From: Pedobacter planticolens
GTDB lineage: Bacteria > Bacteroidota > Bacteroidia > Sphingobacteriales > Sphingobacteriaceae
Length of the DNA stretch: 64,000 bases
NCBI RefSeq assembly: GCF_014172375.1
Contig: NZ_WNXD01000001.1
Location: 372,001 to 436,000, forward strand
Reading direction: 5' to 3'
The notes beneath the pieces were generated by a model. That model was not told the origin of the DNA and ran no database searches. It saw nothing but the letters and a program-made list of their open reading frames with translations. This document shows positions 1-64,000 of this stretch, piece by piece. Numbering within the stretch: position 1 is the first letter of the stretch; the number at the start of each line of letters is the position of its first letter. The position numbers were made by a program, and so were the translations under genes.

Positions 1-308
1 TTTGTGCCGCTAAATAAAACTGAACTTCTATTTAATACTTCAATTGCACTATAGGTTACATCGCCAGTTATGGCAACGCCACCAATTTTCAACGCACCAG
101 CTGGAATAGTGATTTTTGTTCCGCCTTTTAAGGTAAAGGTATGTTCTACGGTGTTGTTCATTTTTAAGGTTTGAACTTCTGGTCCGTATAGTTCTGCAAA
201 TTCTTTAGCCGATTTTGCAACACCTTTAGTGTTTGAATCTTTTTTACATGCTGCCGAACATAAAATGATAAGGGCAACGATTACATAGGTTAAGTTAAAT
301 TTTTTCAT
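1..308 (-). CDS. Putative lipoprotein, N-terminal part only (gene runs off the window start)
   Basis: The reading frame starts at an ATG at 308 on the minus strand and stays open to the window edge (about 102 codons). The N terminus MKKFNLTYVIVALIILCSAAC is a lipoprotein signal with a lipobox ending in Cys21, followed by Lys-Lys-Asp. The rest of the visible part is a soluble, beta-rich segment with no motif I recognise (it includes GGTKITIPAGAL). It is divergent from the ECF sigma gene at 488, with about 180 bases between them. Exported lipoproteins next to ECF sigma genes are sometimes their targets, but that is only an inference from position. Function unknown. Confidence 0.75.
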   Translation of the reverse strand, partial: MKKFNLTYVIVALIILCSAACKKDSNTKGVAKSAKEFAELYGPEVQTLKMNNTVEHTFTLKGGTKITIPAGALKIGGVAITGDVTYSAIEVLNRSSVLFSGT

Positions 309-487
309 GATTTCTAGTTTTTACAGTTTTGCTTACTCTTTAAAGGCTTTTCAGCAGCCGCCATTTTATAGGGTTTGATGTTATATAAGTCGTATCCAAA
401 ATTTGTTACCCCTTATTTTTAATTTTTTTTTCGCAATGCGGAAGAAACATTAAATTAGAGCACAAAATCCCTCAAAATCACTTGTCA

Positions 488-1048
488 ATGGCTAAAGCAG
501 TACATCCCGATCAGCGTTATTTAACAGCGTTGATAACTAATGATACCGGGGTAGTTAACGAGATTTATAAAAAGTGCGCAGGCAAAGTGAAATCTTTTAT
601 CGTTTTTAATAACGGAACAACTAGCGATGCCGAGGATATTTTTCAGGAAGCTTTAGTAGATATCTATAATCAGGCTAAATACAAAAATTTACAACTCACT
701 TGTCCGTTTGAACCTTTTCTTTTATTGGTGTGTAAACGTAAATGGTTAAATGAATTGAAAAAAAGATCCATTTTACCGGTAACAAAAAACGAGGACGACT
801 TATTACATATCGGCGAGGATACATTTGAACAAGCTGAACTATTGGAACAACAACAAGAACAGTCTACTTTGTTTTTAAAAGCTTTTGAGAAATTGGGCGA
901 GCGTTGCAAAGAAATCATTAGATGGAGTATGCAGGGCGATGCACAAGAAAAAGTAGCAGAAGCATTGGGCGTTACGTATGGCTATTTAAGAAAAAAGAAA
1001 TCGGAATGTATGGCGAGCCTTATTAAATTGGTTCAGGTAAATAAATAG
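488..1048 (+). CDS. RNA polymerase ECF-type sigma factor
   Basis: A protein of 186 residues, typical for extracytoplasmic-function sigma factors. The region-2 core is visible as SDAEDIFQEALVDIYNQA around residues 45-62, where the DAEDIFQE stretch matches the conserved core-binding helix. A C-terminal region 4 helix-turn-helix is seen around RCKEIIRWSMQGDAQEKVAE and GVTYGYLRKKKSECM. The frame is open from a TTG at 482, but the ATG at 488 (MAKAVHPDQ) is the more natural start. The stop is followed after 5 bases by the ATG of a membrane protein that looks like its anti-sigma partner. Target genes cannot be read from the sequence. Confidence 0.88.
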   Translation: MAKAVHPDQRYLTALITNDTGVVNEIYKKCAGKVKSFIVFNNGTTSDAEDIFQEALVDIYNQAKYKNLQLTCPFEPFLLLVCKRKWLNELKKRSILPVTKNEDDLLHIGEDTFEQAELLEQQQEQSTLFLKAFEKLGERCKEIIRWSMQGDAQEKVAEALGVTYGYLRKKKSECMASLIKLVQVNK

Positions 1049-1053
1049 AAAAG

Positions 1054-1782
1054 ATGACTGAGGATAAAATTTTACTAACTGCCCGTTATGCTGAGGGAGA
1101 TTTGAATGAGGATGAAAGTGCTGCATTTGAAACGCGTATGCAAAGCGATGAAGAGTTGCAGCAACACTTAAAAGATTACCAGCACATTCATCAAAGTTTA
1201 AAAATGCAATTGGCAAATGATGCAAACGATGAACGATTTAAGAATACTTTAAAAGGATTAAACAAGCAATACTTTAGAGATGAACCGAAAGTTATTTCCT
1301 TTAAACCTGCGCTTAAATGGTTAACTGGAGTTGCTGCGGTTTTAATTGTTGGACTTTTAGTTTGGGCACCTTGGAGAAGTAATTTATATGAAAAATATGC
1401 TAACAACGGACAAATGTTAGTTACAGAAAGGGGAGCAGAAGCTACAACAGATTTAGACAAAGCTGCAGCATTGTACAATGAGAAAAATTATTCGGCAGCT
1501 AAAACTATACTCGAAAAGTTATATGTTAAGGAGCCAGCAAATGCAATGCTTGGTTATTATTACGGTTTAACTTTATTAGAAACAACACAATTAGATAGCG
1601 GTAGAAAAGTGTTAACTCAAATTTATACTGGTGAATCTGTATTTAAATATGATTCTGCTTATGGCATTGCATTAAGCTATTTAAAAGAAGATAAAAAAGC
1701 GGAGTGTAAAACATGGTTGCAAAAAATCCCTAAAGGCACTACGCATTATCAGCAAGCAATAGAGTTGATAGAGAAGTTGTAA
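1054..1782 (+). CDS. Single-pass membrane protein with C-terminal TPR-like region, putative anti-sigma factor
   Basis: A protein of 242 residues, cotranscribed with the ECF sigma gene (5-base gap). The N-terminal cytoplasmic part (about 1-85) is acidic and helical with the pattern ARYAEGDLNEDESAAFE, which resembles the start of anti-sigma domains: 'L.G.L..eE...fe..l..d' segments are common there. One transmembrane helix follows (WLTGVAAVLIVGLLVWAPW, near 88-106). The rest (about 130-242) looks like two to three TPR helical repeats (KAAALYNEKNYSAAKTILEKL and similar). The usual zinc-binding HxxxCxxC is not present. Assignment as an anti-sigma factor rests on operon position and architecture. 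Confidence 0.65.
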   Translation: MTEDKILLTARYAEGDLNEDESAAFETRMQSDEELQQHLKDYQHIHQSLKMQLANDANDERFKNTLKGLNKQYFRDEPKVISFKPALKWLTGVAAVLIVGLLVWAPWRSNLYEKYANNGQMLVTERGAEATTDLDKAAALYNEKNYSAAKTILEKLYVKEPANAMLGYYYGLTLLETTQLDSGRKVLTQIYTGESVFKYDSAYGIALSYLKEDKKAECKTWLQKIPKGTTHYQQAIELIEKL

Positions 1783-1816
1783 GTTTTTTACCATCCTTCT
1801 CGTCTTTGCCTCACTG

Positions 1817-1904
1817 CTCGTCATTCCCGTGAAAACGGGAATCCTAAAGCGATAAAAAGGTTTGCTATAGCATTACGATTCCCAATCGAGTTGGGAATGA
1901 CGAG
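1817..1904. repeat. Dispersed palindromic repeat, family 1, copy 1
   Basis: An 88-bp intergenic element with perfect 12-bp terminal inverted repeats: CTCGTCATTCCC at 1817-1828 and GGGAATGACGAG at 1893-1904. Each end is itself a small hairpin (CATTCCCG-tgaaaa-CGGGAATC on the left, GATTCCCAA-tcgag-TTGGGAATG on the right). The middle (CTATAGCATTACG) is shared with the copies at 5747-5833, 9029-9110 and 9611-9656. There is no ORF or transposase inside, so it resembles a REP/MITE-like element. Confidence 0.85.
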
Positions 1905-2039
1905 TAGGTACTTATGTGGTTTACTATAATTTTTATTTGTTGCCACACCATTTAACCAATTTTAGTATATTAGCGTAGTTAACACGCCCTCATCAAATTG
2001 GTTCATGCTAGTACTAACCTCAAGCTTCTTTAAATAGCC

Positions 2040-4394
2040 ATGGAGAAGAAACCACGTAAGCTATCGGCTTGGTTTTTATCAAGACCTAGAACATCAGGGT
2101 TTATATTCTTTCTATTTCTACTTAGTCTTATCGGTTTAATTGTTAGTCAGCGTTACCAACTTTTTCAAGAAAATAAAGAACGAGAAATTTCTAATATTCT
2201 AGATGGCGTAGAGCAGAACATAGAGCAAACGTTAAAAAACCATTATACCGTTGCACTCACGTTAGCACTTACGGTAGATAATAATGGCGTTCCACAAAAT
2301 TTCGATGAAGTTGCTAAACAACTAATTGCCTCAAACCCAGATTTACAAGCAGTGCAACTCGTACCAAATGGTGTAGTAAAATATATCTATCCCCTAAAAG
2401 GAAATGAAGCCGTACTTAATTTAAACCTTTATAAAAGTCCTCCGCGAACTATACTCGAAGCCGAAAAAGCAATTAAGAGTAGAAAAATGTATTACCAAGG
2501 CCCGGTTAAACTTACCCAAGGTGGGGTAGGTGTAATAGGCAGATTACCGTTGTTTATCAATAATAAATTTTGGGGTTTTTCGGCTGTAGTCATTAAACTC
2601 GAAAAACTATTCGAAGCAGCAGGAATTGATAATAAAAAGTACGAAGATTACCAATTTCAATTCTCTAAAGTAAACGACATAACCCATAAAGAAGAGTTCT
2701 TTCTTCCTTCTACACAGGATTTTACCGGGCAACAAGCTAAAGCCATCAATTTCCCCGATGGCGATTGGAAACTATACGTAGTTAACGTAAACCCTTACAG
2801 TAGCTGGCTTCAATTAATAAGTGCCGTATTATTTGGTATAGGTTTAACAGGCTTATCTAGTTATTTATTAACCAGATTACTTAAAAAACAAGCGCTATTG
2901 CAAGGAACAGTTTCTCATCAAGCATCGCAATTAATAGATACCGAAAGCAAGTTTAAAAACATTTTTGATCATGCTGCCATCGGCATTGCCAGAATAAGTT
3001 CACTAACAGGTCAAATTTTAGAAGTTAACCAACATCTGTGTAATTTTTTAGGTTATACCGAAGAAGAGTTAATGAGTAAAAAAATTAAATCGGTTATTTA
3101 CCCCGATGATTTAGCAGAAGATAGAGACCTCTTTAAACAGATTTTAAGTGGAAACATTAGGCAGTATAACAACGAGAAAAGATATTTAACAAAGGAGGGT
3201 AAGGTAATTTGGGGCAATGTAATTATAACTCCCCTGTGGAATGTAGGCGAAGAACCCACCAACCATATTGTAATTGTAGAAGATGTAACCAAACGTAAAC
3301 GAGAAGAACAAATTTTAATCGCCTCTCAACAACGTATCGAATCGCTTATTAACACAGTAGATGGTATTGTGTGGGAAGGAAATCCGGAAGATAGTACCTA
3401 CACATTTACCAGTAAAAAAGTGCAGGATATTTTAGGGTATACACCTAAACAGTTTATGAATATCCCAAGGTTTTGGTTTGATCATTTACACCCAGAAGAC
3501 AAAGAGAGAGTAGAAACCTATATCTCTAAAAGTACCAAAGAAGAAAAACAGCGTGATTTTGAATACCGGATGATTGCAAAAGATAAATCCATAGTTTGGA
3601 TTAGAGATATTGTAACCATTATTAAAGAAGTTGGACAACCTGTAAAATTAAGAGGGATTATGATTGATATTACCAATCAGAAACATGCAGAAGCCACTTT
3701 AAATAAATCATATCAGTTGGTAACCGAGCAAAATAAACGCTTACTTAATTTCTCTTACATCGTTTCGCACAATTTACGTTCGCATTCTAGCAATATACAA
3801 GGCATTTCTGCCTTAATAGAAAGTGCAAAAACAGAAGACGATAGAAACGAAATGATACAGCTATTAAAAACGGTAGCCAATAATTTAAACGAAACCTTGT
3901 TTAACCTAAACAATGTTATCAATATTCAAACCAGCATAGATATTATTGTAGAACCATTAAATCTGTACGATTACATTATAAAAACATTAACCACACAAAA
4001 TGCTCAGATTTTAAGTAGACAAGCAACAATTTTAAACAAAGTTGATCCACATATAGAGATTACGTACAACAGATCGTATCTAGAAAGTATTTTGCTCAAC
4101 CTAATTTCTAATGCATTGCGTTACAGTCATCCCGATAGGAAACCAGTTATTTCTATAACCTGTTTTGAAGAAAACGGACAATTAGTGTTAAGAATGTCTG
4201 ATAATGGCATTGGTATAGACTTAAAAAAATACGGCGATAAAATGTTTGGGATCTATCAAACGTTTAATGGCAACGCCGATGCCAGAGGATTTGGTTTATT
4301 TATTTCTAAAAACCAAGTAGAAGCCATGGGTGGCAAAATAGAAGTAGAAAGCGATTTAAACAAAGGCACCACATTTAAAATTTATTTTAAATAA
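2040..4394 (+). CDS. Membrane histidine kinase with CHASE sensor and two PAS domains
   Basis: A protein of 784 residues. Transmembrane helices lie near 20-37 and 256-280 and enclose an extracytoplasmic domain of about 215 residues with CHASE-like sequence (ASNPDLQAVQLVPNGVVKYI). Two PAS/PAC domains follow, around 300-420 (ending in IVIVEDVTKRKREE) and 430-550 (ending in IMIDITNQKHAE). The dimerisation helix has the phospho-acceptor His577 in SYIVSHNLRSH. The ATPase domain shows the N box (LLNLISNALRY, about 685-695), DNGIGID (721-727) and GFGLF (750-754). The kinase has no receiver domain. It is followed by a second PAS kinase and a response regulator, so the three may form one signalling cluster. 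Signal unknown. Confidence 0.9.
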   Translation: MEKKPRKLSAWFLSRPRTSGFIFFLFLLSLIGLIVSQRYQLFQENKEREISNILDGVEQNIEQTLKNHYTVALTLALTVDNNGVPQNFDEVAKQLIASNPDLQAVQLVPNGVVKYIYPLKGNEAVLNLNLYKSPPRTILEAEKAIKSRKMYYQGPVKLTQGGVGVIGRLPLFINNKFWGFSAVVIKLEKLFEAAGIDNKKYEDYQFQFSKVNDITHKEEFFLPSTQDFTGQQAKAINFPDGDWKLYVVNVNPYSSWLQLISAVLFGIGLTGLSSYLLTRLLKKQALLQGTVSHQASQLIDTESKFKNIFDHAAIGIARISSLTGQILEVNQHLCNFLGYTEEELMSKKIKSVIYPDDLAEDRDLFKQILSGNIRQYNNEKRYLTKEGKVIWGNVIITPLWNVGEEPTNHIVIVEDVTKRKREEQILIASQQRIESLINTVDGIVWEGNPEDSTYTFTSKKVQDILGYTPKQFMNIPRFWFDHLHPEDKERVETYISKSTKEEKQRDFEYRMIAKDKSIVWIRDIVTIIKEVGQPVKLRGIMIDITNQKHAEATLNKSYQLVTEQNKRLLNFSYIVSHNLRSHSSNIQGISALIESAKTEDDRNEMIQLLKTVANNLNETLFNLNNVINIQTSIDIIVEPLNLYDYIIKTLTTQNAQILSRQATILNKVDPHIEITYNRSYLESILLNLISNALRYSHPDRKPVISITCFEENGQLVLRMSDNGIGIDLKKYGDKMFGIYQTFNGNADARGFGLFISKNQVEAMGGKIEVESDLNKGTTFKIYFK

Positions 4395-4477
4395 AGGCAG
4401 GTTTAAATCAAATGATTCTTTAATATTGAAATCATTAATAGCAGCTAAATCTACGTACAGCTCACCACTCACTACCT

Positions 4478-5590
4478 ATGGAGCAAATAGACAATTCAGA
4501 CTTTTTAAATATCTCGAAAGATAAATACGATGAATATCTGCTGCTAAGCAATTTCTTTATGATTTCTGCAGATTTATTGTGCATTGCAGGTTTCGATGGG
4601 TATTTTAAAAGAATAAATCCTGCAGTAGTTAAATTGTTAGGCTATACAGAAGAAGAATTGATGGCCAAGCCTATTAATGATTTCGTGTATAGCGATGATA
4701 AAAATATAACTAATAATTCTCGTAAAACGGTGTATGATGGAATCCTGTTAAGCAATTTCGAAAACCGTTACGTGACCAAAAGTGGCGAAATTGTTTGGCT
4801 CGCTTGGACATCTATGCCTTCGGTAGAAAAGAAATTAGTATTTGCTATTGCTAAAGATGTAACACTTAAAAAACGACAAGAAGAAGAACGTAATTTGCTG
4901 ATTGCCAACTTGAGTAAAATTAACAAAGACCTACAAAGTTTTACTCAAATGACTTCTCATGATATGAGATCTCCGGTAAATAATATCTTAGCCATTTCTA
5001 GGTTATTAGATCATGCTAAAATAGAAGATCCAAAGACCGCAGAATTAGTAGAAATATTAAAATCTACCAGCGAACGCCTACATCATACCATTAATAACTT
5101 TGTTGATGTGATGATTAAAAACGACAAAGTGAATGTGCAATTGGAAGAATTAAATCTCAACGCTGTTGTAAACACGGTTACTAAATCTATTGGCTCACTT
5201 ATCATCAATGCGAATGCGCAACTAGTGAGCGATTTTTCTGCTTATGATACCATTCAGTTTAATAAAGTGTATTTAGAAAGTATTTTTCTGAATTTATTTA
5301 CAAATGCAATTAAATACGCTAAACCCAATACAGCACCACTAATTAAAGTTACCGCTGTCATAACAAATGGGGTACATCAATTAATCATTTCAGATAATGG
5401 TTTGGGCTTTGATATAGCTAAAGTAAAAGATAAAATCTTCGGACTATATCAAGTCTTTCATCAACATGAAGATAGTAAAGGGCTGGGCTTACATTTAGTG
5501 CATCAACATATTACTTCTTTAGGTGGTAAAATAGAAGTAGAAAGTCGCTTAAATGAAGGGACAACGTTTACCATTTCTTTTAAATCTTAA
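4478..5590 (+). CDS. Cytoplasmic PAS-domain histidine kinase
   Basis: A protein of 370 residues with no membrane segment or signal peptide. A PAS/PAC domain fills about 22-135 (FDGYFKRINPAVVKLLGYTEEEL, ending in VFAIAKDVTLKKRQEEE). The phospho-acceptor His161 is in MTSHDMRSPVNN. The ATPase domain has LNLFTNAIKYA, ISDNGLGFD and GLGLHLVHQHI. The C-terminal half is close in sequence style to that of the kinase at 2040 (both end in GGKIEVES..N.GTTF), which suggests an old duplication with loss of the CHASE and membrane part. It lies 83 bases downstream of that kinase on the same strand. Confidence 0.9.
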   Translation: MEQIDNSDFLNISKDKYDEYLLLSNFFMISADLLCIAGFDGYFKRINPAVVKLLGYTEEELMAKPINDFVYSDDKNITNNSRKTVYDGILLSNFENRYVTKSGEIVWLAWTSMPSVEKKLVFAIAKDVTLKKRQEEERNLLIANLSKINKDLQSFTQMTSHDMRSPVNNILAISRLLDHAKIEDPKTAELVEILKSTSERLHHTINNFVDVMIKNDKVNVQLEELNLNAVVNTVTKSIGSLIINANAQLVSDFSAYDTIQFNKVYLESIFLNLFTNAIKYAKPNTAPLIKVTAVITNGVHQLIISDNGLGFDIAKVKDKIFGLYQVFHQHEDSKGLGLHLVHQHITSLGGKIEVESRLNEGTTFTISFKS

Positions 5591-5942
5591 CTTTTACCTT
5601 TTACCTCCCTGCTTCGTCTTTGCGAGGAGCGCAGCGAACCACGATTGCTCAGCGAAGCTAAATTTTAAGTTTCAAAGATTTCTCCATTCCGCTACACTCC
5701 AGTCCAAAGGACGATGCTTAACCATATTCCTCATTCCCTTCCTACTCCGTCATTCCCGTGAAAACGGGAATCGTAAAGCGGAAAAAAAGGTCTACTATAG
5801 CATTACGGTTCCCAATCGAGTTGGGAATGACGGGACTACCGAACTAAAAAACTCAATTAAATAAAACTTAAAACAATTCACATCAAAAAACTATTGTCTT
5901 AGTAATACGTTGATGATCAATGTGTATAAAAGATAAGTGGAA
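5591..5942. repeat. Intergenic region with dispersed repeat family 1, copy 2 (5747-5833)
   Basis: No gene is supported in this 350-base gap; the open frame through it is a by-product of repeats. At 5747-5833 lies a full copy of the family 1 element with 11-bp ends CCGTCATTCCC and GGGAATGACGG. Upstream, about 5610-5660, is a second motif type (CGTCTTTGCGAGGAGCG, then CCACGATTGCTCAGCG) that recurs at 9004-9080 and, in part, at 51003-51030. The last about 70 bases before the response regulator look unique. Confidence 0.75.
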
Positions 5943-6305
5943 ATGAAAAAAATATTGATTGTGGATGACAGTACAGATATACTGGAAGCACTTGCCCTGT
6001 TATTAAATTTAGAAGGTTACAACGTTAAAACTGTTGATAATGGTTACTTTTTAACCAATGCCGTTAAACTATTTAAACCAGATGTTATTTTGCTAGATGT
6101 GATGCTGGGCTTATTAGATGGAAGAAAACTATGTGATGAATTAAAACATATGTCGGAAACAGCTCATATCCCTATTATTATGATTTCTGCAACACATGAT
6201 CTTAGCTCACTAACTACCGGAAGTTGTGGTGCAAATGATTTTTTACCAAAACCATTTAACATAGACCAGCTGTTAGAAAAGGTAAGTTTTCAATTGGCTA
6301 GTTAG
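5943..6305 (+). CDS. Single-domain response regulator (CheY-like receiver)
   Basis: A protein of 120 residues consisting of one receiver domain. Acidic pocket Asp8/Asp9 (ILIVDDS), phospho-acceptor Asp52 (PDVILLDVML), conserved Ser/Thr in IMISATHD, and the Lys of the FLPKPF motif near residue 103 are all present. There is no output domain, so it probably acts by protein contact or in a phosphorelay. The frame is open from a GTG at 5937, but the ATG at 5943 gives the usual MKKILIVDD start. It is downstream of two PAS kinases, separated by a repeat-bearing gap. Confidence 0.9.
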   Translation: MKKILIVDDSTDILEALALLLNLEGYNVKTVDNGYFLTNAVKLFKPDVILLDVMLGLLDGRKLCDELKHMSETAHIPIIMISATHDLSSLTTGSCGANDFLPKPFNIDQLLEKVSFQLAS

Positions 6306-6441
6306 TTTACAGTCTTCCTATTTGCCTTTTCTTATTCACAAAGCTGAATAAATATTTACTCGAAATTCATTTTTAAGTAGCGGTATTTATAATAACTTTA
6401 TAATTGAAAACAAAACAATAAACAACTAAAACAGAAGAACA

Positions 6442-6879
6442 ATGGCACAAGTAAATCCTTATTTAACCTTTGGCGGTAATTGCGAAGAGGCTTTTAATTT
6501 TTATAAATCAGTATTTGGTGGAGAATTCCCTTATATAGGCAGATTTAATGAGATGCCACCTATGGAAGGCTGCCCTGAAATGCCAGCATCTGAAGGCGAA
6601 AAAATAATGCACGTTTCTTTACCAATTAGCAAAGAAACTACCTTAATGGGTAGCGACAGTTCTGAAGCATTTGGACAAGCGAACGTAGTAGGCAATAATT
6701 TTTCTATTTCTATTAATGCTGATAGTCATGAAGAAGCGGATAAATTATTTAATGGCTTATCTGCTGGCGGAACAGTAACCATGCCGATGGATAAAACCTT
6801 TTGGGGTGCTTACTTTGGTATGTTTACAGATAAGTTTGGCATCAATTGGATGGTTAACCACGATGAAGTTCAGAAATAA
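6442..6879 (+). CDS. PhnB/YjdN-like VOC-fold protein
   Basis: A protein of 145 residues starting MAQVNPYLTFGGNCEEAF, the typical opening of the PhnB-like branch of the glyoxalase/bleomycin-resistance (VOC) superfamily. Other family marks are FYKSVFGGEF, the MHVSLPI strand, and the C-terminal FWGAYFGMFTDKFGINWMVN. These proteins form domain-swapped beta-alpha-beta dimers; the substrate and reaction are usually unknown. The gene stands alone and is followed by a bidirectional terminator shared with the convergent hydrolase gene. Confidence 0.88.
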   Translation: MAQVNPYLTFGGNCEEAFNFYKSVFGGEFPYIGRFNEMPPMEGCPEMPASEGEKIMHVSLPISKETTLMGSDSSEAFGQANVVGNNFSISINADSHEEADKLFNGLSAGGTVTMPMDKTFWGAYFGMFTDKFGINWMVNHDEVQK

Positions 6880-6895
6880 AAAGTATTAAATAATA

Positions 6896-6934
6896 AAAGA
6901 AGCAGGGCTGATGATTTTCAGTTCTGCTTTTTTG
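6896..6934. terminator. Bidirectional terminator between the VOC gene and the hydrolase gene
   Basis: Interrupted inverted repeat AAGCAGggCTGA...TCAGttCTGCTT, flanked by A-rich sequence on the left and a T run on the right, so it can serve both convergent genes. Confidence 0.75.
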
Positions 6935-6940
6935 TTTGAT

Positions 6941-7774
6941 TTATTTTCCTGCCAAAAATTCATTTAACACCGCAACAAAGTATTGTAAGGTTTCAAGGTT
7001 TGGATTGCTCGTCATAATCTCTCCCATATAACTTCCATGCGAACCAGGTAAAATTGCTAAACGACCATTTTCGAAAAGACGATACATTTCAACAGCATGT
7101 TCTGGCGTTGGTAAATCACGATCGCCAATTAACACCAATACCGGCACTTTAATTTTTTGTAAATCTTCTGCTTTCCAATCTTTAAACGTTTGCATCCGTT
7201 GCGAATCTTTAGTAAACATATTCATCAGCGCTGCGGGATTATTATTTATTTTAAGAAACTTATCTTTGTACACCTGTGGCATATCGCTAAACTTTGCATG
7301 AGCCATGCCTTCCCAAAAGCCAGCAGGGGCACCAGCTTTTGTATAAAATGCAGAAGCAACAATTAATTTATTCACACTATTTGGATGACGCATGCCAATT
7401 TCCATAGCAGTTTGGCCGCCATTACTAAACCCAAAAATAGCAGCTTTGCTAATGTTTAAGTATTTTAATAAGGCTGCCACATCATCTGCATCTTGCTGAA
7501 AAGTTTCTGGTGCATCTCTATCTCCCGAATGACCATGTGCTTGTAATTCTACCGCAATAACTTGATGTGTTTTTGCTAAGTAAGGGATGATCCTGCCAAA
7601 GGTAGTTTGAAGTGTTGAACCTCCGCCATGGATTAAAACCAATGGGCTACCTGTACCATGAATTTCATAATACATTTTTAAACCGTTTACGGTTGCATAT
7701 TTTCCTGTAGTTTGTGCTTGTGATACATTCATGGTGATGATAGTGATTAGGAAGAGTAATTTAATGATTTTCAT
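6941..7774 (-). CDS. Secreted alpha/beta hydrolase
   Basis: A protein of 277 residues when started at 7774 (MKIIKLLFLITIITMNVSQAQ), which gives a signal peptide cut near AQ; the frame is open 15 codons further upstream, but that start would hide the signal. The alpha/beta hydrolase fold is shown by the oxyanion HGGG (about 49-52), the nucleophile elbow GFSNG with Ser117, the acidic residue in LIGDRDLPTPEHA and the late His in LPGSHGSYMG. It probably acts in the periplasm. The substrate cannot be told; relatives include esterases and peptidases of the proline-iminopeptidase type. Confidence 0.85.
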   Translation of the reverse strand: MKIIKLLFLITIITMNVSQAQTTGKYATVNGLKMYYEIHGTGSPLVLIHGGGSTLQTTFGRIIPYLAKTHQVIAVELQAHGHSGDRDAPETFQQDADDVAALLKYLNISKAAIFGFSNGGQTAMEIGMRHPNSVNKLIVASAFYTKAGAPAGFWEGMAHAKFSDMPQVYKDKFLKINNNPAALMNMFTKDSQRMQTFKDWKAEDLQKIKVPVLVLIGDRDLPTPEHAVEMYRLFENGRLAILPGSHGSYMGEIMTSNPNLETLQYFVAVLNEFLAGK

Positions 7775-7885
7775 GGTATTTGGTTTATACAAATTTGAAA
7801 AGGATATTTTGAAAATCAAAATGTGTTTGGGGTGGTTACAGAGATGAGTTTAAAGATTATGTAATGAGTAATTGGGGATGTCTCT

Positions 7886-7915
7886 ATTGGTTATGTTTAA
7901 TTCTTATTATATTTA
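7886..7915 (+). promoter_or_regulatory. Bacteroidota-type promoter for the HEPN gene
   Basis: ATTG at 7886-7889, an 18-base spacer and TATATTTA at 7908-7915, close to the TTG-N17..22-TAnnTTTG consensus. It would give a leader of about 27 bases before the ATG at 7948. Confidence 0.5.
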
Positions 7916-7947
7916 ATTGCTGAATATTAAGACACAAACAGATAATA

Positions 7948-8568
7948 ATGCTAGATGACATAATGTTTATTTACGATAAGAATTATGGGCGAACTATTAG
8001 CCTAATAAACTTATATACAAGTCAAACTTCAGTAAGAAGAGGTAGACGAACTACCGAACAACTGGATTTACTAAGAGTAACTGTAGTATTGCTCCATGCC
8101 ACAATGGAGGATTTTCTTAGAAACTTAATGAACTGGAAACTTCCATTATCGAGCAAAGAGAAAATTAATAAAGTACCTTTATTTACAAATTCTTACGAGC
8201 CAAGAAGGACAAAATTTGAACTTGGAGAATTACTAGAACATTCCGACAAAACTGTTGAGGAAATTATTGAACTTTCCGTGAGAGAATATCTAAACTCGAT
8301 CAGTTTTAATAATACATCAGATATCGTTAAAAATCTTGGCGATATTCAATATATTATGAATAGCAATATGAGATTGCATTTTGCTAAGTTAGATGAAATG
8401 ATTAAACGCCGGCATAATATTGTACATCAGGCAGATAGGGATTTCGTAGTAGGAGAGGGGATACACAAGATAAAATCAATAAACCTTGAGCTTGTTCAAG
8501 GTTGGCAAAATGCAGTTGATAGATTTGTGTTAGAAATCGTTAGATTTACATACAATAATGAAGGATAG
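7948..8568 (+). CDS. HEPN-domain protein (possible RNase)
   Basis: A protein of 206 residues, all helical. The helix LLRVTVVLLHATMEDFLRNLM (about 41-61) and the late motif KRRHNIVHQADRD (Arg155-x4-His160) match the HEPN fold, in particular the RiboL-PSP-HEPN type, whose R-x4-H pair forms the active site in RNase members. HEPN proteins are often toxins or parts of defence systems; this one has no obvious partner gene (no MNT nucleotidyltransferase) on either side. A probable small RNA is encoded on the opposite strand just downstream and reads towards it. The region around is rich in repeats, as in accessory DNA. The domain call is firm; RNase activity is inference. Confidence 0.7.
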   Translation: MLDDIMFIYDKNYGRTISLINLYTSQTSVRRGRRTTEQLDLLRVTVVLLHATMEDFLRNLMNWKLPLSSKEKINKVPLFTNSYEPRRTKFELGELLEHSDKTVEEIIELSVREYLNSISFNNTSDIVKNLGDIQYIMNSNMRLHFAKLDEMIKRRHNIVHQADRDFVVGEGIHKIKSINLELVQGWQNAVDRFVLEIVRFTYNNEG

Positions 8569-8613
8569 TAAATATTATGATAAATCTTAATGATTTTCAA
8601 TTGAAAACCTCTT

Positions 8614-8762
8614 TAAAAAAGAAAGGAGATTATCCATCCAGACTAATCTCCTTTTCTAACCAAATATAAACCTGTATGAACGGGTTATCTTTTAATTTCC
8701 TTCTAACCAAGAGAGGAAATGTTTTATCTCTTTTTTTATCAACCGTTGTTTGTCAACGAATG
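8614..8762 (-). ncRNA. Candidate structured small RNA of about 150 nt
   Basis: On the minus strand a good TATATTTG box (plus 8769-8776) is followed by about 150 bases without a start codon that could give a protein, made of successive hairpins: CGTTG-acaaa-CAACG; AAGAGA...TCTCTT; AACCcGT-tcat-ACaGGTT; and a strong final stem AAAGGAGATTA/TAATCTCCTTT (8622-8632 with 8644-8654), with a loop of 11. This is followed by TTCTTTTTT-like sequence, a classical intrinsic terminator. The motif TTGGTTAGAA appears twice between hairpins. The -33 region overlaps a GTGTA-N5-TACAC palindrome (8793-8807), the same site found before pfkA and susC. I do not recognise the RNA family. Confidence 0.55.
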
Positions 8763-8790
8763 ATGATGCAAATATAGAAATAATTTCCAA

Positions 8791-8809
8791 TAGTGTAAAA
8801 AGTACACTA
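8791..8809. promoter_or_regulatory. Operator-like palindrome, site A (GTGTA-N5-TACAC)
   Basis: Perfect 7-bp arms TAGTGTA and TACACTA around AAAAG. It covers the expected -33 region of the minus-strand promoter for the candidate RNA. The same core recurs at 12646-12660, 15216-15230 and 23138-23152. Confidence 0.7.
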
Positions 8810-8843
8810 AGAAAAGCTTCAATTTTATTACTTTTCTGTTATT

Positions 8844-9120
8844 AAAATGACAAAAGCCCCTTGGCATTGTCAATTCATACTTTCTATAACGCAAAAATAG
8901 GTCCAATCTTTTGTGTAATTGCGCAAAAGATGTTAAACTTATGTTAAATAATTTGGTGGGAAGAGAGAGAGGGTTGTAAAAAAGAAGGGTAGTAACACAA
9001 TCGTCATTGCGACCCCGATTTTCTCTCTGCTCGTCATTCCCGTGAAAACTGGAACCACGATTGCTCAGCGCAGCTAATCCTAAAGCGGTTAAAAGGATTG
9101 TTATAGCATAGATTATTAAG
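8844..9120. repeat. Non-coding stretch with hairpins and a rearranged family 1 repeat
   Basis: Two small inverted repeats occur first: ATGACAA..GCC/GGC..TTGTCA at about 8847-8872, and CTTTTG...CAAAAG at about 8918-8939. From 9004 there are dispersed repeat pieces: CGTCATTGCGA, the left half of the family 1 element (about 9029-9054), an inserted CCACGATTGCTCAGCG block that is elsewhere found beside copy 2, and the middle ...TTATAGCAT ending near 9110. This is a mosaic of repeats, with no gene. Confidence 0.6.
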
Positions 9121-9146
9121 TATTTGCTAGTTTTTACTATTCAATT

Positions 9147-9394
9147 TGCAGTCTACACAGCACAATTTTTAATGAACAATGCAACGTTTTTAACCTACAA
9201 TGAACTTTTGCAGTCTGCATAGAACAATTTTTAATGAACAATGGAGCGTTTTTAACGGACAATGAACCTTTGCAGTCTGCATAGCTCAATTTTTAATGAA
9301 CAATGGAGCGTTTTTAACGGACAATGAACCTTTGCAGTCTGCATAGAACAATTTTTAATGAACAATGAAGCATTTTTAACGGACATTGCACTTT
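9147..9394. repeat. Tandem array of four 62-bp units
   Basis: The block TGCAGTCT begins at 9147, 9209, 9271 and 9333, giving an exact 62-bp period. Each unit holds two copies of a shorter motif, TTTTTAAYGRACAATG, 21 bases apart, so about eight copies in all. The outer units are more diverged than the two middle ones. The period is not a multiple of three and there is no open frame, so it is not coding. The function is unknown. Confidence 0.85.
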
Positions 9395-9722
9395 TGTTCA
9401 TGAACATTTTGCTTTTGTTACCGTTAAATTGGCAGCATTAAAAAGACTAGCGTTGTATGTTATCTTAAAACTAAGGGGGTAAACCAGCTTTTTTCTTCTG
9501 GTAATAAAACAACTAGAAATTGTTGATGCTTTTAAGACGAAACAGGTTATTACTTGTTTAGCTCATTAAGCTAAAGCGAATTAAAACTATGTTTTCTATG
9601 TGCCTATATGGTAAAAACTATAGCATTACGATACCCAGTCAAGCTGGGTATGACGAATGTGTTATAAAAAATCTGTGTTATCTGTGGCAAAAACTCTTTG
9701 CGTTAAAACCATCAACCAAAAA
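9395..9722. repeat. Non-coding gap with right half of repeat family 1 (9611-9656)
   Basis: No ORF is supported. At 9611-9656 is the right half of the family 1 element (CTATAGCATTACG followed by ATACCCAG-tcaag-CTGGGTAT), in which both arms of the hairpin carry matching changes relative to the other copies (GATTCCCAA becomes GATACCCAG and TTGGGAATG becomes CTGGGTATG). The rest is unique A+T-rich sequence. Confidence 0.65.
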
Positions 9723-9724
9723 AC

Positions 9725-9762
9725 AAAAAAAATGGCAATACTAATTAAAGTATCGCCATTTT
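9725..9762 (-). terminator. Terminator of the pfkA-gapA operon
   Basis: Stem AATGGCaATACT / AGTATcGCCATT (9731-9762) with one mismatch; on the minus strand it is followed by TTTTTTGTTT. It lies 19 bases after the gapA stop. Confidence 0.8.
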
Positions 9763-9780
9763 AAATTAATAGAAGGAAAA

Positions 9781-11630
<1,850 letters not shown>

Positions 11631-11639
11631 TTTATGTAT

Positions 11640-12626
11640 TTAAATGGATAAAACGTGAGTCATTTCTAATAAATCAGCTTCTAACTTGTAGCTGTGTATA
11701 TTTAAGGCTTCTTCTAAACTGGTCAACTTAATTTCGTTGCCACGAAGACCAACCATTTGCATGGTTTCGCCTTTTATCATTTCATTTACAGCAGCATAGC
11801 CTAATCTACTTCCTAAAATACGATCGAAACCGCTAGGGCTACCGCCACGTTGCAAGTGACCTAATATAGTTACTTTGGTATCATAATGTGTAAACTTTCT
11901 TTTTACACTTTTAGCGATATCGTAAGCGCCACCATATTTATTTCCTTCAGAAACAATTACAATACTCGATGATTTCTTGGTATTCACTCCATCTTTTAAT
12001 TTGGAGATTAACTCTTTTAAGGAAGTTTCTTTTTCTGGCAATAATACTGCTTCTGCACCGCTGGCTATGGCTGTTCTTAGTGCAATGCATCCCGAATCTC
12101 TGCCCATTACTTCTATAAAGAATAAACGGTCGTGAGAATCGGCAGTATCTCTAATTTTATCAATCGCTTCTATAATCGTGTTAACGGCAGTATCATAGCC
12201 TAAAGTAAAATCAGAACCATACAAATCGTTATCTATAGTACCCGGAATACCAATTACGTTAACGCCGTATTTTTCGCCAAAACGTTTAGCGCCTGTAAAT
12301 GTTCCATCGCCGCCAATAACAATTAATCCGTCTATATCTTTTGCCTTTAAATTTTTATAAGCGAGTTCCATACCCTCTTCTTCTTTAAAAGCTAAACATC
12401 TGGCTGTTTTTAATATGGTACCACCCATATGTAAAATGTTGCTTACAGAACGGGCATCCATTGGCTTAATGTTGTTATCAATTAAACCTTGATAACCTTG
12501 CATTACGCCAAACATATTTAAGCCATTGTATATTCCAGTGCGAATAACGGCTCTTATGCATGCATTCATACCTGGGGCATCTCCTCCCGAGGTTAATACT
12601 GCTATATTTTTTAGATTAGATTTCAT
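11640..12626 (-). CDS. pfkA: ATP-dependent 6-phosphofructokinase
   Basis: A protein of 328 residues, of bacterial PfkA length. It phosphorylates fructose 6-phosphate, the committed step of glycolysis. Motifs: TSGGDAPGMNACIRAVIR at the ATP site, IGGDGTF (about 104-110; a Gly at the position that is Asp in PPi enzymes, so ATP is the donor), catalytic PGTIDND (Asp132), MGRDSGC and HLQRGGSPS. It is the first gene of the operon with the BadF-type protein and gapA. A GTGTA-N5-TACAC palindrome lies 20 bases upstream of its ATG, in the gap shared with the divergent Nudix regulator. Confidence 0.97.
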   Translation of the reverse strand: MKSNLKNIAVLTSGGDAPGMNACIRAVIRTGIYNGLNMFGVMQGYQGLIDNNIKPMDARSVSNILHMGGTILKTARCLAFKEEEGMELAYKNLKAKDIDGLIVIGGDGTFTGAKRFGEKYGVNVIGIPGTIDNDLYGSDFTLGYDTAVNTIIEAIDKIRDTADSHDRLFFIEVMGRDSGCIALRTAIASGAEAVLLPEKETSLKELISKLKDGVNTKKSSSIVIVSEGNKYGGAYDIAKSVKRKFTHYDTKVTILGHLQRGGSPSGFDRILGSRLGYAAVNEMIKGETMQMVGLRGNEIKLTSLEEALNIHSYKLEADLLEMTHVLSI

Positions 12627-12643
12627 TTTAATATACGAATATA

Positions 12644-12662
12644 CTGTGTATTTATTACACTA
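12644..12662. promoter_or_regulatory. Operator-like palindrome, site B (GTGTA-N5-TACAC)
   Basis: GTGTA at 12646-12650, TTTAT, TACAC at 12656-12660, in the 124-base gap between pfkA (minus) and the Nudix regulator (plus). A TATATTCG box for pfkA overlaps its left edge. The position fits control of pfkA and autoregulation. Confidence 0.7.
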
Positions 12663-12682
12663 AGTAATTTTTTTTCATTATT

Positions 12683-12711
12683 ATTGTGAATAAACGAAGT
12701 AAGTATATTTA
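12683..12711 (+). promoter_or_regulatory. Promoter of the Nudix regulator
   Basis: ATTG (12683-12686), 17-base spacer, TATATTTA (12704-12711), giving a leader of about 35 bases before the TTG start at 12751. Confidence 0.5.
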
Positions 12712-12750
12712 TTTTGTTCTAATATTATAAAATATAAAAACGGATTTGTC

Positions 12751-13440
12751 TTGAAAGAAGTATTACCTGTATTTAATTCGGCGGTCTCAATTGACTGCGT
12801 TTTATTTGGTTTTGATGGCGGAGAGCTCAAAATTTTATTAATAGAGCGAAATGAAGAACCTTTTAAAGATTGGTGGGCTTTGCCCGGTAATTTGGTAGGG
12901 GAGAATGAAAGTGTAGATCAATCGGCCTCGCGTATTTTACATGAGTTGACTGGCTTGAGCGATATTTACATGGAACAGTATTATACTTTTGGCGAGGTAG
13001 ATAGGCATCCCCAAGGTAGGGTAATTACGGTTGCTTATTATGCAATGTTACGCTTAGGCGGAGATAAAGCTTTAAAACCGCTAACTACCTATGCTAAAAA
13101 AGCGCAATGGATAAATGTTAAAGAGTTACCTAAGTTAGGTTTCGACCATCAGCATATATTTGATAAGGGTTTAGAAAAGATTAAGCGAAGAATTAAACAT
13201 TTGCCAATTGCTTTTGAGTTGTTGCCAGAGAAATTTACATTAACTCAAGTACAAAACGTATACGAACTTATTTTAGGTAAGAAACTGGATAAACGTAATT
13301 TTAGAAAAAAGATATTGAGCTTTAAGGTGTTAAAAGAATTAGATGAAAAACAGAAAGGGGTTTCATTTAGAGCTGCAACTTTATATAAGTTTGATAAAAG
13401 AAAGTACGCGAAATTATTTGGTAAGGAGATTTCTTTTTAA
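12751..13440 (+). CDS. Nudix-domain transcriptional regulator (NrtR/AraR-like)
   Basis: A protein of 229 residues: an N-terminal Nudix fold (about 8-140) and a C-terminal winged-helix domain (LPEKFTLTQVQNVYELILG..LDKRNFRKKIL), the layout of the NrtR family of Nudix-related regulators, some of which control sugar use in Bacteroidota. The Nudix box is degenerate: at the REUxEE core it reads RILHEL, so two of the metal-binding glutamates are replaced and hydrolase activity is unlikely. The start is TTG at 12751; no in-frame ATG fits. It is divergent from pfkA, with a palindrome between them that also occurs before susC, the second BadF kinase and the candidate RNA. It is probably their regulator, with an unknown sugar-derived ligand. 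Confidence 0.85.
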   Translation: MKEVLPVFNSAVSIDCVLFGFDGGELKILLIERNEEPFKDWWALPGNLVGENESVDQSASRILHELTGLSDIYMEQYYTFGEVDRHPQGRVITVAYYAMLRLGGDKALKPLTTYAKKAQWINVKELPKLGFDHQHIFDKGLEKIKRRIKHLPIAFELLPEKFTLTQVQNVYELILGKKLDKRNFRKKILSFKVLKELDEKQKGVSFRAATLYKFDKRKYAKLFGKEISF

Positions 13441-13528
13441 AAAAATAGGTTTTAAAACGATACCCATTGGACGGTAGGGCTATAAATTGAGGCTATAGAC
13501 TCCCTATCGTAAAAAAAATACATATTTC

Positions 13529-13561
13529 ATTGCAAAAATTAGCCTTGATGTGTTATATTTA
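13529..13561 (+). promoter_or_regulatory. Promoter of the small T9SS cargo gene
   Basis: ATTG (13529-13532), a 21-base spacer and TATATTTA (13554-13561). Since the -7 box lies downstream of the GTG at 13550, it supports the ATG at 13580 as the true start. Confidence 0.5.
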
Positions 13562-13579
13562 CACTATCAACCTAAATGT

Positions 13580-14044
13580 ATGGAGAAACTCTACAAATTA
13601 TTTGTAATTTTTGTTGGGCTAATTGCGATAAGCGCATCTGTTTATGGGCAATCAGAAGTGTATACTCCATATTTAGCAACAGACTCTACTACTTCGACAA
13701 CAAACTACACATTTATAGATTTAACATCTACCGCTACTGCCAATATTGATTGGAATGATGAGTCGGCATTAGTAGTTAAACAAAACCCTTCTTTTACCAA
13801 TTACCCAAATCCTGCAACCGACCGAACTACGATTGCGTACACGTTGGCTACTAAAGCAAAAGTTACGTTACGTGTAATAGACCTAACGGGAAAACAATTA
13901 GCAGTTTTAATTAAACAAGAAATTGCTGCGGGTAAGCATGAATACGATTGGGAATTGTCTAAAAACAACATTACATCTGGTATGTATATTTTAGTTTTAC
14001 AGGTTGATAATAAGATTTTTAGTAGAAAGATTATTGTTCAGTAA
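13580..14044 (+). CDS. Small secreted protein with type IX secretion C-terminal sorting domain
   Basis: A protein of 154 residues. The signal peptide is MEKLYKLFVIFVGLIAISAS..YGQ. About 50 residues of Ser/Thr-rich linker follow, then a type A sorting domain of about 78 residues: FTNYPNPATDRTTIAYTL, VTLRVIDLTGKQ, GKHEYDWELS, ITSGMYILVL, and a final KIFSRKIIVQ. Such domains direct proteins through the type IX system, which this genome is expected to have given its gld genes. There is hardly any cargo besides the sorting domain. It ends before a perfect terminator. Confidence 0.88.
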   Translation: MEKLYKLFVIFVGLIAISASVYGQSEVYTPYLATDSTTSTTNYTFIDLTSTATANIDWNDESALVVKQNPSFTNYPNPATDRTTIAYTLATKAKVTLRVIDLTGKQLAVLIKQEIAAGKHEYDWELSKNNITSGMYILVLQVDNKIFSRKIIVQ

Positions 14045-14069
14045 TCTTCTTAAAACGAATAGATAACAA

Positions 14070-14105
14070 GAAAGCCTCGATTAATTAATCGAGGCTTTCC
14101 TTTTT
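14070..14105 (+). terminator. Terminator after the T9SS cargo gene
   Basis: Perfect 15-bp-arm palindrome (GAAAGCCTCGATTAA and its complement) at 14070-14099, followed by C and TTTTT. Confidence 0.9.
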
Positions 14106-14127
14106 ATATTTAATTTGAAACCATACA

Positions 14128-14189
14128 TGTCATGCTGAGCTTGTCGAAGCATTAAACTAAAAGAAGTCTTCGACAAGCTCAGACTGACA
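14128..14189. repeat. Dispersed palindromic repeat, family 2, copy A
   Basis: Inverted repeat TGTCAtGCTGAGCTTGTCGAAG ... CTTCGACAAGCTCAGacTGACA around a short A-rich loop. A second, altered copy lies at 56495-56574. There is no ORF. It sits between the convergent T9SS cargo gene and the BadF kinase gene. Confidence 0.8.
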
Positions 14190-14210
14190 GCAAGATCAAT
14201 TAATAGCTTA

Positions 14211-15062
14211 TTATTTCTTGCTTAAGTGATAATCAACTAAATCATCTATAGGTGAACGGATAATTTTACCTACACCCATTTCATATCTATCTGCAACCAC
14301 ACTTAAACTATCTCTGAAGCTATAGCCCACAGAACCTACACAGTTTAACTCGTAGTTTTTATAGTTAGGGTAATGGATCACTAAGTTTTCGAAGAAAGCA
14401 GTAAATGCGTAATCTACGACCGAGTTGGTATAATCTTCGTAGTTTTCCTTAAAATCGTAAATGAACTTGCTAAAGCTTGCACAAAAACGATTTGGTAGAG
14501 GTTTGTTGTAAATGTGTTCGAAGATATCTTCGTTAGTTAAAGCATAGTTGTCGTAAAAGCTTTCTCTTAAGCCTTTAGGCATGTAGCCTTTCATGTAATC
14601 GGCTAAAATACGTTTGCCAATGTAGCTTCCACTACCTTCATCACCTAAAAAATAACCTAAAGAGTCTATATTTAAAGAGATGTCTTTACCATCGTATAAA
14701 CAACTATTAGTACCAGTGCCTAATATGGCAGCAAAACCTTCGTTGTCTCCTAATAAAGCACGACATGAAGCTAGTAAATCATGACCAATATTAATTTTTG
14801 CATTGATAAAGATCTTTTGCATGGCATCTGCAACAATCTTTCTTTTTGCATCAGTAGAGCAGCCAGCACCATAGTAATAAACTTCAGCAAGTTTTTCTGG
14901 TTCAAGGTGATCTGGTAAAGAATTTTTTAGGGAATTCTCAATGTAATCTGTGTCTACAAAATAAGGGTTATACCCCTCGGTGTTAAAATGGATTTTCCTT
15001 CCTGCTTCGTTAATCAAACACCAATTGGTTTTTGTTGATCCACCATCTGCAATAACTATCAT
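14211..15062 (-). CDS. BadF/BadG-type kinase, N-acetylglucosamine-kinase-like
   Basis: A protein of 283 residues from the ATG at 15062 (MIVIADGGSTKTNW); the frame is open 15 codons further up, but the phosphate-1 motif belongs at the N terminus. ASKHA-fold motifs: IADGGSTKTNW (phosphate 1), ILGTGTNSCLYDG, and GYFLGDEGSGSYIGKR. Members phosphorylate N-acetylglucosamine or related amino sugars with ATP. Its paralogue at 10788 is in the pfkA-gapA operon but lacks the first Asp. A GTGTA-N5-TACAC palindrome lies about 150 bases upstream, linking it to the same putative regulon. Confidence 0.88.
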   Translation of the reverse strand: MIVIADGGSTKTNWCLINEAGRKIHFNTEGYNPYFVDTDYIENSLKNSLPDHLEPEKLAEVYYYGAGCSTDAKRKIVADAMQKIFINAKINIGHDLLASCRALLGDNEGFAAILGTGTNSCLYDGKDISLNIDSLGYFLGDEGSGSYIGKRILADYMKGYMPKGLRESFYDNYALTNEDIFEHIYNKPLPNRFCASFSKFIYDFKENYEDYTNSVVDYAFTAFFENLVIHYPNYKNYELNCVGSVGYSFRDSLSVVADRYEMGVGKIIRSPIDDLVDYHLSKK

Positions 15063-15214
15063 TTTTTTGGTTTGGTTAAGTTTTGTTATACGTAAAAAGT
15101 CTACCAATATATGTGGCTTTTTTTGAAATAAAAAATTAAAATTTAGTTTTTATTTTCTTAACGATAAGTTTATATCAAACGATTGACGAGGCTTAAATGA
15201 AAGTTTTTGCTTAA

Positions 15215-15231
15215 AGTGTACATTGTACACT
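15215..15231. promoter_or_regulatory. Operator-like palindrome, site C (GTGTA-N5-TACAC)
   Basis: AGTGTA-CATTG-TACACT, 6-bp perfect arms, in the 273-base gap between the SusE/F-like gene and the BadF kinase. Transcription of both is leftward, so the site is upstream of the kinase. Confidence 0.7.
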
Positions 15232-15285
15232 AATAGCCTTGGTTTTAGACCGATTGTTTTATTGGTATCTGGTTTCTGAAAAAAC

Positions 15286-15317
15286 AAAAAGCCCTTAAAA
15301 TTAATTAAGGGCTTTTT
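15286..15317. terminator. Terminator of the susCD operon
   Basis: AAAAAGCCCTTAA / TTAAGGGCTTTTT stem, located 19 bases beyond the last stop; on the minus strand it is followed by a T-rich tail. Confidence 0.85.
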
Positions 15318-15335
15318 TATTAAAATTAGTTAAGA

Positions 15336-17117
15336 TTAATTTTTTGTAATAGAATACGTTCTATTGTACTCATCTAATTTAATAGTGTAATTTCCAGCAG
15401 CTGCTATTACTAAGTTATCACCACCATCTGCAATGACGCCAGCAGAACCTCCGTAGTTATAATCCCAACTTCCTTTGGTTGCAATGAATTTAAATTGACC
15501 AGCACTTAAGTTAGTAGTTACTGTCCATTTTCCGCTTCCGCTATAAGTCATTGCTGGAAGTAAAGCATTACCAGCAGAGTTATCCCAACCGCCAGCAGTT
15601 GCATCACCCACTAAAAATACTGTTCCATCTGTTATTGAGTATTTTAGGTTTTTAATATCAGTTCCATCCCAAATTATACGATATGGTCCTGTTGCACCAG
15701 GAACGGTCATGTTGTCTGCATCTCCTTGCGTAATGGAACCATCTGTTTTGGTTTTTACTTTTCCAAAATCTTTGGATCCAGCAACTGAGCCATCGCCCCA
15801 AGCATTACCATCAATAAATTTCCATGAGTTACCAGCACTTAGATTTACAAAGCCAATAAATTTATTAGTTGATATCAATGTAAGACCTTGCGATGGGAAA
15901 ACATTAGGTGGATTCCAACCTGCAGTTGTAGCATCACCTACAGCACCCATTCTACCATCTTGAACATAGTATTTAAGATTTTTTTGATCAAATGATACAC
16001 GATATACACCGCTTGCACCATAATTTTCAATGTTAGCTTCGTTGTCAACAGCAGCATCACCTGGAGTTCCAGGTTTCATACCCCAATCTGAAGAGTTTAA
16101 ACTACCACCCGGCCATTGTTGTTGATTTAAGAATTTTAAACCACCATTGCCTGCGTTTAATTTTACATAAATATAAAAAGTACCTGGATTATTTTTATCA
16201 GCAATCATTGGTAATGCATTCTCAGCTGTCCAACTTGCAGGTGTATCACCACCAACTAAGAACATTTTAACTTCTCTAGTAATCACTAAATCATTTACGT
16301 AATCTGCTGTTTTTTTGAATGAACCAGAAGTAGCTTCTACTGTCCATTGTAAAGCTACTGGTGTAGCTTGATCTGTATAACCAGCAGCTGTTAATTTATC
16401 GCTGATGTCCTTATAGCTTATTGCTAATGCAGAGTCTAAACCAGTATTGTTTGAGGTATAAGTAAATAAAGGAGTTGAAAAATTACCACCTTTAGCTACA
16501 AACTTAATTTGATACTTAACTAGATTTGTTGCTACGCCTGGAAAAGATTTCTGCCATTTAAAATTCATGAAATCCGTTGTAGCATTTGGATTAATAACTA
16601 CAGGAGTATTTGATGAAACAGGACCATATAAAAGGAAGTTACTTACTCCATCGCCCATACGAGTGATCGCTATATTTAAAGCAGGAGAGGTACTCACCGT
16701 CATATCCCCATTGGTTGCTTTGATAGCCCAAATTAAATCGGTTTTAATACCATCGGCAATAGATTTAGCTTTTAAGGCATCATCTAATTGTTTTTGAGTA
16801 AATGTTAACGTATTGTTTTTACCACTATTATCTGAAGGTATTTCTAACAAAGGAGCATCAAGGCTACCTGTTTTTAAAGCTGCCACAAATTTATAGGTTG
16901 GCATGGTACTTACACCAGGTTTTGCAGCGCTCCAGCTAAAAATTACTTTAGCAGCAGGCGTAGCAGAGTTTAACACTAGCGTTGTATTATTTACAGGTGC
17001 AGTAACAGTGAAAGCTCCAAGTGCTTCACCTTTAGACACATCGTCAAATTCTGTTTTTTTACAACCAAAAGCAATTGTTACAAAGGCTAGTAAGGTATAT
17101 AATATCTTATTTTTCAT
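15336..17117 (-). CDS. SusE/SusF-like outer-membrane glycan-binding lipoprotein
   Basis: A protein of 593 residues. The lipoprotein signal is MKNKILYTLLAFVTIAFGC (lipid Cys19). Two SusE-type Ig-like N-terminal domains (about 30-155 and 160-285) are followed by three repeated starch-binding-type modules of about 100 residues, each with a '.FLVGD.T.AGW' or GAVGDATTAGW opening and a later KF(L/I) strand with W/Y residues (about 287-385, 388-490, 495-593). SusF-like proteins hold starch at the cell surface through three such modules, so this is SusF-like in layout. It is the last gene of the susC operon. Confidence 0.85.
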   Translation of the reverse strand: MKNKILYTLLAFVTIAFGCKKTEFDDVSKGEALGAFTVTAPVNNTTLVLNSATPAAKVIFSWSAAKPGVSTMPTYKFVAALKTGSLDAPLLEIPSDNSGKNNTLTFTQKQLDDALKAKSIADGIKTDLIWAIKATNGDMTVSTSPALNIAITRMGDGVSNFLLYGPVSSNTPVVINPNATTDFMNFKWQKSFPGVATNLVKYQIKFVAKGGNFSTPLFTYTSNNTGLDSALAISYKDISDKLTAAGYTDQATPVALQWTVEATSGSFKKTADYVNDLVITREVKMFLVGGDTPASWTAENALPMIADKNNPGTFYIYVKLNAGNGGLKFLNQQQWPGGSLNSSDWGMKPGTPGDAAVDNEANIENYGASGVYRVSFDQKNLKYYVQDGRMGAVGDATTAGWNPPNVFPSQGLTLISTNKFIGFVNLSAGNSWKFIDGNAWGDGSVAGSKDFGKVKTKTDGSITQGDADNMTVPGATGPYRIIWDGTDIKNLKYSITDGTVFLVGDATAGGWDNSAGNALLPAMTYSGSGKWTVTTNLSAGQFKFIATKGSWDYNYGGSAGVIADGGDNLVIAAAGNYTIKLDEYNRTYSITKN

Positions 17118-17125
17118 AATTGAGC

Positions 17126-17896
17126 TTAATTAAAGATGGTATAAATTACTTCATTTACGGGACCAGCGGTTGCTACATTTGCGCCAGTTGCATCTTTAAT
17201 ACTACCTGTAAATTGATAGGTAAATTTGCCTAATTTGGTTCCCGCAGGTAGCGTTATTAATTTCTCTGGAATAAATGAATAAGAATATAATGTGCTTGAT
17301 TCTTTAACCGCTACTAAAGCTGTTCTGGTAGCAACAAGGCCTCCCGCATCATTATAAAAAGTAAGGTTAACTTTTACATCAAACATCCGTTGTAAATTCT
17401 GATCTGTTGCTAAATCTTGATGGAAATAAACAGTACTCATGTCTGTAAAGTCTTGTTTAGCTGGAAAAATGCGGAATTGAGAAGGGGTAAACACTAAAGG
17501 GTCAAACTTGTAGGGTTTAAAATCTTGTGTTTGTTTTGTTCCGTCTTTGCTTTTACCTAAAAAACCGAAGTTGATTAGTTCTGCAGGGCTTTGACCGAAT
17601 AAGGTTGTGCCTGTAAATTTGAATGTAAATTTATTGGTAGCAATTTTGGTCATTTTAGCCGATTCAGAAGAACTGCCCCATTGACCATTTGTTAAAGCAT
17701 CTTTACCACCTCCAACGCCGTCGTTAGAGAATGCCCAAATATAAACATCATTTTGCCCAGCCATAGCTGTACCACTAATATCAAGTGTAATGGTAACCTC
17801 ATCTTCTGAAGTAAAAGTAGCAGGGCTAAAAGTAACCTGAGCAAATGCAAATACCGCACTTAAGGTAAATATGATTGATAATATTAATTTTTTCAT
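17126..17896 (-). CDS. Exported protein of a sus-type operon, unknown fold detail
   Basis: A protein of 256 residues with a classical signal peptide MKKLILSIIFTLSAVFAFAQ and no lipid Cys. The N-terminal half (VTFSPATFTSEDEVTITLDI, then VYIWAF, KFTFKFTGT) looks like an Ig-like or carbohydrate-binding beta sandwich; I think it resembles uncharacterised PUL proteins of the DUF4961 kind, but I could not check. It lies between the small lipoprotein gene (19-base gap) and the SusE/F-like gene (8-base gap), so a role in glycan handling at the surface or in the periplasm is likely by context. Confidence 0.65.
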   Translation of the reverse strand: MKKLILSIIFTLSAVFAFAQVTFSPATFTSEDEVTITLDISGTAMAGQNDVYIWAFSNDGVGGGKDALTNGQWGSSSESAKMTKIATNKFTFKFTGTTLFGQSPAELINFGFLGKSKDGTKQTQDFKPYKFDPLVFTPSQFRIFPAKQDFTDMSTVYFHQDLATDQNLQRMFDVKVNLTFYNDAGGLVATRTALVAVKESSTLYSYSFIPEKLITLPAGTKLGKFTYQFTGSIKDATGANVATAGPVNEVIYTIFN

Positions 17897-17915
17897 AATT
17901 TCTTTAATTTATCGA

Positions 17916-18413
17916 TTACTTTTTAGTGAATTGATAGGTATAACTTACAATAGCTTTACCGTTAAATTTCTTCACCTTTTTAAGATAAAACTTCCCTGAT
18001 TTCAATTCAGCATAAGAACCTAATGTTAAATCTGAAGTAACGGTTCCATTTTTTAAGGTAATTGTAGTTGGTGCTTTGGCATTATCTACCATCCAAGTAC
18101 CTGTGTTAAAATCAGAGATTTTAGGAGAGTTACCAGGAGTGATCGTAAATGCTGTTGGAGTACCAGCAGCATCTCCTTGAAAAGCAATTACTAAATCTTT
18201 ATACGCGTAAACACTTGTAATGTCTAGCTCTTTGTAAGGAAAACCTTTGGTTGCTGCATCTTCGTCTTTTTGGGTAACTTTTGTTAAACCCCAAGTACCT
18301 TGCAATTCCTTTAAAATATTCTCTTCGGCACCAATTGGTCCAAATTCTTCTGGCTTACATCCCCATACCGATAGGATGCATACTACCAACATCATATATT
18401 TAATGTTTTTCAT
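17916..18413 (-). CDS. Small lipoprotein, lipocalin-like (possibly DUF5004)
   Basis: A protein of 165 residues. Lipobox in MLVVCILSVWGC with lipid Cys19. The mature part starts with ENILKELQGTWGLTKVTQKD, the 'L.G.W.l..v' pattern of small lipocalin-like Bacteroidota lipoproteins, and ends with a strand-rich SYTYQFTKK. It is 14 bases downstream of susD in the same operon. Exact function unknown. Confidence 0.65.
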   Translation of the reverse strand: MKNIKYMMLVVCILSVWGCKPEEFGPIGAEENILKELQGTWGLTKVTQKDEDAATKGFPYKELDITSVYAYKDLVIAFQGDAAGTPTAFTITPGNSPKISDFNTGTWMVDNAKAPTTITLKNGTVTSDLTLGSYAELKSGKFYLKKVKKFNGKAIVSYTYQFTKK

Positions 18414-18427
18414 TTTTATATTTTTAA

Positions 18428-19801
18428 TTAGTTACAACCACCTTCAACATTTCTCTGGAAACTGGTATTACTTGCCATTTCTCCTTGTGGGAATTGCAAG
18501 ATTAAACCTGGGCAATTCCATACTGCACCGCGTTTATCGATGTTTTCGCCTTTGGCACCAATTCTTTTAATTTCAGAAATTCTATTTCCTTCGCCAGCAA
18601 ATTCAATACTACGTTCAAAACGGGCATTACTCTTAATTAAACTTGCTGAAGATGCCAAAGGGATACTTTTAGTACCAGCATAAGCTCTATTTAAAATATC
18701 GTTGATGTCTTGTGCTCCAACAGTTAAGTTTGTTCCAGTTTCTGCAGCAGATTCTGCTCTGATTAATTTCATGTCAGTTAAGTAAAGTACTGGCACTTCA
18801 ATATGATCAAAATTGTATTTCTTGGTCACAATAACACCTGGATATTTTACATTATCATATAAAGCTTTACGAACATCATTTGGTGTATTTACACTTGCAT
18901 AAAAATCAGTAGTAAACCTTAGCGTAGAAGCATTAAAATCAGATCTAAATTGTCCCTTTAATTCGCCCCCTGGTTCATAACCGCCATTAGTGTAAATAAT
19001 TCTGAAAATACTTTCTTTTGATCCAGTTGTAGCAAATCTTGATGCATACGTATCTAAAGTGAACTTATTGCTAGCAATTACTTGATTTGAATATAAATAA
19101 GCATTTATAAAATCGTTCATCTGAAAATAAACTTTTGCCAACAATGCTTTTGCTGCCCATTTGGTTGCATAGCCACCATTATCATCAGGTAGTTTTACTT
19201 CAGCAACTTTTAAATCTGCAATAATTTGATCATAAACTTGTTTTACAGTAGCACGAACACCAGCATCAATGGTTGTACTTGTTCTAATTGGTACGCCTAA
19301 ATGAGAGTTGTCTGTAGTAAAACCATAAGGTTGTGCAAATAATTGAACTACTTGAAAATGGGTTAACGCTCTTATAAATTTAGCCTGACCTTCCAAGTTA
19401 TCTCTCATAGAAGTAGCTTTATCTAAATTCTCTAAAACTGTATTAGCCCTAAATATGGTTTGGTACATATCGGTGTACATTCCATTTTTATAATCGCCAA
19501 ATACAGAAGTTTTACGTCCGAAAATTTCTCCAAAATCGCCATTAAGTAATGAGCCATTTAATTGATCGGCAAGCATTTCGTTGATGGCTTGTATTTTACC
19601 GCCAAACATATTGCCGCCCCCAACAATTTGATAAGCCGAATTCATTACCGACTTCAAACCTGTTTCATCTGCTATGGCCACATCTTTAGGAAGTGACTCA
19701 ATAGGAGGGGTTTCTAAGAATTTTTTACATCCAGTACCTATAACTGTTACTACAGATAGTATTAAGAATGATTTTAATATATTTTTATAATTGATTTTCA
19801 T
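18428..19801 (-). CDS. SusD/RagB-family outer-membrane glycan-binding lipoprotein
   Basis: A protein of 457 residues. Lipoprotein signal ILSVVTVIGTGC, then KKFLETPPIES, the classical SusD N terminus. The TPR-rich core is visible around FIRALTHFQVVQLFAQPYG and WAAKALLAKVYFQMNDFINAY, and the C-terminal RSIEFAGEGNRISEIKRIG matches the RagB/SusD family end. SusD caps the SusC channel and binds the oligosaccharide. It lies 22 bases downstream of susC. Confidence 0.95.
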   Translation of the reverse strand: MKINYKNILKSFLILSVVTVIGTGCKKFLETPPIESLPKDVAIADETGLKSVMNSAYQIVGGGNMFGGKIQAINEMLADQLNGSLLNGDFGEIFGRKTSVFGDYKNGMYTDMYQTIFRANTVLENLDKATSMRDNLEGQAKFIRALTHFQVVQLFAQPYGFTTDNSHLGVPIRTSTTIDAGVRATVKQVYDQIIADLKVAEVKLPDDNGGYATKWAAKALLAKVYFQMNDFINAYLYSNQVIASNKFTLDTYASRFATTGSKESIFRIIYTNGGYEPGGELKGQFRSDFNASTLRFTTDFYASVNTPNDVRKALYDNVKYPGVIVTKKYNFDHIEVPVLYLTDMKLIRAESAAETGTNLTVGAQDINDILNRAYAGTKSIPLASSASLIKSNARFERSIEFAGEGNRISEIKRIGAKGENIDKRGAVWNCPGLILQFPQGEMASNTSFQRNVEGGCN

Positions 19802-19823
19802 TTTTTTATCTATTAATATCTAT

Positions 19824-22800
19824 CTAAAATGAAGTTGATAATCCAAAAGTCAACGATTTTTGTTGAGGCGTAGTTAAATAAGTTACGTTAGGACTCATGT
19901 TCCTATCTTGTGGATTTTCGAAATCTCTAGCAATTTCTGGATCGCCACCTGGGTATTTACTAAAAGTTAATAAATTCATACCTGTTGCAAATAATTTTAG
20001 ACTTTGTAATCTTAATCTTTTTGTGAAACTAGCAGGTACAGTATAAGATAGCGTTACTTCTCTTAAACGTACAAATGTTGCATCATACAAAAACATAGTT
20101 GAATTGTATTGCCACTCGCTTGATAAACCTGCGTAAGTACTAGGATTTAATGTTAAACGTGGAAATTCTGCATCGTCGCCAGGTTTTCTCCAACGATTAG
20201 CAATATCAGTTCTTATATTCCAATCAGTAACCACACCTAACTGACGTTTTGCAGAAGCATCATAAAGGTTTCCGCCAATGGCGAAAGTGAATAAAGTATT
20301 TAATTCAAAACCTTTATAAGAGAAGGTATTGGTTAAACCACCAACGTAATCAGGTAGAATTTTTCCTACTGGAACACGATTGTCTAATGAGAATGTTTTA
20401 GTCTCGTAGCCAGCTTTATCTAGCCAAATTGGTAAGCCATCAGCTGGATCTACACCTTTATATCTTACTAAATAGTTAGTCCCGATAGGATAACCAACAG
20501 CAATACGTGTATCATTTGTACCACCACCAACGGCATCAGGAGTTAAACTACCCAAGCTTAATACTTCATTATGATTTTGAGATACATTTAAACGTGTAAC
20601 CCATTTAAAATTATCAGATTGAATGTTAATTGTATTCAAACTTAACTCAACACCTTCATTTAAAATTTCGCCCACATTTAAATAACCTGTAGCAAAACCC
20701 GTAGAAGGAGAAATACCACCATTAATTAAAGCACCTTTTGTGTTTTTCTTATAGTAAGAAAACTCACCAGTAATACGGCCTTTAAATAAACCAAAGTCTA
20801 ATCCTAAATCAAGATTTCTTCCCTCTTCCCATTTTAAGGATGGATTAGCAACATTTGTTGGGAATAATACGGGTTGTCCATTATAACTTCCAGAAAACTG
20901 GAAATTTTGATAATACTGAGCAGAAGGGAAACTAGAACTACCCACTAAACCATAACTAGCTCTTAACTTTAAATTGCTAATTACTTTGTTGTCCTTTAAG
21001 AAATCTTCTTGACTAATATACCATGAAGCAGATGCAGCAGGGAAATAACCATATTTATTTTCAGGACCGAATTTAGATGAACCATCTCTACGAGCTAATA
21101 CCTCTAAATAATATTTGCTATCATACGAGTAATTGATACGAGCAAATAAAGAAGCAAAGGTGTCTCTTTGGAAACCACTATAATAAAGCAGGCTATTACT
21201 AGTCGCCAAGTTCTGCATTGCTAAATATAAATTGGTTTTGTTTTCAGAAAATGGTTCAGTAATATTTGCCCCAGTAGCTGAAATACCATTTGGATAAGTG
21301 TTTTTATAAGATACTTGAGATTCTGTACCTACTAAAAACTTTAATTTATTCTTGCTATCTAATTGCCAATCGTATGTTGCAGTACCAGAAAAATTGCGAT
21401 TAAATATTTTTGTAGGATATAATGTTGCACTACCATCTGTTGTACCTGATAAAGCTGCAGGTGTGTAGATGTTGTCTTGTACATCTAAGTTATCCATGTT
21501 AAAACTTCCTTTAATACTTAAGTTTTTAACAGGAATTAATTCCATAGTTACACCAGCTAATAAACGCTCGTTTCTAGTTTTCCAATCTAATAGACCTAAA
21601 TTTCTAGCTGGGTTTGCACCACCACTAAAGAAAGTTCCATCTGCATTTTTAACAGGATAAATTGGTAAAGCTGTAGACATTGCATCTCCAAGACCACCGC
21701 CCCAAGCTGCGTTAACGCGTTGGTTAATACCTTTATCGTAACCTACATTAATACTTGTTGAGAAATATGAAGTAGGTTTGATGTCGAAATTTGTTCTAAA
21801 ACCGTAACGTTCGTAAGAGTTACCTACTAAGAAACTTTCATTATTGCTATAATTAGCAGAAATGTAACTTTTAATTTTTTCAGTACCTTGACTAAAAGAA
21901 ATAGCCTGATCATTTGATTTACCTGTTTGGGTTAAAATACCCCACCAATCGGTATTGTTTTGTTGAGCTTGAGCCCAAGTTAATCCTCCAGGTAAAGAAG
22001 CTAAACCAGTATTGCCATCATTTGTCCAAGCCTCTTGACGTAATTGTAGCCATTCTGCACCTGTTACAAATTCTGGTCGGTTGGCATAAGTGCTTAAACC
22101 ATATTTAGAAGAGAAAGAGATTCTAGGTTTTCCAGTTTTACCTCTTTTGGTAGTAATTAAAATTACACCATTTGCACCACGGGAACCATAAATACCTGCT
22201 GCACCAGCATCTTTTAAAATCTCTACTGATTCGATATCATTAGGATTAATAGTAGCTAATGGATTTTGGTTCATTGCACCACGATTACCAGTAATAAATG
22301 GATCGGATGTTACTGGAATACCATCTACTACATATAATGGATCACCGCCAGCACTAATTGAACCAATACCTCTAATTCTAATTACAGAGCCGCTACCAGC
22401 TAAACCGCTACCTTGTGTAACTTGTACACCTGGTGCTTGACCTTGCAAACTTGCTTCAAAACTTGGTGTTGGTAGTGAAGTAAGTTTGTCTCCACTCACT
22501 TTAGAAATCGCACCCGTTACTTCGCGTTTAGTCTGCGTACCATAACCTACAACAATTACTTCGTTTAAGTTTTGAGATTCTGATTTAAGGCTAAAATTTA
22601 AAACAACATTTCCACCACCAACTGTGGTTGTTAATTTTAAAGGAGTAAAACCAATATACTTCGCTGTTAAAGTATAAGTTCCACTTGTTAAACCTGTAAT
22701 TCTGAAATTTCCATCATTATCAGTAACAGCTAATTTTTGAGTGCCATCAACTTGAACTGATGCTCCAGGAATAGGGAGTTTAGTATCGTCGATAATTTTG

Positions 22801-22892
22801 CCAGAAATGCTTCCGGTTTGAGCGTAAGTTGTTAATGTGCAGAGTGCAAAAAGCATCAACAAACAAAGCTTAATTGGGTAAAGTTTTTTCAT
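19824..22892 (-). CDS. SusC/RagA-family TonB-dependent outer-membrane transporter
   Basis: A protein of 1022 residues. Order: signal peptide (to YAQTG, about 26), carboxypeptidase-like regulatory beta sandwich (GSISGKIIDDTKLPIPGASV, about 27-110), TonB box and plug (LNEVIVVGYGTQTKREVTGA and the SusC signature GDPLYVVDGIPV, IESVEILKDAGAAGIYGSRG), then a large 22-strand-type beta barrel ending in SLTFGLSTSF with the C-terminal Phe. It imports oligosaccharides with SusD. It is the first gene of the operon. Confidence 0.96.
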   Translation of the reverse strand: MKKLYPIKLCLLMLFALCTLTTYAQTGSISGKIIDDTKLPIPGASVQVDGTQKLAVTDNDGNFRITGLTSGTYTLTAKYIGFTPLKLTTTVGGGNVVLNFSLKSESQNLNEVIVVGYGTQTKREVTGAISKVSGDKLTSLPTPSFEASLQGQAPGVQVTQGSGLAGSGSVIRIRGIGSISAGGDPLYVVDGIPVTSDPFITGNRGAMNQNPLATINPNDIESVEILKDAGAAGIYGSRGANGVILITTKRGKTGKPRISFSSKYGLSTYANRPEFVTGAEWLQLRQEAWTNDGNTGLASLPGGLTWAQAQQNNTDWWGILTQTGKSNDQAISFSQGTEKIKSYISANYSNNESFLVGNSYERYGFRTNFDIKPTSYFSTSINVGYDKGINQRVNAAWGGGLGDAMSTALPIYPVKNADGTFFSGGANPARNLGLLDWKTRNERLLAGVTMELIPVKNLSIKGSFNMDNLDVQDNIYTPAALSGTTDGSATLYPTKIFNRNFSGTATYDWQLDSKNKLKFLVGTESQVSYKNTYPNGISATGANITEPFSENKTNLYLAMQNLATSNSLLYYSGFQRDTFASLFARINYSYDSKYYLEVLARRDGSSKFGPENKYGYFPAASASWYISQEDFLKDNKVISNLKLRASYGLVGSSSFPSAQYYQNFQFSGSYNGQPVLFPTNVANPSLKWEEGRNLDLGLDFGLFKGRITGEFSYYKKNTKGALINGGISPSTGFATGYLNVGEILNEGVELSLNTINIQSDNFKWVTRLNVSQNHNEVLSLGSLTPDAVGGGTNDTRIAVGYPIGTNYLVRYKGVDPADGLPIWLDKAGYETKTFSLDNRVPVGKILPDYVGGLTNTFSYKGFELNTLFTFAIGGNLYDASAKRQLGVVTDWNIRTDIANRWRKPGDDAEFPRLTLNPSTYAGLSSEWQYNSTMFLYDATFVRLREVTLSYTVPASFTKRLRLQSLKLFATGMNLLTFSKYPGGDPEIARDFENPQDRNMSPNVTYLTTPQQKSLTFGLSTSF

Positions 22893-22931
22893 AGAAAAAG
22901 CCCGTTTTAATGGTTAAATATTTGGTTATAA

Positions 22932-22949
22932 AATGTGTTGTAACACATT
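22932..22949. promoter_or_regulatory. 18-base inverted repeat at the probable susC transcription start
   Basis: AATGTGTT-GT-AACACATT, 8-bp perfect arms, about 40 bases upstream of the susC ATG and just downstream of its predicted -7 box. It could be an operator or a 5' hairpin of the mRNA. Confidence 0.5.
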
Positions 22950-22953
22950 AATG

Positions 22954-22983
22954 TAAATTTAACGTTGGATATGAAAAATCAAA
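22954..22983 (-). promoter_or_regulatory. Promoter of the susC operon
   Basis: On the minus strand TTTG (plus 22980-22983), an 18-base spacer and TAAATTTA (22954-22961), one base from the TAnnTTTG consensus. The leader would be about 55 bases. Confidence 0.55.
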
Positions 22984-23137
22984 ATTTTATATCATATTTT
23001 TTTTAAACACCATATTTTAAGGATGTAAAAAGACTAAAAAAGCGAATATTTAGTTGATTTTATTTTTTTAAATATTTAACTTATATTTTTTAAATAACTG
23101 ATATTCAGATATTTTTAATATTATTTTTGAAAATAAG

Positions 23138-23152
23138 GTGTAATTTATACAC
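23138..23152. promoter_or_regulatory. Operator-like palindrome, site D (GTGTA-N5-TACAC)
   Basis: GTGTA-ATTTA-TACAC in the susC upstream region, about 155 bases before the predicted -33 box and 20 bases from the LacI-type operator. Confidence 0.7.
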
Positions 23153-23171
23153 TATGCTGTTTTTTTTGTGT

Positions 23172-23205
23172 TTTTCGGGAACGTTTTCGGGAACGTTCCC
23201 GAAAA
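23172..23205. promoter_or_regulatory. Composite LacI-type operator
   Basis: A 12-bp direct repeat (TTTTCGGGAACG at 23172-23183 and 23184-23195), the second copy of which is the left half of a perfect 22-bp palindrome (arms TTTTCGGGAAC / GTTCCCGAAAA, 23184-23205) with the central CG typical of LacI-family sites. It lies between the lacI-type gene and susC. Confidence 0.75.
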
Positions 23206-23337
23206 AATCAACATAAAATGAAAAGTTGCTAAGAGTGTAAGGGCAAAATTCTGCGTGTTTTGGTGAAAACCAGATTTTTTTTGATAAAAAGTGACTTGTT
23301 TTTTAGGTTAAAAAACGGTGCAAAATAGCAACGGTTT

Positions 23338-24351
23338 TTAGTCGTTCGAGGTGGACTTTCTTTGTATCAATTTCGACTTTAGAATCACCTCACTATCAAT
23401 GTTTATATCGCCAGGACTTTCGAGCATTTTAAAGAGTAATTCGGCAGCTGTTTTACCTAAATCTGAGGCTGGTTGAGTTACTGTACTTAAAGCAGGATTT
23501 AGTAATGGTGCAATTTCTAAACTAGAGAAACCAATTACCTTTAAATCTTTTGGTATAGAAAGATTGATGTCATAACAAGCATAGTAAGTGGCAAAGGCTA
23601 AACGCTCAACCGAAGTGAAAACGCCATCAGGTTTTAATTCAGTAAATACTTGCTTTAAATGATCTATATTTTCTTTGTAATTGTTCGTGCAATCAATAAT
23701 TAACTCATCCTTAAACGGGATTTTAAATTTCTTTAAGGCATCTATATAACCCTGCATACGCGTTTTACCAATAGATAAAGTTTTATTTACCGCTAAATAG
23801 GCAATGCGTTTACAGCCTTGTTGGATTAAATGTTTGGTGGCAGAAAAACTACTTTCATAATCGTTTGTAATTACACGCGGCGTGATGATATCTTCGTAAA
23901 CACGATCGAAAAATACTAATGGAAGTCGTTTTTTAGAAAGTTCATTTAAATAGTTATGGTCATTAGCTTCACCAGAAACAGACATAATTATTCCATCGGC
24001 CCTGCCATTATGTAAATGTTTTATGAATGAAACTTCTTTCTCGAACTGATCGTTGGTTGCATAAACTAAAATATGGTAGCCTTTTGCACTTGCCACTCTT
24101 TCGATACCCTGAATGGCTAATGAGAAATAATTGTTGGCTAATTCGGGAACAATAACTGCGATGGTTTTACTTTTTTGCTCTCTTAAATTACTAGCATAAT
24201 GGTTTGGCTGATAATTTAATTCCTTAGCCATTGCCAAAATACGTTCTTTTGTAGCAGCATTAATATCGCTATTATCTCTAAATGCTCTAGAAACGGTAGA
24301 TGTAGAAAGATGAAGGGCTTTAGCTAATTTTTTGATATTGACATTATCCAT
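23338..24351 (-). CDS. LacI-family transcriptional regulator
   Basis: A protein of 337 residues. N-terminal helix-turn-helix NIKKLAKALHLSTSTVSRAFRDNSDIN and the hinge YQPNHYASNLREQKSKTIAVIVP are typical of LacI/GalR, followed by the periplasmic-binding-like effector domain (IQGIERVASAKGYHILVYATND, and the late TVTQPASDLGKTAAELL). It probably represses or activates the neighbouring susC operon through the CGGGAACGTTCCCG palindrome. It is divergent from a secreted esterase gene. Effector sugar not known. Confidence 0.95.
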   Translation of the reverse strand: MDNVNIKKLAKALHLSTSTVSRAFRDNSDINAATKERILAMAKELNYQPNHYASNLREQKSKTIAVIVPELANNYFSLAIQGIERVASAKGYHILVYATNDQFEKEVSFIKHLHNGRADGIIMSVSGEANDHNYLNELSKKRLPLVFFDRVYEDIITPRVITNDYESSFSATKHLIQQGCKRIAYLAVNKTLSIGKTRMQGYIDALKKFKIPFKDELIIDCTNNYKENIDHLKQVFTELKPDGVFTSVERLAFATYYACYDINLSIPKDLKVIGFSSLEIAPLLNPALSTVTQPASDLGKTAAELLFKMLESPGDINIDSEVILKSKLIQRKSTSND

Positions 24352-24503
24352 TCTACTGATAGCAGTTATTTTATTGTTAATCTATTTGGCTGTAAATATA
24401 AATGATAAAAAAAGTAATTAATTCTATTTATTTGTTAAATGATTTGAAAATTAGCTTAGTTTTTGAAAATAGGGCTATAAATACATCAATTAAATAAAGA
24501 ATA

Positions 24504-25640
24504 ATGAAACGGATTTATTTTTTTCTCCTTTTAATATATAGCTCTCTTGGAGCTAATGCACAAGTTAAGGTTAAGTTCGAATTGCAAAATATCCCACAAA
24601 ATAAAGATTCTATACCTGAATATTTTGTAGCTGGTAATTTTAATAATTGGAAACCAAATGATCCTGCATATCGATTTTTAAAAGTAAATGATGCAGATTA
24701 TGTACTTGAAAAACAATTGCCCGCTAACTTATATGAATACAAAATCACTCGTGGTAGTTGGGCAAAAGTAGAATCTGAGAGTAAAGGGAATACTATCGGA
24801 AATCGCAGTTTGAATTTGAAAAATGATACAACAGTCAAAATTACTATTGCAAATTGGGCTGATCAATTTAAAAAAGAACCACCTAAACATACGACATCAG
24901 CTAATGTTCATATCATTGATAGTGCTTTTTTAATTCCTCAGTTAAATGCAAAAAGACGAGTTTGGATTTATTTGCCACCATCTTATGCTTCGTCGACTAA
25001 AAAATATCCAGTATTATATATGCATGATGGACAAAATCTTTTTGATCAGTTGACGAGCGGCTACGGAGAATGGGGTGTGGATGAATTATTGGATAGTTTA
25101 ATCGCTAAAGGGCAAAAGGAATATATAGTTATTGGTATAGATCATGGTGGGAGCGAAAGGTTAAAGGAATATAATCCTTACAATAGTGAATATGGTATTG
25201 GAAAGGGCAAAGCTTATGTCGATTTTTTAGTGAACACCTTAAAACCGTATGTAGATGAGCATTATAGAACAGAAAAAGATATTAAAAACACAGCAATCGC
25301 AGGAAGTTCTATGGGTGGTTTAATTTCTATGTATGCAATTGCAACTTATCCAAAGGTTTTTGGCAAAGCCGGAGTTTTTTCTCCAGCATTTTGGTTGGGT
25401 AAAACGATAGAAACTGATGTTAAAAATGCCATGAGAAATTTAAATGGAAGCAAAGTTTATTTGGTAGCTGGAGATTTAGAAAGCAAAACCATGGTTAGCG
25501 ATATGAAAAATATGTATCAGATTTTAAATCCTACTGGAAAAAATAAAAATATAGTAATGGTCGAAAAAGTTGATGGTAAACATAGCGAATGGTTTTGGCA
25601 TAGAGAATTTGTAGATTTTTATAAATTCATTAGTAATTGA
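24504..25640 (+). CDS. Secreted esterase with N-terminal glycogen-binding-like domain
   Basis: A protein of 378 residues. Signal peptide MKRIYFFLLLIYSSLGANAQ. Residues about 25-120 form a CBM48-like Ig domain (VAGNFNNWKPNDPAYRF and YEYKITRGSW). Residues about 130-378 form an esterase-D-type alpha/beta hydrolase (YLPPSYASSTKKYPVLYMHDGQ, nucleophile elbow AGSSMGG, late acid and a His in DGKHSEWFWHREF). Such enzymes remove ester groups from polysaccharides or act on phospho-esters. It is divergent from the LacI regulator, and therefore probably part of the same glycan locus. Confidence 0.85.
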   Translation: MKRIYFFLLLIYSSLGANAQVKVKFELQNIPQNKDSIPEYFVAGNFNNWKPNDPAYRFLKVNDADYVLEKQLPANLYEYKITRGSWAKVESESKGNTIGNRSLNLKNDTTVKITIANWADQFKKEPPKHTTSANVHIIDSAFLIPQLNAKRRVWIYLPPSYASSTKKYPVLYMHDGQNLFDQLTSGYGEWGVDELLDSLIAKGQKEYIVIGIDHGGSERLKEYNPYNSEYGIGKGKAYVDFLVNTLKPYVDEHYRTEKDIKNTAIAGSSMGGLISMYAIATYPKVFGKAGVFSPAFWLGKTIETDVKNAMRNLNGSKVYLVAGDLESKTMVSDMKNMYQILNPTGKNKNIVMVEKVDGKHSEWFWHREFVDFYKFISN

Positions 25641-25710
25641 TTAAAATTTAACCATTAAGGAATTAAGAATATTTAGGACCGATTTTAGTATTAATTACTA
25701 AAAATCGAAT

Positions 25711-26115
25711 ATGACAAAAACACAAATCACTCAATTATCTTATGAAATTACTGGATGCGCTATTAAAGTGCATAAGTCTTTGGACCCAGGACTATTAGAA
25801 TGTGTTTATGAACAATGTTTGAAATATGAATTACAAAAAAATGGATTTGATGTAAAACAACAATTGATTATTCCTGTAATTTATGATAATTTGCAAATCG
25901 ATACGGATTTACGGTTAGATTTATTAGTAAATGACTTGATTGTAGTGGAATTAAAGACGGTTGAGAATATTCTTCCAGTTCATGAAGCGCAGATTTTAAC
26001 ATATATGAAGTTATTAAAGGTTCCTCAAGGATTACTTATCAATTTTTTTACAGATAATATTTCGAAATCGATGAAGCCATTTGTGAATGAATATTTCAGA
26101 TTTTTAAGAGATTAA
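25711..26115 (+). CDS. GxxExxY-type protein (PD-(D/E)XK-like fold)
   Basis: A protein of 134 residues with the motif that names the family, GLLECVY (residues about 27-33), and a nuclease-like core LRLDLLVNDLIVVELKTVE, in which the Asp and the E-x-K line up with PD-(D/E)XK enzymes. The end HEAQILTYMKLLKVPQGLLINF is also typical. Members are common in Bacteroidota and lack a proven function. It is solitary; a short intergenic repeat (ACCATTAAGGAATTAAGA) lies just upstream at about 25651-25668. Confidence 0.85.
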   Translation: MTKTQITQLSYEITGCAIKVHKSLDPGLLECVYEQCLKYELQKNGFDVKQQLIIPVIYDNLQIDTDLRLDLLVNDLIVVELKTVENILPVHEAQILTYMKLLKVPQGLLINFFTDNISKSMKPFVNEYFRFLRD

Positions 26116-26161
26116 AAATGGCAACCCACTTATTTATCTTAATGCCTTAATGTTAAATTAA

Positions 26162-27187
26162 ATGGATAAAATAGATTTTAGAAGCGATACGGTAACCAAA
26201 CCAACAGCTGGAATGCTTGATGCAATGATGAGCGCAAAAGTTGGCGACGATGTTTTTGGAGAAGATGAAACCGTAAATGCTTTAGAAGAAAAATTGGCAG
26301 CCTTATTTAATATGGAAGCTGCATTATTCTGCCCATCTGGTACAATGAGCAATCAAATTGCTATAAAATGCTTTACCCAACCAATGGATGAAGTAATTTG
26401 TGATCAAACTGCGCATGTGTACCGTTATGAAGGAGGTGGAATAGCTTATAATTCCATGGCATCAGTTCGATTATTAAACGGCGAAAGAGGAATTTTAACG
26501 CCAGAAATGATTGAGCCAGAAATTAATGCCGAAAATATCCATTATCCAAATTCAAGCTTAGTTGTTTTAGAAAATACAGTAAATAAAGGTGGTGGCAAAT
26601 GTTATACGCTTTCTCAAATTGAACCTATCCATAATTTGTGTGCTATAAAAGGAATTAAACTCCACCTTGATGGTGCAAGAATATTTAATGCATTAGTAGC
26701 CACAGGCGATAAAGCAAAAGATTACGGCAAATATTTCGACGGAATTTCAGTTTGTCTTTCTAAAGGATTAGGCGCACCAGTTGGTTCTGTTTTGTTATCA
26801 TCAAAAGCTACTATTAAAAAAGCCACAAGAATTAGAAAAGTTTTAGGCGGCGGCATGCGACAAGCGGGTTTTTTAGCAGCTGCAGGAATTTACGCATTGG
26901 ATAATAATGTAAATCGCTTGGCAGAAGACTATAAACATGCAAAAGCTTTGGGAGATGCATTGAGCAAAACAAATTACGTAAACTCAGTAATGCCTGTTGA
27001 AACAAATATTGTTCTTTTCGATGTTTCGCCAGGTTTAAAAGCCGATAACGTAGTGAAAGCATTGGAAGCGAAAGGCATTTTGTGTAATAGTACGTCTAAT
27101 CAAACCATCCGATTGGTTACGCACTTAGATATTTCCTCAACAATGGTCGATAAAGCCATAGACATCCTAACACATCTACATCTATAA
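26162..27187 (+). CDS. ltaE: Low-specificity threonine aldolase
   Basis: A protein of 341 residues of fold-type I PLP enzymes. It cleaves L-threonine or allo-threonine to glycine and acetaldehyde. Motifs: [15 protein letters not shown] at the N terminus, [23 protein letters not shown] (PLP-binding Asp), and [14 protein letters not shown] with the PLP lysine Lys201. It is followed after 5 bases by accC, so the three genes 26162-29274 look like one operon, though of unrelated functions. Confidence 0.93.
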
Positions 27188-27192
27188 TAAGT

Positions 27193-28686
27193 ATGGCTAA
27201 CATTTCGAAAATTCTTATTGCCAATCGTGGTGAAATTGCTTTGCGTATTATGCGTTCTGCAAAAGAAATGAACATTAAAACGGTAGCTGTTTTTTCAGAA
27301 GCTGATAGAGGTGCTTTGCATGTGCGTTATGCGGATGAAGCAATTTGTATTGGGCCAGCGCCATCAAATCAGTCCTATTTAAAAAGTGATAAAATTATTG
27401 AGGCTTGTAAGTTAACAGGTGCACAAGCAATCCACCCCGGTTACGGTTTTTTATCAGAAAATGCCAATTTTGCTAAAGAAGTTGCAGCAGCAGGGCTGAT
27501 TTTAATTGGTCCAACGCCAGAAGCGATGGAAATTATGGGGAATAAATTATCTGCTAAAGCTGCGGCTTTAAAATATAATATTCCTATGGTTCCAGGTACA
27601 GAAGAAGCCATTACCGATATAAATGAAGCAAAAGAAAGAGCGGTTGAAGTTGGCTTCCCGATTTTAATTAAAGCTGCGGCAGGTGGAGGTGGAAAGGGAA
27701 TGCGCATTGTAGAAAAAGCAACCGATTTTGAAGAACAGATGCATTTAGCTGTGAGTGAAGCAACATCAGCTTTTGGAGATGGTTCTGTATTTATAGAGCG
27801 TTATGTGACTTCGCCAAGACACATTGAAATTCAGGTTTTAGGCGATACGCATGGAAATATTGTCCATTTATTTGAACGTGAATGTTCAGTACAACGTCGC
27901 CATCAAAAAGTAATTGAAGAAGCCCCTTCCTCTGTTTTAACTGAAGAAATTAGACAAGCAATGGGTAAATGCGCCGTTGACGTAGCTCGTTCGGTTAATT
28001 ATGTTGGTGCGGGTACGGTAGAGTTTATTTTAGATGAAAATCTAGATTTTTTCTTCTTAGAGATGAATACACGTTTGCAAGTAGAACATCCTGTTACAGA
28101 AATGATTACGGGCTTAGATTTAGTTAAAGAACAGATAAAAATAGCCAGGGGCGAAGTGTTGAGTTTTAAACAAGAAGAGTTGAAAATCAGTGGTCACGCT
28201 ATGGAATTAAGGGTTTATGCAGAAGATCCTTTAAATAATTTCTTGCCTGATATTGGTACTTTACAAACGTATCGCACTCCAAAAGGAAACGGAGTTAGGG
28301 TTGATGATGGTTTTGAAGAAGGAATGGAAATTCCAATTTATTACGATCCCATGATTGCAAAACTCATCACCTATGGTGCAACTCGAGAAGAGGTAATTGA
28401 GCGAATGATAAGAGCGATCGATGAATATGACATTACAGGCATACAAACCACCTTAAGCTTTGGTAAATTTGTAATGCAACATGATGCGTTTACATCAGGC
28501 AAGTTTGATACACATTTTGTAAGTAAGTATTTTAACGCCGATAGTTTAAAAAACGATAGCGAAGAAGAAGCATTATTAGCAGCCCTTACTGCAGTTTTAT
28601 TGCTTAAAAAGGAAGATAAGATCAGTCTAGCGCAAAACAATGTGATTGCAAATAATTGGCGAAAAAATAGAAAGAAATACAGTTAA
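27193..28686 (+). CDS. accC: Biotin carboxylase subunit of an acyl-CoA carboxylase
   Basis: A protein of 497 residues. ATP-grasp enzyme that carboxylates biotin. N-terminal ILIANRGEIALRIMRSAKEM, Gly-rich ATP loop KAAAGGGGKGMRIVE, HIEIQVLGD, ERECSVQRRHQKVIEEAPS, and FLEMNTRLQVEHPVTE are all canonical. It is about 45 residues longer at the C terminus than E. coli AccC. No biotin carrier gene is adjacent, so the partner is elsewhere. The stop is directly followed by the ATG of the riboflavin synthase. Confidence 0.93.
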   Translation: MANISKILIANRGEIALRIMRSAKEMNIKTVAVFSEADRGALHVRYADEAICIGPAPSNQSYLKSDKIIEACKLTGAQAIHPGYGFLSENANFAKEVAAAGLILIGPTPEAMEIMGNKLSAKAAALKYNIPMVPGTEEAITDINEAKERAVEVGFPILIKAAAGGGGKGMRIVEKATDFEEQMHLAVSEATSAFGDGSVFIERYVTSPRHIEIQVLGDTHGNIVHLFERECSVQRRHQKVIEEAPSSVLTEEIRQAMGKCAVDVARSVNYVGAGTVEFILDENLDFFFLEMNTRLQVEHPVTEMITGLDLVKEQIKIARGEVLSFKQEELKISGHAMELRVYAEDPLNNFLPDIGTLQTYRTPKGNGVRVDDGFEEGMEIPIYYDPMIAKLITYGATREEVIERMIRAIDEYDITGIQTTLSFGKFVMQHDAFTSGKFDTHFVSKYFNADSLKNDSEEEALLAALTAVLLLKKEDKISLAQNNVIANNWRKNRKKYS

Positions 28687-29274
28687 ATGTTTACAGGAAT
28701 TATAGAAACGCTAGGCGAAGTTGAAAATATTGTAAAAGAAGGAACTAATGTCCATTTTACAGTAAATTCTTCTATTTGCGCCGAGTTAAAAATAGATCAA
28801 AGCGTGGCACATAATGGGGTTTGCTTAACCGTTGTGGCACTAAATGAGAATTCACACACCGTTACTGCAATTGAAGAAACCTTAAATAAAACGAGTTTAG
28901 GTAACTTAAAAATTGGTAGTAAAGTTAATTTAGAGCGTTGCATGCAAATGAATGCTCGTTTAGATGGTCATATTGTGCAAGGCCACGTAGACCAAACGGC
29001 TATTTGTATTTTGGTAAATGAACTAAATGGTAGTTGGGAATTTCGCTTTAAATACAATGCCAATTTAGGCAACGTTACAGTAGAAAAAGGTTCAATTTGT
29101 GTAAACGGGATTAGTTTAACGGTCGTAAATTCTCAAGCTGATGAATTTTCAGTATTTATTATTCCTTACACTTTTGAACACACCAATTTGCATGAAGTAA
29201 AAGTAGGAGATACGGTTAATTTAGAATTCGATATTATTGGCAAATACGTTGCTAGGTTAATGGGAAATAAGTAA
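28687..29274 (+). CDS. ribE: Riboflavin synthase, alpha chain
   Basis: A protein of 195 residues made of two similar lumazine-binding barrels (about 1-95 and 96-190), each with a G.C/SL.V motif: HNGVCLTVVAL and VNGISLTVVN; the start MFTGIIETLGEVENI and HIVQGHVDQTA are canonical. It converts two 6,7-dimethyl-8-ribityllumazine molecules to riboflavin and a pyrimidine. Its ATG abuts the accC stop, so translation is probably coupled. Confidence 0.96.
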   Translation: MFTGIIETLGEVENIVKEGTNVHFTVNSSICAELKIDQSVAHNGVCLTVVALNENSHTVTAIEETLNKTSLGNLKIGSKVNLERCMQMNARLDGHIVQGHVDQTAICILVNELNGSWEFRFKYNANLGNVTVEKGSICVNGISLTVVNSQADEFSVFIIPYTFEHTNLHEVKVGDTVNLEFDIIGKYVARLMGNK

Positions 29275-29394
29275 TTTTTCCGAAAAGCAAAAACAGTGTT
29301 TCAAATAAAAATCAGCCCTGCTAACCGCTTTACTCGCTGCGCATCGTGTTCGCTTTTATCAGGTTTAATTTACGCGGGTTAGAGCAATAAATAA

Positions 29395-29440
29395 AGCTTT
29401 GACAAAATTCTTTCAAACTGCTTATAATTTTGTCAAAGCT
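29395..29440. repeat. Long inverted repeat before the DUF4268-type gene
   Basis: Perfect 15-bp arms AGCTTTGACAAAATT (29395-29409) and AATTTTGTCAAAGCT (29426-29440) with a 16-base loop, ending 15 bases before the ATG at 29456. It could end ribE transcription or act in the leader of the next gene. Confidence 0.75.
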
Positions 29441-29455
29441 CAACCAACGAAATAA

Positions 29456-29917
29456 ATGTACAGTAAAGAAGAAGCATCAAAAATCCGCCAACAATTTTGG
29501 ATAACTTTTGGTAAGTACATGAAACCCATTTCATCAGCCGAAGGCTTGTCGATAAATTGGATTAACTACAAAACTGGTGTAAAACATATCTATTTCAGAA
29601 TGAATGCTGAGCAACATAAAGCAATCATTTCTATCGAAATCACTCATCCAAATCAAGAGATTAGAAATCTGTATTTTGAACAATTTAAAGCTTTCAAATT
29701 ATTATTCGCTAATGCAGTAAATGAAGAATGGGATTGGGAAGAAAATGCTGTAAATAACTTTGGTATTCCTTTAAGTCAAATTACTAAAACCATAAATAAC
29801 GTTAGCGTTTTTAATCAACAAAATTGGCCAGAATTAATCTCATTCTTAAAACCTAGGATTATTGCCTTAGACCAATTCTGGACAGATGTAAAACCTGTTT
29901 TCGAAGCTATTTCGTAG
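29456..29917 (+). CDS. DUF4268-type protein
   Basis: A protein of 153 residues, soluble, with MYSKEEASKIRQQFWITFGKYM and FRMNAEQHKAIISIEITH; it ends with FWTDVKPVFEAIS. This fits the DUF4268 family (function unknown; in some genomes a domain next to restriction-like nucleases). It is a stand-alone gene whose 3' end overlaps the convergent TPR gene by 11 bases. Confidence 0.7.
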   Translation: MYSKEEASKIRQQFWITFGKYMKPISSAEGLSINWINYKTGVKHIYFRMNAEQHKAIISIEITHPNQEIRNLYFEQFKAFKLLFANAVNEEWDWEENAVNNFGIPLSQITKTINNVSVFNQQNWPELISFLKPRIIALDQFWTDVKPVFEAIS

Positions 29918-31055
29918 TTACCTTTAAGTCTGATACTCTGGTTTTAACGTACTCAATTTGCTCCTTTTCGCTATTCACATCAGGTTTGCTTTTCAGATAT
30001 AAGTTGTAATAGGTTAAAGCGCTTTTTTGTTGTTTTAACTTTAAATCATACAATAAACCTAGTCTGTAATAAATATTGCTGTTCTCACTAAAAGTTAAGC
30101 CTCTTTTATACGAAGAAACAGATGTAGTTAAATTCCCATTGCTTTCTTGTAATCCTGCAAGTAACCCATAATAAGTTGCAGTATTTGCCGAAACTCCTTC
30201 TTCAATTGTTTTTTTGGCATAAACCATTGCCATATCTAAATTTTTCAATTCGCGATAACTTAAGGTCATCAGATATAAAGTCATTTCGTTCTGCATTGCC
30301 ATTTTTTCTAGCATCTCATACAAATTAATACATTTCTGATAGTTTTTTAAAAAGTAATAGGCCTTACCAACATTCTTTACCACATTTGCATCGGTTCCAT
30401 CTTTAAGCAGTTTTTCGCCAACGTAAATTACTTCTTTGTATTTTTTTAATTCGTTAGCAAAAGGTAATTGTGCTTGTAGTAAAAATAAATTGCTCGTATC
30501 TGCTGCAATTGCAACTTTTAAAACTTGGTAGCCCAATGCCCATTGCTGTAAATCTCTGTAACCTTGCGCTAGGTCAGTTGCTACATCAGCATCTGCTGAA
30601 TTTAAAGAATTAGCCTTTTTTAAATAAGCAATTTTCAATTGCAAACTATCTTTTATTAAACCAGCCAACTGTTTAAATGCATTAAAATTTATGGTATCTA
30701 TTTTTACAATGCTTTCTAAATAGGCTTTTGCTTTGGTATCATTTCCTCTTCGTGTATTGATATTTGCCAAATTAAACAAGACAGGAAGTGTATTTGGCTG
30801 AATTTCATTAATCGACAGATAGCTTTTTTCCGCCTCGGGTAATTTGCCAGCCATCATATTACAATACGCCATTTGACTTAGTGCTTTCACATCTTTTGTA
30901 TCCGTAGGATAGATACTTTTCAAATATTGAGCAGCATCTGCATAACGTTGGGTTTGATAATATTCTAGTAATTTCTCTTTATCTAAAACTATAGATTGAG
31001 CAAATGTAACCAAGTGAAGCAATGCCAAAAAGAATACAAAAAATAGCTTTTTCAT
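29907..31055 (-). CDS. Exported TPR-repeat protein
   Basis: A protein of 382 residues. Signal peptide MKKLFFVFFLALLHLVTFAQ, then about nine to ten TPR-like helical pairs through the whole length (for example LSQMAYCNMMAGKLPEAEKSY, VKNVGKAYYFLKNYQKCINL, IYYRLGLLYDLKLKQQKSAL). It probably acts in the periplasm as a scaffold. The 3' end overlaps the convergent gene. No partner can be named. Confidence 0.85.
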   Translation of the reverse strand: MKKLFFVFFLALLHLVTFAQSIVLDKEKLLEYYQTQRYADAAQYLKSIYPTDTKDVKALSQMAYCNMMAGKLPEAEKSYLSINEIQPNTLPVLFNLANINTRRGNDTKAKAYLESIVKIDTINFNAFKQLAGLIKDSLQLKIAYLKKANSLNSADADVATDLAQGYRDLQQWALGYQVLKVAIAADTSNLFLLQAQLPFANELKKYKEVIYVGEKLLKDGTDANVVKNVGKAYYFLKNYQKCINLYEMLEKMAMQNEMTLYLMTLSYRELKNLDMAMVYAKKTIEEGVSANTATYYGLLAGLQESNGNLTTSVSSYKRGLTFSENSNIYYRLGLLYDLKLKQQKSALTYYNLYLKSKPDVNSEKEQIEYVKTRVSDLKVTTK

Positions 31056-31189
31056 AACGATTTAATTTTAAACTAATTTATTAGTTATTTATTAGAAATC
31101 CAAAACCTATTTATATAATCCAAACATTTTTACTACTAATGCGTTTTATAAGGGATAATAGTTAAATTTTAACATTAATAAATTACCAT

Positions 31190-31489
31190 ATGGATACGCT
31201 AAAAAAGTTTGAATTAATGGAAAAGATTGTAAGAGAATTAGAAGACTTACAACACTCGCAACAGGCAATTATTCAGAAAATTGGAAAAATTGAAGTAGAT
31301 AATATAGAACTAAGTGATAAAAAATTGGACAAAGATTTACCCGATATGCACCAACGTGTGGCAGATAATCTCGATTCTATTGTTGATATATTAGCTTATT
31401 TTGCAGATAAAACCCAAAACTTCGGAAATAAAAACAATGTAGATGCTTTAAAAGAACAGCAAGCCATTAATGACGCTACTGGTCAATAA
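31190..31489 (+). CDS. Small helical protein of unknown function
   Basis: A protein of 99 residues, hydrophilic and almost all helix-forming, with heptad-like patterns in 1-50 (FELMEKIVRELEDLQHSQQA, then IGKIEV) and a second helical part around VADNLDSIVDILAYFADK. No signal peptide or membrane segment. It is followed at once by a clear terminator (31498-31527), which supports it as a real gene. Not recognised. Confidence 0.65.
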   Translation: MDTLKKFELMEKIVRELEDLQHSQQAIIQKIGKIEVDNIELSDKKLDKDLPDMHQRVADNLDSIVDILAYFADKTQNFGNKNNVDALKEQQAINDATGQ

Positions 31490-31497
31490 GTAAATTA

Positions 31498-31527
31498 AAA
31501 AGGGTTCGGAAATTTCTGAACCCTTTT
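31498..31527. terminator. Bidirectional terminator
   Basis: AAAAGGGTTC / GAACCCTTTT stem with a 10-base loop, in the 39-base gap between two convergent genes. Confidence 0.85.
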
Positions 31528-31528
31528 A

Positions 31529-33289
31529 TTATGAAGTAGGTATGGTAACACAGAACTTGGCGCCTTTTCCTTCTTCCGTTTCCACAGTAATATTACCACT
31601 GTTTCGGTTCATGAAATCTTTACACACCATCAAACCTAATCCAGTTCCTTTTTCGTTAGAAGTGCCTCGAGTGGTTACGTTTTCATCTTTAAATAGTTTG
31701 TCAAGAATATTTTTCGATATACCAATGCCGTTATCTTTAATGCAAACTAACATCATTCCGCTCGTTTGGTAGGCAGCAGTAATGTGTATTTCGCAATCTT
31801 CGTAACAAAATTTAATGGCATTATTAATAATATTTCGCATTACAATTTGCACCATTAAAACATCAGCATAAACCATTTCTCCTGGAAAAACATCATGAAT
31901 AATCTTTATTTTTTTTAAGGTAGCGCCAGGTAAATGGTAATTAATTTCATTAATAATTAGGTTGCGAAGGTTAAAGAATTCTTTTTTAATTCCGAATCCT
32001 TTTAGTTGACTTCTAGACCAATGCAGGATGTTTTCTAAAAGATCTGTCGTATAAATAATATCATTGCTAAGTGTGGGAGAGATGCTTTTAAACTCTTCAA
32101 TGGTAATCTGGTTATTAGCAATCATTTTTAATACTTCCGAAAGATTAACTAATGGGCCTCTTAAATCATGTGCAATAATGGAAAATATCCTATCCTTTAA
32201 TTGATTTAATTTTTCAAGTTCTTGAGCTTGCTCTTTGGTACGAATAGTTTCATTTCTAATACTTGTTAAATCTTGTAATTTGATAATTGTGAAATCATTA
32301 TTGAGTTTATTGTCGTTTAAAAAGAGTATTTCGGCTTCCAAATACAATTTCTCATCATTAATATTGATGTTTAGCTCTACTTTACCCTGTTCATGATCTT
32401 TAATTCGTTTAAAAAATTCTGGCTGATTTTGGAATATTTCCTCTCCAGGAAGGCCGATTAATTTCTTTTCATTGGTAGCATTAATATATCTCTTTACCGA
32501 TTCATTATAATCAATAACTCTGTTTTGTTGATCTAATAATAAAAAACCATCTCGCATTAATTCCAATACTTTTTCTCGGGCAATAGGAATAATATCAAAA
32601 AGTTTAAAGCGATAAATACCTATTAAAATTAAAAATGATGTAAGGATAAATGCAAACGGAGTAATATCTAAATGTCCAAGAGGTTTTACGCCTAATACAT
32701 GGGCAATATTTGCTAGCCAAGGTAAAAGTGCAGCTATAATAATACTGTAGTTTTGTTTTTTATAAATAGAATCTGATATTCTGAACTTTATGAAAATCAA
32801 GTAACAACCGCAGGCCAATAACAAATAGAAATAGATGGTAAAAATTCTATAAAACAATCCAAAGTCGATATTTGCCATTGGAAATGGGCCATCTGTTGCT
32901 AATGCAATATTCTCATAATATAAATGATGATAATCATTAGTCCATACCAATAAAATAGCAAGGATAGGCATGATAAGGAGGAGAATTAAATTTAATGGTT
33001 TTTTATACCAACATTCCTTACCACAAAAATGAAGGCAAAATATAAACCAGTTTAGGGGTAAACTGGCAATGCCGATATATTCTACATTAATAAAAAACTT
33101 AATTTGCCAAAGAGAACTACTTGCCAATTCTAAACCATAAGCAATAGACCATATGGCATTAGAAATCATCATGTAACTAAACCACTTTACCGCATTTCCA
33201 CCCCTTCTAAAAATATAATTGGCCAGTATAATAAGTACAGCGCCGCATATTAATAAAAAAATGGCATAACCATTGTAGGTAAAGTTCAT
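31529..33289 (-). CDS. Histidine kinase with 7TM N-terminal sensor and PAS domain
   Basis: A protein of 586 residues. The first about 230 residues contain seven hydrophobic helices (for example IFLLICGAVLIILANYIF and FAFILTSFLILIGIYRF), as in the N-terminal 7TM histidine kinase family. A PAS domain follows (FLLLDQQNRVIDYNESVKRYI, about 245-345). The phospho-acceptor His is in SIIAHDLRGPLVN, and the ATPase domain shows MRNIINNAIKFCYE, IKDNGIGIS and GTGLGLMVCKDFM. No response regulator is adjacent. Signal unknown. Confidence 0.9.
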   Translation of the reverse strand: MNFTYNGYAIFLLICGAVLIILANYIFRRGGNAVKWFSYMMISNAIWSIAYGLELASSSLWQIKFFINVEYIGIASLPLNWFIFCLHFCGKECWYKKPLNLILLLIMPILAILLVWTNDYHHLYYENIALATDGPFPMANIDFGLFYRIFTIYFYLLLACGCYLIFIKFRISDSIYKKQNYSIIIAALLPWLANIAHVLGVKPLGHLDITPFAFILTSFLILIGIYRFKLFDIIPIAREKVLELMRDGFLLLDQQNRVIDYNESVKRYINATNEKKLIGLPGEEIFQNQPEFFKRIKDHEQGKVELNININDEKLYLEAEILFLNDNKLNNDFTIIKLQDLTSIRNETIRTKEQAQELEKLNQLKDRIFSIIAHDLRGPLVNLSEVLKMIANNQITIEEFKSISPTLSNDIIYTTDLLENILHWSRSQLKGFGIKKEFFNLRNLIINEINYHLPGATLKKIKIIHDVFPGEMVYADVLMVQIVMRNIINNAIKFCYEDCEIHITAAYQTSGMMLVCIKDNGIGISKNILDKLFKDENVTTRGTSNEKGTGLGLMVCKDFMNRNSGNITVETEEGKGAKFCVTIPTS

Positions 33290-33425
33290 TGAAAGCGATC
33301 AAAAAATATCCAATAAAGATACGAGATATATTGAATTTCAATATGGTCGATATAAAATGATATAAACCGCTAGAATTAGACACTAATAAAAAATATTACT
33401 AGATTTATATAAATATTATTTCATT

Positions 33426-34016
33426 ATGAAAAAGTTCAGTTTGTCACTATTGCTTCTTTGCTGTAGTTTTTTTGCATTTAGCCAAGTGCTACCATCTTTC
33501 CAATTTGGTTTAAAAGGAGGAATGAATCTATCAAAATTTAATACAGCTAATACATTTAGCAGTGATAACCAAGCAGGTTATTATGCAGGTGTTTGGGCTC
33601 GTATTGGTGCAGCAGGTTTACATTTGCAGCCAGAACTTTACCTTTCTGGTAAAAACACTACATTGGTAAATAGTGCTGGTCAAGAAAACAAAGTAAAATT
33701 CACCAGTTTAGATGTGCCTGTTTTAGTAGGTACAAAAATTGGTGCAGCAGGTATTGGGTTGCGTTTAAATACTGGGCCTGTGGTTTCGTTCATTTTAAAT
33801 GAAGATCAAAGTTTCTCACAAGCGGCATCGGCAGCTTTTAATGGTAAATTTAAAGACCAAGCTTTTGCATGGCAATTTGGTACAGGTCTGGATATTAAGA
33901 AATTGAGTGTAGATTTAAGATACGAGTTAGGTTTATCTAAAATTAATTCAGATGGCTATAATTCATCAACAAAATTGAATCTATTTACCCTTGGTTTAGG
34001 TTACAAATTGTTTTAA
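33426..34016 (+). CDS. Outer-membrane beta-barrel protein (porin-like)
   Basis: A protein of 196 residues. Signal peptide MKKFSLSLLLLCCSFFAFSQ, then SFQFGLKGGMNLSKFN and alternating amphipathic strands (LHLQPELYLSGK, GLRLNTGPVVSF, LSVDLRYELGLSKI), ending in LNLFTLGLGYKLF with a C-terminal Phe. This is the common Bacteroidota 8-stranded barrel type (PF13568-like). Cargo or ligand unknown. A terminator follows at 34041. Confidence 0.88.
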   Translation: MKKFSLSLLLLCCSFFAFSQVLPSFQFGLKGGMNLSKFNTANTFSSDNQAGYYAGVWARIGAAGLHLQPELYLSGKNTTLVNSAGQENKVKFTSLDVPVLVGTKIGAAGIGLRLNTGPVVSFILNEDQSFSQAASAAFNGKFKDQAFAWQFGTGLDIKKLSVDLRYELGLSKINSDGYNSSTKLNLFTLGLGYKLF

Positions 34017-34040
34017 TTAAATCATCTTTTCTATTAAATA

Positions 34041-34078
34041 AAAAATGGATAGGCTTTTTAAGTTTATCCATTTTTTTT
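34041..34078 (+). terminator. Terminator after the beta-barrel gene
   Basis: AAAAATGGATA ... TTATCCATTTTTTTT stem-loop, 25 bases after the stop. Confidence 0.75.
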
Positions 34079-34128
34079 GGCGTTAAAATTGATAATTGTT
34101 TTTTAATCAAAACCTAACCTTTAACATC

Positions 34129-34407
34129 ATGAATATTAAAGAACTGCTATTAAACGGCCAGAGCTTTTTGGCGCTATTAAAAGAGTTTGCAATTGAGGCA
34201 AAAGATATTATTATTCAGGACGAAGATGTAATTCTTGGCGACCATAATTTAGCACAACGTGAAATAGTTAAAGAGACAATTTGCATTGAAGGAAAAAATA
34301 AAGACGGAATTTTTAATTTTTTTGGAACGCTACACTATAACATTCTAAATAAACTAGCCGTTTTCGAAATGCAAGGTTTTGAGCAAGTAGGAATGCGTAC
34401 TAATTAA
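34129..34407 (+). CDS. Small protein of unknown function
   Basis: A protein of 92 residues from the ATG at 34129 (MNIKELLLNGQSFLALLKEF); the frame is open 11 codons further upstream without a better start. Acidic and soluble, with a strand-rich centre (DIIIQDEDVILGDHNL). No motif recognised. It overlaps the end of the convergent yihY-type gene by 4 bases. Confidence 0.55.
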   Translation: MNIKELLLNGQSFLALLKEFAIEAKDIIIQDEDVILGDHNLAQREIVKETICIEGKNKDGIFNFFGTLHYNILNKLAVFEMQGFEQVGMRTN

Positions 34408-35336
34408 TTCTTTTCTTTAATAACTTCTTTCAACTCGTAAAGGAAAGCTCCTTTTATTGGATTGATAGGCTTGCTACCTGCATCGCTAAGTACTTTTACA
34501 AAGCAGGCTCCAAAATAGAAGATAAAGGAAGAATAAAATACAAAAAGCATAATTAAAACAATAGATCCTGACGCACCATAAATGTTTCCTATGTTGCTGA
34601 GTGGAAGCATAATGCGTAAAATATACTTGCCTAGAGTAAATAAAATTCCAGTCAACAAACCGCCTTTCATTGCTATATTCCAACTTGGTCTGCCATTGGT
34701 TAAAAACCGAAATAAAACGGTAAACCAAACCGTAACAATAACTATAAAAAGCAATTGATTTAAGATGGAGAGAAATATTTTTCCGACAGTTGGCGCTGCA
34801 GTATTAATATAAGTTCCAATTATGGCTTGGATGCTATCGGTTAACAAACCCACAAAAAATAAAATTCCAGCTAGTAAAATAATAACCATAGATCGAGCTC
34901 TTAACTTCAGGTTAAATAAAATACCCAATTTTTCATTTAAGCCAATACTCCAAATCTGATCCATGGAATTTTTAATCACACTAAATAAAGTGGTGGCTAC
35001 AAAAATGAAAAAGACAAAACTGAGAATTGTTGCCCACCAATTGTAATCGACTCCACGAATATTTCTTAAGGTTTGGCGAATTTGAGCAGTACTGCTATCA
35101 TCTAAAATATTTGCTAAACGCTCAAATAATCTAGTCACTAACATCCTTCTATCAATAAAAAAACCAAATAATCTAATTAAGATGAGTAGGATTGGTGGTA
35201 ATGCAAAATTGGCAAAAAAGGCAGTGGCTCCAGCTAAACGCAAAGGGTCATTTTTTCTAAATAACTTAAATGCTATTCCTAAATGTTTGAAAAATAACTG
35301 AGATCTCTTTATTGTGATTGCGTACATCTTTAGCAT
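34404..35336 (-). CDS. YihY/BrkB-family inner-membrane protein
   Basis: A protein of 310 residues with six hydrophobic helices. Family marks: DPLRLAGATAFFANFALPPILLIL near the N terminus, LFSVIKNSMDQIWSI, PSWNIAMKGGLLTGILFTLGKYIL, and YGASGSIVLIMLFVFYSSFIFYFGACF. The family was once named ribonuclease BN by mistake; its true role is not established. The start may also be the ATG three codons later. Confidence 0.9.
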   Translation of the reverse strand: MLKMYAITIKRSQLFFKHLGIAFKLFRKNDPLRLAGATAFFANFALPPILLILIRLFGFFIDRRMLVTRLFERLANILDDSSTAQIRQTLRNIRGVDYNWWATILSFVFFIFVATTLFSVIKNSMDQIWSIGLNEKLGILFNLKLRARSMVIILLAGILFFVGLLTDSIQAIIGTYINTAAPTVGKIFLSILNQLLFIVIVTVWFTVLFRFLTNGRPSWNIAMKGGLLTGILFTLGKYILRIMLPLSNIGNIYGASGSIVLIMLFVFYSSFIFYFGACFVKVLSDAGSKPINPIKGAFLYELKEVIKEKN

Positions 35337-35498
35337 TTACCCTGATGTCAAAATTAATAAAATTATGCTAAATAATTTCGCTTAAGCATTAAAAGCAAGT
35401 TTTATCAGTTATAAATGTGCTTAAATTTGTGAGTTTCTGTTAAACAATGAAGAAAAAAATTAAATTTACTGCTCCTTAATTTTATAAATCCCTAATTC

Positions 35499-38495
35499 AT
35501 GAAAAATCTCTTTTCAACCTTATTCTTGTTGTGCATAGTATCATTTTATGTAAATGCGCAAGAAATAAAATATACATCAGGCAATAATAGTTGGAATGCA
35601 GATTCATTAGGGAATCAACGAGCGGTAGTCAGTTTTAATGGTGTAGGGAAAATAGCTAAAGTAGTGATTAATTGGCGCAGAAGTGATCCAAATCCAGAGC
35701 AAAAAGCGATCATTGTTCAGGATGCAAAAACAGGTAAGAAAATTAAAAACGTTTTGCCTATTTCAGTAGATAAAGAAGAAGGAATTATTTGTTTCGAACC
35801 AGAAAGTGGAGCAGGTACTTATTATGTTTATTATCAGCCTTATAAAAATGAAGGAAGATCAAATTATCCTAAAGGTGTTTATCCAAAACAAGAAAAATCG
35901 ACGGGTGAGATTTCTATAAAAGATGCGAATGCAACGGTTTCAAACACTAAAGTACTGCAAATCGAATCAATTAATACTTTTAACAGGGTTTATCCAATGG
36001 AAGTTATCGCAACTGCGGAAGAAATGAAAGCGTTGAGAGTGAAAAATGCTGAGCCAGCTTATCTCGTTTTTCCAGAAAGTAGAAATTATCCTATTATCAT
36101 GAAAAATGATATACCACAAAGGTGGATAATTAAAGGTGCACAAAAAACATTTACAGATAAAGCTTTTAGAGGAGAAAATTTTTCTTTTCAATTGGGCATT
36201 CTTGCTTTAAAAGATTTACAAAATGTGAGATTGAAGTTTAGCGATTTAAAGGATAAAACAGGACATAAAATTTCATCAGCTTTGCTTTCTTGTTTAAATA
36301 CAGATGGAATTGCCTACGATGGAGTTCCATTTAAAAAAGAAGTTGATGTGCCAGCTAGTCAGGTACAAGCGTTATGGTGTTTGCTTACCATTCCGACAAA
36401 TGCTTATAGCACAACGTATAGCGGAACAGTAATAGTTTCTTCAGCTAATGCTCCTTCACAAACTGTGAAAATAAACTTAATGGTAGTTCCTAGAACTGTG
36501 AAAACAAATGGAGGAATTGATGAGCCATGGAAACAAACGCGTTTGACGTGGTTAAATTCTACGTTAGCTCAAAAAAATACCGTTATCGCACCTTATACTG
36601 CATTACAAGTTCAAGGAAATACAATTAGTCTTTTGGGTAGAAAAGTAGAGTTGGATGAAAACGGTTTTCCAAAGCAAATTCAGACTTTCTTTAGTCCAGA
36701 AATGACGGATTATACCACAACTCCAAATAATTTGTTGGCAGAAAATATTCATTTTCATTTTGTGCGCAAAGCGGATGGAAAAAATACGGTACTAAAAGAT
36801 GGTGGAATAGAATTTACCAAAAAAGAAGCTGGAACTGTGCAATGGAAAAGCAAAAATGCAAATGATAGCTTACAAATGGATGTTGCTGGCAGCTTAGAAT
36901 TTGATGGTTTTCTCGCATATACTGTAAAAGTGACTGCGTTAAAAGATGTTGATTTGAAGGATGTAACGATGCATATTCCTTTTAATAAAACAGCGGCAAC
37001 TTACATGATGGGACTTGGGCAAAAAGGAGGTTTGCGCCCCGAAAAATTTGACTGGAAATGGGATGTAGCGAATAAAAATCAAGATGGTGCTTGGTTAGGA
37101 AATGTTAATGCAGGTTTGCAATACGCCTTACGAGATGAAAAATATGTTAGACCCTTAAATACTAACTTTTATCTGCAAAAACCATTGTTGTTGCCAACTT
37201 CTTGGGGCAATGAAAACAAAGGCGGCGTAACGATTGGCATAAAAGGAAGTTCCATGTTAGCAAATAATTATACAGGCGAACGCCAACTAAAAAAAGGTGA
37301 TGTGTTGTATTATAATTTCACTTTGTTAATTACTCCATTTCATACCATAAATACCGATTTCCAATGGGAAAACCGCTTTTATCATAAATATAATACCATA
37401 GATAGCATTAAAGCAACCGGTGCAACAGTAATAAATATTCATCATGCTACACCAATCAATCCTTGGATTAATTATCCATTTATTGAGCATGCAAAAATGA
37501 AAAGCTATATAGATGAGGCGCATAGCAAAGGACTAAAAGTGAAGATTTACAATACAGTTCGCGAATTATCTAACCGAGCTTATGAAACATTTCCAATGCG
37601 AAGTTTAGGACATGAAATTTATTCTCCTGGTAAAGGCGGAGGATTTTCTTGGTTGCAAGAACATGTTAAAGATGATTACATAGCTGCTTGGTTTGTACCA
37701 GAAATTAAAGATGCTGCAATTGTAAACAGTGGCATGAGTCGTTGGCATAATTACTATGTAGAAGGCATGAATTGGTTAACCAAAAATGTAGGTATTGATG
37801 GTATTTATTTGGATGATGTTGCATTCGATAGAATAACTATGAAACGTATTAAACGTGTTTTAACTCAAGATGGACATCCAGGAATTATTGATTTGCACTC
37901 GGCAAATCAGTACAATAAAAGCGATGGATTTAACAATAGCGCTAATTTATATATGGAGCATTTCCCGTATTTAAATCGCCTTTGGTTTGGTGAATATTTC
38001 GATTATGAAAAAAATAAACCTGATTTCTTTTTAACTGAAGTGAGTGGAATTCCGTTTGGTTTAATGGGTGAAATGTTGCAAGATGGCGGAAATCCATGGC
38101 GTGGAATGGTTTATGGGATGACTAATCGTTTACCTTGGTCCGGCAATAATGATCCTCGTCCAATTTGGAAAGTTTGGGATGATTTCGGAATGAAAGGCAC
38201 AAAAATGATTGGCTATTGGTCAGAAAATTGCCCAGTTAAAACAAGCAATGCTGAAGTTTTGGCAACAGTTTATAAAAAACAAGGTGCTGCTTTAGTTTCT
38301 ATTGCGAGTTGGGCAGATAATGATGTAAAAATCACTTTAACTATTGACTGGAAGAAATTAGGTATTGATCCTGCAAAAGCTGTAATTACTGTTCCAGAAG
38401 TGAAAGATTTTCAAGCCTCAAGTTCTTTAACTGCACAAAGTGAAATTTCAATTCCAAAAGGAAAGGGATTGTTGATAGTGATTAAGGAGAAGTAA
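35499..38495 (+). CDS. Large secreted glycoside-hydrolase-like protein (DUF6067 type)
   Basis: A protein of 998 residues. Signal peptide MKNLFSTLFLLCIVSFYVNAQ. The N-terminal about 500 residues are beta-rich; the C-terminal half has a TIM-barrel-like part with WFVPEIKDAAIVNSGMSRW and NVGIDGIYLDDVAFDR, where the Asp pair at a strand end is what glycosidases of the GH13/GH27-like fold show. I believe this matches the 'glycoside hydrolase domain-containing' DUF6067 family (related to GH123). It is monocistronic and not near the susC operon. Substrate unknown. Confidence 0.75.
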   Translation: MKNLFSTLFLLCIVSFYVNAQEIKYTSGNNSWNADSLGNQRAVVSFNGVGKIAKVVINWRRSDPNPEQKAIIVQDAKTGKKIKNVLPISVDKEEGIICFEPESGAGTYYVYYQPYKNEGRSNYPKGVYPKQEKSTGEISIKDANATVSNTKVLQIESINTFNRVYPMEVIATAEEMKALRVKNAEPAYLVFPESRNYPIIMKNDIPQRWIIKGAQKTFTDKAFRGENFSFQLGILALKDLQNVRLKFSDLKDKTGHKISSALLSCLNTDGIAYDGVPFKKEVDVPASQVQALWCLLTIPTNAYSTTYSGTVIVSSANAPSQTVKINLMVVPRTVKTNGGIDEPWKQTRLTWLNSTLAQKNTVIAPYTALQVQGNTISLLGRKVELDENGFPKQIQTFFSPEMTDYTTTPNNLLAENIHFHFVRKADGKNTVLKDGGIEFTKKEAGTVQWKSKNANDSLQMDVAGSLEFDGFLAYTVKVTALKDVDLKDVTMHIPFNKTAATYMMGLGQKGGLRPEKFDWKWDVANKNQDGAWLGNVNAGLQYALRDEKYVRPLNTNFYLQKPLLLPTSWGNENKGGVTIGIKGSSMLANNYTGERQLKKGDVLYYNFTLLITPFHTINTDFQWENRFYHKYNTIDSIKATGATVINIHHATPINPWINYPFIEHAKMKSYIDEAHSKGLKVKIYNTVRELSNRAYETFPMRSLGHEIYSPGKGGGFSWLQEHVKDDYIAAWFVPEIKDAAIVNSGMSRWHNYYVEGMNWLTKNVGIDGIYLDDVAFDRITMKRIKRVLTQDGHPGIIDLHSANQYNKSDGFNNSANLYMEHFPYLNRLWFGEYFDYEKNKPDFFLTEVSGIPFGLMGEMLQDGGNPWRGMVYGMTNRLPWSGNNDPRPIWKVWDDFGMKGTKMIGYWSENCPVKTSNAEVLATVYKKQGAALVSIASWADNDVKITLTIDWKKLGIDPAKAVITVPEVKDFQASSSLTAQSEISIPKGKGLLIVIKEK

Positions 38496-38539
38496 AACTT
38501 TTCATGTAAATAATGGTTATATCTTAAAACCATTTAAAT

Positions 38540-38656
38540 ATGAATAATTTCTTCAGAACAATACTAGCCGGTTACGGTGCTAAAAAACTTGGTGGCGGTT
38601 GTTTATCAACCATCGTGATATTTGTAATAATTTATTACGCTTTAGGGCATTGTTAA
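38540..38656 (+). CDS. Small single-pass membrane protein (38 residues)
   Basis: ATG at 38540 to TAA at 38656, too short for usual calls. The product begins MNNFFRTILAGYGAKKLGGG and then has one membrane helix (LSTIVIFVIIYYALG). Support: its own terminator starts at its stop codon, and a glycine-rich motif (AGYGAKKLGGGC) precedes the helix. I recall similar short proteins in other Bacteroidota but could not check. Function unknown. Confidence 0.6.
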   Translation: MNNFFRTILAGYGAKKLGGGCLSTIVIFVIIYYALGHC

Positions 38657-38687
38657 AAAAGCTGCTTAATTTTTTAAGCAGCTTTTT
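38655..38687. terminator. Terminator after the small membrane protein gene
   Basis: AAAAAAGCTGCTTAA / TTAAGCAGCTTTTT stem with a T tail on the plus strand and an A-rich flank that gives T on the minus strand; it can also serve the convergent lipoprotein gene. Confidence 0.85.
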
Positions 38688-38693
38688 ATTATT

Positions 38694-39050
38694 CTATTTT
38701 CTATCGTCTTTCCAGATCAATTTCTCTTTAGTGCGCTTTTCAAAAAAGTCTTTGCACTTTCCATAGCCTTTACCTGTAAAACCGCCATCTGGACTACAAA
38801 TTAAATTACAATCTTTATCATAAAGCAAACTTGGAAGGTCGCAACATTTTTGTGGAATAAAATAAACAGTTTGTCCATTATATTCATATTGCCAAACACT
38901 TGCTGGCGGATTTGTCACATCTTCAGTTTTTAATTTATCAATCTTTTCCAATACGCAAATCGGAACATCCTTAAAATCTTCTTTTTTGCAAGTTTGAGTT
39001 TGTAAAAGCACAAACCCAATTAGCAGTAGTTTAATTTTTGAAGCTATCAT
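38694..39050 (-). CDS. Small Cys-rich lipoprotein (possibly DUF6970)
   Basis: A protein of 118 residues. N-terminal MIASKIKLLLIGFVLLQTQTC is a lipoprotein-type signal with an unusual lipobox (QTQTC). The mature part has six Cys residues (PICVLEKI, QKCCDLPSLLYDKDCNLICSP, KGYGKCKDF), so disulfides are likely, and YFIPQKCCDLPSLL followed by CSPDGGFTGKG is a pattern I associate with DUF6970 proteins. Role unknown. Confidence 0.65.
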   Translation of the reverse strand: MIASKIKLLLIGFVLLQTQTCKKEDFKDVPICVLEKIDKLKTEDVTNPPASVWQYEYNGQTVYFIPQKCCDLPSLLYDKDCNLICSPDGGFTGKGYGKCKDFFEKRTKEKLIWKDDRK

Positions 39051-39093
39051 GTATTAAAAACAATAGAAAGGCAAAAATGGTTTATAAATAATT

Positions 39094-39161
39094 CTATCGG
39101 CTGGTGTCTCACCCGCCGAAATTGCTATAAATGTTTCGGTAGGTGAGACACCAACCGATAG
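39094..39161. repeat. Large inverted repeat, family 3
   Basis: A 68-base palindrome with arms of about 27 bases (CTATCGGcTGGTGTCTCACC.. and ..GGTGAGACACCaACCGATAG, with few mismatches) and a short loop. A degenerate half (TATCGGTTGGTGTCTTCCC..TCCGAAA) recurs at 51379-51406. It lies between the convergent-side end of the lipoprotein gene and hppD; it may work as a terminator, but the lack of a long T tail favours a mobile palindromic repeat. Confidence 0.8.
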
Positions 39162-39177
39162 TTTAATAAAGATGCTT

Positions 39178-40308
39178 TTAAAGATTTCCCCTTAATTCTT
39201 GTTCACGTTCTAATGATTCGAATAAAGCTTTAAAGTTTCCAGCTCCAAAAGATTGTGCTCCTTTACGCTGAATAATTTCAAAAAATAATGTAGGACGATC
39301 TTCAACAGGTTTGGTGAAAATTTGCAATAAATAACCTTCTTCGTCGCAATCAACCAAAATACCTAAGCTTTTTAACAAGGTAATTTCTTCATCTATTTCT
39401 CCAACTCGTGTTGGCATCATTTCGTAATAAGCTTCTGGCGGTGCGCTTAAGAATTCTACACCACGAGATTTCAAATCGGTAACTGTTTTAACAATGTCTT
39501 TAGTGGCAACTGCAATATGCTGCACACCTTCCCCTTCGTAAAACTCTAAATATTCTTCAATTTGAGATTTCTTTTTGCCTTCTGCAGGTTCATTGATAGG
39601 GAACTTAGAGAAACCATTTCCGTTACTCATCACCTTACTCATCAATGCAGAATATTCAGTGTTGATTTGCTTATCATCAAATGAAAGAATATTTACAAAG
39701 CCCATCACATCTTCATACCATTTTACAGTTTCATTCATGCGGTTCCAACCTACATTTCCTACACAATGGTCAATGTATAAAAGGCCAGCATCTGCTGGGT
39801 TATATTCACTTTGTAATGCTCTATAACCAGGCATAAAAATACCTTTGTAGTTTTTGCGCTCAATAAACATGTGAATGGTTTCGCCATAAGTATAAATCCC
39901 ACTCATTTTAATTTCGCCATGCTCATCAGTTAAAGTTTGGGGTTGTAAATATGGTTTTGCACCACGTTTGGTAGTTTGTTCAAATGCATCATAAGCATCA
40001 TCAACCCAAAGTGCCAATACTTTAACACCATCACCGTGTGTTTTTACATGTTCGGCTATTGGACTATCAGATTTTAAAGCCGTAGTTAAAATCAACCTAA
40101 TTTTGCCTTGCTGTAAAACGTAAGAAGCTCTATCTCTAACGCCAGTTTCTGGTCCGGCGTAAGCCAAAGATTGGAAACCGAATGCTGTTTTGTAATAGTG
40201 AGCTGCTTGCTTGGCATTGCCCACGTAAAATTCTATATAATCCGTTCCATTTATAGGAAGGAAATCTTGTGCTTTTGCTATTTTTTCTGCAAATGTTTGT
40301 GTGCTCAT
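39178..40308 (-). CDS. hppD: 4-hydroxyphenylpyruvate dioxygenase
   Basis: A protein of 376 residues with two VOC-type domains. It turns 4-hydroxyphenylpyruvate into homogentisate in tyrosine breakdown. Iron ligands: His in YIDHCVGNV, His in GVQHIAVAT, Glu in TLFFEIIQRKG; the conserved end FGAGNFKALFESLE is present. It lies downstream of homogentisate dioxygenase (80-base gap), on the same strand. Confidence 0.96.
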   Translation of the reverse strand: MSTQTFAEKIAKAQDFLPINGTDYIEFYVGNAKQAAHYYKTAFGFQSLAYAGPETGVRDRASYVLQQGKIRLILTTALKSDSPIAEHVKTHGDGVKVLALWVDDAYDAFEQTTKRGAKPYLQPQTLTDEHGEIKMSGIYTYGETIHMFIERKNYKGIFMPGYRALQSEYNPADAGLLYIDHCVGNVGWNRMNETVKWYEDVMGFVNILSFDDKQINTEYSALMSKVMSNGNGFSKFPINEPAEGKKKSQIEEYLEFYEGEGVQHIAVATKDIVKTVTDLKSRGVEFLSAPPEAYYEMMPTRVGEIDEEITLLKSLGILVDCDEEGYLLQIFTKPVEDRPTLFFEIIQRKGAQSFGAGNFKALFESLEREQELRGNL

Positions 40309-40388
40309 TGTTGTTTGTTGTAATGTTTAAAAGTTATAAGGTTGAAATGTTAATCTTGCCTTATCCTGCAAATCTTTAAATCCTGATC

Positions 40389-41555
40389 CTATTCTACATT
40401 AATTTGCCAGCTGGTATGGTAACTTTCATCTTCAATGTCAACCGCATCTTGGGTTAACATTAAAGGTCTAAAAGGATCTATCATTACAGCTAGTTCTTCT
40501 GTTTTTTCTTTACCAATTGATTTTTCTACAGTTCCAGGATGCGGGCCGTGAGGAATCCCCCCTGGGTGTAAAGTAATTTGACCTTTTACTACACTTTTGC
40601 GACTCATAAAATCACCATCAACGTAATATAAAACCTCATCACTATCTACATTACTATGATTATAAGGCGCAGGAATCGATAATGGATGATAATCGTATTT
40701 ACGAGGGACGAAAGAGCAAATCACAAAGTTATGCCCTTCAAAAGTTTGGTGCACAGGAGGAGGTTGGTGTAAACGACCAGTAATCGGTTCAAAATCATGA
40801 ATGGAAAATGCCCACGGATAATGAAAACCATCCCAACCTACAAAATCAAAAGGATGTGTTCCGTAAGTGTAAGGATACATAATTCCTTGCTTTTTAATCA
40901 AGACTTTAAAATCTCCAAACTCATCAATTGTTTCTAAATCTTGTGGACGTTTAATATCTCTTTCACAATAAGGAGAATGCTCTTCTAATTGTCCAAATGA
41001 ATTACGGTAACGTTTTGGTGTACGAATTGGACTAAAGCTTTCTACGATGAACAATCGATTTTTCTCATCATTAAACTCTAACTGATAAATAGTGCCACGA
41101 GGAACAACCAAGTAATCACCATAAGCAAATTTGATTTTACCAAAACCAGTTTTCAATGTTCCAGAGCCTTCGTGAATAAAAATTACTTCATCTGCCTGAC
41201 TATTTTTGTAAAAATAATCGGTCATTGATTTTTTCGGCGCAGCCAAAGAAATATGTAAATCGCTATTCACCAAAACAGGTTTGCGACTTTTTAAATAATC
41301 ATCTTCTGGTTTAATGTTGAAGCCAATTAAACTCGTATGTCGCAAATGTTTTTCGCGAGCAATTTTTGGTTCCACAGAATAAGGTTCACCTAATTCTTTT
41401 ACAATTGTTGGTGGGTGACAGTGATAAACTAAAGAATATAAACTCGAAAAACCTTCAGTTGAAACTAATTCCTCAGCGTATAAATTGCCATCTGGTTTAC
41501 GAAAAACAGTATGTCGCTTCGGCGGAATAGTTCCTAATGTATGGTAAATTGGCAT
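40389..41555 (-). CDS. hmgA: Homogentisate 1,2-dioxygenase
   Basis: A protein of 388 residues, shorter than the 430-445 of the human and Pseudomonas enzymes, as is usual in Bacteroidota. It opens the ring of homogentisate to maleylacetoacetate. Motifs: YPYTYGTHPFDFVGWDGFHY, FVPRKYDYHPLSIPAPYNHSN, and the iron-site DSDEVLYYVDG and LHPGGIPHGPHPG. It starts the hmgA-hppD unit. A small perfect inverted repeat (41596-41618) lies 41 bases upstream. Confidence 0.95.
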   Translation of the reverse strand: MPIYHTLGTIPPKRHTVFRKPDGNLYAEELVSTEGFSSLYSLVYHCHPPTIVKELGEPYSVEPKIAREKHLRHTSLIGFNIKPEDDYLKSRKPVLVNSDLHISLAAPKKSMTDYFYKNSQADEVIFIHEGSGTLKTGFGKIKFAYGDYLVVPRGTIYQLEFNDEKNRLFIVESFSPIRTPKRYRNSFGQLEEHSPYCERDIKRPQDLETIDEFGDFKVLIKKQGIMYPYTYGTHPFDFVGWDGFHYPWAFSIHDFEPITGRLHQPPPVHQTFEGHNFVICSFVPRKYDYHPLSIPAPYNHSNVDSDEVLYYVDGDFMSRKSVVKGQITLHPGGIPHGPHPGTVEKSIGKEKTEELAVMIDPFRPLMLTQDAVDIEDESYHTSWQINVE

Positions 41556-41595
41556 AGCGTTAGGTAATTTGGTTAGAAATGTAAATATATAACGA

Positions 41596-41618
41596 TTAAA
41601 ACGTAAGAAACGTTTTAA
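41596..41618. promoter_or_regulatory. Inverted repeat upstream of hmgA
   Basis: TTAAAACG-taagaaa-CGTTTTAA, 8-bp perfect arms, 41 bases before the hmgA ATG and 187 before rpiA. It is a candidate operator for tyrosine breakdown; I see no second copy at hppD or the PAH gene. Confidence 0.4.
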
Positions 41619-41804
41619 AATTGACGCTCAGAAAAACGACTTAAAAAGAATATTGCGCAAAAATGATTTTTGAAAGCATAGCATATCTAAAAGCTGCAAG
41701 AACTTCGTTTGCATTATGGTTTTGATATGTTGATTTGCTAATCATTTCGGTGAGTAAAATTATGATTTTTAAAGCTAAATTCAAATTAATTCATACTTTT
41801 AAAT

Positions 41805-42497
41805 ATGGCAAATGACAATCAAAATCTGGAGAAACTGACTGCCGCAAAGGCTGCCATTGCGTTTGTGAAAAATAACGATGTAGTAGGTTTAGGTACAGGT
41901 TCTACTGCAACATTAGCTATTAAAGAATTAGCAAAGCTGATAAAAGACGGACTTAAAATTACTGGAGTTCCTAGTTCTGAAGCTACAAAAAAATTAGCCA
42001 TTTCATTAGGTATTCCATTGTTGGAGTTAGGTAAAGTCCGTTCAATTGATGTTAGTATTGATGGAGCAGATGAATTTACCAAAGAATTAAATCTCATAAA
42101 AGGTGGTGGCGGTGCATTGTTCAGAGAAAAAATTATGGCTTCCTTGAGTAAAAAAACAATTATTGTTACAGATGGGAGTAAATTGGTGGAAAAGCTGGGC
42201 GCTTTTAAAGTGCCAATAGAAGTTAACCCAAATGCAGAAAAATATGTGATGATTAAGCTTAAAAAGCTAAAAGGCAAACCCGTAAAGCGCATTGAAAATG
42301 GTAAAATATTTATAACCGATAACCAGAACTATATTTTTGATACCGACTTTGGATTAATTGATGATCCTGAAAAATTAGCTTATGAACTAAATCAAATAGA
42401 CGGAGTTTTGGGACATGGTATTTTTGTAAACTTGACTGATATTATATTTATGGCAAAGGGAGATTACATCACCAGTTATCATAAAAATATAGGATAG
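41805..42497 (+). CDS. rpiA: Ribose-5-phosphate isomerase A
   Basis: A protein of 230 residues. It interconverts ribose 5-phosphate and ribulose 5-phosphate in the pentose phosphate pathway. Motifs: VGLGTGSTATLAIKEL (phosphate loop), IDVSIDGADEF, KGGGGALFREKI (catalytic Glu in the FREK segment) and the ending HGIFVNLTDIIFMAKGD. It is divergent from hmgA and not functionally tied to the neighbouring amino-acid genes. Confidence 0.96.
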   Translation: MANDNQNLEKLTAAKAAIAFVKNNDVVGLGTGSTATLAIKELAKLIKDGLKITGVPSSEATKKLAISLGIPLLELGKVRSIDVSIDGADEFTKELNLIKGGGGALFREKIMASLSKKTIIVTDGSKLVEKLGAFKVPIEVNPNAEKYVMIKLKKLKGKPVKRIENGKIFITDNQNYIFDTDFGLIDDPEKLAYELNQIDGVLGHGIFVNLTDIIFMAKGDYITSYHKNIG

Positions 42498-42649
42498 AAA
42501 ATATCGAATAAAAATTTTGAAACCTAGCACTAATCCTTAGCTTTACCACTATATTCTTAACCAGATATCATATGAACCCGACTTGATTAAAATATTTATT
42601 TTAATCACCAAAGGCTCCATCTAACCTTTAAAAACAAAATATAAAAAAG

Positions 42650-43648
42650 ATGAAATTAGTATCCTACAAAACCGAAGATAGTGAGCATTTAGGTGTTTTT
42701 GTAAATGGGCATATTTACAATCTAAATTCTTGTCATAAGTTAATTCCTGACAATATGAATGCTTTTTTACAAGGCGGAGAGCCTTTAATGGAGAGAGCAA
42801 AACAGATTAATCAGGATATTATTAGTGGAGATTTAAAACCTAAAGAAGAAGTTTTCTATCAAATATTGGCACCAGTTCCGCATCCAACTTCTTGCAGAGA
42901 TGGCTACGCTTTTCGTCAACATGTGGCAGCAGCAAGGCGCAATCGTAAAGTAGATATGATTGCAGAATTTGACCAATACCCAATCTTTTATTTCACTAAT
43001 CACAATGCAATTCAAGGTCCTGGAGAAATAGAATGTATGCCAGATCATTTTCAGAAATTAGATTTTGAATTAGAGGTAGCCGTTGTAATTGGTAAAAAAG
43101 GGCGTAATGTAAAAGCAGCAGAAGCCGACGAATACATCGCTGGCTATATGATTATGAATGATATGAGCGCTCGAACTTTGCAAATGGAGGAAATGCTCTT
43201 AAACTTAGGCCCGGCTAAAGGCAAAGATTTTTCTACAGTAATTGGTCCATGGTTAGTAACACCTGATGAATTGGAACAATATAAAGTTGCCGCAAAACCA
43301 AATCGTGTAGGCAATGCGTACGATTTAAAAATGACGTGCAGAGTAAATGGGGTAGAAGTTTCTGCAGGAAATATGGCGGATATGGATTGGACTTTTGCAG
43401 AAATTATTGAGCGTTGTGCATACGGCGTAGATATTTTACCAGGTGATGTAATTGGTTCTGGAACTGTTGGGACAGGTTGTTTCTTAGAATTAAATGGAAC
43501 AGGTTTGCTAAATGATCCTAACTACAAAACACAATGGTTACAAGCTGGTGATGATGTTGAAATGGAAATTACTGGTTTGGGAAGTTTAGCTAACATCATT
43601 ACTAAAACTGATACGGATTTCTCTTTGTTAGGATTGAAGAAATCCTAA
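42650..43648 (+). CDS. Fumarylacetoacetate hydrolase family protein
   Basis: A protein of 332 residues. N-terminal domain of about 70 residues, then the FAH catalytic domain: NHNAIQGPGEIECMPDH, LDFELEVAVVIGKKGRN (metal-binding E-x-E), GYMIMNDMSARTLQMEE, and GTVGTGCFLELNG. In the tyrosine pathway it would split fumarylacetoacetate to fumarate and acetoacetate, the step after homogentisate dioxygenase and isomerisation; the neighbourhood supports this. A maleylacetoacetate isomerase is not in the window. Confidence 0.88.
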   Translation: MKLVSYKTEDSEHLGVFVNGHIYNLNSCHKLIPDNMNAFLQGGEPLMERAKQINQDIISGDLKPKEEVFYQILAPVPHPTSCRDGYAFRQHVAAARRNRKVDMIAEFDQYPIFYFTNHNAIQGPGEIECMPDHFQKLDFELEVAVVIGKKGRNVKAAEADEYIAGYMIMNDMSARTLQMEEMLLNLGPAKGKDFSTVIGPWLVTPDELEQYKVAAKPNRVGNAYDLKMTCRVNGVEVSAGNMADMDWTFAEIIERCAYGVDILPGDVIGSGTVGTGCFLELNGTGLLNDPNYKTQWLQAGDDVEMEITGLGSLANIITKTDTDFSLLGLKKS

Positions 43649-43663
43649 TGTTGAAATGTTTTA

Positions 43664-44210
43664 AAGTTGAAAGGTTGGAAAGTTTTGGATTCAGATTGAG
43701 ATAGCATAAAATATGGCAAAGATTGAAAAATTTGAAGACATGGAAATTTGGCAAATTGGAAAACAGATTGCAGTTGAAGCCTATCGAATTTCTGACCTAG
43801 AACCAATGAAATCTGACTTTGGATTGAAAGATCAATTTAGAAGGGCGGCAATGTCAATGTCAGATAATGTTGCGGAAGGATTTGAGTACAATAATAACCC
43901 AGATTTTGTTCGTTTTCTTGTATACGCTAAAGGCTCATCTGGAGAATTTAGAAACAAGATTATTATTTTAAAAGAAACTAAAAAAATAAACGAAGAAGAT
44001 TATTTGTTCTTCTACGGTAAAGCTATTGAGTTCTCTTCAAAGGCAAAACGTTTTATAGAATACCTTAAAGAATTTGAAAAGAATAAGAAAGCTGCAAAAA
44101 AGAGGGCTTTATAATTAGACATCCAAAACATTCCAACAATTAGCAGGATTTAAGGATGATAAGATTTACAAGATATGCATCCAGAACATTCCAACTTTCA
44201 AACCTTTCAA
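43664..44210. repeat. Imperfect inverted repeats flanking the S23-type gene
   Basis: Left flank TTGAAAGGTTGGAAAGTT (from about 43667) and right flank CCAACTTTCAAACCTTTCAA (44191-44210) are inverted copies, with one mismatch and a small gap difference, on both sides of the four-helix-bundle gene at 43713-44114. Related AAGGTTGAAATGTT sequence also occurs at about 40340 and 43650, so these may be members of a general intergenic repeat. Confidence 0.55.
43713..44114 (+). CDS. Four-helix-bundle protein, S23/23S-rRNA-intervening-sequence family
   Basis: A protein of 133 residues, all helical: KFEDMEIWQIGKQIAVEAYR, DFGLKDQFRRAAMSMSDNVAEGFEY, FVRFLVYAKGSSGEFRNKI, and a Lys-rich end. The pattern F-x-x-x-x-x-W and the stretch LKDQFRRAAMSMSDNVAEG are diagnostic of the family first seen inside 23S rRNA insertions and common as free-standing genes in Bacteroidota. 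Function unknown. It interrupts the FAH-family and flavin-reductase genes and is flanked by short inverted repeats. Confidence 0.9.
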   Translation: MAKIEKFEDMEIWQIGKQIAVEAYRISDLEPMKSDFGLKDQFRRAAMSMSDNVAEGFEYNNNPDFVRFLVYAKGSSGEFRNKIIILKETKKINEEDYLFFYGKAIEFSSKAKRFIEYLKEFEKNKKAAKKRAL

Positions 44211-44227
44211 TATTCCAACTTTTATAA

Positions 44228-45115
44228 ATGCTAACACTAAAAACATCAGACCTTTCTCCAATGCAATTGCAAAACTATTTGCAATATGCAATCGCTCCTC
44301 GACCAATTTGTTTTGCATCAACAATAGATTCTGAAGGGAATATTAATTTAAGTCCGTTTAGTTTTTTTAATATGTTTAGTACAAATCCACCTATGTGTAT
44401 TTTTTCGCCTGCACGTAGAGTTCGAGATAATACCACTAAACATAGTTTGCAAAACGTATTGGAAGTTAAAGAATGTGTCATCAACATTGTTGACTATGCC
44501 ATGGTGCAACAAACTAGTTTGGCTAGTACAGAATATGCTAAAGGAGTTAATGAGTTTGAAAAAGCAGGTTTTACTATGCTTGAATCTCATTTGGTAAAAC
44601 CACCAAGAGTTGCCGAAGCACCTGTGCAGTTGGAATGCGTGGTTAAAGAAGTTATCCCATTGGGAGACCAACATGGCGCTGGAAATTTGGTTTTAGCAGA
44701 AATAAAACTCATCCATATTAAAGAAGAAATTTTAGATAGCGAAGGAAAAATAGATCAAGCTAAAATAGATTTGGTAGCTCGTTTAGGTGGCGATTGGTAT
44801 TGCAGGGTTACTCCAGAAAGTTTGTTTAAAGTAGCAAAACCTTTAACCACTTTAGGAATAGGGGTTGATGCTTTGCCAGTTTCGGTTAGAAATTCATCAG
44901 TTTTAACAGGTAATGATTTAGGAATGCTAGGTAACATTGAACATTTACCAACCAACGAAGAAATTGATGCAATGCGATGGAATAGTAATGTAAAAGATAT
45001 TTTAGATGCCACAATAGGCGATGAAACGAATAGAGAACGAGAATTGCATGAGTTAGCACATCAGCTCTTGACTATTGGAAATGTTGTTGATGCGTTGAAA
45101 GTGGTATTGTTATAA
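44228..45115 (+). CDS. Flavin reductase-like FMN-binding protein
   Basis: A protein of 295 residues with an FMN-binding split-barrel: YAIAPRPICFASTIDSEGNINLSPFSFFNMFSTNPP at the start is the characteristic flavoredoxin/flavin reductase segment, and ECVINIVD and LECVVKEVIPLGDQHGAGNLVLAEI follow. Residues about 210-295 are an extra helical tail. It probably supplies reduced flavin or reduces a substrate directly. Its position behind the FAH-family gene suggests cotranscription with tyrosine catabolism, though the S23-type gene is in between. Confidence 0.85.
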   Translation: MLTLKTSDLSPMQLQNYLQYAIAPRPICFASTIDSEGNINLSPFSFFNMFSTNPPMCIFSPARRVRDNTTKHSLQNVLEVKECVINIVDYAMVQQTSLASTEYAKGVNEFEKAGFTMLESHLVKPPRVAEAPVQLECVVKEVIPLGDQHGAGNLVLAEIKLIHIKEEILDSEGKIDQAKIDLVARLGGDWYCRVTPESLFKVAKPLTTLGIGVDALPVSVRNSSVLTGNDLGMLGNIEHLPTNEEIDAMRWNSNVKDILDATIGDETNRERELHELAHQLLTIGNVVDALKVVLL

Positions 45116-45174
45116 TCCAGTTCGTCTTAAGGTTTTGTAAATAGATTATTCGCTACGCTCTGAATGACAAAGCC

Positions 45175-45585
45175 TTATTTCTTCAAATTACGATAAGAAA
45201 TCTCACACATTTCTCTTAAAACATCGACATTAATATCTTTTAAATTTTTAATGTAAATACATCCCTTACCAGTTTTATGTTTGCCTAAGCGAGAAAGAAC
45301 ATCTGCTCTTTCATCTGCGCTGCAACCCATTATATATAAACTAATGTTTGTTTTCCTAGGAGCAAAACCTACCATAAACCATTCGCCAGTTCTACCTGTC
45401 GAATAACTATAAGTATAATCTCCAACACCAACAATGGCTGTTCCCCACATTTTAGCTTTGGCTTTAGTTACATCTTCCATCAATTGGCAAATAGCCTGAC
45501 AATCCTTGCGAGTAGTTTCATCAGTAATTTGTAGTAGATAATCTGGTACAGATTGTTCGGTAACTTTGGTTTTAAGTTCAGCCAT
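45175..45585 (-). CDS. DUF1801-type protein
   Basis: A protein of 136 residues with VPDYLLQITDETTRKDCQAICQLM, KMWGTAIVGVGDYTYSYSTGRTGEW and FAPRKTNISLYI, which match the DUF1801 (YdhG-like) family. It is cytoplasmic and its function is unknown. It is convergent with the flavin reductase gene, with a short spacer. Confidence 0.82.
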   Translation of the reverse strand: MAELKTKVTEQSVPDYLLQITDETTRKDCQAICQLMEDVTKAKAKMWGTAIVGVGDYTYSYSTGRTGEWFMVGFAPRKTNISLYIMGCSADERADVLSRLGKHKTGKGCIYIKNLKDINVDVLREMCEISYRNLKK

Positions 45586-45682
45586 TTTCAGTTAAATTGA
45601 GAATATGAAAATAGAGAAAGTTTTACCATTTGGCAAATTTAGAATATCAATGAAAACTGTGAACTGCAAATTGTAAACAGAA

Positions 45683-46216
45683 CTATTCTACAATGCTAAC
45701 AGCCTTCATGAAACGACTCTTGTAATAGTCGTTAAATTCTGTTACCGTTACACCATGTGCTTTACCTGAAGTGGAATGGATGAATTTAATTTCTCCGTTT
45801 TCGATAGAATAGATAATGCCAACGTGACCAATCTTCCTCACTCTAGGGTTGGTTCCTGTGAAAATTAAAACATCACCAACTTTAGCATCTGCTAATTTTA
45901 CTGGAGTGCCAGCACCTGCAAATTCTCTTGATGAACGTGGCACTTTAAATCCGAAGTTGCTAAATACATAACTTACAAAACCAGAACAATCAAAACCTCT
46001 ATCTGGATTGCTTGACGCATATACATAAGGCTTGCCAAGCATAGATTTTGCGAAATCAATTAAACTTGTAGCGGCAGAACTTGTTACTTCAGGGATTTTA
46101 TTGAAGATGCTAGTCATCTTTTCCTGATACTTAGCAGGAAGTGAAGTGTTGTCTTGCGCCTTGCTCGCGAAAGCAATGAACATGGTGAAACAAAAGATGA
46201 ATAAGCCTTTCTTCAT
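45683..46216 (-). CDS. Secreted NlpC/P60 peptidoglycan hydrolase
   Basis: A protein of 177 residues. Signal peptide MKKGLFIFCFTMFIAFASKAQ. The NlpC/P60 domain covers about 55-177: catalytic Cys in RGFDCSGFVSYVF, His in RKIGHVGIIYS, and a third polar residue (His) in IKFIHSTSG. It cuts the D-Glu-diamino acid bond of cell-wall peptides. It has no SH3 domains, unlike the longer relative at 54866. Confidence 0.92.
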   Translation of the reverse strand: MKKGLFIFCFTMFIAFASKAQDNTSLPAKYQEKMTSIFNKIPEVTSSAATSLIDFAKSMLGKPYVYASSNPDRGFDCSGFVSYVFSNFGFKVPRSSREFAGAGTPVKLADAKVGDVLIFTGTNPRVRKIGHVGIIYSIENGEIKFIHSTSGKAHGVTVTEFNDYYKSRFMKAVSIVE

Positions 46217-46359
46217 ATGGGGTTGCCAAAGATAACAAAAAAATATAAATGAGGTAAAGTGTTGAAAACTTGATGATTGTAGAGTTATGAAATGTTTTTG
46301 AAAAAAAGCATATTAGAATAGAAAGCAAACTGTTCAGAATGTGTTGTTATGAATTCTTG

Positions 46360-47691
46360 CTATTTTGTTTTAGGTGTTTGATTGTACTGCTCAACAGTGA
46401 AATATATATTATCTAAAATTTCATTTGAAAAAGTATTATTAAGTGATTTTGTAATTATTTTTTCTGAAAGTCTGATGATTTGTTCATAATAAAATTGTTG
46501 TTTTATGATCTCGTTTCTATCAACCAAATGATATTTTCGGCAAAATGGAAATCTTAAGTTCCCCAATGAAATAAAACCATCATGACGAACCTCATGTTTT
46601 ACTGTAATAAATGTATAAGGAGTTGTTTTGTTGAATCTGAATGGTACATATTTTGGTATTATAGTATCAATTTTCATGAATATTTTTTTACCTGTAATTT
46701 TATCAGTGTCAAATAAACGAAATGCTTGAAAAGGAGCGAAGAGTACTACAGGAGTTGTACTGTTTTCGCATGCATTTTCAAACATGTAATTAAATTTTGG
46801 CCACCATTTCTTTGCTAAATCCAAGGGTTTATCTTCTAATGTTGTGTGAAGTGAAATAATTTTTTTAAAAGATTTTGAAAAGTTTGTATTATCAAATCTA
46901 ATTTCTGTTTGAGCACCCCAACTATGTCCTACAGCTACCATAGAAGAAGTATCAATATTGGGCATTTTCTTCGTTAATTTCAATACGAACTCCATATCTG
47001 ATATATTATCAAACTTGTCGTTAGTTGAAACCGTTAATTCATTAGGTTTACCCTCATTTGGTAAATTATAATTGGATGATATAACAATATATCCTTGACT
47101 TGCCATATATTCACAAAAAACGTTGTTGTCATACGGTGTACTTTGAGCGCCATGATGATAAAATACACATGGAAATTTATTCTTAATTTCTGTTAGATTC
47201 CGCTTTGCATTTACCTTTGTTTCTAAAATAGAATAATATAATCTTTTATGAGTTTCATCAAATCCTACTTTCTCGCCACCAGGTTTAATATTAATGCAAA
47301 TTCCATCTTTAATTAAGATATGATGAAATACATTGATTAGTGAATCATACATATATCCATAACTGTCCTTTCTTGTAAATTCCAAATAATCTTTAAAATG
47401 TAAAAATGGAATTTTTTTGTTGTCAATAGCAGGATACCATATACTAATAAAGAATGGTTTTTGGCCTTTATAATCATGATAAGAAAATTGTTCGTCTGTC
47501 TTGAATATAACTGTGTCTTTGTAACCAACTGTATATTTTCCTTTCGTTAGTTTACCCCATTGAGGAAATGACTTTGCATTGGTAATATTAATGGTGTTGT
47601 TAGCGTTTTTTGTAAAACCATGATAATGAATGAAAAAAATTAACATGCAAGTAATTAAAGTTGGTATTAAATTTTTTCTTTGATTTGTCAT
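46360..47691 (-). CDS. Alpha/beta hydrolase, PAF-acetylhydrolase-like
   Basis: A protein of 443 residues. N-terminal hydrophobic segment NLIPTLITCMLIFFIHYHGF (signal or anchor). Features of the platelet-activating-factor acetylhydrolase II-like group: ISIWYPA early, PCVFYHHGAQSTPYDNNVFCEYMASQGY (oxyanion region), then the nucleophile elbow AVGHSWGAQTE and a late His in KHEVRHDGF. The coding sequence is more A+T-rich and Lys/Phe-rich than its neighbours, which hints at transfer, but this is only an impression. Substrate unknown. Confidence 0.72.
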   Translation of the reverse strand: MTNQRKNLIPTLITCMLIFFIHYHGFTKNANNTINITNAKSFPQWGKLTKGKYTVGYKDTVIFKTDEQFSYHDYKGQKPFFISIWYPAIDNKKIPFLHFKDYLEFTRKDSYGYMYDSLINVFHHILIKDGICINIKPGGEKVGFDETHKRLYYSILETKVNAKRNLTEIKNKFPCVFYHHGAQSTPYDNNVFCEYMASQGYIVISSNYNLPNEGKPNELTVSTNDKFDNISDMEFVLKLTKKMPNIDTSSMVAVGHSWGAQTEIRFDNTNFSKSFKKIISLHTTLEDKPLDLAKKWWPKFNYMFENACENSTTPVVLFAPFQAFRLFDTDKITGKKIFMKIDTIIPKYVPFRFNKTTPYTFITVKHEVRHDGFISLGNLRFPFCRKYHLVDRNEIIKQQFYYEQIIRLSEKIITKSLNNTFSNEILDNIYFTVEQYNQTPKTK

Positions 47692-47808
47692 TTGCTTATA
47701 TTATAAATTTATCTTTTGTTCTTTTTCTGATCTTATATGCTATTTCAATTTCTATCATAGCTAAAGATATTGAGATAACTTGAGGATTGTGTAAACTTGA
47801 AGGTAACG

Positions 47809-47843
47809 GAAAAGCCTATTTATTTATAGATAAATAGGCTTTT
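47809..47843 (-). terminator. Terminator after the DUF4870-like gene
   Basis: AAAAGCCTATTTAT / ATAAATAGGCTTTT stem with a short loop, 18 bases beyond the stop at 47861. Confidence 0.8.
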
Positions 47844-47860
47844 AATAAAAATTGATTTTA

Positions 47861-48229
47861 TTAAATAGATGGGAACATCGTTTGAGCCTTTGCTCCTATA
47901 ATAGGCATTGGTGTTTTTAATCCTTTAAAAGCGCCAATTAAACCAATAATCCATACTGCAAAAAGTGCAATATAAACTACATACATTAAGTAAGCTAGAG
48001 CAATAATCCCAGTAGTTACGATTAAGATACCTAGTACAAAACCAAACCCCCATCCCAATATAATAGATACTATTGCAAATAATAAAGTTTGCCTTAAATG
48101 ATAAGAGCTTAGTTCAGTTTTTTTGTCTTTGTGCATAGCGAAGTATGCAATTAACCATCCGATAATTGAAAAATAGCTAATGATTGCAGCGGTTTTGCCG
48201 TTGTCTGTTGTGGTAATGTTGTTTTCCAT
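47861..48229 (-). CDS. Small multi-pass membrane protein (DUF4870/Tic20-like)
   Basis: A protein of 122 residues with three membrane helices (IISYFSIIGWLIAYFAMH, LFAIVSIILGWGFGFVLGILIV, LYVVYIALFAVWIIGLIGAF). The segment KKTELSSYHLRQTLLFAI is the conserved centre of this family of small proteins, sometimes annotated as import components. Function unknown. Confidence 0.8.
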   Translation of the reverse strand: MENNITTTDNGKTAAIISYFSIIGWLIAYFAMHKDKKTELSSYHLRQTLLFAIVSIILGWGFGFVLGILIVTTGIIALAYLMYVVYIALFAVWIIGLIGAFKGLKTPMPIIGAKAQTMFPSI

Positions 48230-48284
48230 AAGTTTGAATTTGTTTACTCTTACTATTCAAACCTATTGCCAAACAAAAAAATGG

Positions 48285-48986
48285 CTATGGAGTAGTTACT
48301 GCGACAGGTAATACTTTCCCGTTAAAAAATTTATGCCCAGTACGGGCAAAATCAGCCACGTATTTTCCCATCTCAAAAGCCATTACTGGACTTTCATAAC
48401 CTGGAAAAGCAGCTTCTAACATTTCGGTTTGTGCCGAACCTAAAGCCAAACAATTTACTTTAATTCCTGTTTCTGCTAACTCGAAAGCTAAACATTCACT
48501 TAATGCATGCAAAGCGGCTTTACTAGCAGAGTAGGCAGCTAAACCTGGAAATTTAACACTTCCTTGAAAACCTCCCATGCTACCAATATTTACAATATGA
48601 CCTCCGCTTTGCATAAATGGTAATGTATGGCGGATCATTTTAAAATGGCTCATCACATTGTGCTCTAGCATTTCTGCTAAATCAGCCTCGGTAGTTTCCG
48701 TAAACGGTTTATTGATTAATGAACCTGCATTATTTATTAAAATATCAACAGTACCTAAACGCTCTTTAATAAAAGGAACTAAGGCTGCATAATCATCGTT
48801 TACTAAATCAAAAGCTACTGGAAATAAGGTGCATTCTGGATTAATGCTTTTTGCAATTTCATGTAATTTTCGCAGTTTATCTGCCGAACGAGCAATACAC
48901 ACCACTTTATTTTTACTATCTAAAGTAAATTCTAATGCGGTTTCGAAACCAATTCCGCTACTTGCGCCAGTTATTATTACGTTCAT
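48285..48986 (-). CDS. Short-chain dehydrogenase/reductase
   Basis: A protein of 233 residues, classical SDR. Cofactor site TGASSGIGFETAL, then NNAGSL (NNAG), Ser in NIGSMGG, and the YSASKAAL catalytic pair (Tyr-x-x-x-Lys). It resembles sepiapterin reductase-like SDRs in length and N terminus. It lies 95 bases downstream of the phenylalanine hydroxylase gene on the same strand, so a role in pterin metabolism is possible but unproven. Confidence 0.88.
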   Translation of the reverse strand: MNVIITGASSGIGFETALEFTLDSKNKVVCIARSADKLRKLHEIAKSINPECTLFPVAFDLVNDDYAALVPFIKERLGTVDILINNAGSLINKPFTETTEADLAEMLEHNVMSHFKMIRHTLPFMQSGGHIVNIGSMGGFQGSVKFPGLAAYSASKAALHALSECLAFELAETGIKVNCLALGSAQTEMLEAAFPGYESPVMAFEMGKYVADFARTGHKFFNGKVLPVAVTTP

Positions 48987-49080
48987 TTGGTAATATTTAG
49001 TAATTAGTATTTAGTAATTAGATAGAAAGTGTAAATAGTTAATGTTGTTTTTGTACTTTATACTAATTACTAAATACTTC

Positions 49081-50856
49081 TTAATCTTCCTCAGTTATTA
49101 ATTGTGTTACCGGATTAGCGATAATATGTAAACCATCGTTAATTAGTTTGGTATACTCTGGTTCTGTTGCGGCTTTCATTTCTAAATAAATACGCAATTC
49201 TTTTTCCAGCGCAGCATCTAATTGTTTGTGGTAAACAATTTCTAATATTTCTAAAGTACAAAGCCAATCGGTGCGGTGTGATGTTTTTAATGTGTTAAAG
49301 ATGCTTGCTAATTCTTCGTATCCACTTTGTTTTTCTCTTACCGTACGCACTTTCTGATATAGTGTATGCAATTGTTGTGTTGCTTCGTCGTATATCACTT
49401 TGTGCGTTTGTTCTTTACTTACCAAAATAATTTCTTCAAAAGCATCTTTATCGGCTGCCCCATTAAATACGGATACTACTTTTTTACCGATGGCCATATC
49501 GTACGTTCCCCATTCTGGTTTAAATAAAATATTGCCGTTTTCTTCTTTAACCGTACAGTTTTCGAAAACAATTAAGATGACTTTACTTGCTGCAACCAGT
49601 ATTTCTTTAACTACACCGATTACGTTAATACCACTTTCAAAAATAAGATCAACCTGTTTTCCTTCTATAATTCCAGCTATTTCTAACTCTATTAAGTTGT
49701 GTTCTTCTAATGGTTTTGCTACATCTTTTAATTTGCCAACTGGCGATGAAAACCCATCCTTATGGTAATCTTTTCCATGCCCATCTAATTGTTTGCCTGC
49801 AAAAGCTAATGCAGATGGACCAGTAGTTTTAATAAAAGTCAATTCATCAGCTTTGCTTATACCTACATCGGTAAATGTACCTGTAAGTTGCAAACCAGAA
49901 CTATAAACTGCTGTTGCAGGGTTTTTACATTCTATTGCTTTTAAAATACTTTCGGCACCGCCACGTCTAAAGGCCATCGTATCTGCAAAGGCTTCCAAAA
50001 CATCAATTAAATTCTGAAAATTCTCCGTTACAAAAAGTTGCGGTTGTTGTTGCGTAATATCGTATTGGTAGTTTATGGTATTTAAATCGTACCAAATCTT
50101 TTTAATATCAGGGTTCATGCAAGTTGCACTTTCGCCAATCGATGAAAGTAATGCAGCGCCATAGATCTTCGGATTTTCTAACGTTCCGATTAAACCATAT
50201 TCTACCGTCCACCAATGTAAACGACCAAGTAAAGCCATTTCAGATGGTTCGCCCATGTTGTCGGCAATGTTTCTTAAACTTTTTTCTGCTGCACTAATTT
50301 CTTGCTCATCCACTCCGTGAGCTTCTTTTAAAATAGAAAGCTTACGTATTGCTTCGTACAACTCGAAATCTTTGCTCGAAAACATTGCTTTAGCACCAAT
50401 AGAACCGAAATAGCTTAGGTAATTGTTGTAATCGGTATCGGCAATAATTGGCGCATGACCTGCACTTTCGTGTATAATATCTGGTGCTGGAGTGTATTCG
50501 ATATGGTTAATCTGGCGGATATCTGCTGCAATAACCAAGACTCTATAAGCTTGGTATTCCATAAATGCTGCTGGCGGAATAAATCCATCAACTGTTACGG
50601 CTCCCCATCCAATTTTGCCCAAATTATCATTCATCGATTGCAAATCTGGAATGTATTCGATGCTTAAACCTGCTCTTTGCAAACCTTTTATGTAAGGATA
50701 AAATGCCACATGTTTTAAATAGCTATAGTTTTGACGCATTACATAACGCCAAACCGCTTGGTCTACTGGCGTATACTTTTCGTAATGTTGCTCTACTATA
50801 AACTGCCTTAAATGTTTAGGAAGTTGCGCTACTTGCTGATTATTAAAATCGCTCAT
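49081..50856 (-). CDS. phhA: Phenylalanine 4-hydroxylase, long form with C-terminal extension
   Basis: A protein of 591 residues, about twice the 260-300 usual in Proteobacteria. Residues about 1-320 form the pterin-dependent aromatic amino acid hydroxylase: iron ligands His129 and His134 in IIHESAGHAP, Glu219 in HWWTVEYGLIG. The enzyme turns phenylalanine into tyrosine. Residues about 320-591 hold a beta-rich part (EIAGIIEGKQVDLIFESG) and a helical end (YHKQLDAALEKELRIYLEM), whose role is not known. The long form occurs in other Bacteroidota. With hppD, hmgA and the FAH-family gene it makes this region a phenylalanine/tyrosine catabolic cluster. Confidence 0.92.
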   Translation of the reverse strand: MSDFNNQQVAQLPKHLRQFIVEQHYEKYTPVDQAVWRYVMRQNYSYLKHVAFYPYIKGLQRAGLSIEYIPDLQSMNDNLGKIGWGAVTVDGFIPPAAFMEYQAYRVLVIAADIRQINHIEYTPAPDIIHESAGHAPIIADTDYNNYLSYFGSIGAKAMFSSKDFELYEAIRKLSILKEAHGVDEQEISAAEKSLRNIADNMGEPSEMALLGRLHWWTVEYGLIGTLENPKIYGAALLSSIGESATCMNPDIKKIWYDLNTINYQYDITQQQPQLFVTENFQNLIDVLEAFADTMAFRRGGAESILKAIECKNPATAVYSSGLQLTGTFTDVGISKADELTFIKTTGPSALAFAGKQLDGHGKDYHKDGFSSPVGKLKDVAKPLEEHNLIELEIAGIIEGKQVDLIFESGINVIGVVKEILVAASKVILIVFENCTVKEENGNILFKPEWGTYDMAIGKKVVSVFNGAADKDAFEEIILVSKEQTHKVIYDEATQQLHTLYQKVRTVREKQSGYEELASIFNTLKTSHRTDWLCTLEILEIVYHKQLDAALEKELRIYLEMKAATEPEYTKLINDGLHIIANPVTQLITEED

Positions 50857-50880
50857 TGTGGGTGTGGGTATTGATTGTGG

Positions 50881-50912
50881 CTAAATTAACTTGTTTGTAC
50901 TAGTAATGCAAG
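50881..50912 (-). promoter_or_regulatory. Promoter of the phenylalanine hydroxylase gene
   Basis: On the minus strand CTTG (plus 50909-50912), a 20-base spacer and TAATTTAG (50881-50888), near the Bacteroidota consensus. Confidence 0.4.
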
Positions 50913-51441
50913 AAAAAGAATAGGGTTTTACGGTAAAATGATGAGGGTTTGTTTTGTTTTGAAAAGAATCTGTAGTGTTTTTTAGTAATGTTTATTAGGC
51001 GGTCGTCATTGCGAGGCACGAAGCAATCTTTCTTGCTTATTTTATTTTTTAGCTCGCCGCCGCTATGGCTCTTTCGTTTTTCATGAGTGTTTATTTTAAG
51101 GGTATTCAAGAATGCTTCGAGAAAAGAAACAAAAAATCAAGGCTTAGTATCATCTCTCGGATTAAGCAATCAAAACTTTTAGGGCAACAGAATAAGGTCC
51201 CGATGAAGAATCGGAACTGCATTCTGTTTTGGGTTGTGGTTTTTGAAAGTATTTACACAAGTTTTAATGCTTTCTCCTTCGGGATGCTACAAGGCCGTAT
51301 TGCGTTCTTGGGAATGGGTTGTAGTTTTGGGAAGGTTGCAGGCTGATTATCATTGCAAGGGAAGAAGAAGTCTATGCTTATCGGTTGGTGTCTTCCCTAT
51401 CCGAAATCCATTAAAAAAGATAAAATTAATAGTTAAAGAAT
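50913..51441. repeat. Repeat-derived non-coding region
   Basis: No gene is supported in this 530-base stretch. It contains a CGTCATTGCGAGGCACGAAG motif (51004-51023) related to repeats at 5620 and 9004, a GC-richer block (about 51130-51350) with nested inverted repeats such as CAGAAT..ATTCTG and CCGAT..ATCGG, and a half copy of the family 3 repeat (51379-51406). Short frames through it encode no recognisable protein. I read it as decayed or interspersed repeat DNA. Confidence 0.6.
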
Positions 51442-52097
51442 TTAATTATTTTGATCTCTAACTTTTAAAATTGTTCTAAGAGCACTGTATAGAACTCCAG
51501 TATTCCAATCAGCTAAATAGCTATAAGTTCTATTTATTTTGCTTTTATCTTCAATCGAATAAATTGCAAAATATGTTTGATAATCTCTTGTTGCAACGTT
51601 ATCCCAAGTAATTTCCTTCTTTTCTTCTTTTATTAATCCTGCTATGCTTATTTCTAAACCCTCTTTTTTGAAATTGATATTTCCTATGCTAAATTCTTCT
51701 GTTTTAGAAAATTGCTGTAAAAGATTATTTGTAATGTCGCTAAAATAAAATTCCCATAACGCATTTATGATTTTAACATATTTCTCAAAATTCTCTTTTT
51801 TGTTTCTTCCATAGAAACTTTTAAAGCTGATTTTTAAAATTTCATCTTTATTATTTCTAATAAATATTTGATACTCTCTCCCAACTGTAAATTCAAAACC
51901 TCTAATCCATTTAATTCCAAATCTGTATTCTTTTATCGAACTTTTATCGAACTTTTTTCAAACTTGGTCAAGCCGTCAACAGCCGTATTGTTATCTTCAA
52001 AACTTATAAATAATGGATTTATAATCAATTGCCTAGGTCTTTTATCGAATGGACTTCGTTTAATTGTTAATATTATTTGTTCAGGATTTTCGAGCAT
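51442..52097 (-). pseudogene. Hypothetical protein gene broken by an 11-bp tandem duplication
   Basis: From an ATG at 52097 the frame gives MLENPEQIILTIKRSPFDKR and continues to a TAA right after a repeated AAAAGTTCGAT block. The block is present twice in tandem (plus strand 51931-51952). Removing one 11-bp copy restores a single frame to the TAA at 51442, about 214 residues, through RFGIKWIRGFEFTVGREYQ, NFEKYVKIINALWEFYFSDI and ending LRTILKVRDQNN. The restored protein is soluble and unknown to me. As it stands the gene makes a truncated product of about 55 residues. The duplication could also revert by slippage. Confidence 0.8.
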
Positions 52098-52155
52098 TAT
52101 TACAGACTTGTTAAGATTATGGCCGAATTAACTTTCTAAGCAATTTTAAAACTCT

Positions 52156-52632
52156 TTATTCCTTTTTCACTTTAAAAGAGAAATACTTTTGTGAGAAGTA
52201 GCTAAATACAGCTAATATGAGGGTGATTAGGGTTTTTGCAATGGTTGGGTAAAATTGAAAACCTTCTACCAAGATTTTCATGAGGGCGTAGTTGAGTAGG
52301 AGATTTGTTGCAACTACGGTGGCATATCTAAAGAGTTGGATGCGTCCTTTTAGGTTTGATTGTGTAAATACAAGGTATTTGTTGAGGGTAAAACCGATAA
52401 TAAATGTAGAAACGGACTCGATGGCTAGGGCTGCGATGTGTGCGGTTACTAAATAGGGGCCAACGGTTACGTCTTGCTGGTGTAATACGTAATTATAGAT
52501 TAAAAAGTAGCCGATAATACCTGTTGCTGCGGTTATGCCGCCAGATGCCATGTATCTAAATGTGTGTAGGGTAAACCATTTTTTGAATGGTGGGTAAAAG
52601 AAATCGATGACCATTAATGCTCTTTTTCTCAT
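52156..52632 (-). CDS. GtrA-family membrane protein
   Basis: A protein of 158 residues with four membrane helices: FRYMASGGITAATGIIGYFLIYNYV, IAALAIESVSTFIIGFTLNKYLVF, FRYATVVATNLLLNYALMKI and TLITLILAVFSYFSQKYFSFK. The end QKYFSFK is typical of GtrA proteins, which are thought to move lipid-linked sugars. It starts 1 base after the sulfatase-type gene and is probably translationally coupled with it. Confidence 0.9.
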   Translation of the reverse strand: MRKRALMVIDFFYPPFKKWFTLHTFRYMASGGITAATGIIGYFLIYNYVLHQQDVTVGPYLVTAHIAALAIESVSTFIIGFTLNKYLVFTQSNLKGRIQLFRYATVVATNLLLNYALMKILVEGFQFYPTIAKTLITLILAVFSYFSQKYFSFKVKKE

Positions 52633-52633
52633 G

Positions 52634-54562
52634 TTATTTGGCGGTTAATTGGTCTTTAATCATTCTATTATTGTATTGCTGTATAAATGCTTTTAGGTAT
52701 TTTTCCATCGAGTTTTGAACTTCTGGCGCTTTATTTACGAGATTGTTTTTGGTTAATCTGTCTGTTTTTAAATTAAATAACGCGTTAGATTTTAATCCGT
52801 CGTTAATTAAAAGGTAATCGCCTTGGTAAAAGCTAAAGCTGCCATCGTTGTTATTAACTACAAAGTTGTTGTTTTTAGTACTAAATGCATCAAAACCAAA
52901 GGCAAAATAAGGTTTATCATAGTTAAGATAGTTTAAAACGGTAGGCATAATATCTGCCTGTTGTATGAGTTTATCGGTTTTTCCTTTTAAATCTCCTCCT
53001 GGGTAATAAAATAAAATGGGGATGGAGAAATAACCTGGTGTAGTTTGATATTCGGGTAGGTAAGATACGGTTGCATGATCTGCGCACAACACAAATAGTG
53101 TGTTTTTATACCAAGGCATTTTTGATGCGGTGGCAAAGAACTTTTTAATCGCCATATCGGTATAACCGATTGGTTCTTGTACGGGTAATGGCCCTTTTGG
53201 GAACTTACCAATATATTTTTCGGGTACTTTAAAAGGGTGATGTGAGGAAACAGAGAAGAATGCAGAGAAAAATGGTTGCTTAAATGTGTTGATGGTTTTT
53301 GCCATGTATTGCATAAAAGGTTCGTCCCAAATGCCCCAAATACCATCGAAATCTGCATCGTTATTGTATTCGGTTTTACCATAATATTTTTTAATTCCGG
53401 CAAGGTTGGTATATGCCGAAAAGCCCATTGAACCGTTTGGTGCACCATGAAAGAAGGCGGTTTGGTAGCCTTCATCGCCTAATAATTTTGCAATACTGGT
53501 TGTTTTATTGCCAGAATAGGATGAAAGTACAAAGGGTTCGCGAATAGACGGAATGCCAGAGATAATAGATGGTAGTGCGTCGATAGATTTTCGCCCGTTG
53601 GCGTAAGTGTGTGATGAGGTAAAACTATTGACTACTAAACTATCGATAAAGGGGGTGTAGCCTTTGTAGGTTCCGTTTAATAGATCTTTATTTAAGGCGC
53701 CAATATGTTCTTTGCCTAGACTTTCGATAATTAAAAATACGACGTTAAGCTTTTTAAATGGACCTTTGTTTTCTGGTTGATGAATTGGGGTGTAAAGGCT
53801 ATCAAGTGTTTGTTGGTTATAATAGTTGATGGGTTTTAGGGTGGTTGCCTTTAGCGTTTTCATGATGGTGAAAGGTGTATTTAACACCAAACTCATGTCG
53901 CTAGGAGATTTTACAAAATCGCCAGCGTTGCTCATGGTAATTGGTCGGGTACTATGACGCCAGCCTCCACGCATACCTATTACACTTAAACCTGCTATTA
54001 ATACTAAAGCCAATGTGTGGGTTAGGTAAATGTACCACGTAAATTTAGGTGCTTTTTGTATGCGAATAACTTGATATAACTTAATGAATACGTATATGAA
54101 AATGATGAAGAGAATGAGTAGGTACCAGTAATCTTCTGAAAAATCTACGACTAGTTTTAGTTTGTTTTGTTCGTTACTAAATTGTGAAAATACACTAGCT
54201 GTGGTGTGTTTTAGGGTGTATTTATAATAGGCGAAGTCTATAAAGTTGGCTAAGAAACCAATACTGTTGGTGATGATAAATAACCATTTGCAAAACTGTT
54301 GGTATCCGTTTCTGTATCTAAATGGAAATGGAATTGCTTGTAATACGATATATAGGGAGTTGATGTAGAGTAGGGCGACGATGTCGAATTTTATACCGCC
54401 AGCAAAAATGTAGAGCAAATCGGCAAAGGGAATATGGTTAAAAAGCGAACGATTAGTGAGGTAAAAGCCAAGCCTACACAAGGTATATAATAGTAATAAT
54501 ACTAGAAAACGATAGATTAATGCTACATAAATGGATTGTTCTCTTTTGAGTATTGGTTTCAT
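52634..54562 (-). CDS. LTA synthase-like membrane sulfatase-fold phosphotransferase
   Basis: A protein of 642 residues. Five membrane helices in about 1-200, then an extracytoplasmic alkaline-phosphatase/sulfatase fold: LNVVFLIIESLGKEHIG, SSHTYANGRKSIDALPSI (nucleophile Thr region), YQTAFFHGAPNGSMGF, SVSSHHPFKVPEK, and LCADHATVSY (metal ligands). Gram-negative members often transfer phosphoglycerol or phosphoethanolamine to envelope glycans; the substrate here is unknown. It pairs with GtrA, which fits envelope polymer modification. Confidence 0.9.
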   Translation of the reverse strand: MKPILKREQSIYVALIYRFLVLLLLYTLCRLGFYLTNRSLFNHIPFADLLYIFAGGIKFDIVALLYINSLYIVLQAIPFPFRYRNGYQQFCKWLFIITNSIGFLANFIDFAYYKYTLKHTTASVFSQFSNEQNKLKLVVDFSEDYWYLLILFIIFIYVFIKLYQVIRIQKAPKFTWYIYLTHTLALVLIAGLSVIGMRGGWRHSTRPITMSNAGDFVKSPSDMSLVLNTPFTIMKTLKATTLKPINYYNQQTLDSLYTPIHQPENKGPFKKLNVVFLIIESLGKEHIGALNKDLLNGTYKGYTPFIDSLVVNSFTSSHTYANGRKSIDALPSIISGIPSIREPFVLSSYSGNKTTSIAKLLGDEGYQTAFFHGAPNGSMGFSAYTNLAGIKKYYGKTEYNNDADFDGIWGIWDEPFMQYMAKTINTFKQPFFSAFFSVSSHHPFKVPEKYIGKFPKGPLPVQEPIGYTDMAIKKFFATASKMPWYKNTLFVLCADHATVSYLPEYQTTPGYFSIPILFYYPGGDLKGKTDKLIQQADIMPTVLNYLNYDKPYFAFGFDAFSTKNNNFVVNNNDGSFSFYQGDYLLINDGLKSNALFNLKTDRLTKNNLVNKAPEVQNSMEKYLKAFIQQYNNRMIKDQLTAK

Positions 54563-54626
54563 TTTTTCCTAAAAGCTGGCAATTTACGGATTTGGTATTA
54601 ATTAATTCACCACCTAAGAAATGGTT

Positions 54627-54794
54627 TTTTACCATTAAGGAATTAAGATTTAGTTTTCCTTAACTTCTTAATGGTAAAATGATTCACACATAAGGCATTT
54701 AAGGAAATATAAGTGTTTTGGTGATTGATTTATTATTAATGCACAGGGAACAGAAACGAATAGACTTCTTTTTCTTAACTTCTTAATGGTAAAA
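54627..54794. repeat. Short intergenic repeat, three copies
   Basis: TTTTACCATTAAGGAATTAAG (54627-54647) faces its near-inverted copy CTTAACTTCTTAATGGTAAAA (54659-54678), and a further direct copy of the latter is at 54774-54794. A related ACCATTAAGGAATTAAGA is at about 25651-25668. The rest of the 300-base gap holds no gene. Confidence 0.65.
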
Positions 54795-54865
54795 TAATTT
54801 ATGAAATGTAAGTTGCCAGTTACGAAATATGTATATAATTCTATTTGTTGTAACTTCGTTTTGTG

Positions 54866-56065
54866 ATGAAAAATTTTTATTTAGCTATTATTTTAAGTTT
54901 TTGCTTTTTTGGGGTTAAAGGGCAATCTGATACTTCGGTCTATCGTAGTGCTGCTATTGAGGTACAGAAAAAGTATGCACCAGATAAACGTTCTGTTTAT
55001 TTTAATATGCATATACGAGGTGATTCGGTTCGATTAGAAAGTACATCGGAAACTGCTTTGCTTGAATTTGAAAAAGTAAAGCCTACGATGCAAAATATAA
55101 AGTTTGCATCGGTTTTATTACCTGCTAAATCATTAAACGGCTTAGTTTATGGTGTTACAAATATTTCTGTAGGTAATAATAGAAGCAATCCGGTGCATGG
55201 AGCAGAGCTGATGACACAAATGTTGTTGGGAACGCCAGTTGAGATATTTAAAAAGCAAGGTGGATTTTATTTAGTTAAAACACCTGATGGTTATTTTGCA
55301 TGGACGGATGGTGGAGCACTTACCGCAATGAATGAACAAACCTTTAAGGATTGGCAAAAAGCCGATAAAATTATTTTTATTGCAGATTATGGTCATGCGT
55401 TTAGCAAGGCTGATGTGAACTCTATTCGAGTTTCTGATTTAGTTAGCGGAAACATTTTACAGGTTTTAGGTGAGGAGAATAGTTTTTACAAAGTGAGTTT
55501 TCCTGATAAGCGAATTGCTTTTATACCAAAAGCACAAGCTGGTGTTTATAAGCAATGGTTAAAAAAACCAAATCCAAATGCTACTGCTGTTTTGGCTACT
55601 GCACAAACGTTATTGGGTGTGCCTTATTTATGGGGCGGCACTTCTATTAAAGGGGTAGATTGTAGTGGCTTTACTAAAACTGCTTACTTTTTAAATGGAA
55701 TTATTATTCCTCGTGATGCTTCGCAACAGGCTTTAGTAGGTGATGTTGTTGATGTTTTAGAGCATGATACAATTAGTGTAGCGAAGTGTTTGGCGAATTT
55801 ACAACCAGGCGATTTGTTGTTTTTTTCTGCCGCAAAGCGGAGAGGGATAAATGGCGGAAAGGTTACACATACTGCAATTTATATGGGTAATGGAGAGTTT
55901 ATTCAGAGTGCAGGAATGGTTAAGATTAATAGTTTAGTACCAACAGCAACTAATTATGATGGTGGGCAAGCGAGTACATTGGTTGGTGCTCGTCGGATTT
56001 TAACTGCCATTGGAAAGCCCGAAATTACTAGAGTAGACCACCACGAATGGTACGGAAAGAATTAA
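54866..56065 (+). CDS. Secreted SH3 - NlpC/P60 peptidase
   Basis: A protein of 399 residues. The ATG at 54866 is preferred over the GTG just before it; signal peptide MKNFYLAIILSFCFFGVKGQ. Two SH3b-like regions (VEIFKKQGGFYLVKTPDGYFAW and ILQVLGEENSFYKVSFPDKR) are followed by a C-terminal NlpC/P60 domain: Cys in GVDCSGFTKTAYF, His in VTHTAIYMGNGEF. This is the layout of diamino-acid-cutting cell-wall endopeptidases (C40 family). The next gene starts 4 bases later. Confidence 0.92.
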   Translation: MKNFYLAIILSFCFFGVKGQSDTSVYRSAAIEVQKKYAPDKRSVYFNMHIRGDSVRLESTSETALLEFEKVKPTMQNIKFASVLLPAKSLNGLVYGVTNISVGNNRSNPVHGAELMTQMLLGTPVEIFKKQGGFYLVKTPDGYFAWTDGGALTAMNEQTFKDWQKADKIIFIADYGHAFSKADVNSIRVSDLVSGNILQVLGEENSFYKVSFPDKRIAFIPKAQAGVYKQWLKKPNPNATAVLATAQTLLGVPYLWGGTSIKGVDCSGFTKTAYFLNGIIIPRDASQQALVGDVVDVLEHDTISVAKCLANLQPGDLLFFSAAKRRGINGGKVTHTAIYMGNGEFIQSAGMVKINSLVPTATNYDGGQASTLVGARRILTAIGKPEITRVDHHEWYGKN

Positions 56066-56069
56066 AAAT

Positions 56070-56411
56070 ATGCTAACAATTTATCATAATAGTAGCTGCA
56101 GTAAAAGTCGTACGGCTTTAAAAACTTTAATGCAGGGCGATGAAGAATTTCAAATTATTAACTATTTGGAAGAGGTGCCAAGTGTGACTGAGTTGAAAAC
56201 CTTACTGCATAAATTAGGCTGTAAACCTCACGATTTAATTCGGACAACTGAAAAGGTCTATCAGGAAAAATTTAAAGGGAAAGATTTAACAGACGAAGAA
56301 TGGATTATCGCTATGCATGAAAACCCTATTTTAATACAACGGCCTATTGTTGTAAATGGAGATAAGGCAGTTATTGCGAGGACTGATGATGCTTTGGATG
56401 ATATTTTATAA
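56070..56411 (+). CDS. ArsC/Spx-type thioredoxin-fold protein
   Basis: A protein of 113 residues. Thioredoxin-like start MLTIYHNSSCSKSRTALKTL with the ArsC-type CxKSR catalytic loop (Cys10), then RTTEKVYQEKF and NPILIQRPIVVNG, where the Arg lines up with the conserved ArsC arginine. It may be a glutaredoxin-linked arsenate reductase, but the short form is closer to YffB-like relatives, and no ars genes are near. It ends 4 bases before its terminator. Confidence 0.88.
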   Translation: MLTIYHNSSCSKSRTALKTLMQGDEEFQIINYLEEVPSVTELKTLLHKLGCKPHDLIRTTEKVYQEKFKGKDLTDEEWIIAMHENPILIQRPIVVNGDKAVIARTDDALDDIL

Positions 56412-56447
56412 AAAAAAGCCGCTAGTTTTCGCTAGCGGCTTTTTTTA
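56412..56447 (+). terminator. Terminator after the ArsC-like gene
   Basis: AAAGCCGCTAG-ttttcg-CTAGCGGCTTT stem followed by a T run. Confidence 0.9.
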
Positions 56448-56494
56448 TAATATTAAGAAACTTTTAAATTTTATTCAAATAAATCATAAGCGGT

Positions 56495-56574
56495 TGTCAT
56501 CCTGAGCTTGTCGAAGGATATGCACAAAAGTCTTCACTTCGGCTACGCTCAGTGCAAGCTAGCTCAGACTGACA
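56495..56574. repeat. Dispersed repeat family 2, copy B
   Basis: TGTCATcCTGAGCTTGTCGAAGG ... AAGTCTTCacTTCGGCTACGCTCAG..AGCTCAGACTGACA. The outer parts match copy A (14128-14189) while the right half carries an insertion (ACTTCGGCTACGCTCAGTG). Confidence 0.7.
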
Positions 56575-56622
56575 TGCAAAAAACCTAACATAAATTTAAA
56601 TAGGTTTCAGTTTCTATTCTTA

Positions 56623-58101
56623 TTAAGCTAGCAAATTTCTCCAGCTTACTTTACCTTCAATAATGGTGTGCAATTCTTTTATTTCAATTCGTTGTTGCTC
56701 CATGGTATCACGGTGACGAATGGTTACGGTATTATCTTCTAAAGTTTGATGATCTACAGTTACGCAGAAAGGTGTGCCAATTGCATCCATACGACGATAA
56801 CGCTTACCGATAGCATCTTTCTCTTCATACACACAGTTGAAATCGAATTTCAAATGATCCATAATTTCACGAGCTTTTTCTGGTAAACCATCTTTTTTGG
56901 TTAATGGGAAAATAGCCACTTTAATTGGTGCCAAAGCAGGGTGTAAACGTAGCAAAGTTCTGCTGTCTTGTTTATCAGCTGTGCTTAAATCCTCTTCTTC
57001 AAAAGCATTAATCATGGTTAACAAAAACATACGATCTAAACCAATAGAAGTTTCGATAACGTAAGGAACGTAATTTCCATAAGGTTTACCTTCTTCGTTT
57101 AAATCATTATCAAAATATTGCATTTTCTTGCCAGAAAACTCTTGATGTTGTGTTAAATCGAAATCAGTTCTACTGTGAATGCCTTCCACTTCTTTAAATC
57201 CGAATGGGAATTCAAATTCGATATCTGTAGCTGCATTTGCATAGTGCGCTAGTTTAACGTGATCGTGGAAACGGTATTTTTCTGCAGGAGTTCCCAATGC
57301 TTTATGCCATTTTAAACGAGCTTCTTTCCAATACGCAAACCATTTTTTGTCTTCGCCTGGACGAACAAAGAATTGCATTTCCATTTGTTCAAACTCACGC
57401 ATACGCATAATAAACTGACGGGCAATTACTTCGTTTCTAAATGCTTTACCAATTTGTGCAATCCCGAAAGGAATTTTCATTCTTCCAGATTTTTGTACGT
57501 TTAAGAAGTTTACAAAAATACCTTGTGCTGTTTCAGGGCGAAGATAAACTTCATCACTTCCTTCTGCCATTGCACCAAACTGAGTGCTAAACATCAAGTT
57601 AAACTGACGAACGTCAGTCCAATTTTTAGTTCCACTAACTGGGCAAGCAATTTCGTGCTCTTCAATTAGAACTTTTAAACGAGGTAAATCTTCTGCCGTT
57701 AAAGCAGCATCCATATCAGCTTGCAATTTTGCAGCTTTTTCGGTTTTACCATCTTTTTCGTAACGAGCAATTTTATCTTCTAATAACTGATCAGCACGAT
57801 AACGTTTTTTCGAGTCTTTATTGTCAATCATTGGATCGTTAAAACCATCCACGTGACCACTTGCTTTCCATACTTTAGGGTGCATAAAAATTGCAGAATC
57901 AATTCCTACAATGTTTTCATGCATTTGTACCATAGCTTTCCACCAATAGGTTTTGATGTTGTTTTTTAGTTCGGCACCTAATTGTCCGTAGTCGTAAACG
58001 GCACTTAAACCGTCGTATATTTCGCTGCTTTGAAATACAAAACCGTATTCTTTAGCATGTGATATTACATTTTTAAATTGTTCGTCGTTACTTTTAGCCA
58101 T
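56623..58101 (-). CDS. glyS: Glycyl-tRNA synthetase, homodimeric class II type
   Basis: A protein of 492 residues from the ATG at 58101 (MAKSNDEQFKNV); 25 more codons are open upstream, but this start matches the family. It loads glycine on tRNA-Gly. Motifs of the alpha2 (eukaryote/archaea-like) type: GFVFQSSEIYDGLSAVYDYGQLG, YLRPETAQGIFVNFLNVQ, RMREFEQMEMQFFV, SIGLDRMFL (motif 3), and the anticodon-binding end with TIRHRDTMEQ. Confidence 0.97.
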   Translation of the reverse strand: MAKSNDEQFKNVISHAKEYGFVFQSSEIYDGLSAVYDYGQLGAELKNNIKTYWWKAMVQMHENIVGIDSAIFMHPKVWKASGHVDGFNDPMIDNKDSKKRYRADQLLEDKIARYEKDGKTEKAAKLQADMDAALTAEDLPRLKVLIEEHEIACPVSGTKNWTDVRQFNLMFSTQFGAMAEGSDEVYLRPETAQGIFVNFLNVQKSGRMKIPFGIAQIGKAFRNEVIARQFIMRMREFEQMEMQFFVRPGEDKKWFAYWKEARLKWHKALGTPAEKYRFHDHVKLAHYANAATDIEFEFPFGFKEVEGIHSRTDFDLTQHQEFSGKKMQYFDNDLNEEGKPYGNYVPYVIETSIGLDRMFLLTMINAFEEEDLSTADKQDSRTLLRLHPALAPIKVAIFPLTKKDGLPEKAREIMDHLKFDFNCVYEEKDAIGKRYRRMDAIGTPFCVTVDHQTLEDNTVTIRHRDTMEQQRIEIKELHTIIEGKVSWRNLLA

Positions 58102-58519
58102 AGTGAGGCAAATATAATAAAAAGCCTTAAAGGTATGTGTGATGAAAATGAGGTTTTTGCAAATAGAAAAAGCCATTTAGTTTGCCATGTTTAAACATGT
58201 TGCATATATGATTCATTACTGGAAGATGAAAGCTTAACTATTACGATATATTTTAGTCGGGTTTCAGTCGGACTTGCTTCGAATTGAATTGTCACAAGTC
58301 CGAACCAACTCCGACCCAACCCCGAACTAAGTCCGTTTTAACAGTTAAACTTTCACGATCATTTTAATCGTAAAACGAAGCTGTTCAAATAACTTTAGAA
58401 CTAAAAAACAGGGTAATTGAAAGGGCGGTTTTGTAATTAATAGCCGAATAACAATTTGATAATGTAACATTTCAAGCTCAAAACATTTTTACCTTGCAAC
58501 TTTAATTTAATTTTGGAGC
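58102..58519. other. Non-coding gap with inverted GTCGGACTTG-type repeat
   Basis: No gene is supported. At about 58256-58336 there is GTCGGGTTTCAGTCGGACTTG facing CAAGTCCGAACCAACTCCGACCC and AACCCCGAACTAAGTCCG, a set of inverted TCCGA/TCGGA blocks in otherwise A+T-rich DNA. The remainder looks unique and would hold the promoters of glyS and the GDPD gene. Confidence 0.55.
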
Positions 58520-59452
58520 ATGAAAAAAATCAATTTACTGGTTGTCGCTGTTTTTGTGGTATGTTTATCTTGCATATCACCAGCAAAACATAACTATATC
58601 TCTTTTCGCTCTGCGGAAGAGTTTACTGATTTCTTAAACCGTAAAACAACAGGTTTCCCATTGATTAGTGCACATCGTGGTGGTCCGATGCCGGGTTTTC
58701 CAGAAAATGCGATTGAAACTTTCGAAAATGCAACTACGTATCAGCCTGTAATTATAGAGTTTGATGTGGCGTTAAGTAAAGATTCTGCGCTAGTAATTAT
58801 GCATGATGATAAATTAGATAGAACTAGCACGGGAACTGGTGCGATAGGAAATTATACCTATGCAGAATTGCAGAAATTTAACCTAAAAGATGATGATGGA
58901 AAAGTAACCGCTTTTAAAATCCCAACGTTGGATGAGGTTTTAACTTGGGGTAAAAATAAGGTGATTTTTACTGTTGATATTAAGCGTGGTGTACCTTATT
59001 CGAAAATTGTAGCTGCGGTGCGCAGAACAAAATCAGAAACCAATGCAATTATTATTACTTACAATGCTAACCAAGCTGCAGAAGTACATAAACTGGCACC
59101 AGATTTAATGATATCGGCTTCTGCCAGAAGCATTGCAGATATAGAACGTTTAAATGAAATGGGTGTGCCAAATAATAAGATTGTTGCTTTTGTAGGCGTA
59201 TCAGCACCAGATAAAGCCGTGTACGATTACTTACATAGCAAAGGCATTACTTGTATTTTGGGCACTATGGGCAACTTAGATAAAAGTGCAATTGCTAATC
59301 CTAATCAAAAAGTATATGAACAATTGTTAACTAATGGTGCTGATATTTTATCGACAGATGAATTGGTGTTGGCAGGCACACAATTTGATAACTATAGAAA
59401 CGACAAAAAGCTTAAGTTTGCAAACTTAACAGTGAAGCAAAATGAGCATTAA
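58520..59452 (+). CDS. Glycerophosphodiester phosphodiesterase family lipoprotein
   Basis: A protein of 310 residues. Lipoprotein signal MKKINLLVVAVFVVCLSC with lipid Cys18. GDPD domain: SAHRGGPMPGFPENAIETF (catalytic His and Arg, metal Glu), IEFDVALSKDSALVIMHDDKLDRTSTGTG (Glu, Asp, second His), and VDIKRGV. It splits glycerophosphodiesters to glycerol 3-phosphate, probably at the outer membrane or in the periplasm. Its end overlaps the gldA start by 11 bases. Confidence 0.93.
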   Translation: MKKINLLVVAVFVVCLSCISPAKHNYISFRSAEEFTDFLNRKTTGFPLISAHRGGPMPGFPENAIETFENATTYQPVIIEFDVALSKDSALVIMHDDKLDRTSTGTGAIGNYTYAELQKFNLKDDDGKVTAFKIPTLDEVLTWGKNKVIFTVDIKRGVPYSKIVAAVRRTKSETNAIIITYNANQAAEVHKLAPDLMISASARSIADIERLNEMGVPNNKIVAFVGVSAPDKAVYDYLHSKGITCILGTMGNLDKSAIANPNQKVYEQLLTNGADILSTDELVLAGTQFDNYRNDKKLKFANLTVKQNEH

Positions 59453-60149
59453 AGTAAAAGATCTATCTAAGCACTTCAGTTCACAAAAAGCAGTTGACAG
59501 CATTAGCTTTGAAGCGAAACCGGGGAGGATTTTAGGTTTTTTAGGTCCGAATGGCGCTGGTAAATCTACTACTATGAAAATGCTGACAGGTTATTTGGCA
59601 GCTACATCTGGCAGTATTGAAATTTGCAATAAAGATATTTTGACAGATGGATTAGCCATAAAAAAGCAAATAGGTTATCTGCCAGAAAATACACCTTTAT
59701 ATACGGACATGTACATCCGAGAATTTTTAAGTTTTGTAGGAGAAACCTATCAAATAGAAAATTTAACACACAGGGTAGAAGATGTGATTAAGCAAGTTGG
59801 ATTAACGCCAGAACAGCATAAAAAAATCAGCATGCTTTCTAAAGGGTATAAGCAACGTGTTGGTTTGGCGCAAGCAATTATTCATAACCCACAGGTTTTA
59901 ATTTTAGATGAACCAACTTCTGGTTTAGACCCAAATCAATTGGCAGATATTAGGACATTAATTAAAAATTTGGGTCAAGACAAAACGGTTATTCTTTCTA
60001 CGCACATTATGCAAGAAGTTGAGGCTATTTGTGATGAGGTAATTATCATCAATAAGGGGAAAATTGTCGCAAATGCTACCATAGACGAGCTTAAAGCGCA
60101 AAATAAAACCAATTCTTTAGAAGAAGTCTTCAGGAAATTAACCAATTGA
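59442..60149 (+). CDS. gldA: Gliding-motility ABC transporter ATPase GldA
   Basis: A protein of 235 residues. Walker A GPNGAGKST (35-43), signature-like LSKGYKQRVGLAQAI, Walker B LILDEPTSGLDP and the switch His in LSTHIMQE. It is the ATPase of the GldA-GldF-GldG complex, needed for gliding in Flavobacterium-like bacteria. gldF and gldG follow about 1.9 kb downstream, separated by an inserted duplication. The last about 120 codons are copied in the truncated version at 60948-61306. Confidence 0.92.
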   Translation: MSIKVKDLSKHFSSQKAVDSISFEAKPGRILGFLGPNGAGKSTTMKMLTGYLAATSGSIEICNKDILTDGLAIKKQIGYLPENTPLYTDMYIREFLSFVGETYQIENLTHRVEDVIKQVGLTPEQHKKISMLSKGYKQRVGLAQAIIHNPQVLILDEPTSGLDPNQLADIRTLIKNLGQDKTVILSTHIMQEVEAICDEVIIINKGKIVANATIDELKAQNKTNSLEEVFRKLTN

Positions 60150-60273
60150 AAATCATTTTATTAACTAATCATTCTTATAAGTTGTCAAAAATCTGACACT
60201 AATTTGTAACTGCTGGCTTAGTTATTGTGTCTTAATGGACAATTAATACAAACATAAAACACAAAAAAACACA

Positions 60274-60804
60274 ATGAAAAAATTAGTATTATCATTAGCC
60301 CTTGTTGCAGGTTTAGGCTTTGCAGCATCAGCACAAACAGAAGGTGCTGTTAGAAAATTAAGTATTGGTGCAGAATTTGGTATTCCAACTGAAAAAAATT
60401 CAAAAAATGAATTATTAGCTGGTGGATCTTTACAATTCGAACAACCAGTTGCTAAATCATTAAACTTAACTATTTCTGCAGGTTATATTTCAGATATGCT
60501 TACTGGCGATGTAAAGGATGCTGCTAAAGCTGCAGGTTATCCAACAAGTTTCGGTTATGTTCCTTTAAAAGCAGGCGCTAAATATTACTTCGGGGGTAAT
60601 TTTTATGCTGCTGGTGAAGTTGGAGCTTCAATTAGTACTGAAACTGGTGGATCTACTTTATTAGCATTCGCTCCAGCTTTAGGTGCTTCGTTTTCAGTAT
60701 CAGATAAATCTAGCTTAGACTTTGGTTTACGCTACGAAACTTGGTCTAACAATGGTTCTACATCATTTGTAGGTTTACGTGCTGCTTATGCATTTGGCTT
60801 ATAA
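60274..60804 (+). CDS. Outer-membrane beta-barrel protein, copy 1
   Basis: A protein of 176 residues. Signal peptide MKKLVLSLALVAGLGFAASAQ, then barrel strands (LSIGAEFGIPTEKN, LNLTISAGYISDM, LKAGAKYYFGGNFYAAGEVGAS, SSLDFGLRYETWSN, FVGLRAAYAFGL). Its upstream region and signal peptide are nearly identical to those of the protein at 61432, but the mature barrels differ. Role unknown. Confidence 0.88.
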   Translation: MKKLVLSLALVAGLGFAASAQTEGAVRKLSIGAEFGIPTEKNSKNELLAGGSLQFEQPVAKSLNLTISAGYISDMLTGDVKDAAKAAGYPTSFGYVPLKAGAKYYFGGNFYAAGEVGASISTETGGSTLLAFAPALGASFSVSDKSSLDFGLRYETWSNNGSTSFVGLRAAYAFGL

Positions 60805-60826
60805 GAAATAGTTAGATATTAACTTT

Positions 60827-60864
60827 AAAAAGCCTCAGTAGATATTTTTTACTGAGGCTTTTTT
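60827..60864 (+). terminator. Terminator after beta-barrel copy 1
   Basis: AAAAAGCCTCAGTA / TACTGAGGCTTTTTT stem, followed by a T run. Confidence 0.88.
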
Positions 60865-60947
60865 ATTGCTACTAATTTTATAGTTTTACAATTAGATAAA
60901 CAAACAAGAAAACATTAGTACTATCCTTAATTTTAATTGCAGATTTT

Positions 60948-61306
60948 AGCAAGTTGGGTTAGCGTCAGAACAGCCTAAAAAAATCAGTGTGCTTTCTAAA
61001 GGAAATAAGCAACATGTGAGTTTGGCGCAGGTAATTATTCATCATCTTGAGGTTTTAATATTAGATGAACCAACTTGTGGTTTAGATCCAAATCAATTGA
61101 TAGATATTAGAACATTAATTAAAAAATTGGGTCAAGATAAAACGGTTATCCCTTCTACACATATTATGCAAGAAGTTGAGACCATTTGTGATGAGGTAAT
61201 TATCATCAATAAGGGGAAAATTGTGGCAAATGCTACCATAGAAGAACTTAAAGCACAAAATAAAACAAATTCTTTAGAAGAAGTCTTCAGGAAATTAACC
61301 AACTGA
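60948..61306 (+). pseudogene. Truncated duplicate of gldA (3' half)
   Basis: Bases from AGCAAGTTGG at 60948 to the stop at 61306 align with 59791-60149 of gldA at a constant offset of 1157 without gaps. The copied part starts at about codon 117, directly after a TAG, so Walker A is missing. The remaining motifs have drifted: the signature reads LSKGNKQHVSLAQ instead of LSKGYKQRVGLAQ, and DEPTSG has become DEPTCG. A start at GTG 60989 leaves 105 open codons, but it cannot be an ATPase. The duplication continues into the next gene's leader and signal peptide. Confidence 0.88.
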
Positions 61307-61431
61307 AAACCATATCATTAAAAGATTACTCTTATAAGTTGTCAAAAATCTGATACTAATTTGTAACTACTGGCTTAGTTATTGCGTCTTAATTGACAAT
61401 TAATACAAACATAAATTACATAAAAAAACGT

Positions 61432-61956
61432 ATGAAGAAATTATTACTATCATTAGCCCTTGTTGCAGGTTTAGGCTTTGCAGCATCAGCACAAACAGAA
61501 AAAGGTACTTGGATGGTTGGTGCTCAAGCTGCAAATATCAATTACAATACTACATCAGAGGTATTTAGTTTATCATTATCTCCACAAGCTGGTTATTTTG
61601 TGAAAGATAATCTTGCAATTGGTGCTAAATTAGGGCTAAATGTTGCTAGTGCATCAGGTACTACAGCTACATCTTGGGGTATTGGCCCATTTGTACGTGG
61701 TTATTTTGGTGGTACTGAAAAATCTAAATTTTTTGCTGAAGGTAATGCAGGTTTAGGCGGCGTTTCATATAGTGGCGCTAGCAGTACTGCATATAATTTA
61801 GGTGCAACTCTTGGTTATGCTTATTTTATTACTAAAAATATCGGTTTAGAAACAGGTTTAGGTTATGGTTATAGCAATTCTACCGATGGTGGAATGGGCT
61901 CATCAGACTTAGGTTTAAATCTTGGTTTCCAAATCTATATTGGTAAAAAGAAATAA
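61432..61956 (+). CDS. Outer-membrane beta-barrel protein, copy 2
   Basis: A protein of 174 residues from the ATG at 61432; 13 more codons are open upstream but the signal peptide MKKLLLSLALVAGLGFAASAQ fixes this start. The mature part is a small barrel (MVGAQAANINYNTT, LSLSPQAGYFVKDNLAIGAKLGLNVA, KFFAEGNAGLGGVSY, IGLETGLGYGYSN, LGLNLGFQIYIGKKK). Its signal peptide and about 110 bases upstream match copy 1, while the mature sequence does not. Confidence 0.88.
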   Translation: MKKLLLSLALVAGLGFAASAQTEKGTWMVGAQAANINYNTTSEVFSLSLSPQAGYFVKDNLAIGAKLGLNVASASGTTATSWGIGPFVRGYFGGTEKSKFFAEGNAGLGGVSYSGASSTAYNLGATLGYAYFITKNIGLETGLGYGYSNSTDGGMGSSDLGLNLGFQIYIGKKK

Positions 61957-61973
61957 TCAATTTTATAATTTTT

Positions 61974-62007
61974 TAAAAGTCCTGACAATTTTGTTAGGAC
62001 TTTTTTG
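61974..62007 (+). terminator. Terminator after beta-barrel copy 2
   Basis: AAAAGTCCTgACAA / TTGTtAGGACTTTT stem followed by T run, 18 bases after the stop. Confidence 0.85.
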
Positions 62008-62051
62008 TTTTAGGAGATATTGTATAACTTCGGCTTCATTAATCACATTGC

Positions 62052-62780
62052 ATGTACGCAGTTTTTAAACGAGAATTATTCAGTTTTTTAAATTCACTAA
62101 TGGCCTATATCACCATTGGTATTTTTTTGTTGGCATGTGCCTTACTTTTATGGTATTTTCCAGATACATCACTATTAGATTATGGTTATGCCGAACTAAA
62201 TGGGTTTTTTAGTTTAGTCCCTTTTTTATTCATGTTTTTAATTCCTGCTATTACCATGCGCTCTTTTGCCGAAGAACGGAGGGAGGGAACCTACGTACTT
62301 TTAGCTACTCGACCTTTAAGCGATTTACAAATTATCTTGGCAAAATATTTAGCCTGTATTGTTTTATTACTTTTTGCTTTAATACCTACATTAGTTTATT
62401 ATTATAGTATTTATCAATTAGGTTTACCCAAAGGGAATGTAGATTCTGGAGCTGTAATTGGCTCTTATCTGGGGTTGTTTTTATTGGGGAATGCTTTTAC
62501 AGCCATAGGGATTTTTACTTCATCTATTACAAAAAATCAAGTTATTGCATTTGCCATTGCTGTTTTCTTATGTTTTTTCGCTTTTAATGGATTTGATTCA
62601 CTTAGCAAATTGTTCGAGCTAAATTATTTAGAAACAGTACTCATCAATTTAGGAATTAACGAACATTATCAATCCATTAGTAGAGGAGTTTTGGATACAC
62701 GGGATTTAATCTATTTCATCAGCTTTGTGCTTGTGTTTTTAGGCTTAACCAAGTTTGTGATTGGAGGTAGGAAATGGTAG
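62052..62780 (+). CDS. gldF: Gliding-motility ABC transporter permease GldF
   Basis: A protein of 242 residues with six membrane helices (AYITIGIFLLACALLLWYF, LVPFLFMFLIPAITM, YLACIVLLLFALIPTLVYYY, and others). The stretch PAITMRSFAEERREGTYVLLATRPLSDLQIILAKYL is the conserved cytoplasmic loop of ABC-2 type permeases in this family. It overlaps gldG by 7 bases. It works with the GldA ATPase. Confidence 0.93.
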   Translation: MYAVFKRELFSFLNSLMAYITIGIFLLACALLLWYFPDTSLLDYGYAELNGFFSLVPFLFMFLIPAITMRSFAEERREGTYVLLATRPLSDLQIILAKYLACIVLLLFALIPTLVYYYSIYQLGLPKGNVDSGAVIGSYLGLFLLGNAFTAIGIFTSSITKNQVIAFAIAVFLCFFAFNGFDSLSKLFELNYLETVLINLGINEHYQSISRGVLDTRDLIYFISFVLVFLGLTKFVIGGRKW

Positions 62781-64000
62781 GGGCAGGGAATAATGAACAA
62801 GGAATAAGGAACAAAGACCAACGAACTAAGAAAAATAAGTACGTAAAAATACTTTTGTTTATTGCATTTATAATTCTGATGAACGTACTCGCTCAATACT
62901 TTTATACACGTTTCGATTTTACCAAGGAGAAACGCTATACCTTAACGCAAAAAACGAAAGAAAATTTACAAAAAACGACCAAAGACATCACTATTACGGT
63001 TTTTTTAGATGGCGAAATACCTGCTGCTTTTAAAAGATTACGCAATGCGACGAAAGATTTATTGAACGATTACAAAGCTTATTCAAATGCCAATGTAAAA
63101 ATTGTTTTTGAAGATCCTTTGGCTAATGTACCTGCAAATGAACAAGACACTACCATAAATAAGTACATTCAAATTGGCATAAAACCTTTAGCGGTTAACA
63201 TTAAAAATGATGCAGGAATTACGCAGAAAATAATCTTTCCGATGGCGCTTATAGAGAGCGATGGAGAGCAAATGCCTGTTAATTTATTGCAAAAAACAGG
63301 TGGGGCAGCTACAGATTACGAAGAAAATATCACCAGTTCTATTCAAAATCTCGAATACACGTTTACATCAGCCATTAAAAGATTAATCACAAAAAGTAAT
63401 CCGCGTATTGGTTTTACGGAAGGACATGGCGAACCATCAAATTTGTATTTGTATGATGCAATTACCTCTTTATCTCAGCAATATTATGTGGGTAGAGTAG
63501 ATTTAAAACTTATTACCAAAGAAGGGTTAGATAATTTAAAAGTATTAATTGTTGCTAAGCCACAGCAGGCATTAACAGAAGTCGAAAAGTATAAAATTAA
63601 CTATTTTGTAATGCAAGGCGGACGAGTGGTTTGGGCAATTGACCAAGTAAATGCAGAACTAGATAGTTTGCAAAAGCAACCGCAGATTATGGCGGTTAAT
63701 AGGCAATTGAATTTAGATGATATGCTTTTTGAATACGGTGCCAGAATTAACTATAATCTGATTACAGATATTAATTGTGCGCAAATTCCGTATGCAACTG
63801 GTGCTGCCGGACAACAAGCTCAAATAGATACAGCGCCATGGCTATATTTTCCAATTTTAATGCCTGATACAACGAGTAATGTGGTTAAAAATATTGATGG
63901 TATTCGGACTGAATTTGCAAGTACAGTAGATACCATTGGGGTTTTAAATGTGAACAAGAAAATCATTCTTCAAACATCACCTTACAATAAAATTTACGAT
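62774..64000 (+). CDS. gldG: Gliding-motility ABC transporter component GldG, 5' part
   Basis: The frame from the ATG at 62774 is open to the window end (409 codons), so the gene is incomplete. After a Lys-rich start there is one membrane helix (VKILLFIAFIILMNVLAQYF, about 24-43), then RFDFTKEKRYTLTQKTKENL, the usual GldG entry, and a periplasmic IFT52/GIFT-type domain with RIGFTEGHGEPSN and MQGGRVVWAIDQVNAE. It forms the complex with GldF and GldA. The start overlaps the gldF stop. Confidence 0.92.
   Translation, partial: MVGAGNNEQGIRNKDQRTKKNKYVKILLFIAFIILMNVLAQYFYTRFDFTKEKRYTLTQKTKENLQKTTKDITITVFLDGEIPAAFKRLRNATKDLLNDYKAYSNANVKIVFEDPLANVPANEQDTTINKYIQIGIKPLAVNIKNDAGITQKIIFPMALIESDGEQMPVNLLQKTGGAATDYEENITSSIQNLEYTFTSAIKRLITKSNPRIGFTEGHGEPSNLYLYDAITSLSQQYYVGRVDLKLITKEGLDNLKVLIVAKPQQALTEVEKYKINYFVMQGGRVVWAIDQVNAELDSLQKQPQIMAVNRQLNLDDMLFEYGARINYNLITDINCAQIPYATGAAGQQAQIDTAPWLYFPILMPDTTSNVVKNIDGIRTEFASTVDTIGVLNVNKKIILQTSPYNKIYD

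Follow-up and report, generated by a model that had tools for sequence, protein, structure and literature searches.

A putative small RNA gene of Pedobacter with a Nudix-type operator, linked to glycolytic genes and complementary to susC translation starts

Introduction

The order in which Bacteroidota that degrade glycans use their carbon sources is understood only in part, and to our knowledge these bacteria do not follow the CRP logic of E. coli. Control of SusC by small RNAs (sRNAs) has been described only from Bacteroides in the literature that we searched. The FopS sRNAs, reported in Bacteroidaceae, are multicopy RNAs in which a single-stranded seed is followed by a terminator, and some of their members are derived from 3'UTRs. 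Their predicted targets are enriched in susC-like mRNAs, and translation of susC(BT_3983) is repressed; they have canonical sigma promoters and a 5' seed (PMC11697453). GibS of Bacteroides thetaiotaomicron is a 145-nt, intergenic, sugar-responsive RNA which pairs with translation starts of carbohydrate genes through seeds R1 and R2 and has an extended 5' seed region and the promoter motif PM2, while its regulator is unknown (PMC7366714). AraR of Bacteroides is a sugar-released repressor with Nudix and winged-helix domains, which controls arabinose genes via a 21-bp site (PMC4666351); no sRNA was seen in the parts of its described regulon considered here. Spot 42 and SgrS of Enterobacteria are likewise sRNAs that tie the repression of genes for sugar uptake to sugar status, but have no sequence relation to the RNA described here, are under CRP or SgrR control and depend on Hfq. 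In E. coli, 3'ETS-leuZ is an sRNA made from a tRNA trailer and serves as a sponge for other sRNAs.

Here we describe a putative sRNA locus of Pedobacter planticolens, found in a window of 64,000 nucleotides (the whole stretch of DNA analysed). It has several features of the FopS/GibS type, namely a seed followed by an intrinsic terminator, several paralogues per genome and complementarity to susC starts. In contrast to FopS, it belongs to Sphingobacteriaceae, its seed lies directly before the terminator, its promoter carries a Nudix-type operator and it is linked to gap and pfkA; as compared to GibS, it has an identified operator and a 3' seed. Searches of both sRNA forms against Rfam at E 10 and E 1 gave no FopS match, the presence of a FopS model in the release being unconfirmed, and in a class-wide sample the linker core was absent from Bacteroidaceae and confined to Sphingobacteriaceae. 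Because of the missing Rfam match, the different family and the different promoters, we have not filed the RNA as FopS, and homology is not established. From sequence alone, we infer that it works like FopS and GibS and yet represents an undescribed family with a different promoter logic. No sRNA of this kind was found described in Sphingobacteriaceae in the literature searched, coverage of which was partial.

Results

The original prediction had placed an undescribed small RNA with its own promoter, terminator and operator on the minus strand of this locus. The observation was confirmed: a -7 box, the palindrome and a terminator are all present (Table 1) and conserved across the genus. Transcription is inferred, as no transcript data are available. 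The core palindrome falls at about -30 to -44 relative to the start expected near 8763; the original prediction had it cover the -33 region. A strong terminator with a T tail was also borne out, with about 13 predicted pairs (8621-8653) followed by CTTTTTT, as against the 11-bp stem proposed earlier. The sRNA region of about 150 nt lacks a credible ORF, as had been claimed. The longest minus-strand ORF lying fully within the transcript has 26 codons, begins with TTG and is not conserved, as judged from the alignment, and a small-protein reading was dropped. Folding of the full region was better than that of 198 of 200 shuffled sequences (z -2.8). Rfam and tRNA searches of the sRNA region revealed no family or tRNA that accounts for the sequence; isrN (Rfam RF01396) was rejected, scoring 28.7 bits against a gathering threshold of 44.

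Table 1. Positions of the sRNA locus, the operators and associated genes in the window
Feature	Position	Strand	Remarks
Small RNA transcript	8612..8763	minus	5' end inferred about 6 nt past the -7 box; 3' end is the T run
Bacteroidota -7 promoter box TATATTTG	8769-8776	minus	TAnnTTTG kept in all 57 operator-bearing Pedobacter copies
Operator site A, AGTGTA-N5-TACACTA	8791..8808	unstranded	core palindrome GTGTA-N5-TACAC at 8793-8807
Middle hairpin	8695..8720	minus	first TTGGTTAGAA copy (8701-8710) in loop and 3' arm
Small hairpin AACCCGTTCATACAGGTT	8669..8686	minus	sequence invariant in main Pedobacter subtype
Invariant linker, proposed seed TTTATATTTGGTTAGAA	8654..8670	minus	columns (nearly) invariant in alignment A2
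Intrinsic terminator with T tail	8614..8653	minus	stem covaries; loop GTCTGGATGGA nearly invariant
gap (glyceraldehyde-3-phosphate dehydrogenase)	9781..10782	minus	Gp_dh_N and Gp_dh_C; upstream neighbour of sRNA
pfkA (6-phosphofructokinase), first gene of pfkA-kinase-gap	11640..12626	minus	TIGR02482 above cut-off
Operator between pfkA and regulator gene	12646..12660	unstranded	exact GTGTA-N5-TACAC
Nudix-domain regulator (AraR/NrtR type), proposed sRNA repressor	12751..13440	plus	NUDIX, NrtR_WHD and AraR_C
Operator upstream of second BadF/NagK-like kinase gene	15216..15230	unstranded	exact match
Predicted target site ATAACCAAATAT in leader of window susC (start codon 22892)	22918..22929	minus	duplex -11.3 kcal/mol
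Operator upstream of susC	23138..23152	unstranded	exact match

The claim of three hairpins held in part. Covariation of the hairpins had been named beforehand as a check, and the terminator passed it clearly: 97.3% of the cells of its stem were paired across copies, and 42 cells were changed on both sides as compared to 12.4 in shuffles, none of 500 shuffles being as high. While the stems vary, the terminator loop and the linker are near-invariant. The middle hairpin keeps its place with a quite different stem sequence in most of 8 close relatives, each of these hairpins being individually weak, and the 5' hairpin showed no conservation among the relatives compared. A second Pedobacter subtype reads GCCTGGCTCATAACAGGTT in place of AACCCGTTCATACAGGTT, and the same small hairpin is still possible. 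The linker is partly unpaired in the predicted ensemble, several of its bases being partly paired. The doubled linker element TTGGTTAGAA, which had been noted earlier as a repeated linker, occurs in this genome alone (1 of 57 Pedobacter copies) and was rejected as a family-defining feature; the copy adjacent to the terminator is the invariant one.

DNA search retrieved a match to the sRNA in 98 of 99 Pedobacter genomes, and the covariance model found the module in all 54 good-quality genomes of the genus that were searched, usually with 2-5 matches per genome, the weakest of which may be due to chance, or 1-5 paralogues. Conservation is confined to two blocks, operator with promoter, and a 3' module consisting of AACCCGTTCATACAGG, TTTATATTTGGTTAGAAA and the terminator, with a variable part between them. 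Of 82 distinct Pedobacter copies, 57 carry an operator at a distance of 98-192 nt ahead of the seed, the site being exact in 53, and every one of the 57 has the promoter box 11-16 nt past the operator. The upstream neighbour of most operator-bearing copies is gap. In other Pedobacter the module forms the 3'UTR of gap, directly after its stop codon and without its own promoter. Only two such loci (L114 and L121) were long enough to show the region upstream of pfkA, and in both a copy of this operator, altered at its first base, lies ahead of the pfkA-kinase-gap operon. Thus, the module stands behind this operator in both arrangements. The link to gap and pfkA, the family-wide distribution and the single conserved linker copy had all been missed by the original prediction.

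Two more copies of the module are present in the same genome, at G000:C1:558715-558797 (-) (L106) and near G000:C1 689060 (+) (L128). A TATATTTG-like or TATTTG box lies close upstream of them and no GTGTA-N5-TACAC was seen; they could be short paralogues under different control.

The palindrome GTGTA-N5-TACAC has 12 exact sites in the 4.06-Mb genome, compared to 3 for the reversed control. Five of the 12 sites cluster between 8.8 and 23.2 kb of the window (binomial P 4e-10), and are located at the sRNA, between pfkA and the Nudix gene, at the second kinase gene, inside susC and upstream of susC. The regulator gene in this cluster encodes a protein with both a Nudix domain and an NrtR winged helix, as expected of an NrtR/AraR regulator; release of its DNA binding by a sugar or ADP-ribose is inferred. 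Among solved structures it is closest to BtAraR (E 2.6e-56), a repressor that arabinose releases (PMC4666351). The extended operator motif was found in 149 of 201 Sphingobacteriaceae genomes, and in other genera it also precedes gap, kinase and susC-lacI genes. Control by a Nudix sugar regulator, as originally proposed, is thus supported by conservation of operator and promoter along with the RNA, and by the AraR/NrtR type of the protein. Binding of this protein to GTGTA-N5-TACAC is inferred from neighbourhood, without binding data.

Complementarity between the invariant linker UUUAUAUUUGGUUAGAA and susC leaders falls at the start codon. Over 30 susC genes from this genome, linker-leader duplexes averaged -8.7 kcal/mol as compared to -5.9 for 350 other genes (p 2e-7), the background genes being drawn from twenty 20-kb stretches and the window, and none of 300 shuffled linkers matched the susC specificity of the true linker. 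The susC leaders are paralogous and the genes are not independent; the susC p-values are therefore optimistic. When the RNA was scanned in 17-nt windows, the linker gave the largest susC-specific excess, followed by the extra TTGGTTAG copy, which also shows complementarity to these leaders. Counted over the whole genome, linker complements do not exceed those of a reversed control (59 vs 64). Several of them are directly at start codons, and it is their placement, not their number, that is special. When the sampled genes were ranked on pairing energy, about 12 of the first 16 leaders belonged to susC or carbon-catabolism genes, as against at most 1/20 background genes (Fisher about 1e-5 to 2e-4, based on the analyst's own unblinded classification of genes). 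These leaders include inositol oxygenase, glpK, glpF, uxuA (mannonate dehydratase), GH35, GH88/105, a sodium:solute symporter, homogentisate pathway and fumarylacetoacetate enzymes, and susC; the inositol oxygenase and symporter targets share one 20-kb stretch. In two other genera, susC leaders are likewise complementary to the seed in the form it takes there (0 of 200 shuffles), with a weaker signal, and from one genus to another the seed and the susC leaders change in concert (permutation p 0.007). The suggestion that the RNA is a partner for sus-type mRNAs is thus supported by specific complementarity to susC translation starts, repression itself being inferred.

The terminator loop was also considered as a second seed and was rejected, as the only exact complement in the genome, TCCATCCAGAC, is the one opposite the sRNA gene itself. 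Near-perfect complements of the seed are also present in 3' regions before terminators of this genome, 2 nt past the stop of a pyruvate kinase-like gene (L133:1500 (-)), 5 nt past another ORF (L127:1500 (+)) and downstream of an apt-like gene (L132:1500 (-)), where both gene names were read from the visible N-terminus only. These may possibly be sponge or 3'UTR target sites.

Outside the genus, the covariance model (R1) gave only weak matches (E about 1e-5 to 1e-3), suggesting a distribution limited to Pedobacter. This was dropped once a pattern of the operator followed by TTGGTTA showed a shorter form elsewhere, AGTGTA-N5-TACACTA-TMTTTG-...ATCATAATTTAGGTTTATAATTGGTTAG-terminator, with up to about 10 pattern matches per genome. 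The core AGGTTTATAWTTGGTTAG was detected in 14 of 15 genomes of the same family and in none of 380 other Bacteroidia of the class-wide sample. Holders include Pedobacter, Sphingobacterium, Mucilaginibacter, Parapedobacter, Olivibacter, Arcticibacter, Daejeonella and Paradesertivirga. Two matches elsewhere, on an archaeal and a Prevotellaceae contig, have no terminator and seem fortuitous. The operator is missing from many copies in Sphingobacterium and Parapedobacter, and control by the proposed regulator therefore does not apply to the sRNA in every case. Several copies of Mucilaginibacter, Daejeonella and Arcticibacter sit behind a tRNA-like sequence.

The tRNA-like sequence, GGTGGTGAAATTTGGCAGACACACCTCC...GGTTCGANTCCTTC...CAGC, directly precedes the seed-terminator module at L424:1-1600 (+), L433:4000-4660, L386, L398 and L400, with up to three copies within 1.6 kb. 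Neither ARAGORN (without introns) nor Rfam called a tRNA in it. One possibility is a fusion of the sRNA to a tRNA-Leu-like RNA not described so far. The position of the Mucilaginibacter and Daejeonella copies is reminiscent of 3'ETS-leuZ, which differs in being a sponge.

Discussion

The linkage of operator, promoter, linker and terminator, the covariation of the terminator and the complementarity to start codons are shown by the sequence. The most likely reading, in our view, is that the locus encodes a trans-acting sRNA of catabolite-repression type, freed together with glycolysis by an AraR-like Nudix repressor, where transcription, repressor binding and repression are all inferred. The Nudix repressor would sit on GTGTA-N5-TACAC and block the sRNA promoter, pfkA-kinase-gap, the second kinase and susC, and a sugar or sugar-derived ligand would free it, so that glycolytic genes and sRNA would be made together; both these steps are inferred. 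The next step has support from the sequence: the RNA would expose part of its invariant linker, with the core UUGGUUAG, before the terminator, and this core is predicted to pair with sequences of the CUAACCAAAUNUAAA type, located at the start codon or immediately ahead of it in the mRNAs of susC and of other genes for carbon uptake and catabolism. Finally, and again by inference, translation of the targets would be blocked and alternative glycans would not be imported during flow of the preferred sugar. The evidence for this mechanism is comparative and computational. Against it stand the lack of transcript data, a regulator-operator link that rests on neighbourhood and the many operator-less copies elsewhere.

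A bolder reading is that Sphingobacteriaceae run a global, RNA-based carbon catabolite repression through one invariant anti-susC/anti-catabolic seed, supplied from Nudix-repressed genes, from the 3' end of the gap operon and from trailers of tRNA-like RNAs, and silencing dozens of uptake systems in translation once glycolysis is on. Taken jointly, we lean slightly against this reading.

Among the alternatives, the strongest, though still unlikely, is that a susC-directed sRNA acts mainly as a brake on the sugar system of its own regulon, a feedback or sugar-stress device similar to SgrS, and not in global repression. The susC of the window has both an operator and a seed match at -11.3 kcal/mol (Table 1), and the sRNA adjoins gap and pfkA; however, the predicted targets are spread across many susC and unrelated catabolic genes. 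It is unlikely that the operator belongs to another regulator and that the Nudix protein is an unrelated neighbour. The assignment is indeed positional, and a LacI-type gene is also present in the cluster, but a site lies between pfkA and the Nudix gene, and the closest solved relative of the Nudix protein is a sugar-responsive repressor. Sites of LacI type are normally of a different appearance, which also counts against this alternative.

We also consider it improbable that the linker is a site for an RNA-binding protein (an RRM protein similar to RbpB), its complementarity to susC being secondary or arising via a protein that also binds the leaders. In favour of this, the invariance over 17 nt is longer than a usual seed, and RbpB of Bacteroides interacts with FopS sRNAs and counteracts the action of FopS on susC mRNA (PMC11697453). 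However, the match in the leaders is the complement and not the same sequence, and is concentrated at start codons. Least credible of all is that the module is no more than a mobile terminator element that has spread widely, the transcripts of which have no regulatory role. Copies do stand behind gap or a tRNA-like sequence as well as in further 3' regions, and a terminator is almost always present; but the stems vary while linker and loop are near-invariant, a conserved promoter and operator belong to many of the copies, and the complementarity of the linker is specific to susC.

On the preferred reading, a sugar-released sRNA directed at susC and other catabolic mRNAs, the locus resembles a missing switch for taking the best sugar first, its function being inferred. 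It provides soil and water Bacteroidota with a specific candidate, with named operator, regulator, seed and target sites, and suggests that anti-susC sRNAs exist in a second family with a different genetic wiring, coupled to glycolysis.

Three further features of the window may be recorded. A HEPN (RiboL-PSP) domain gene at 7948-8568 (+) runs towards the sRNA terminator and ends close to it. A repeat of about 60 nt (...TTTTTAACGGACAATGAACCTTTGCAGTCTGCATAG...) is present in about 4 imperfect copies at 9150-9400, between the sRNA and gap. At 330-364 (-), a match to the DUF805b cis-regulatory RNA scored above the Rfam gathering score.
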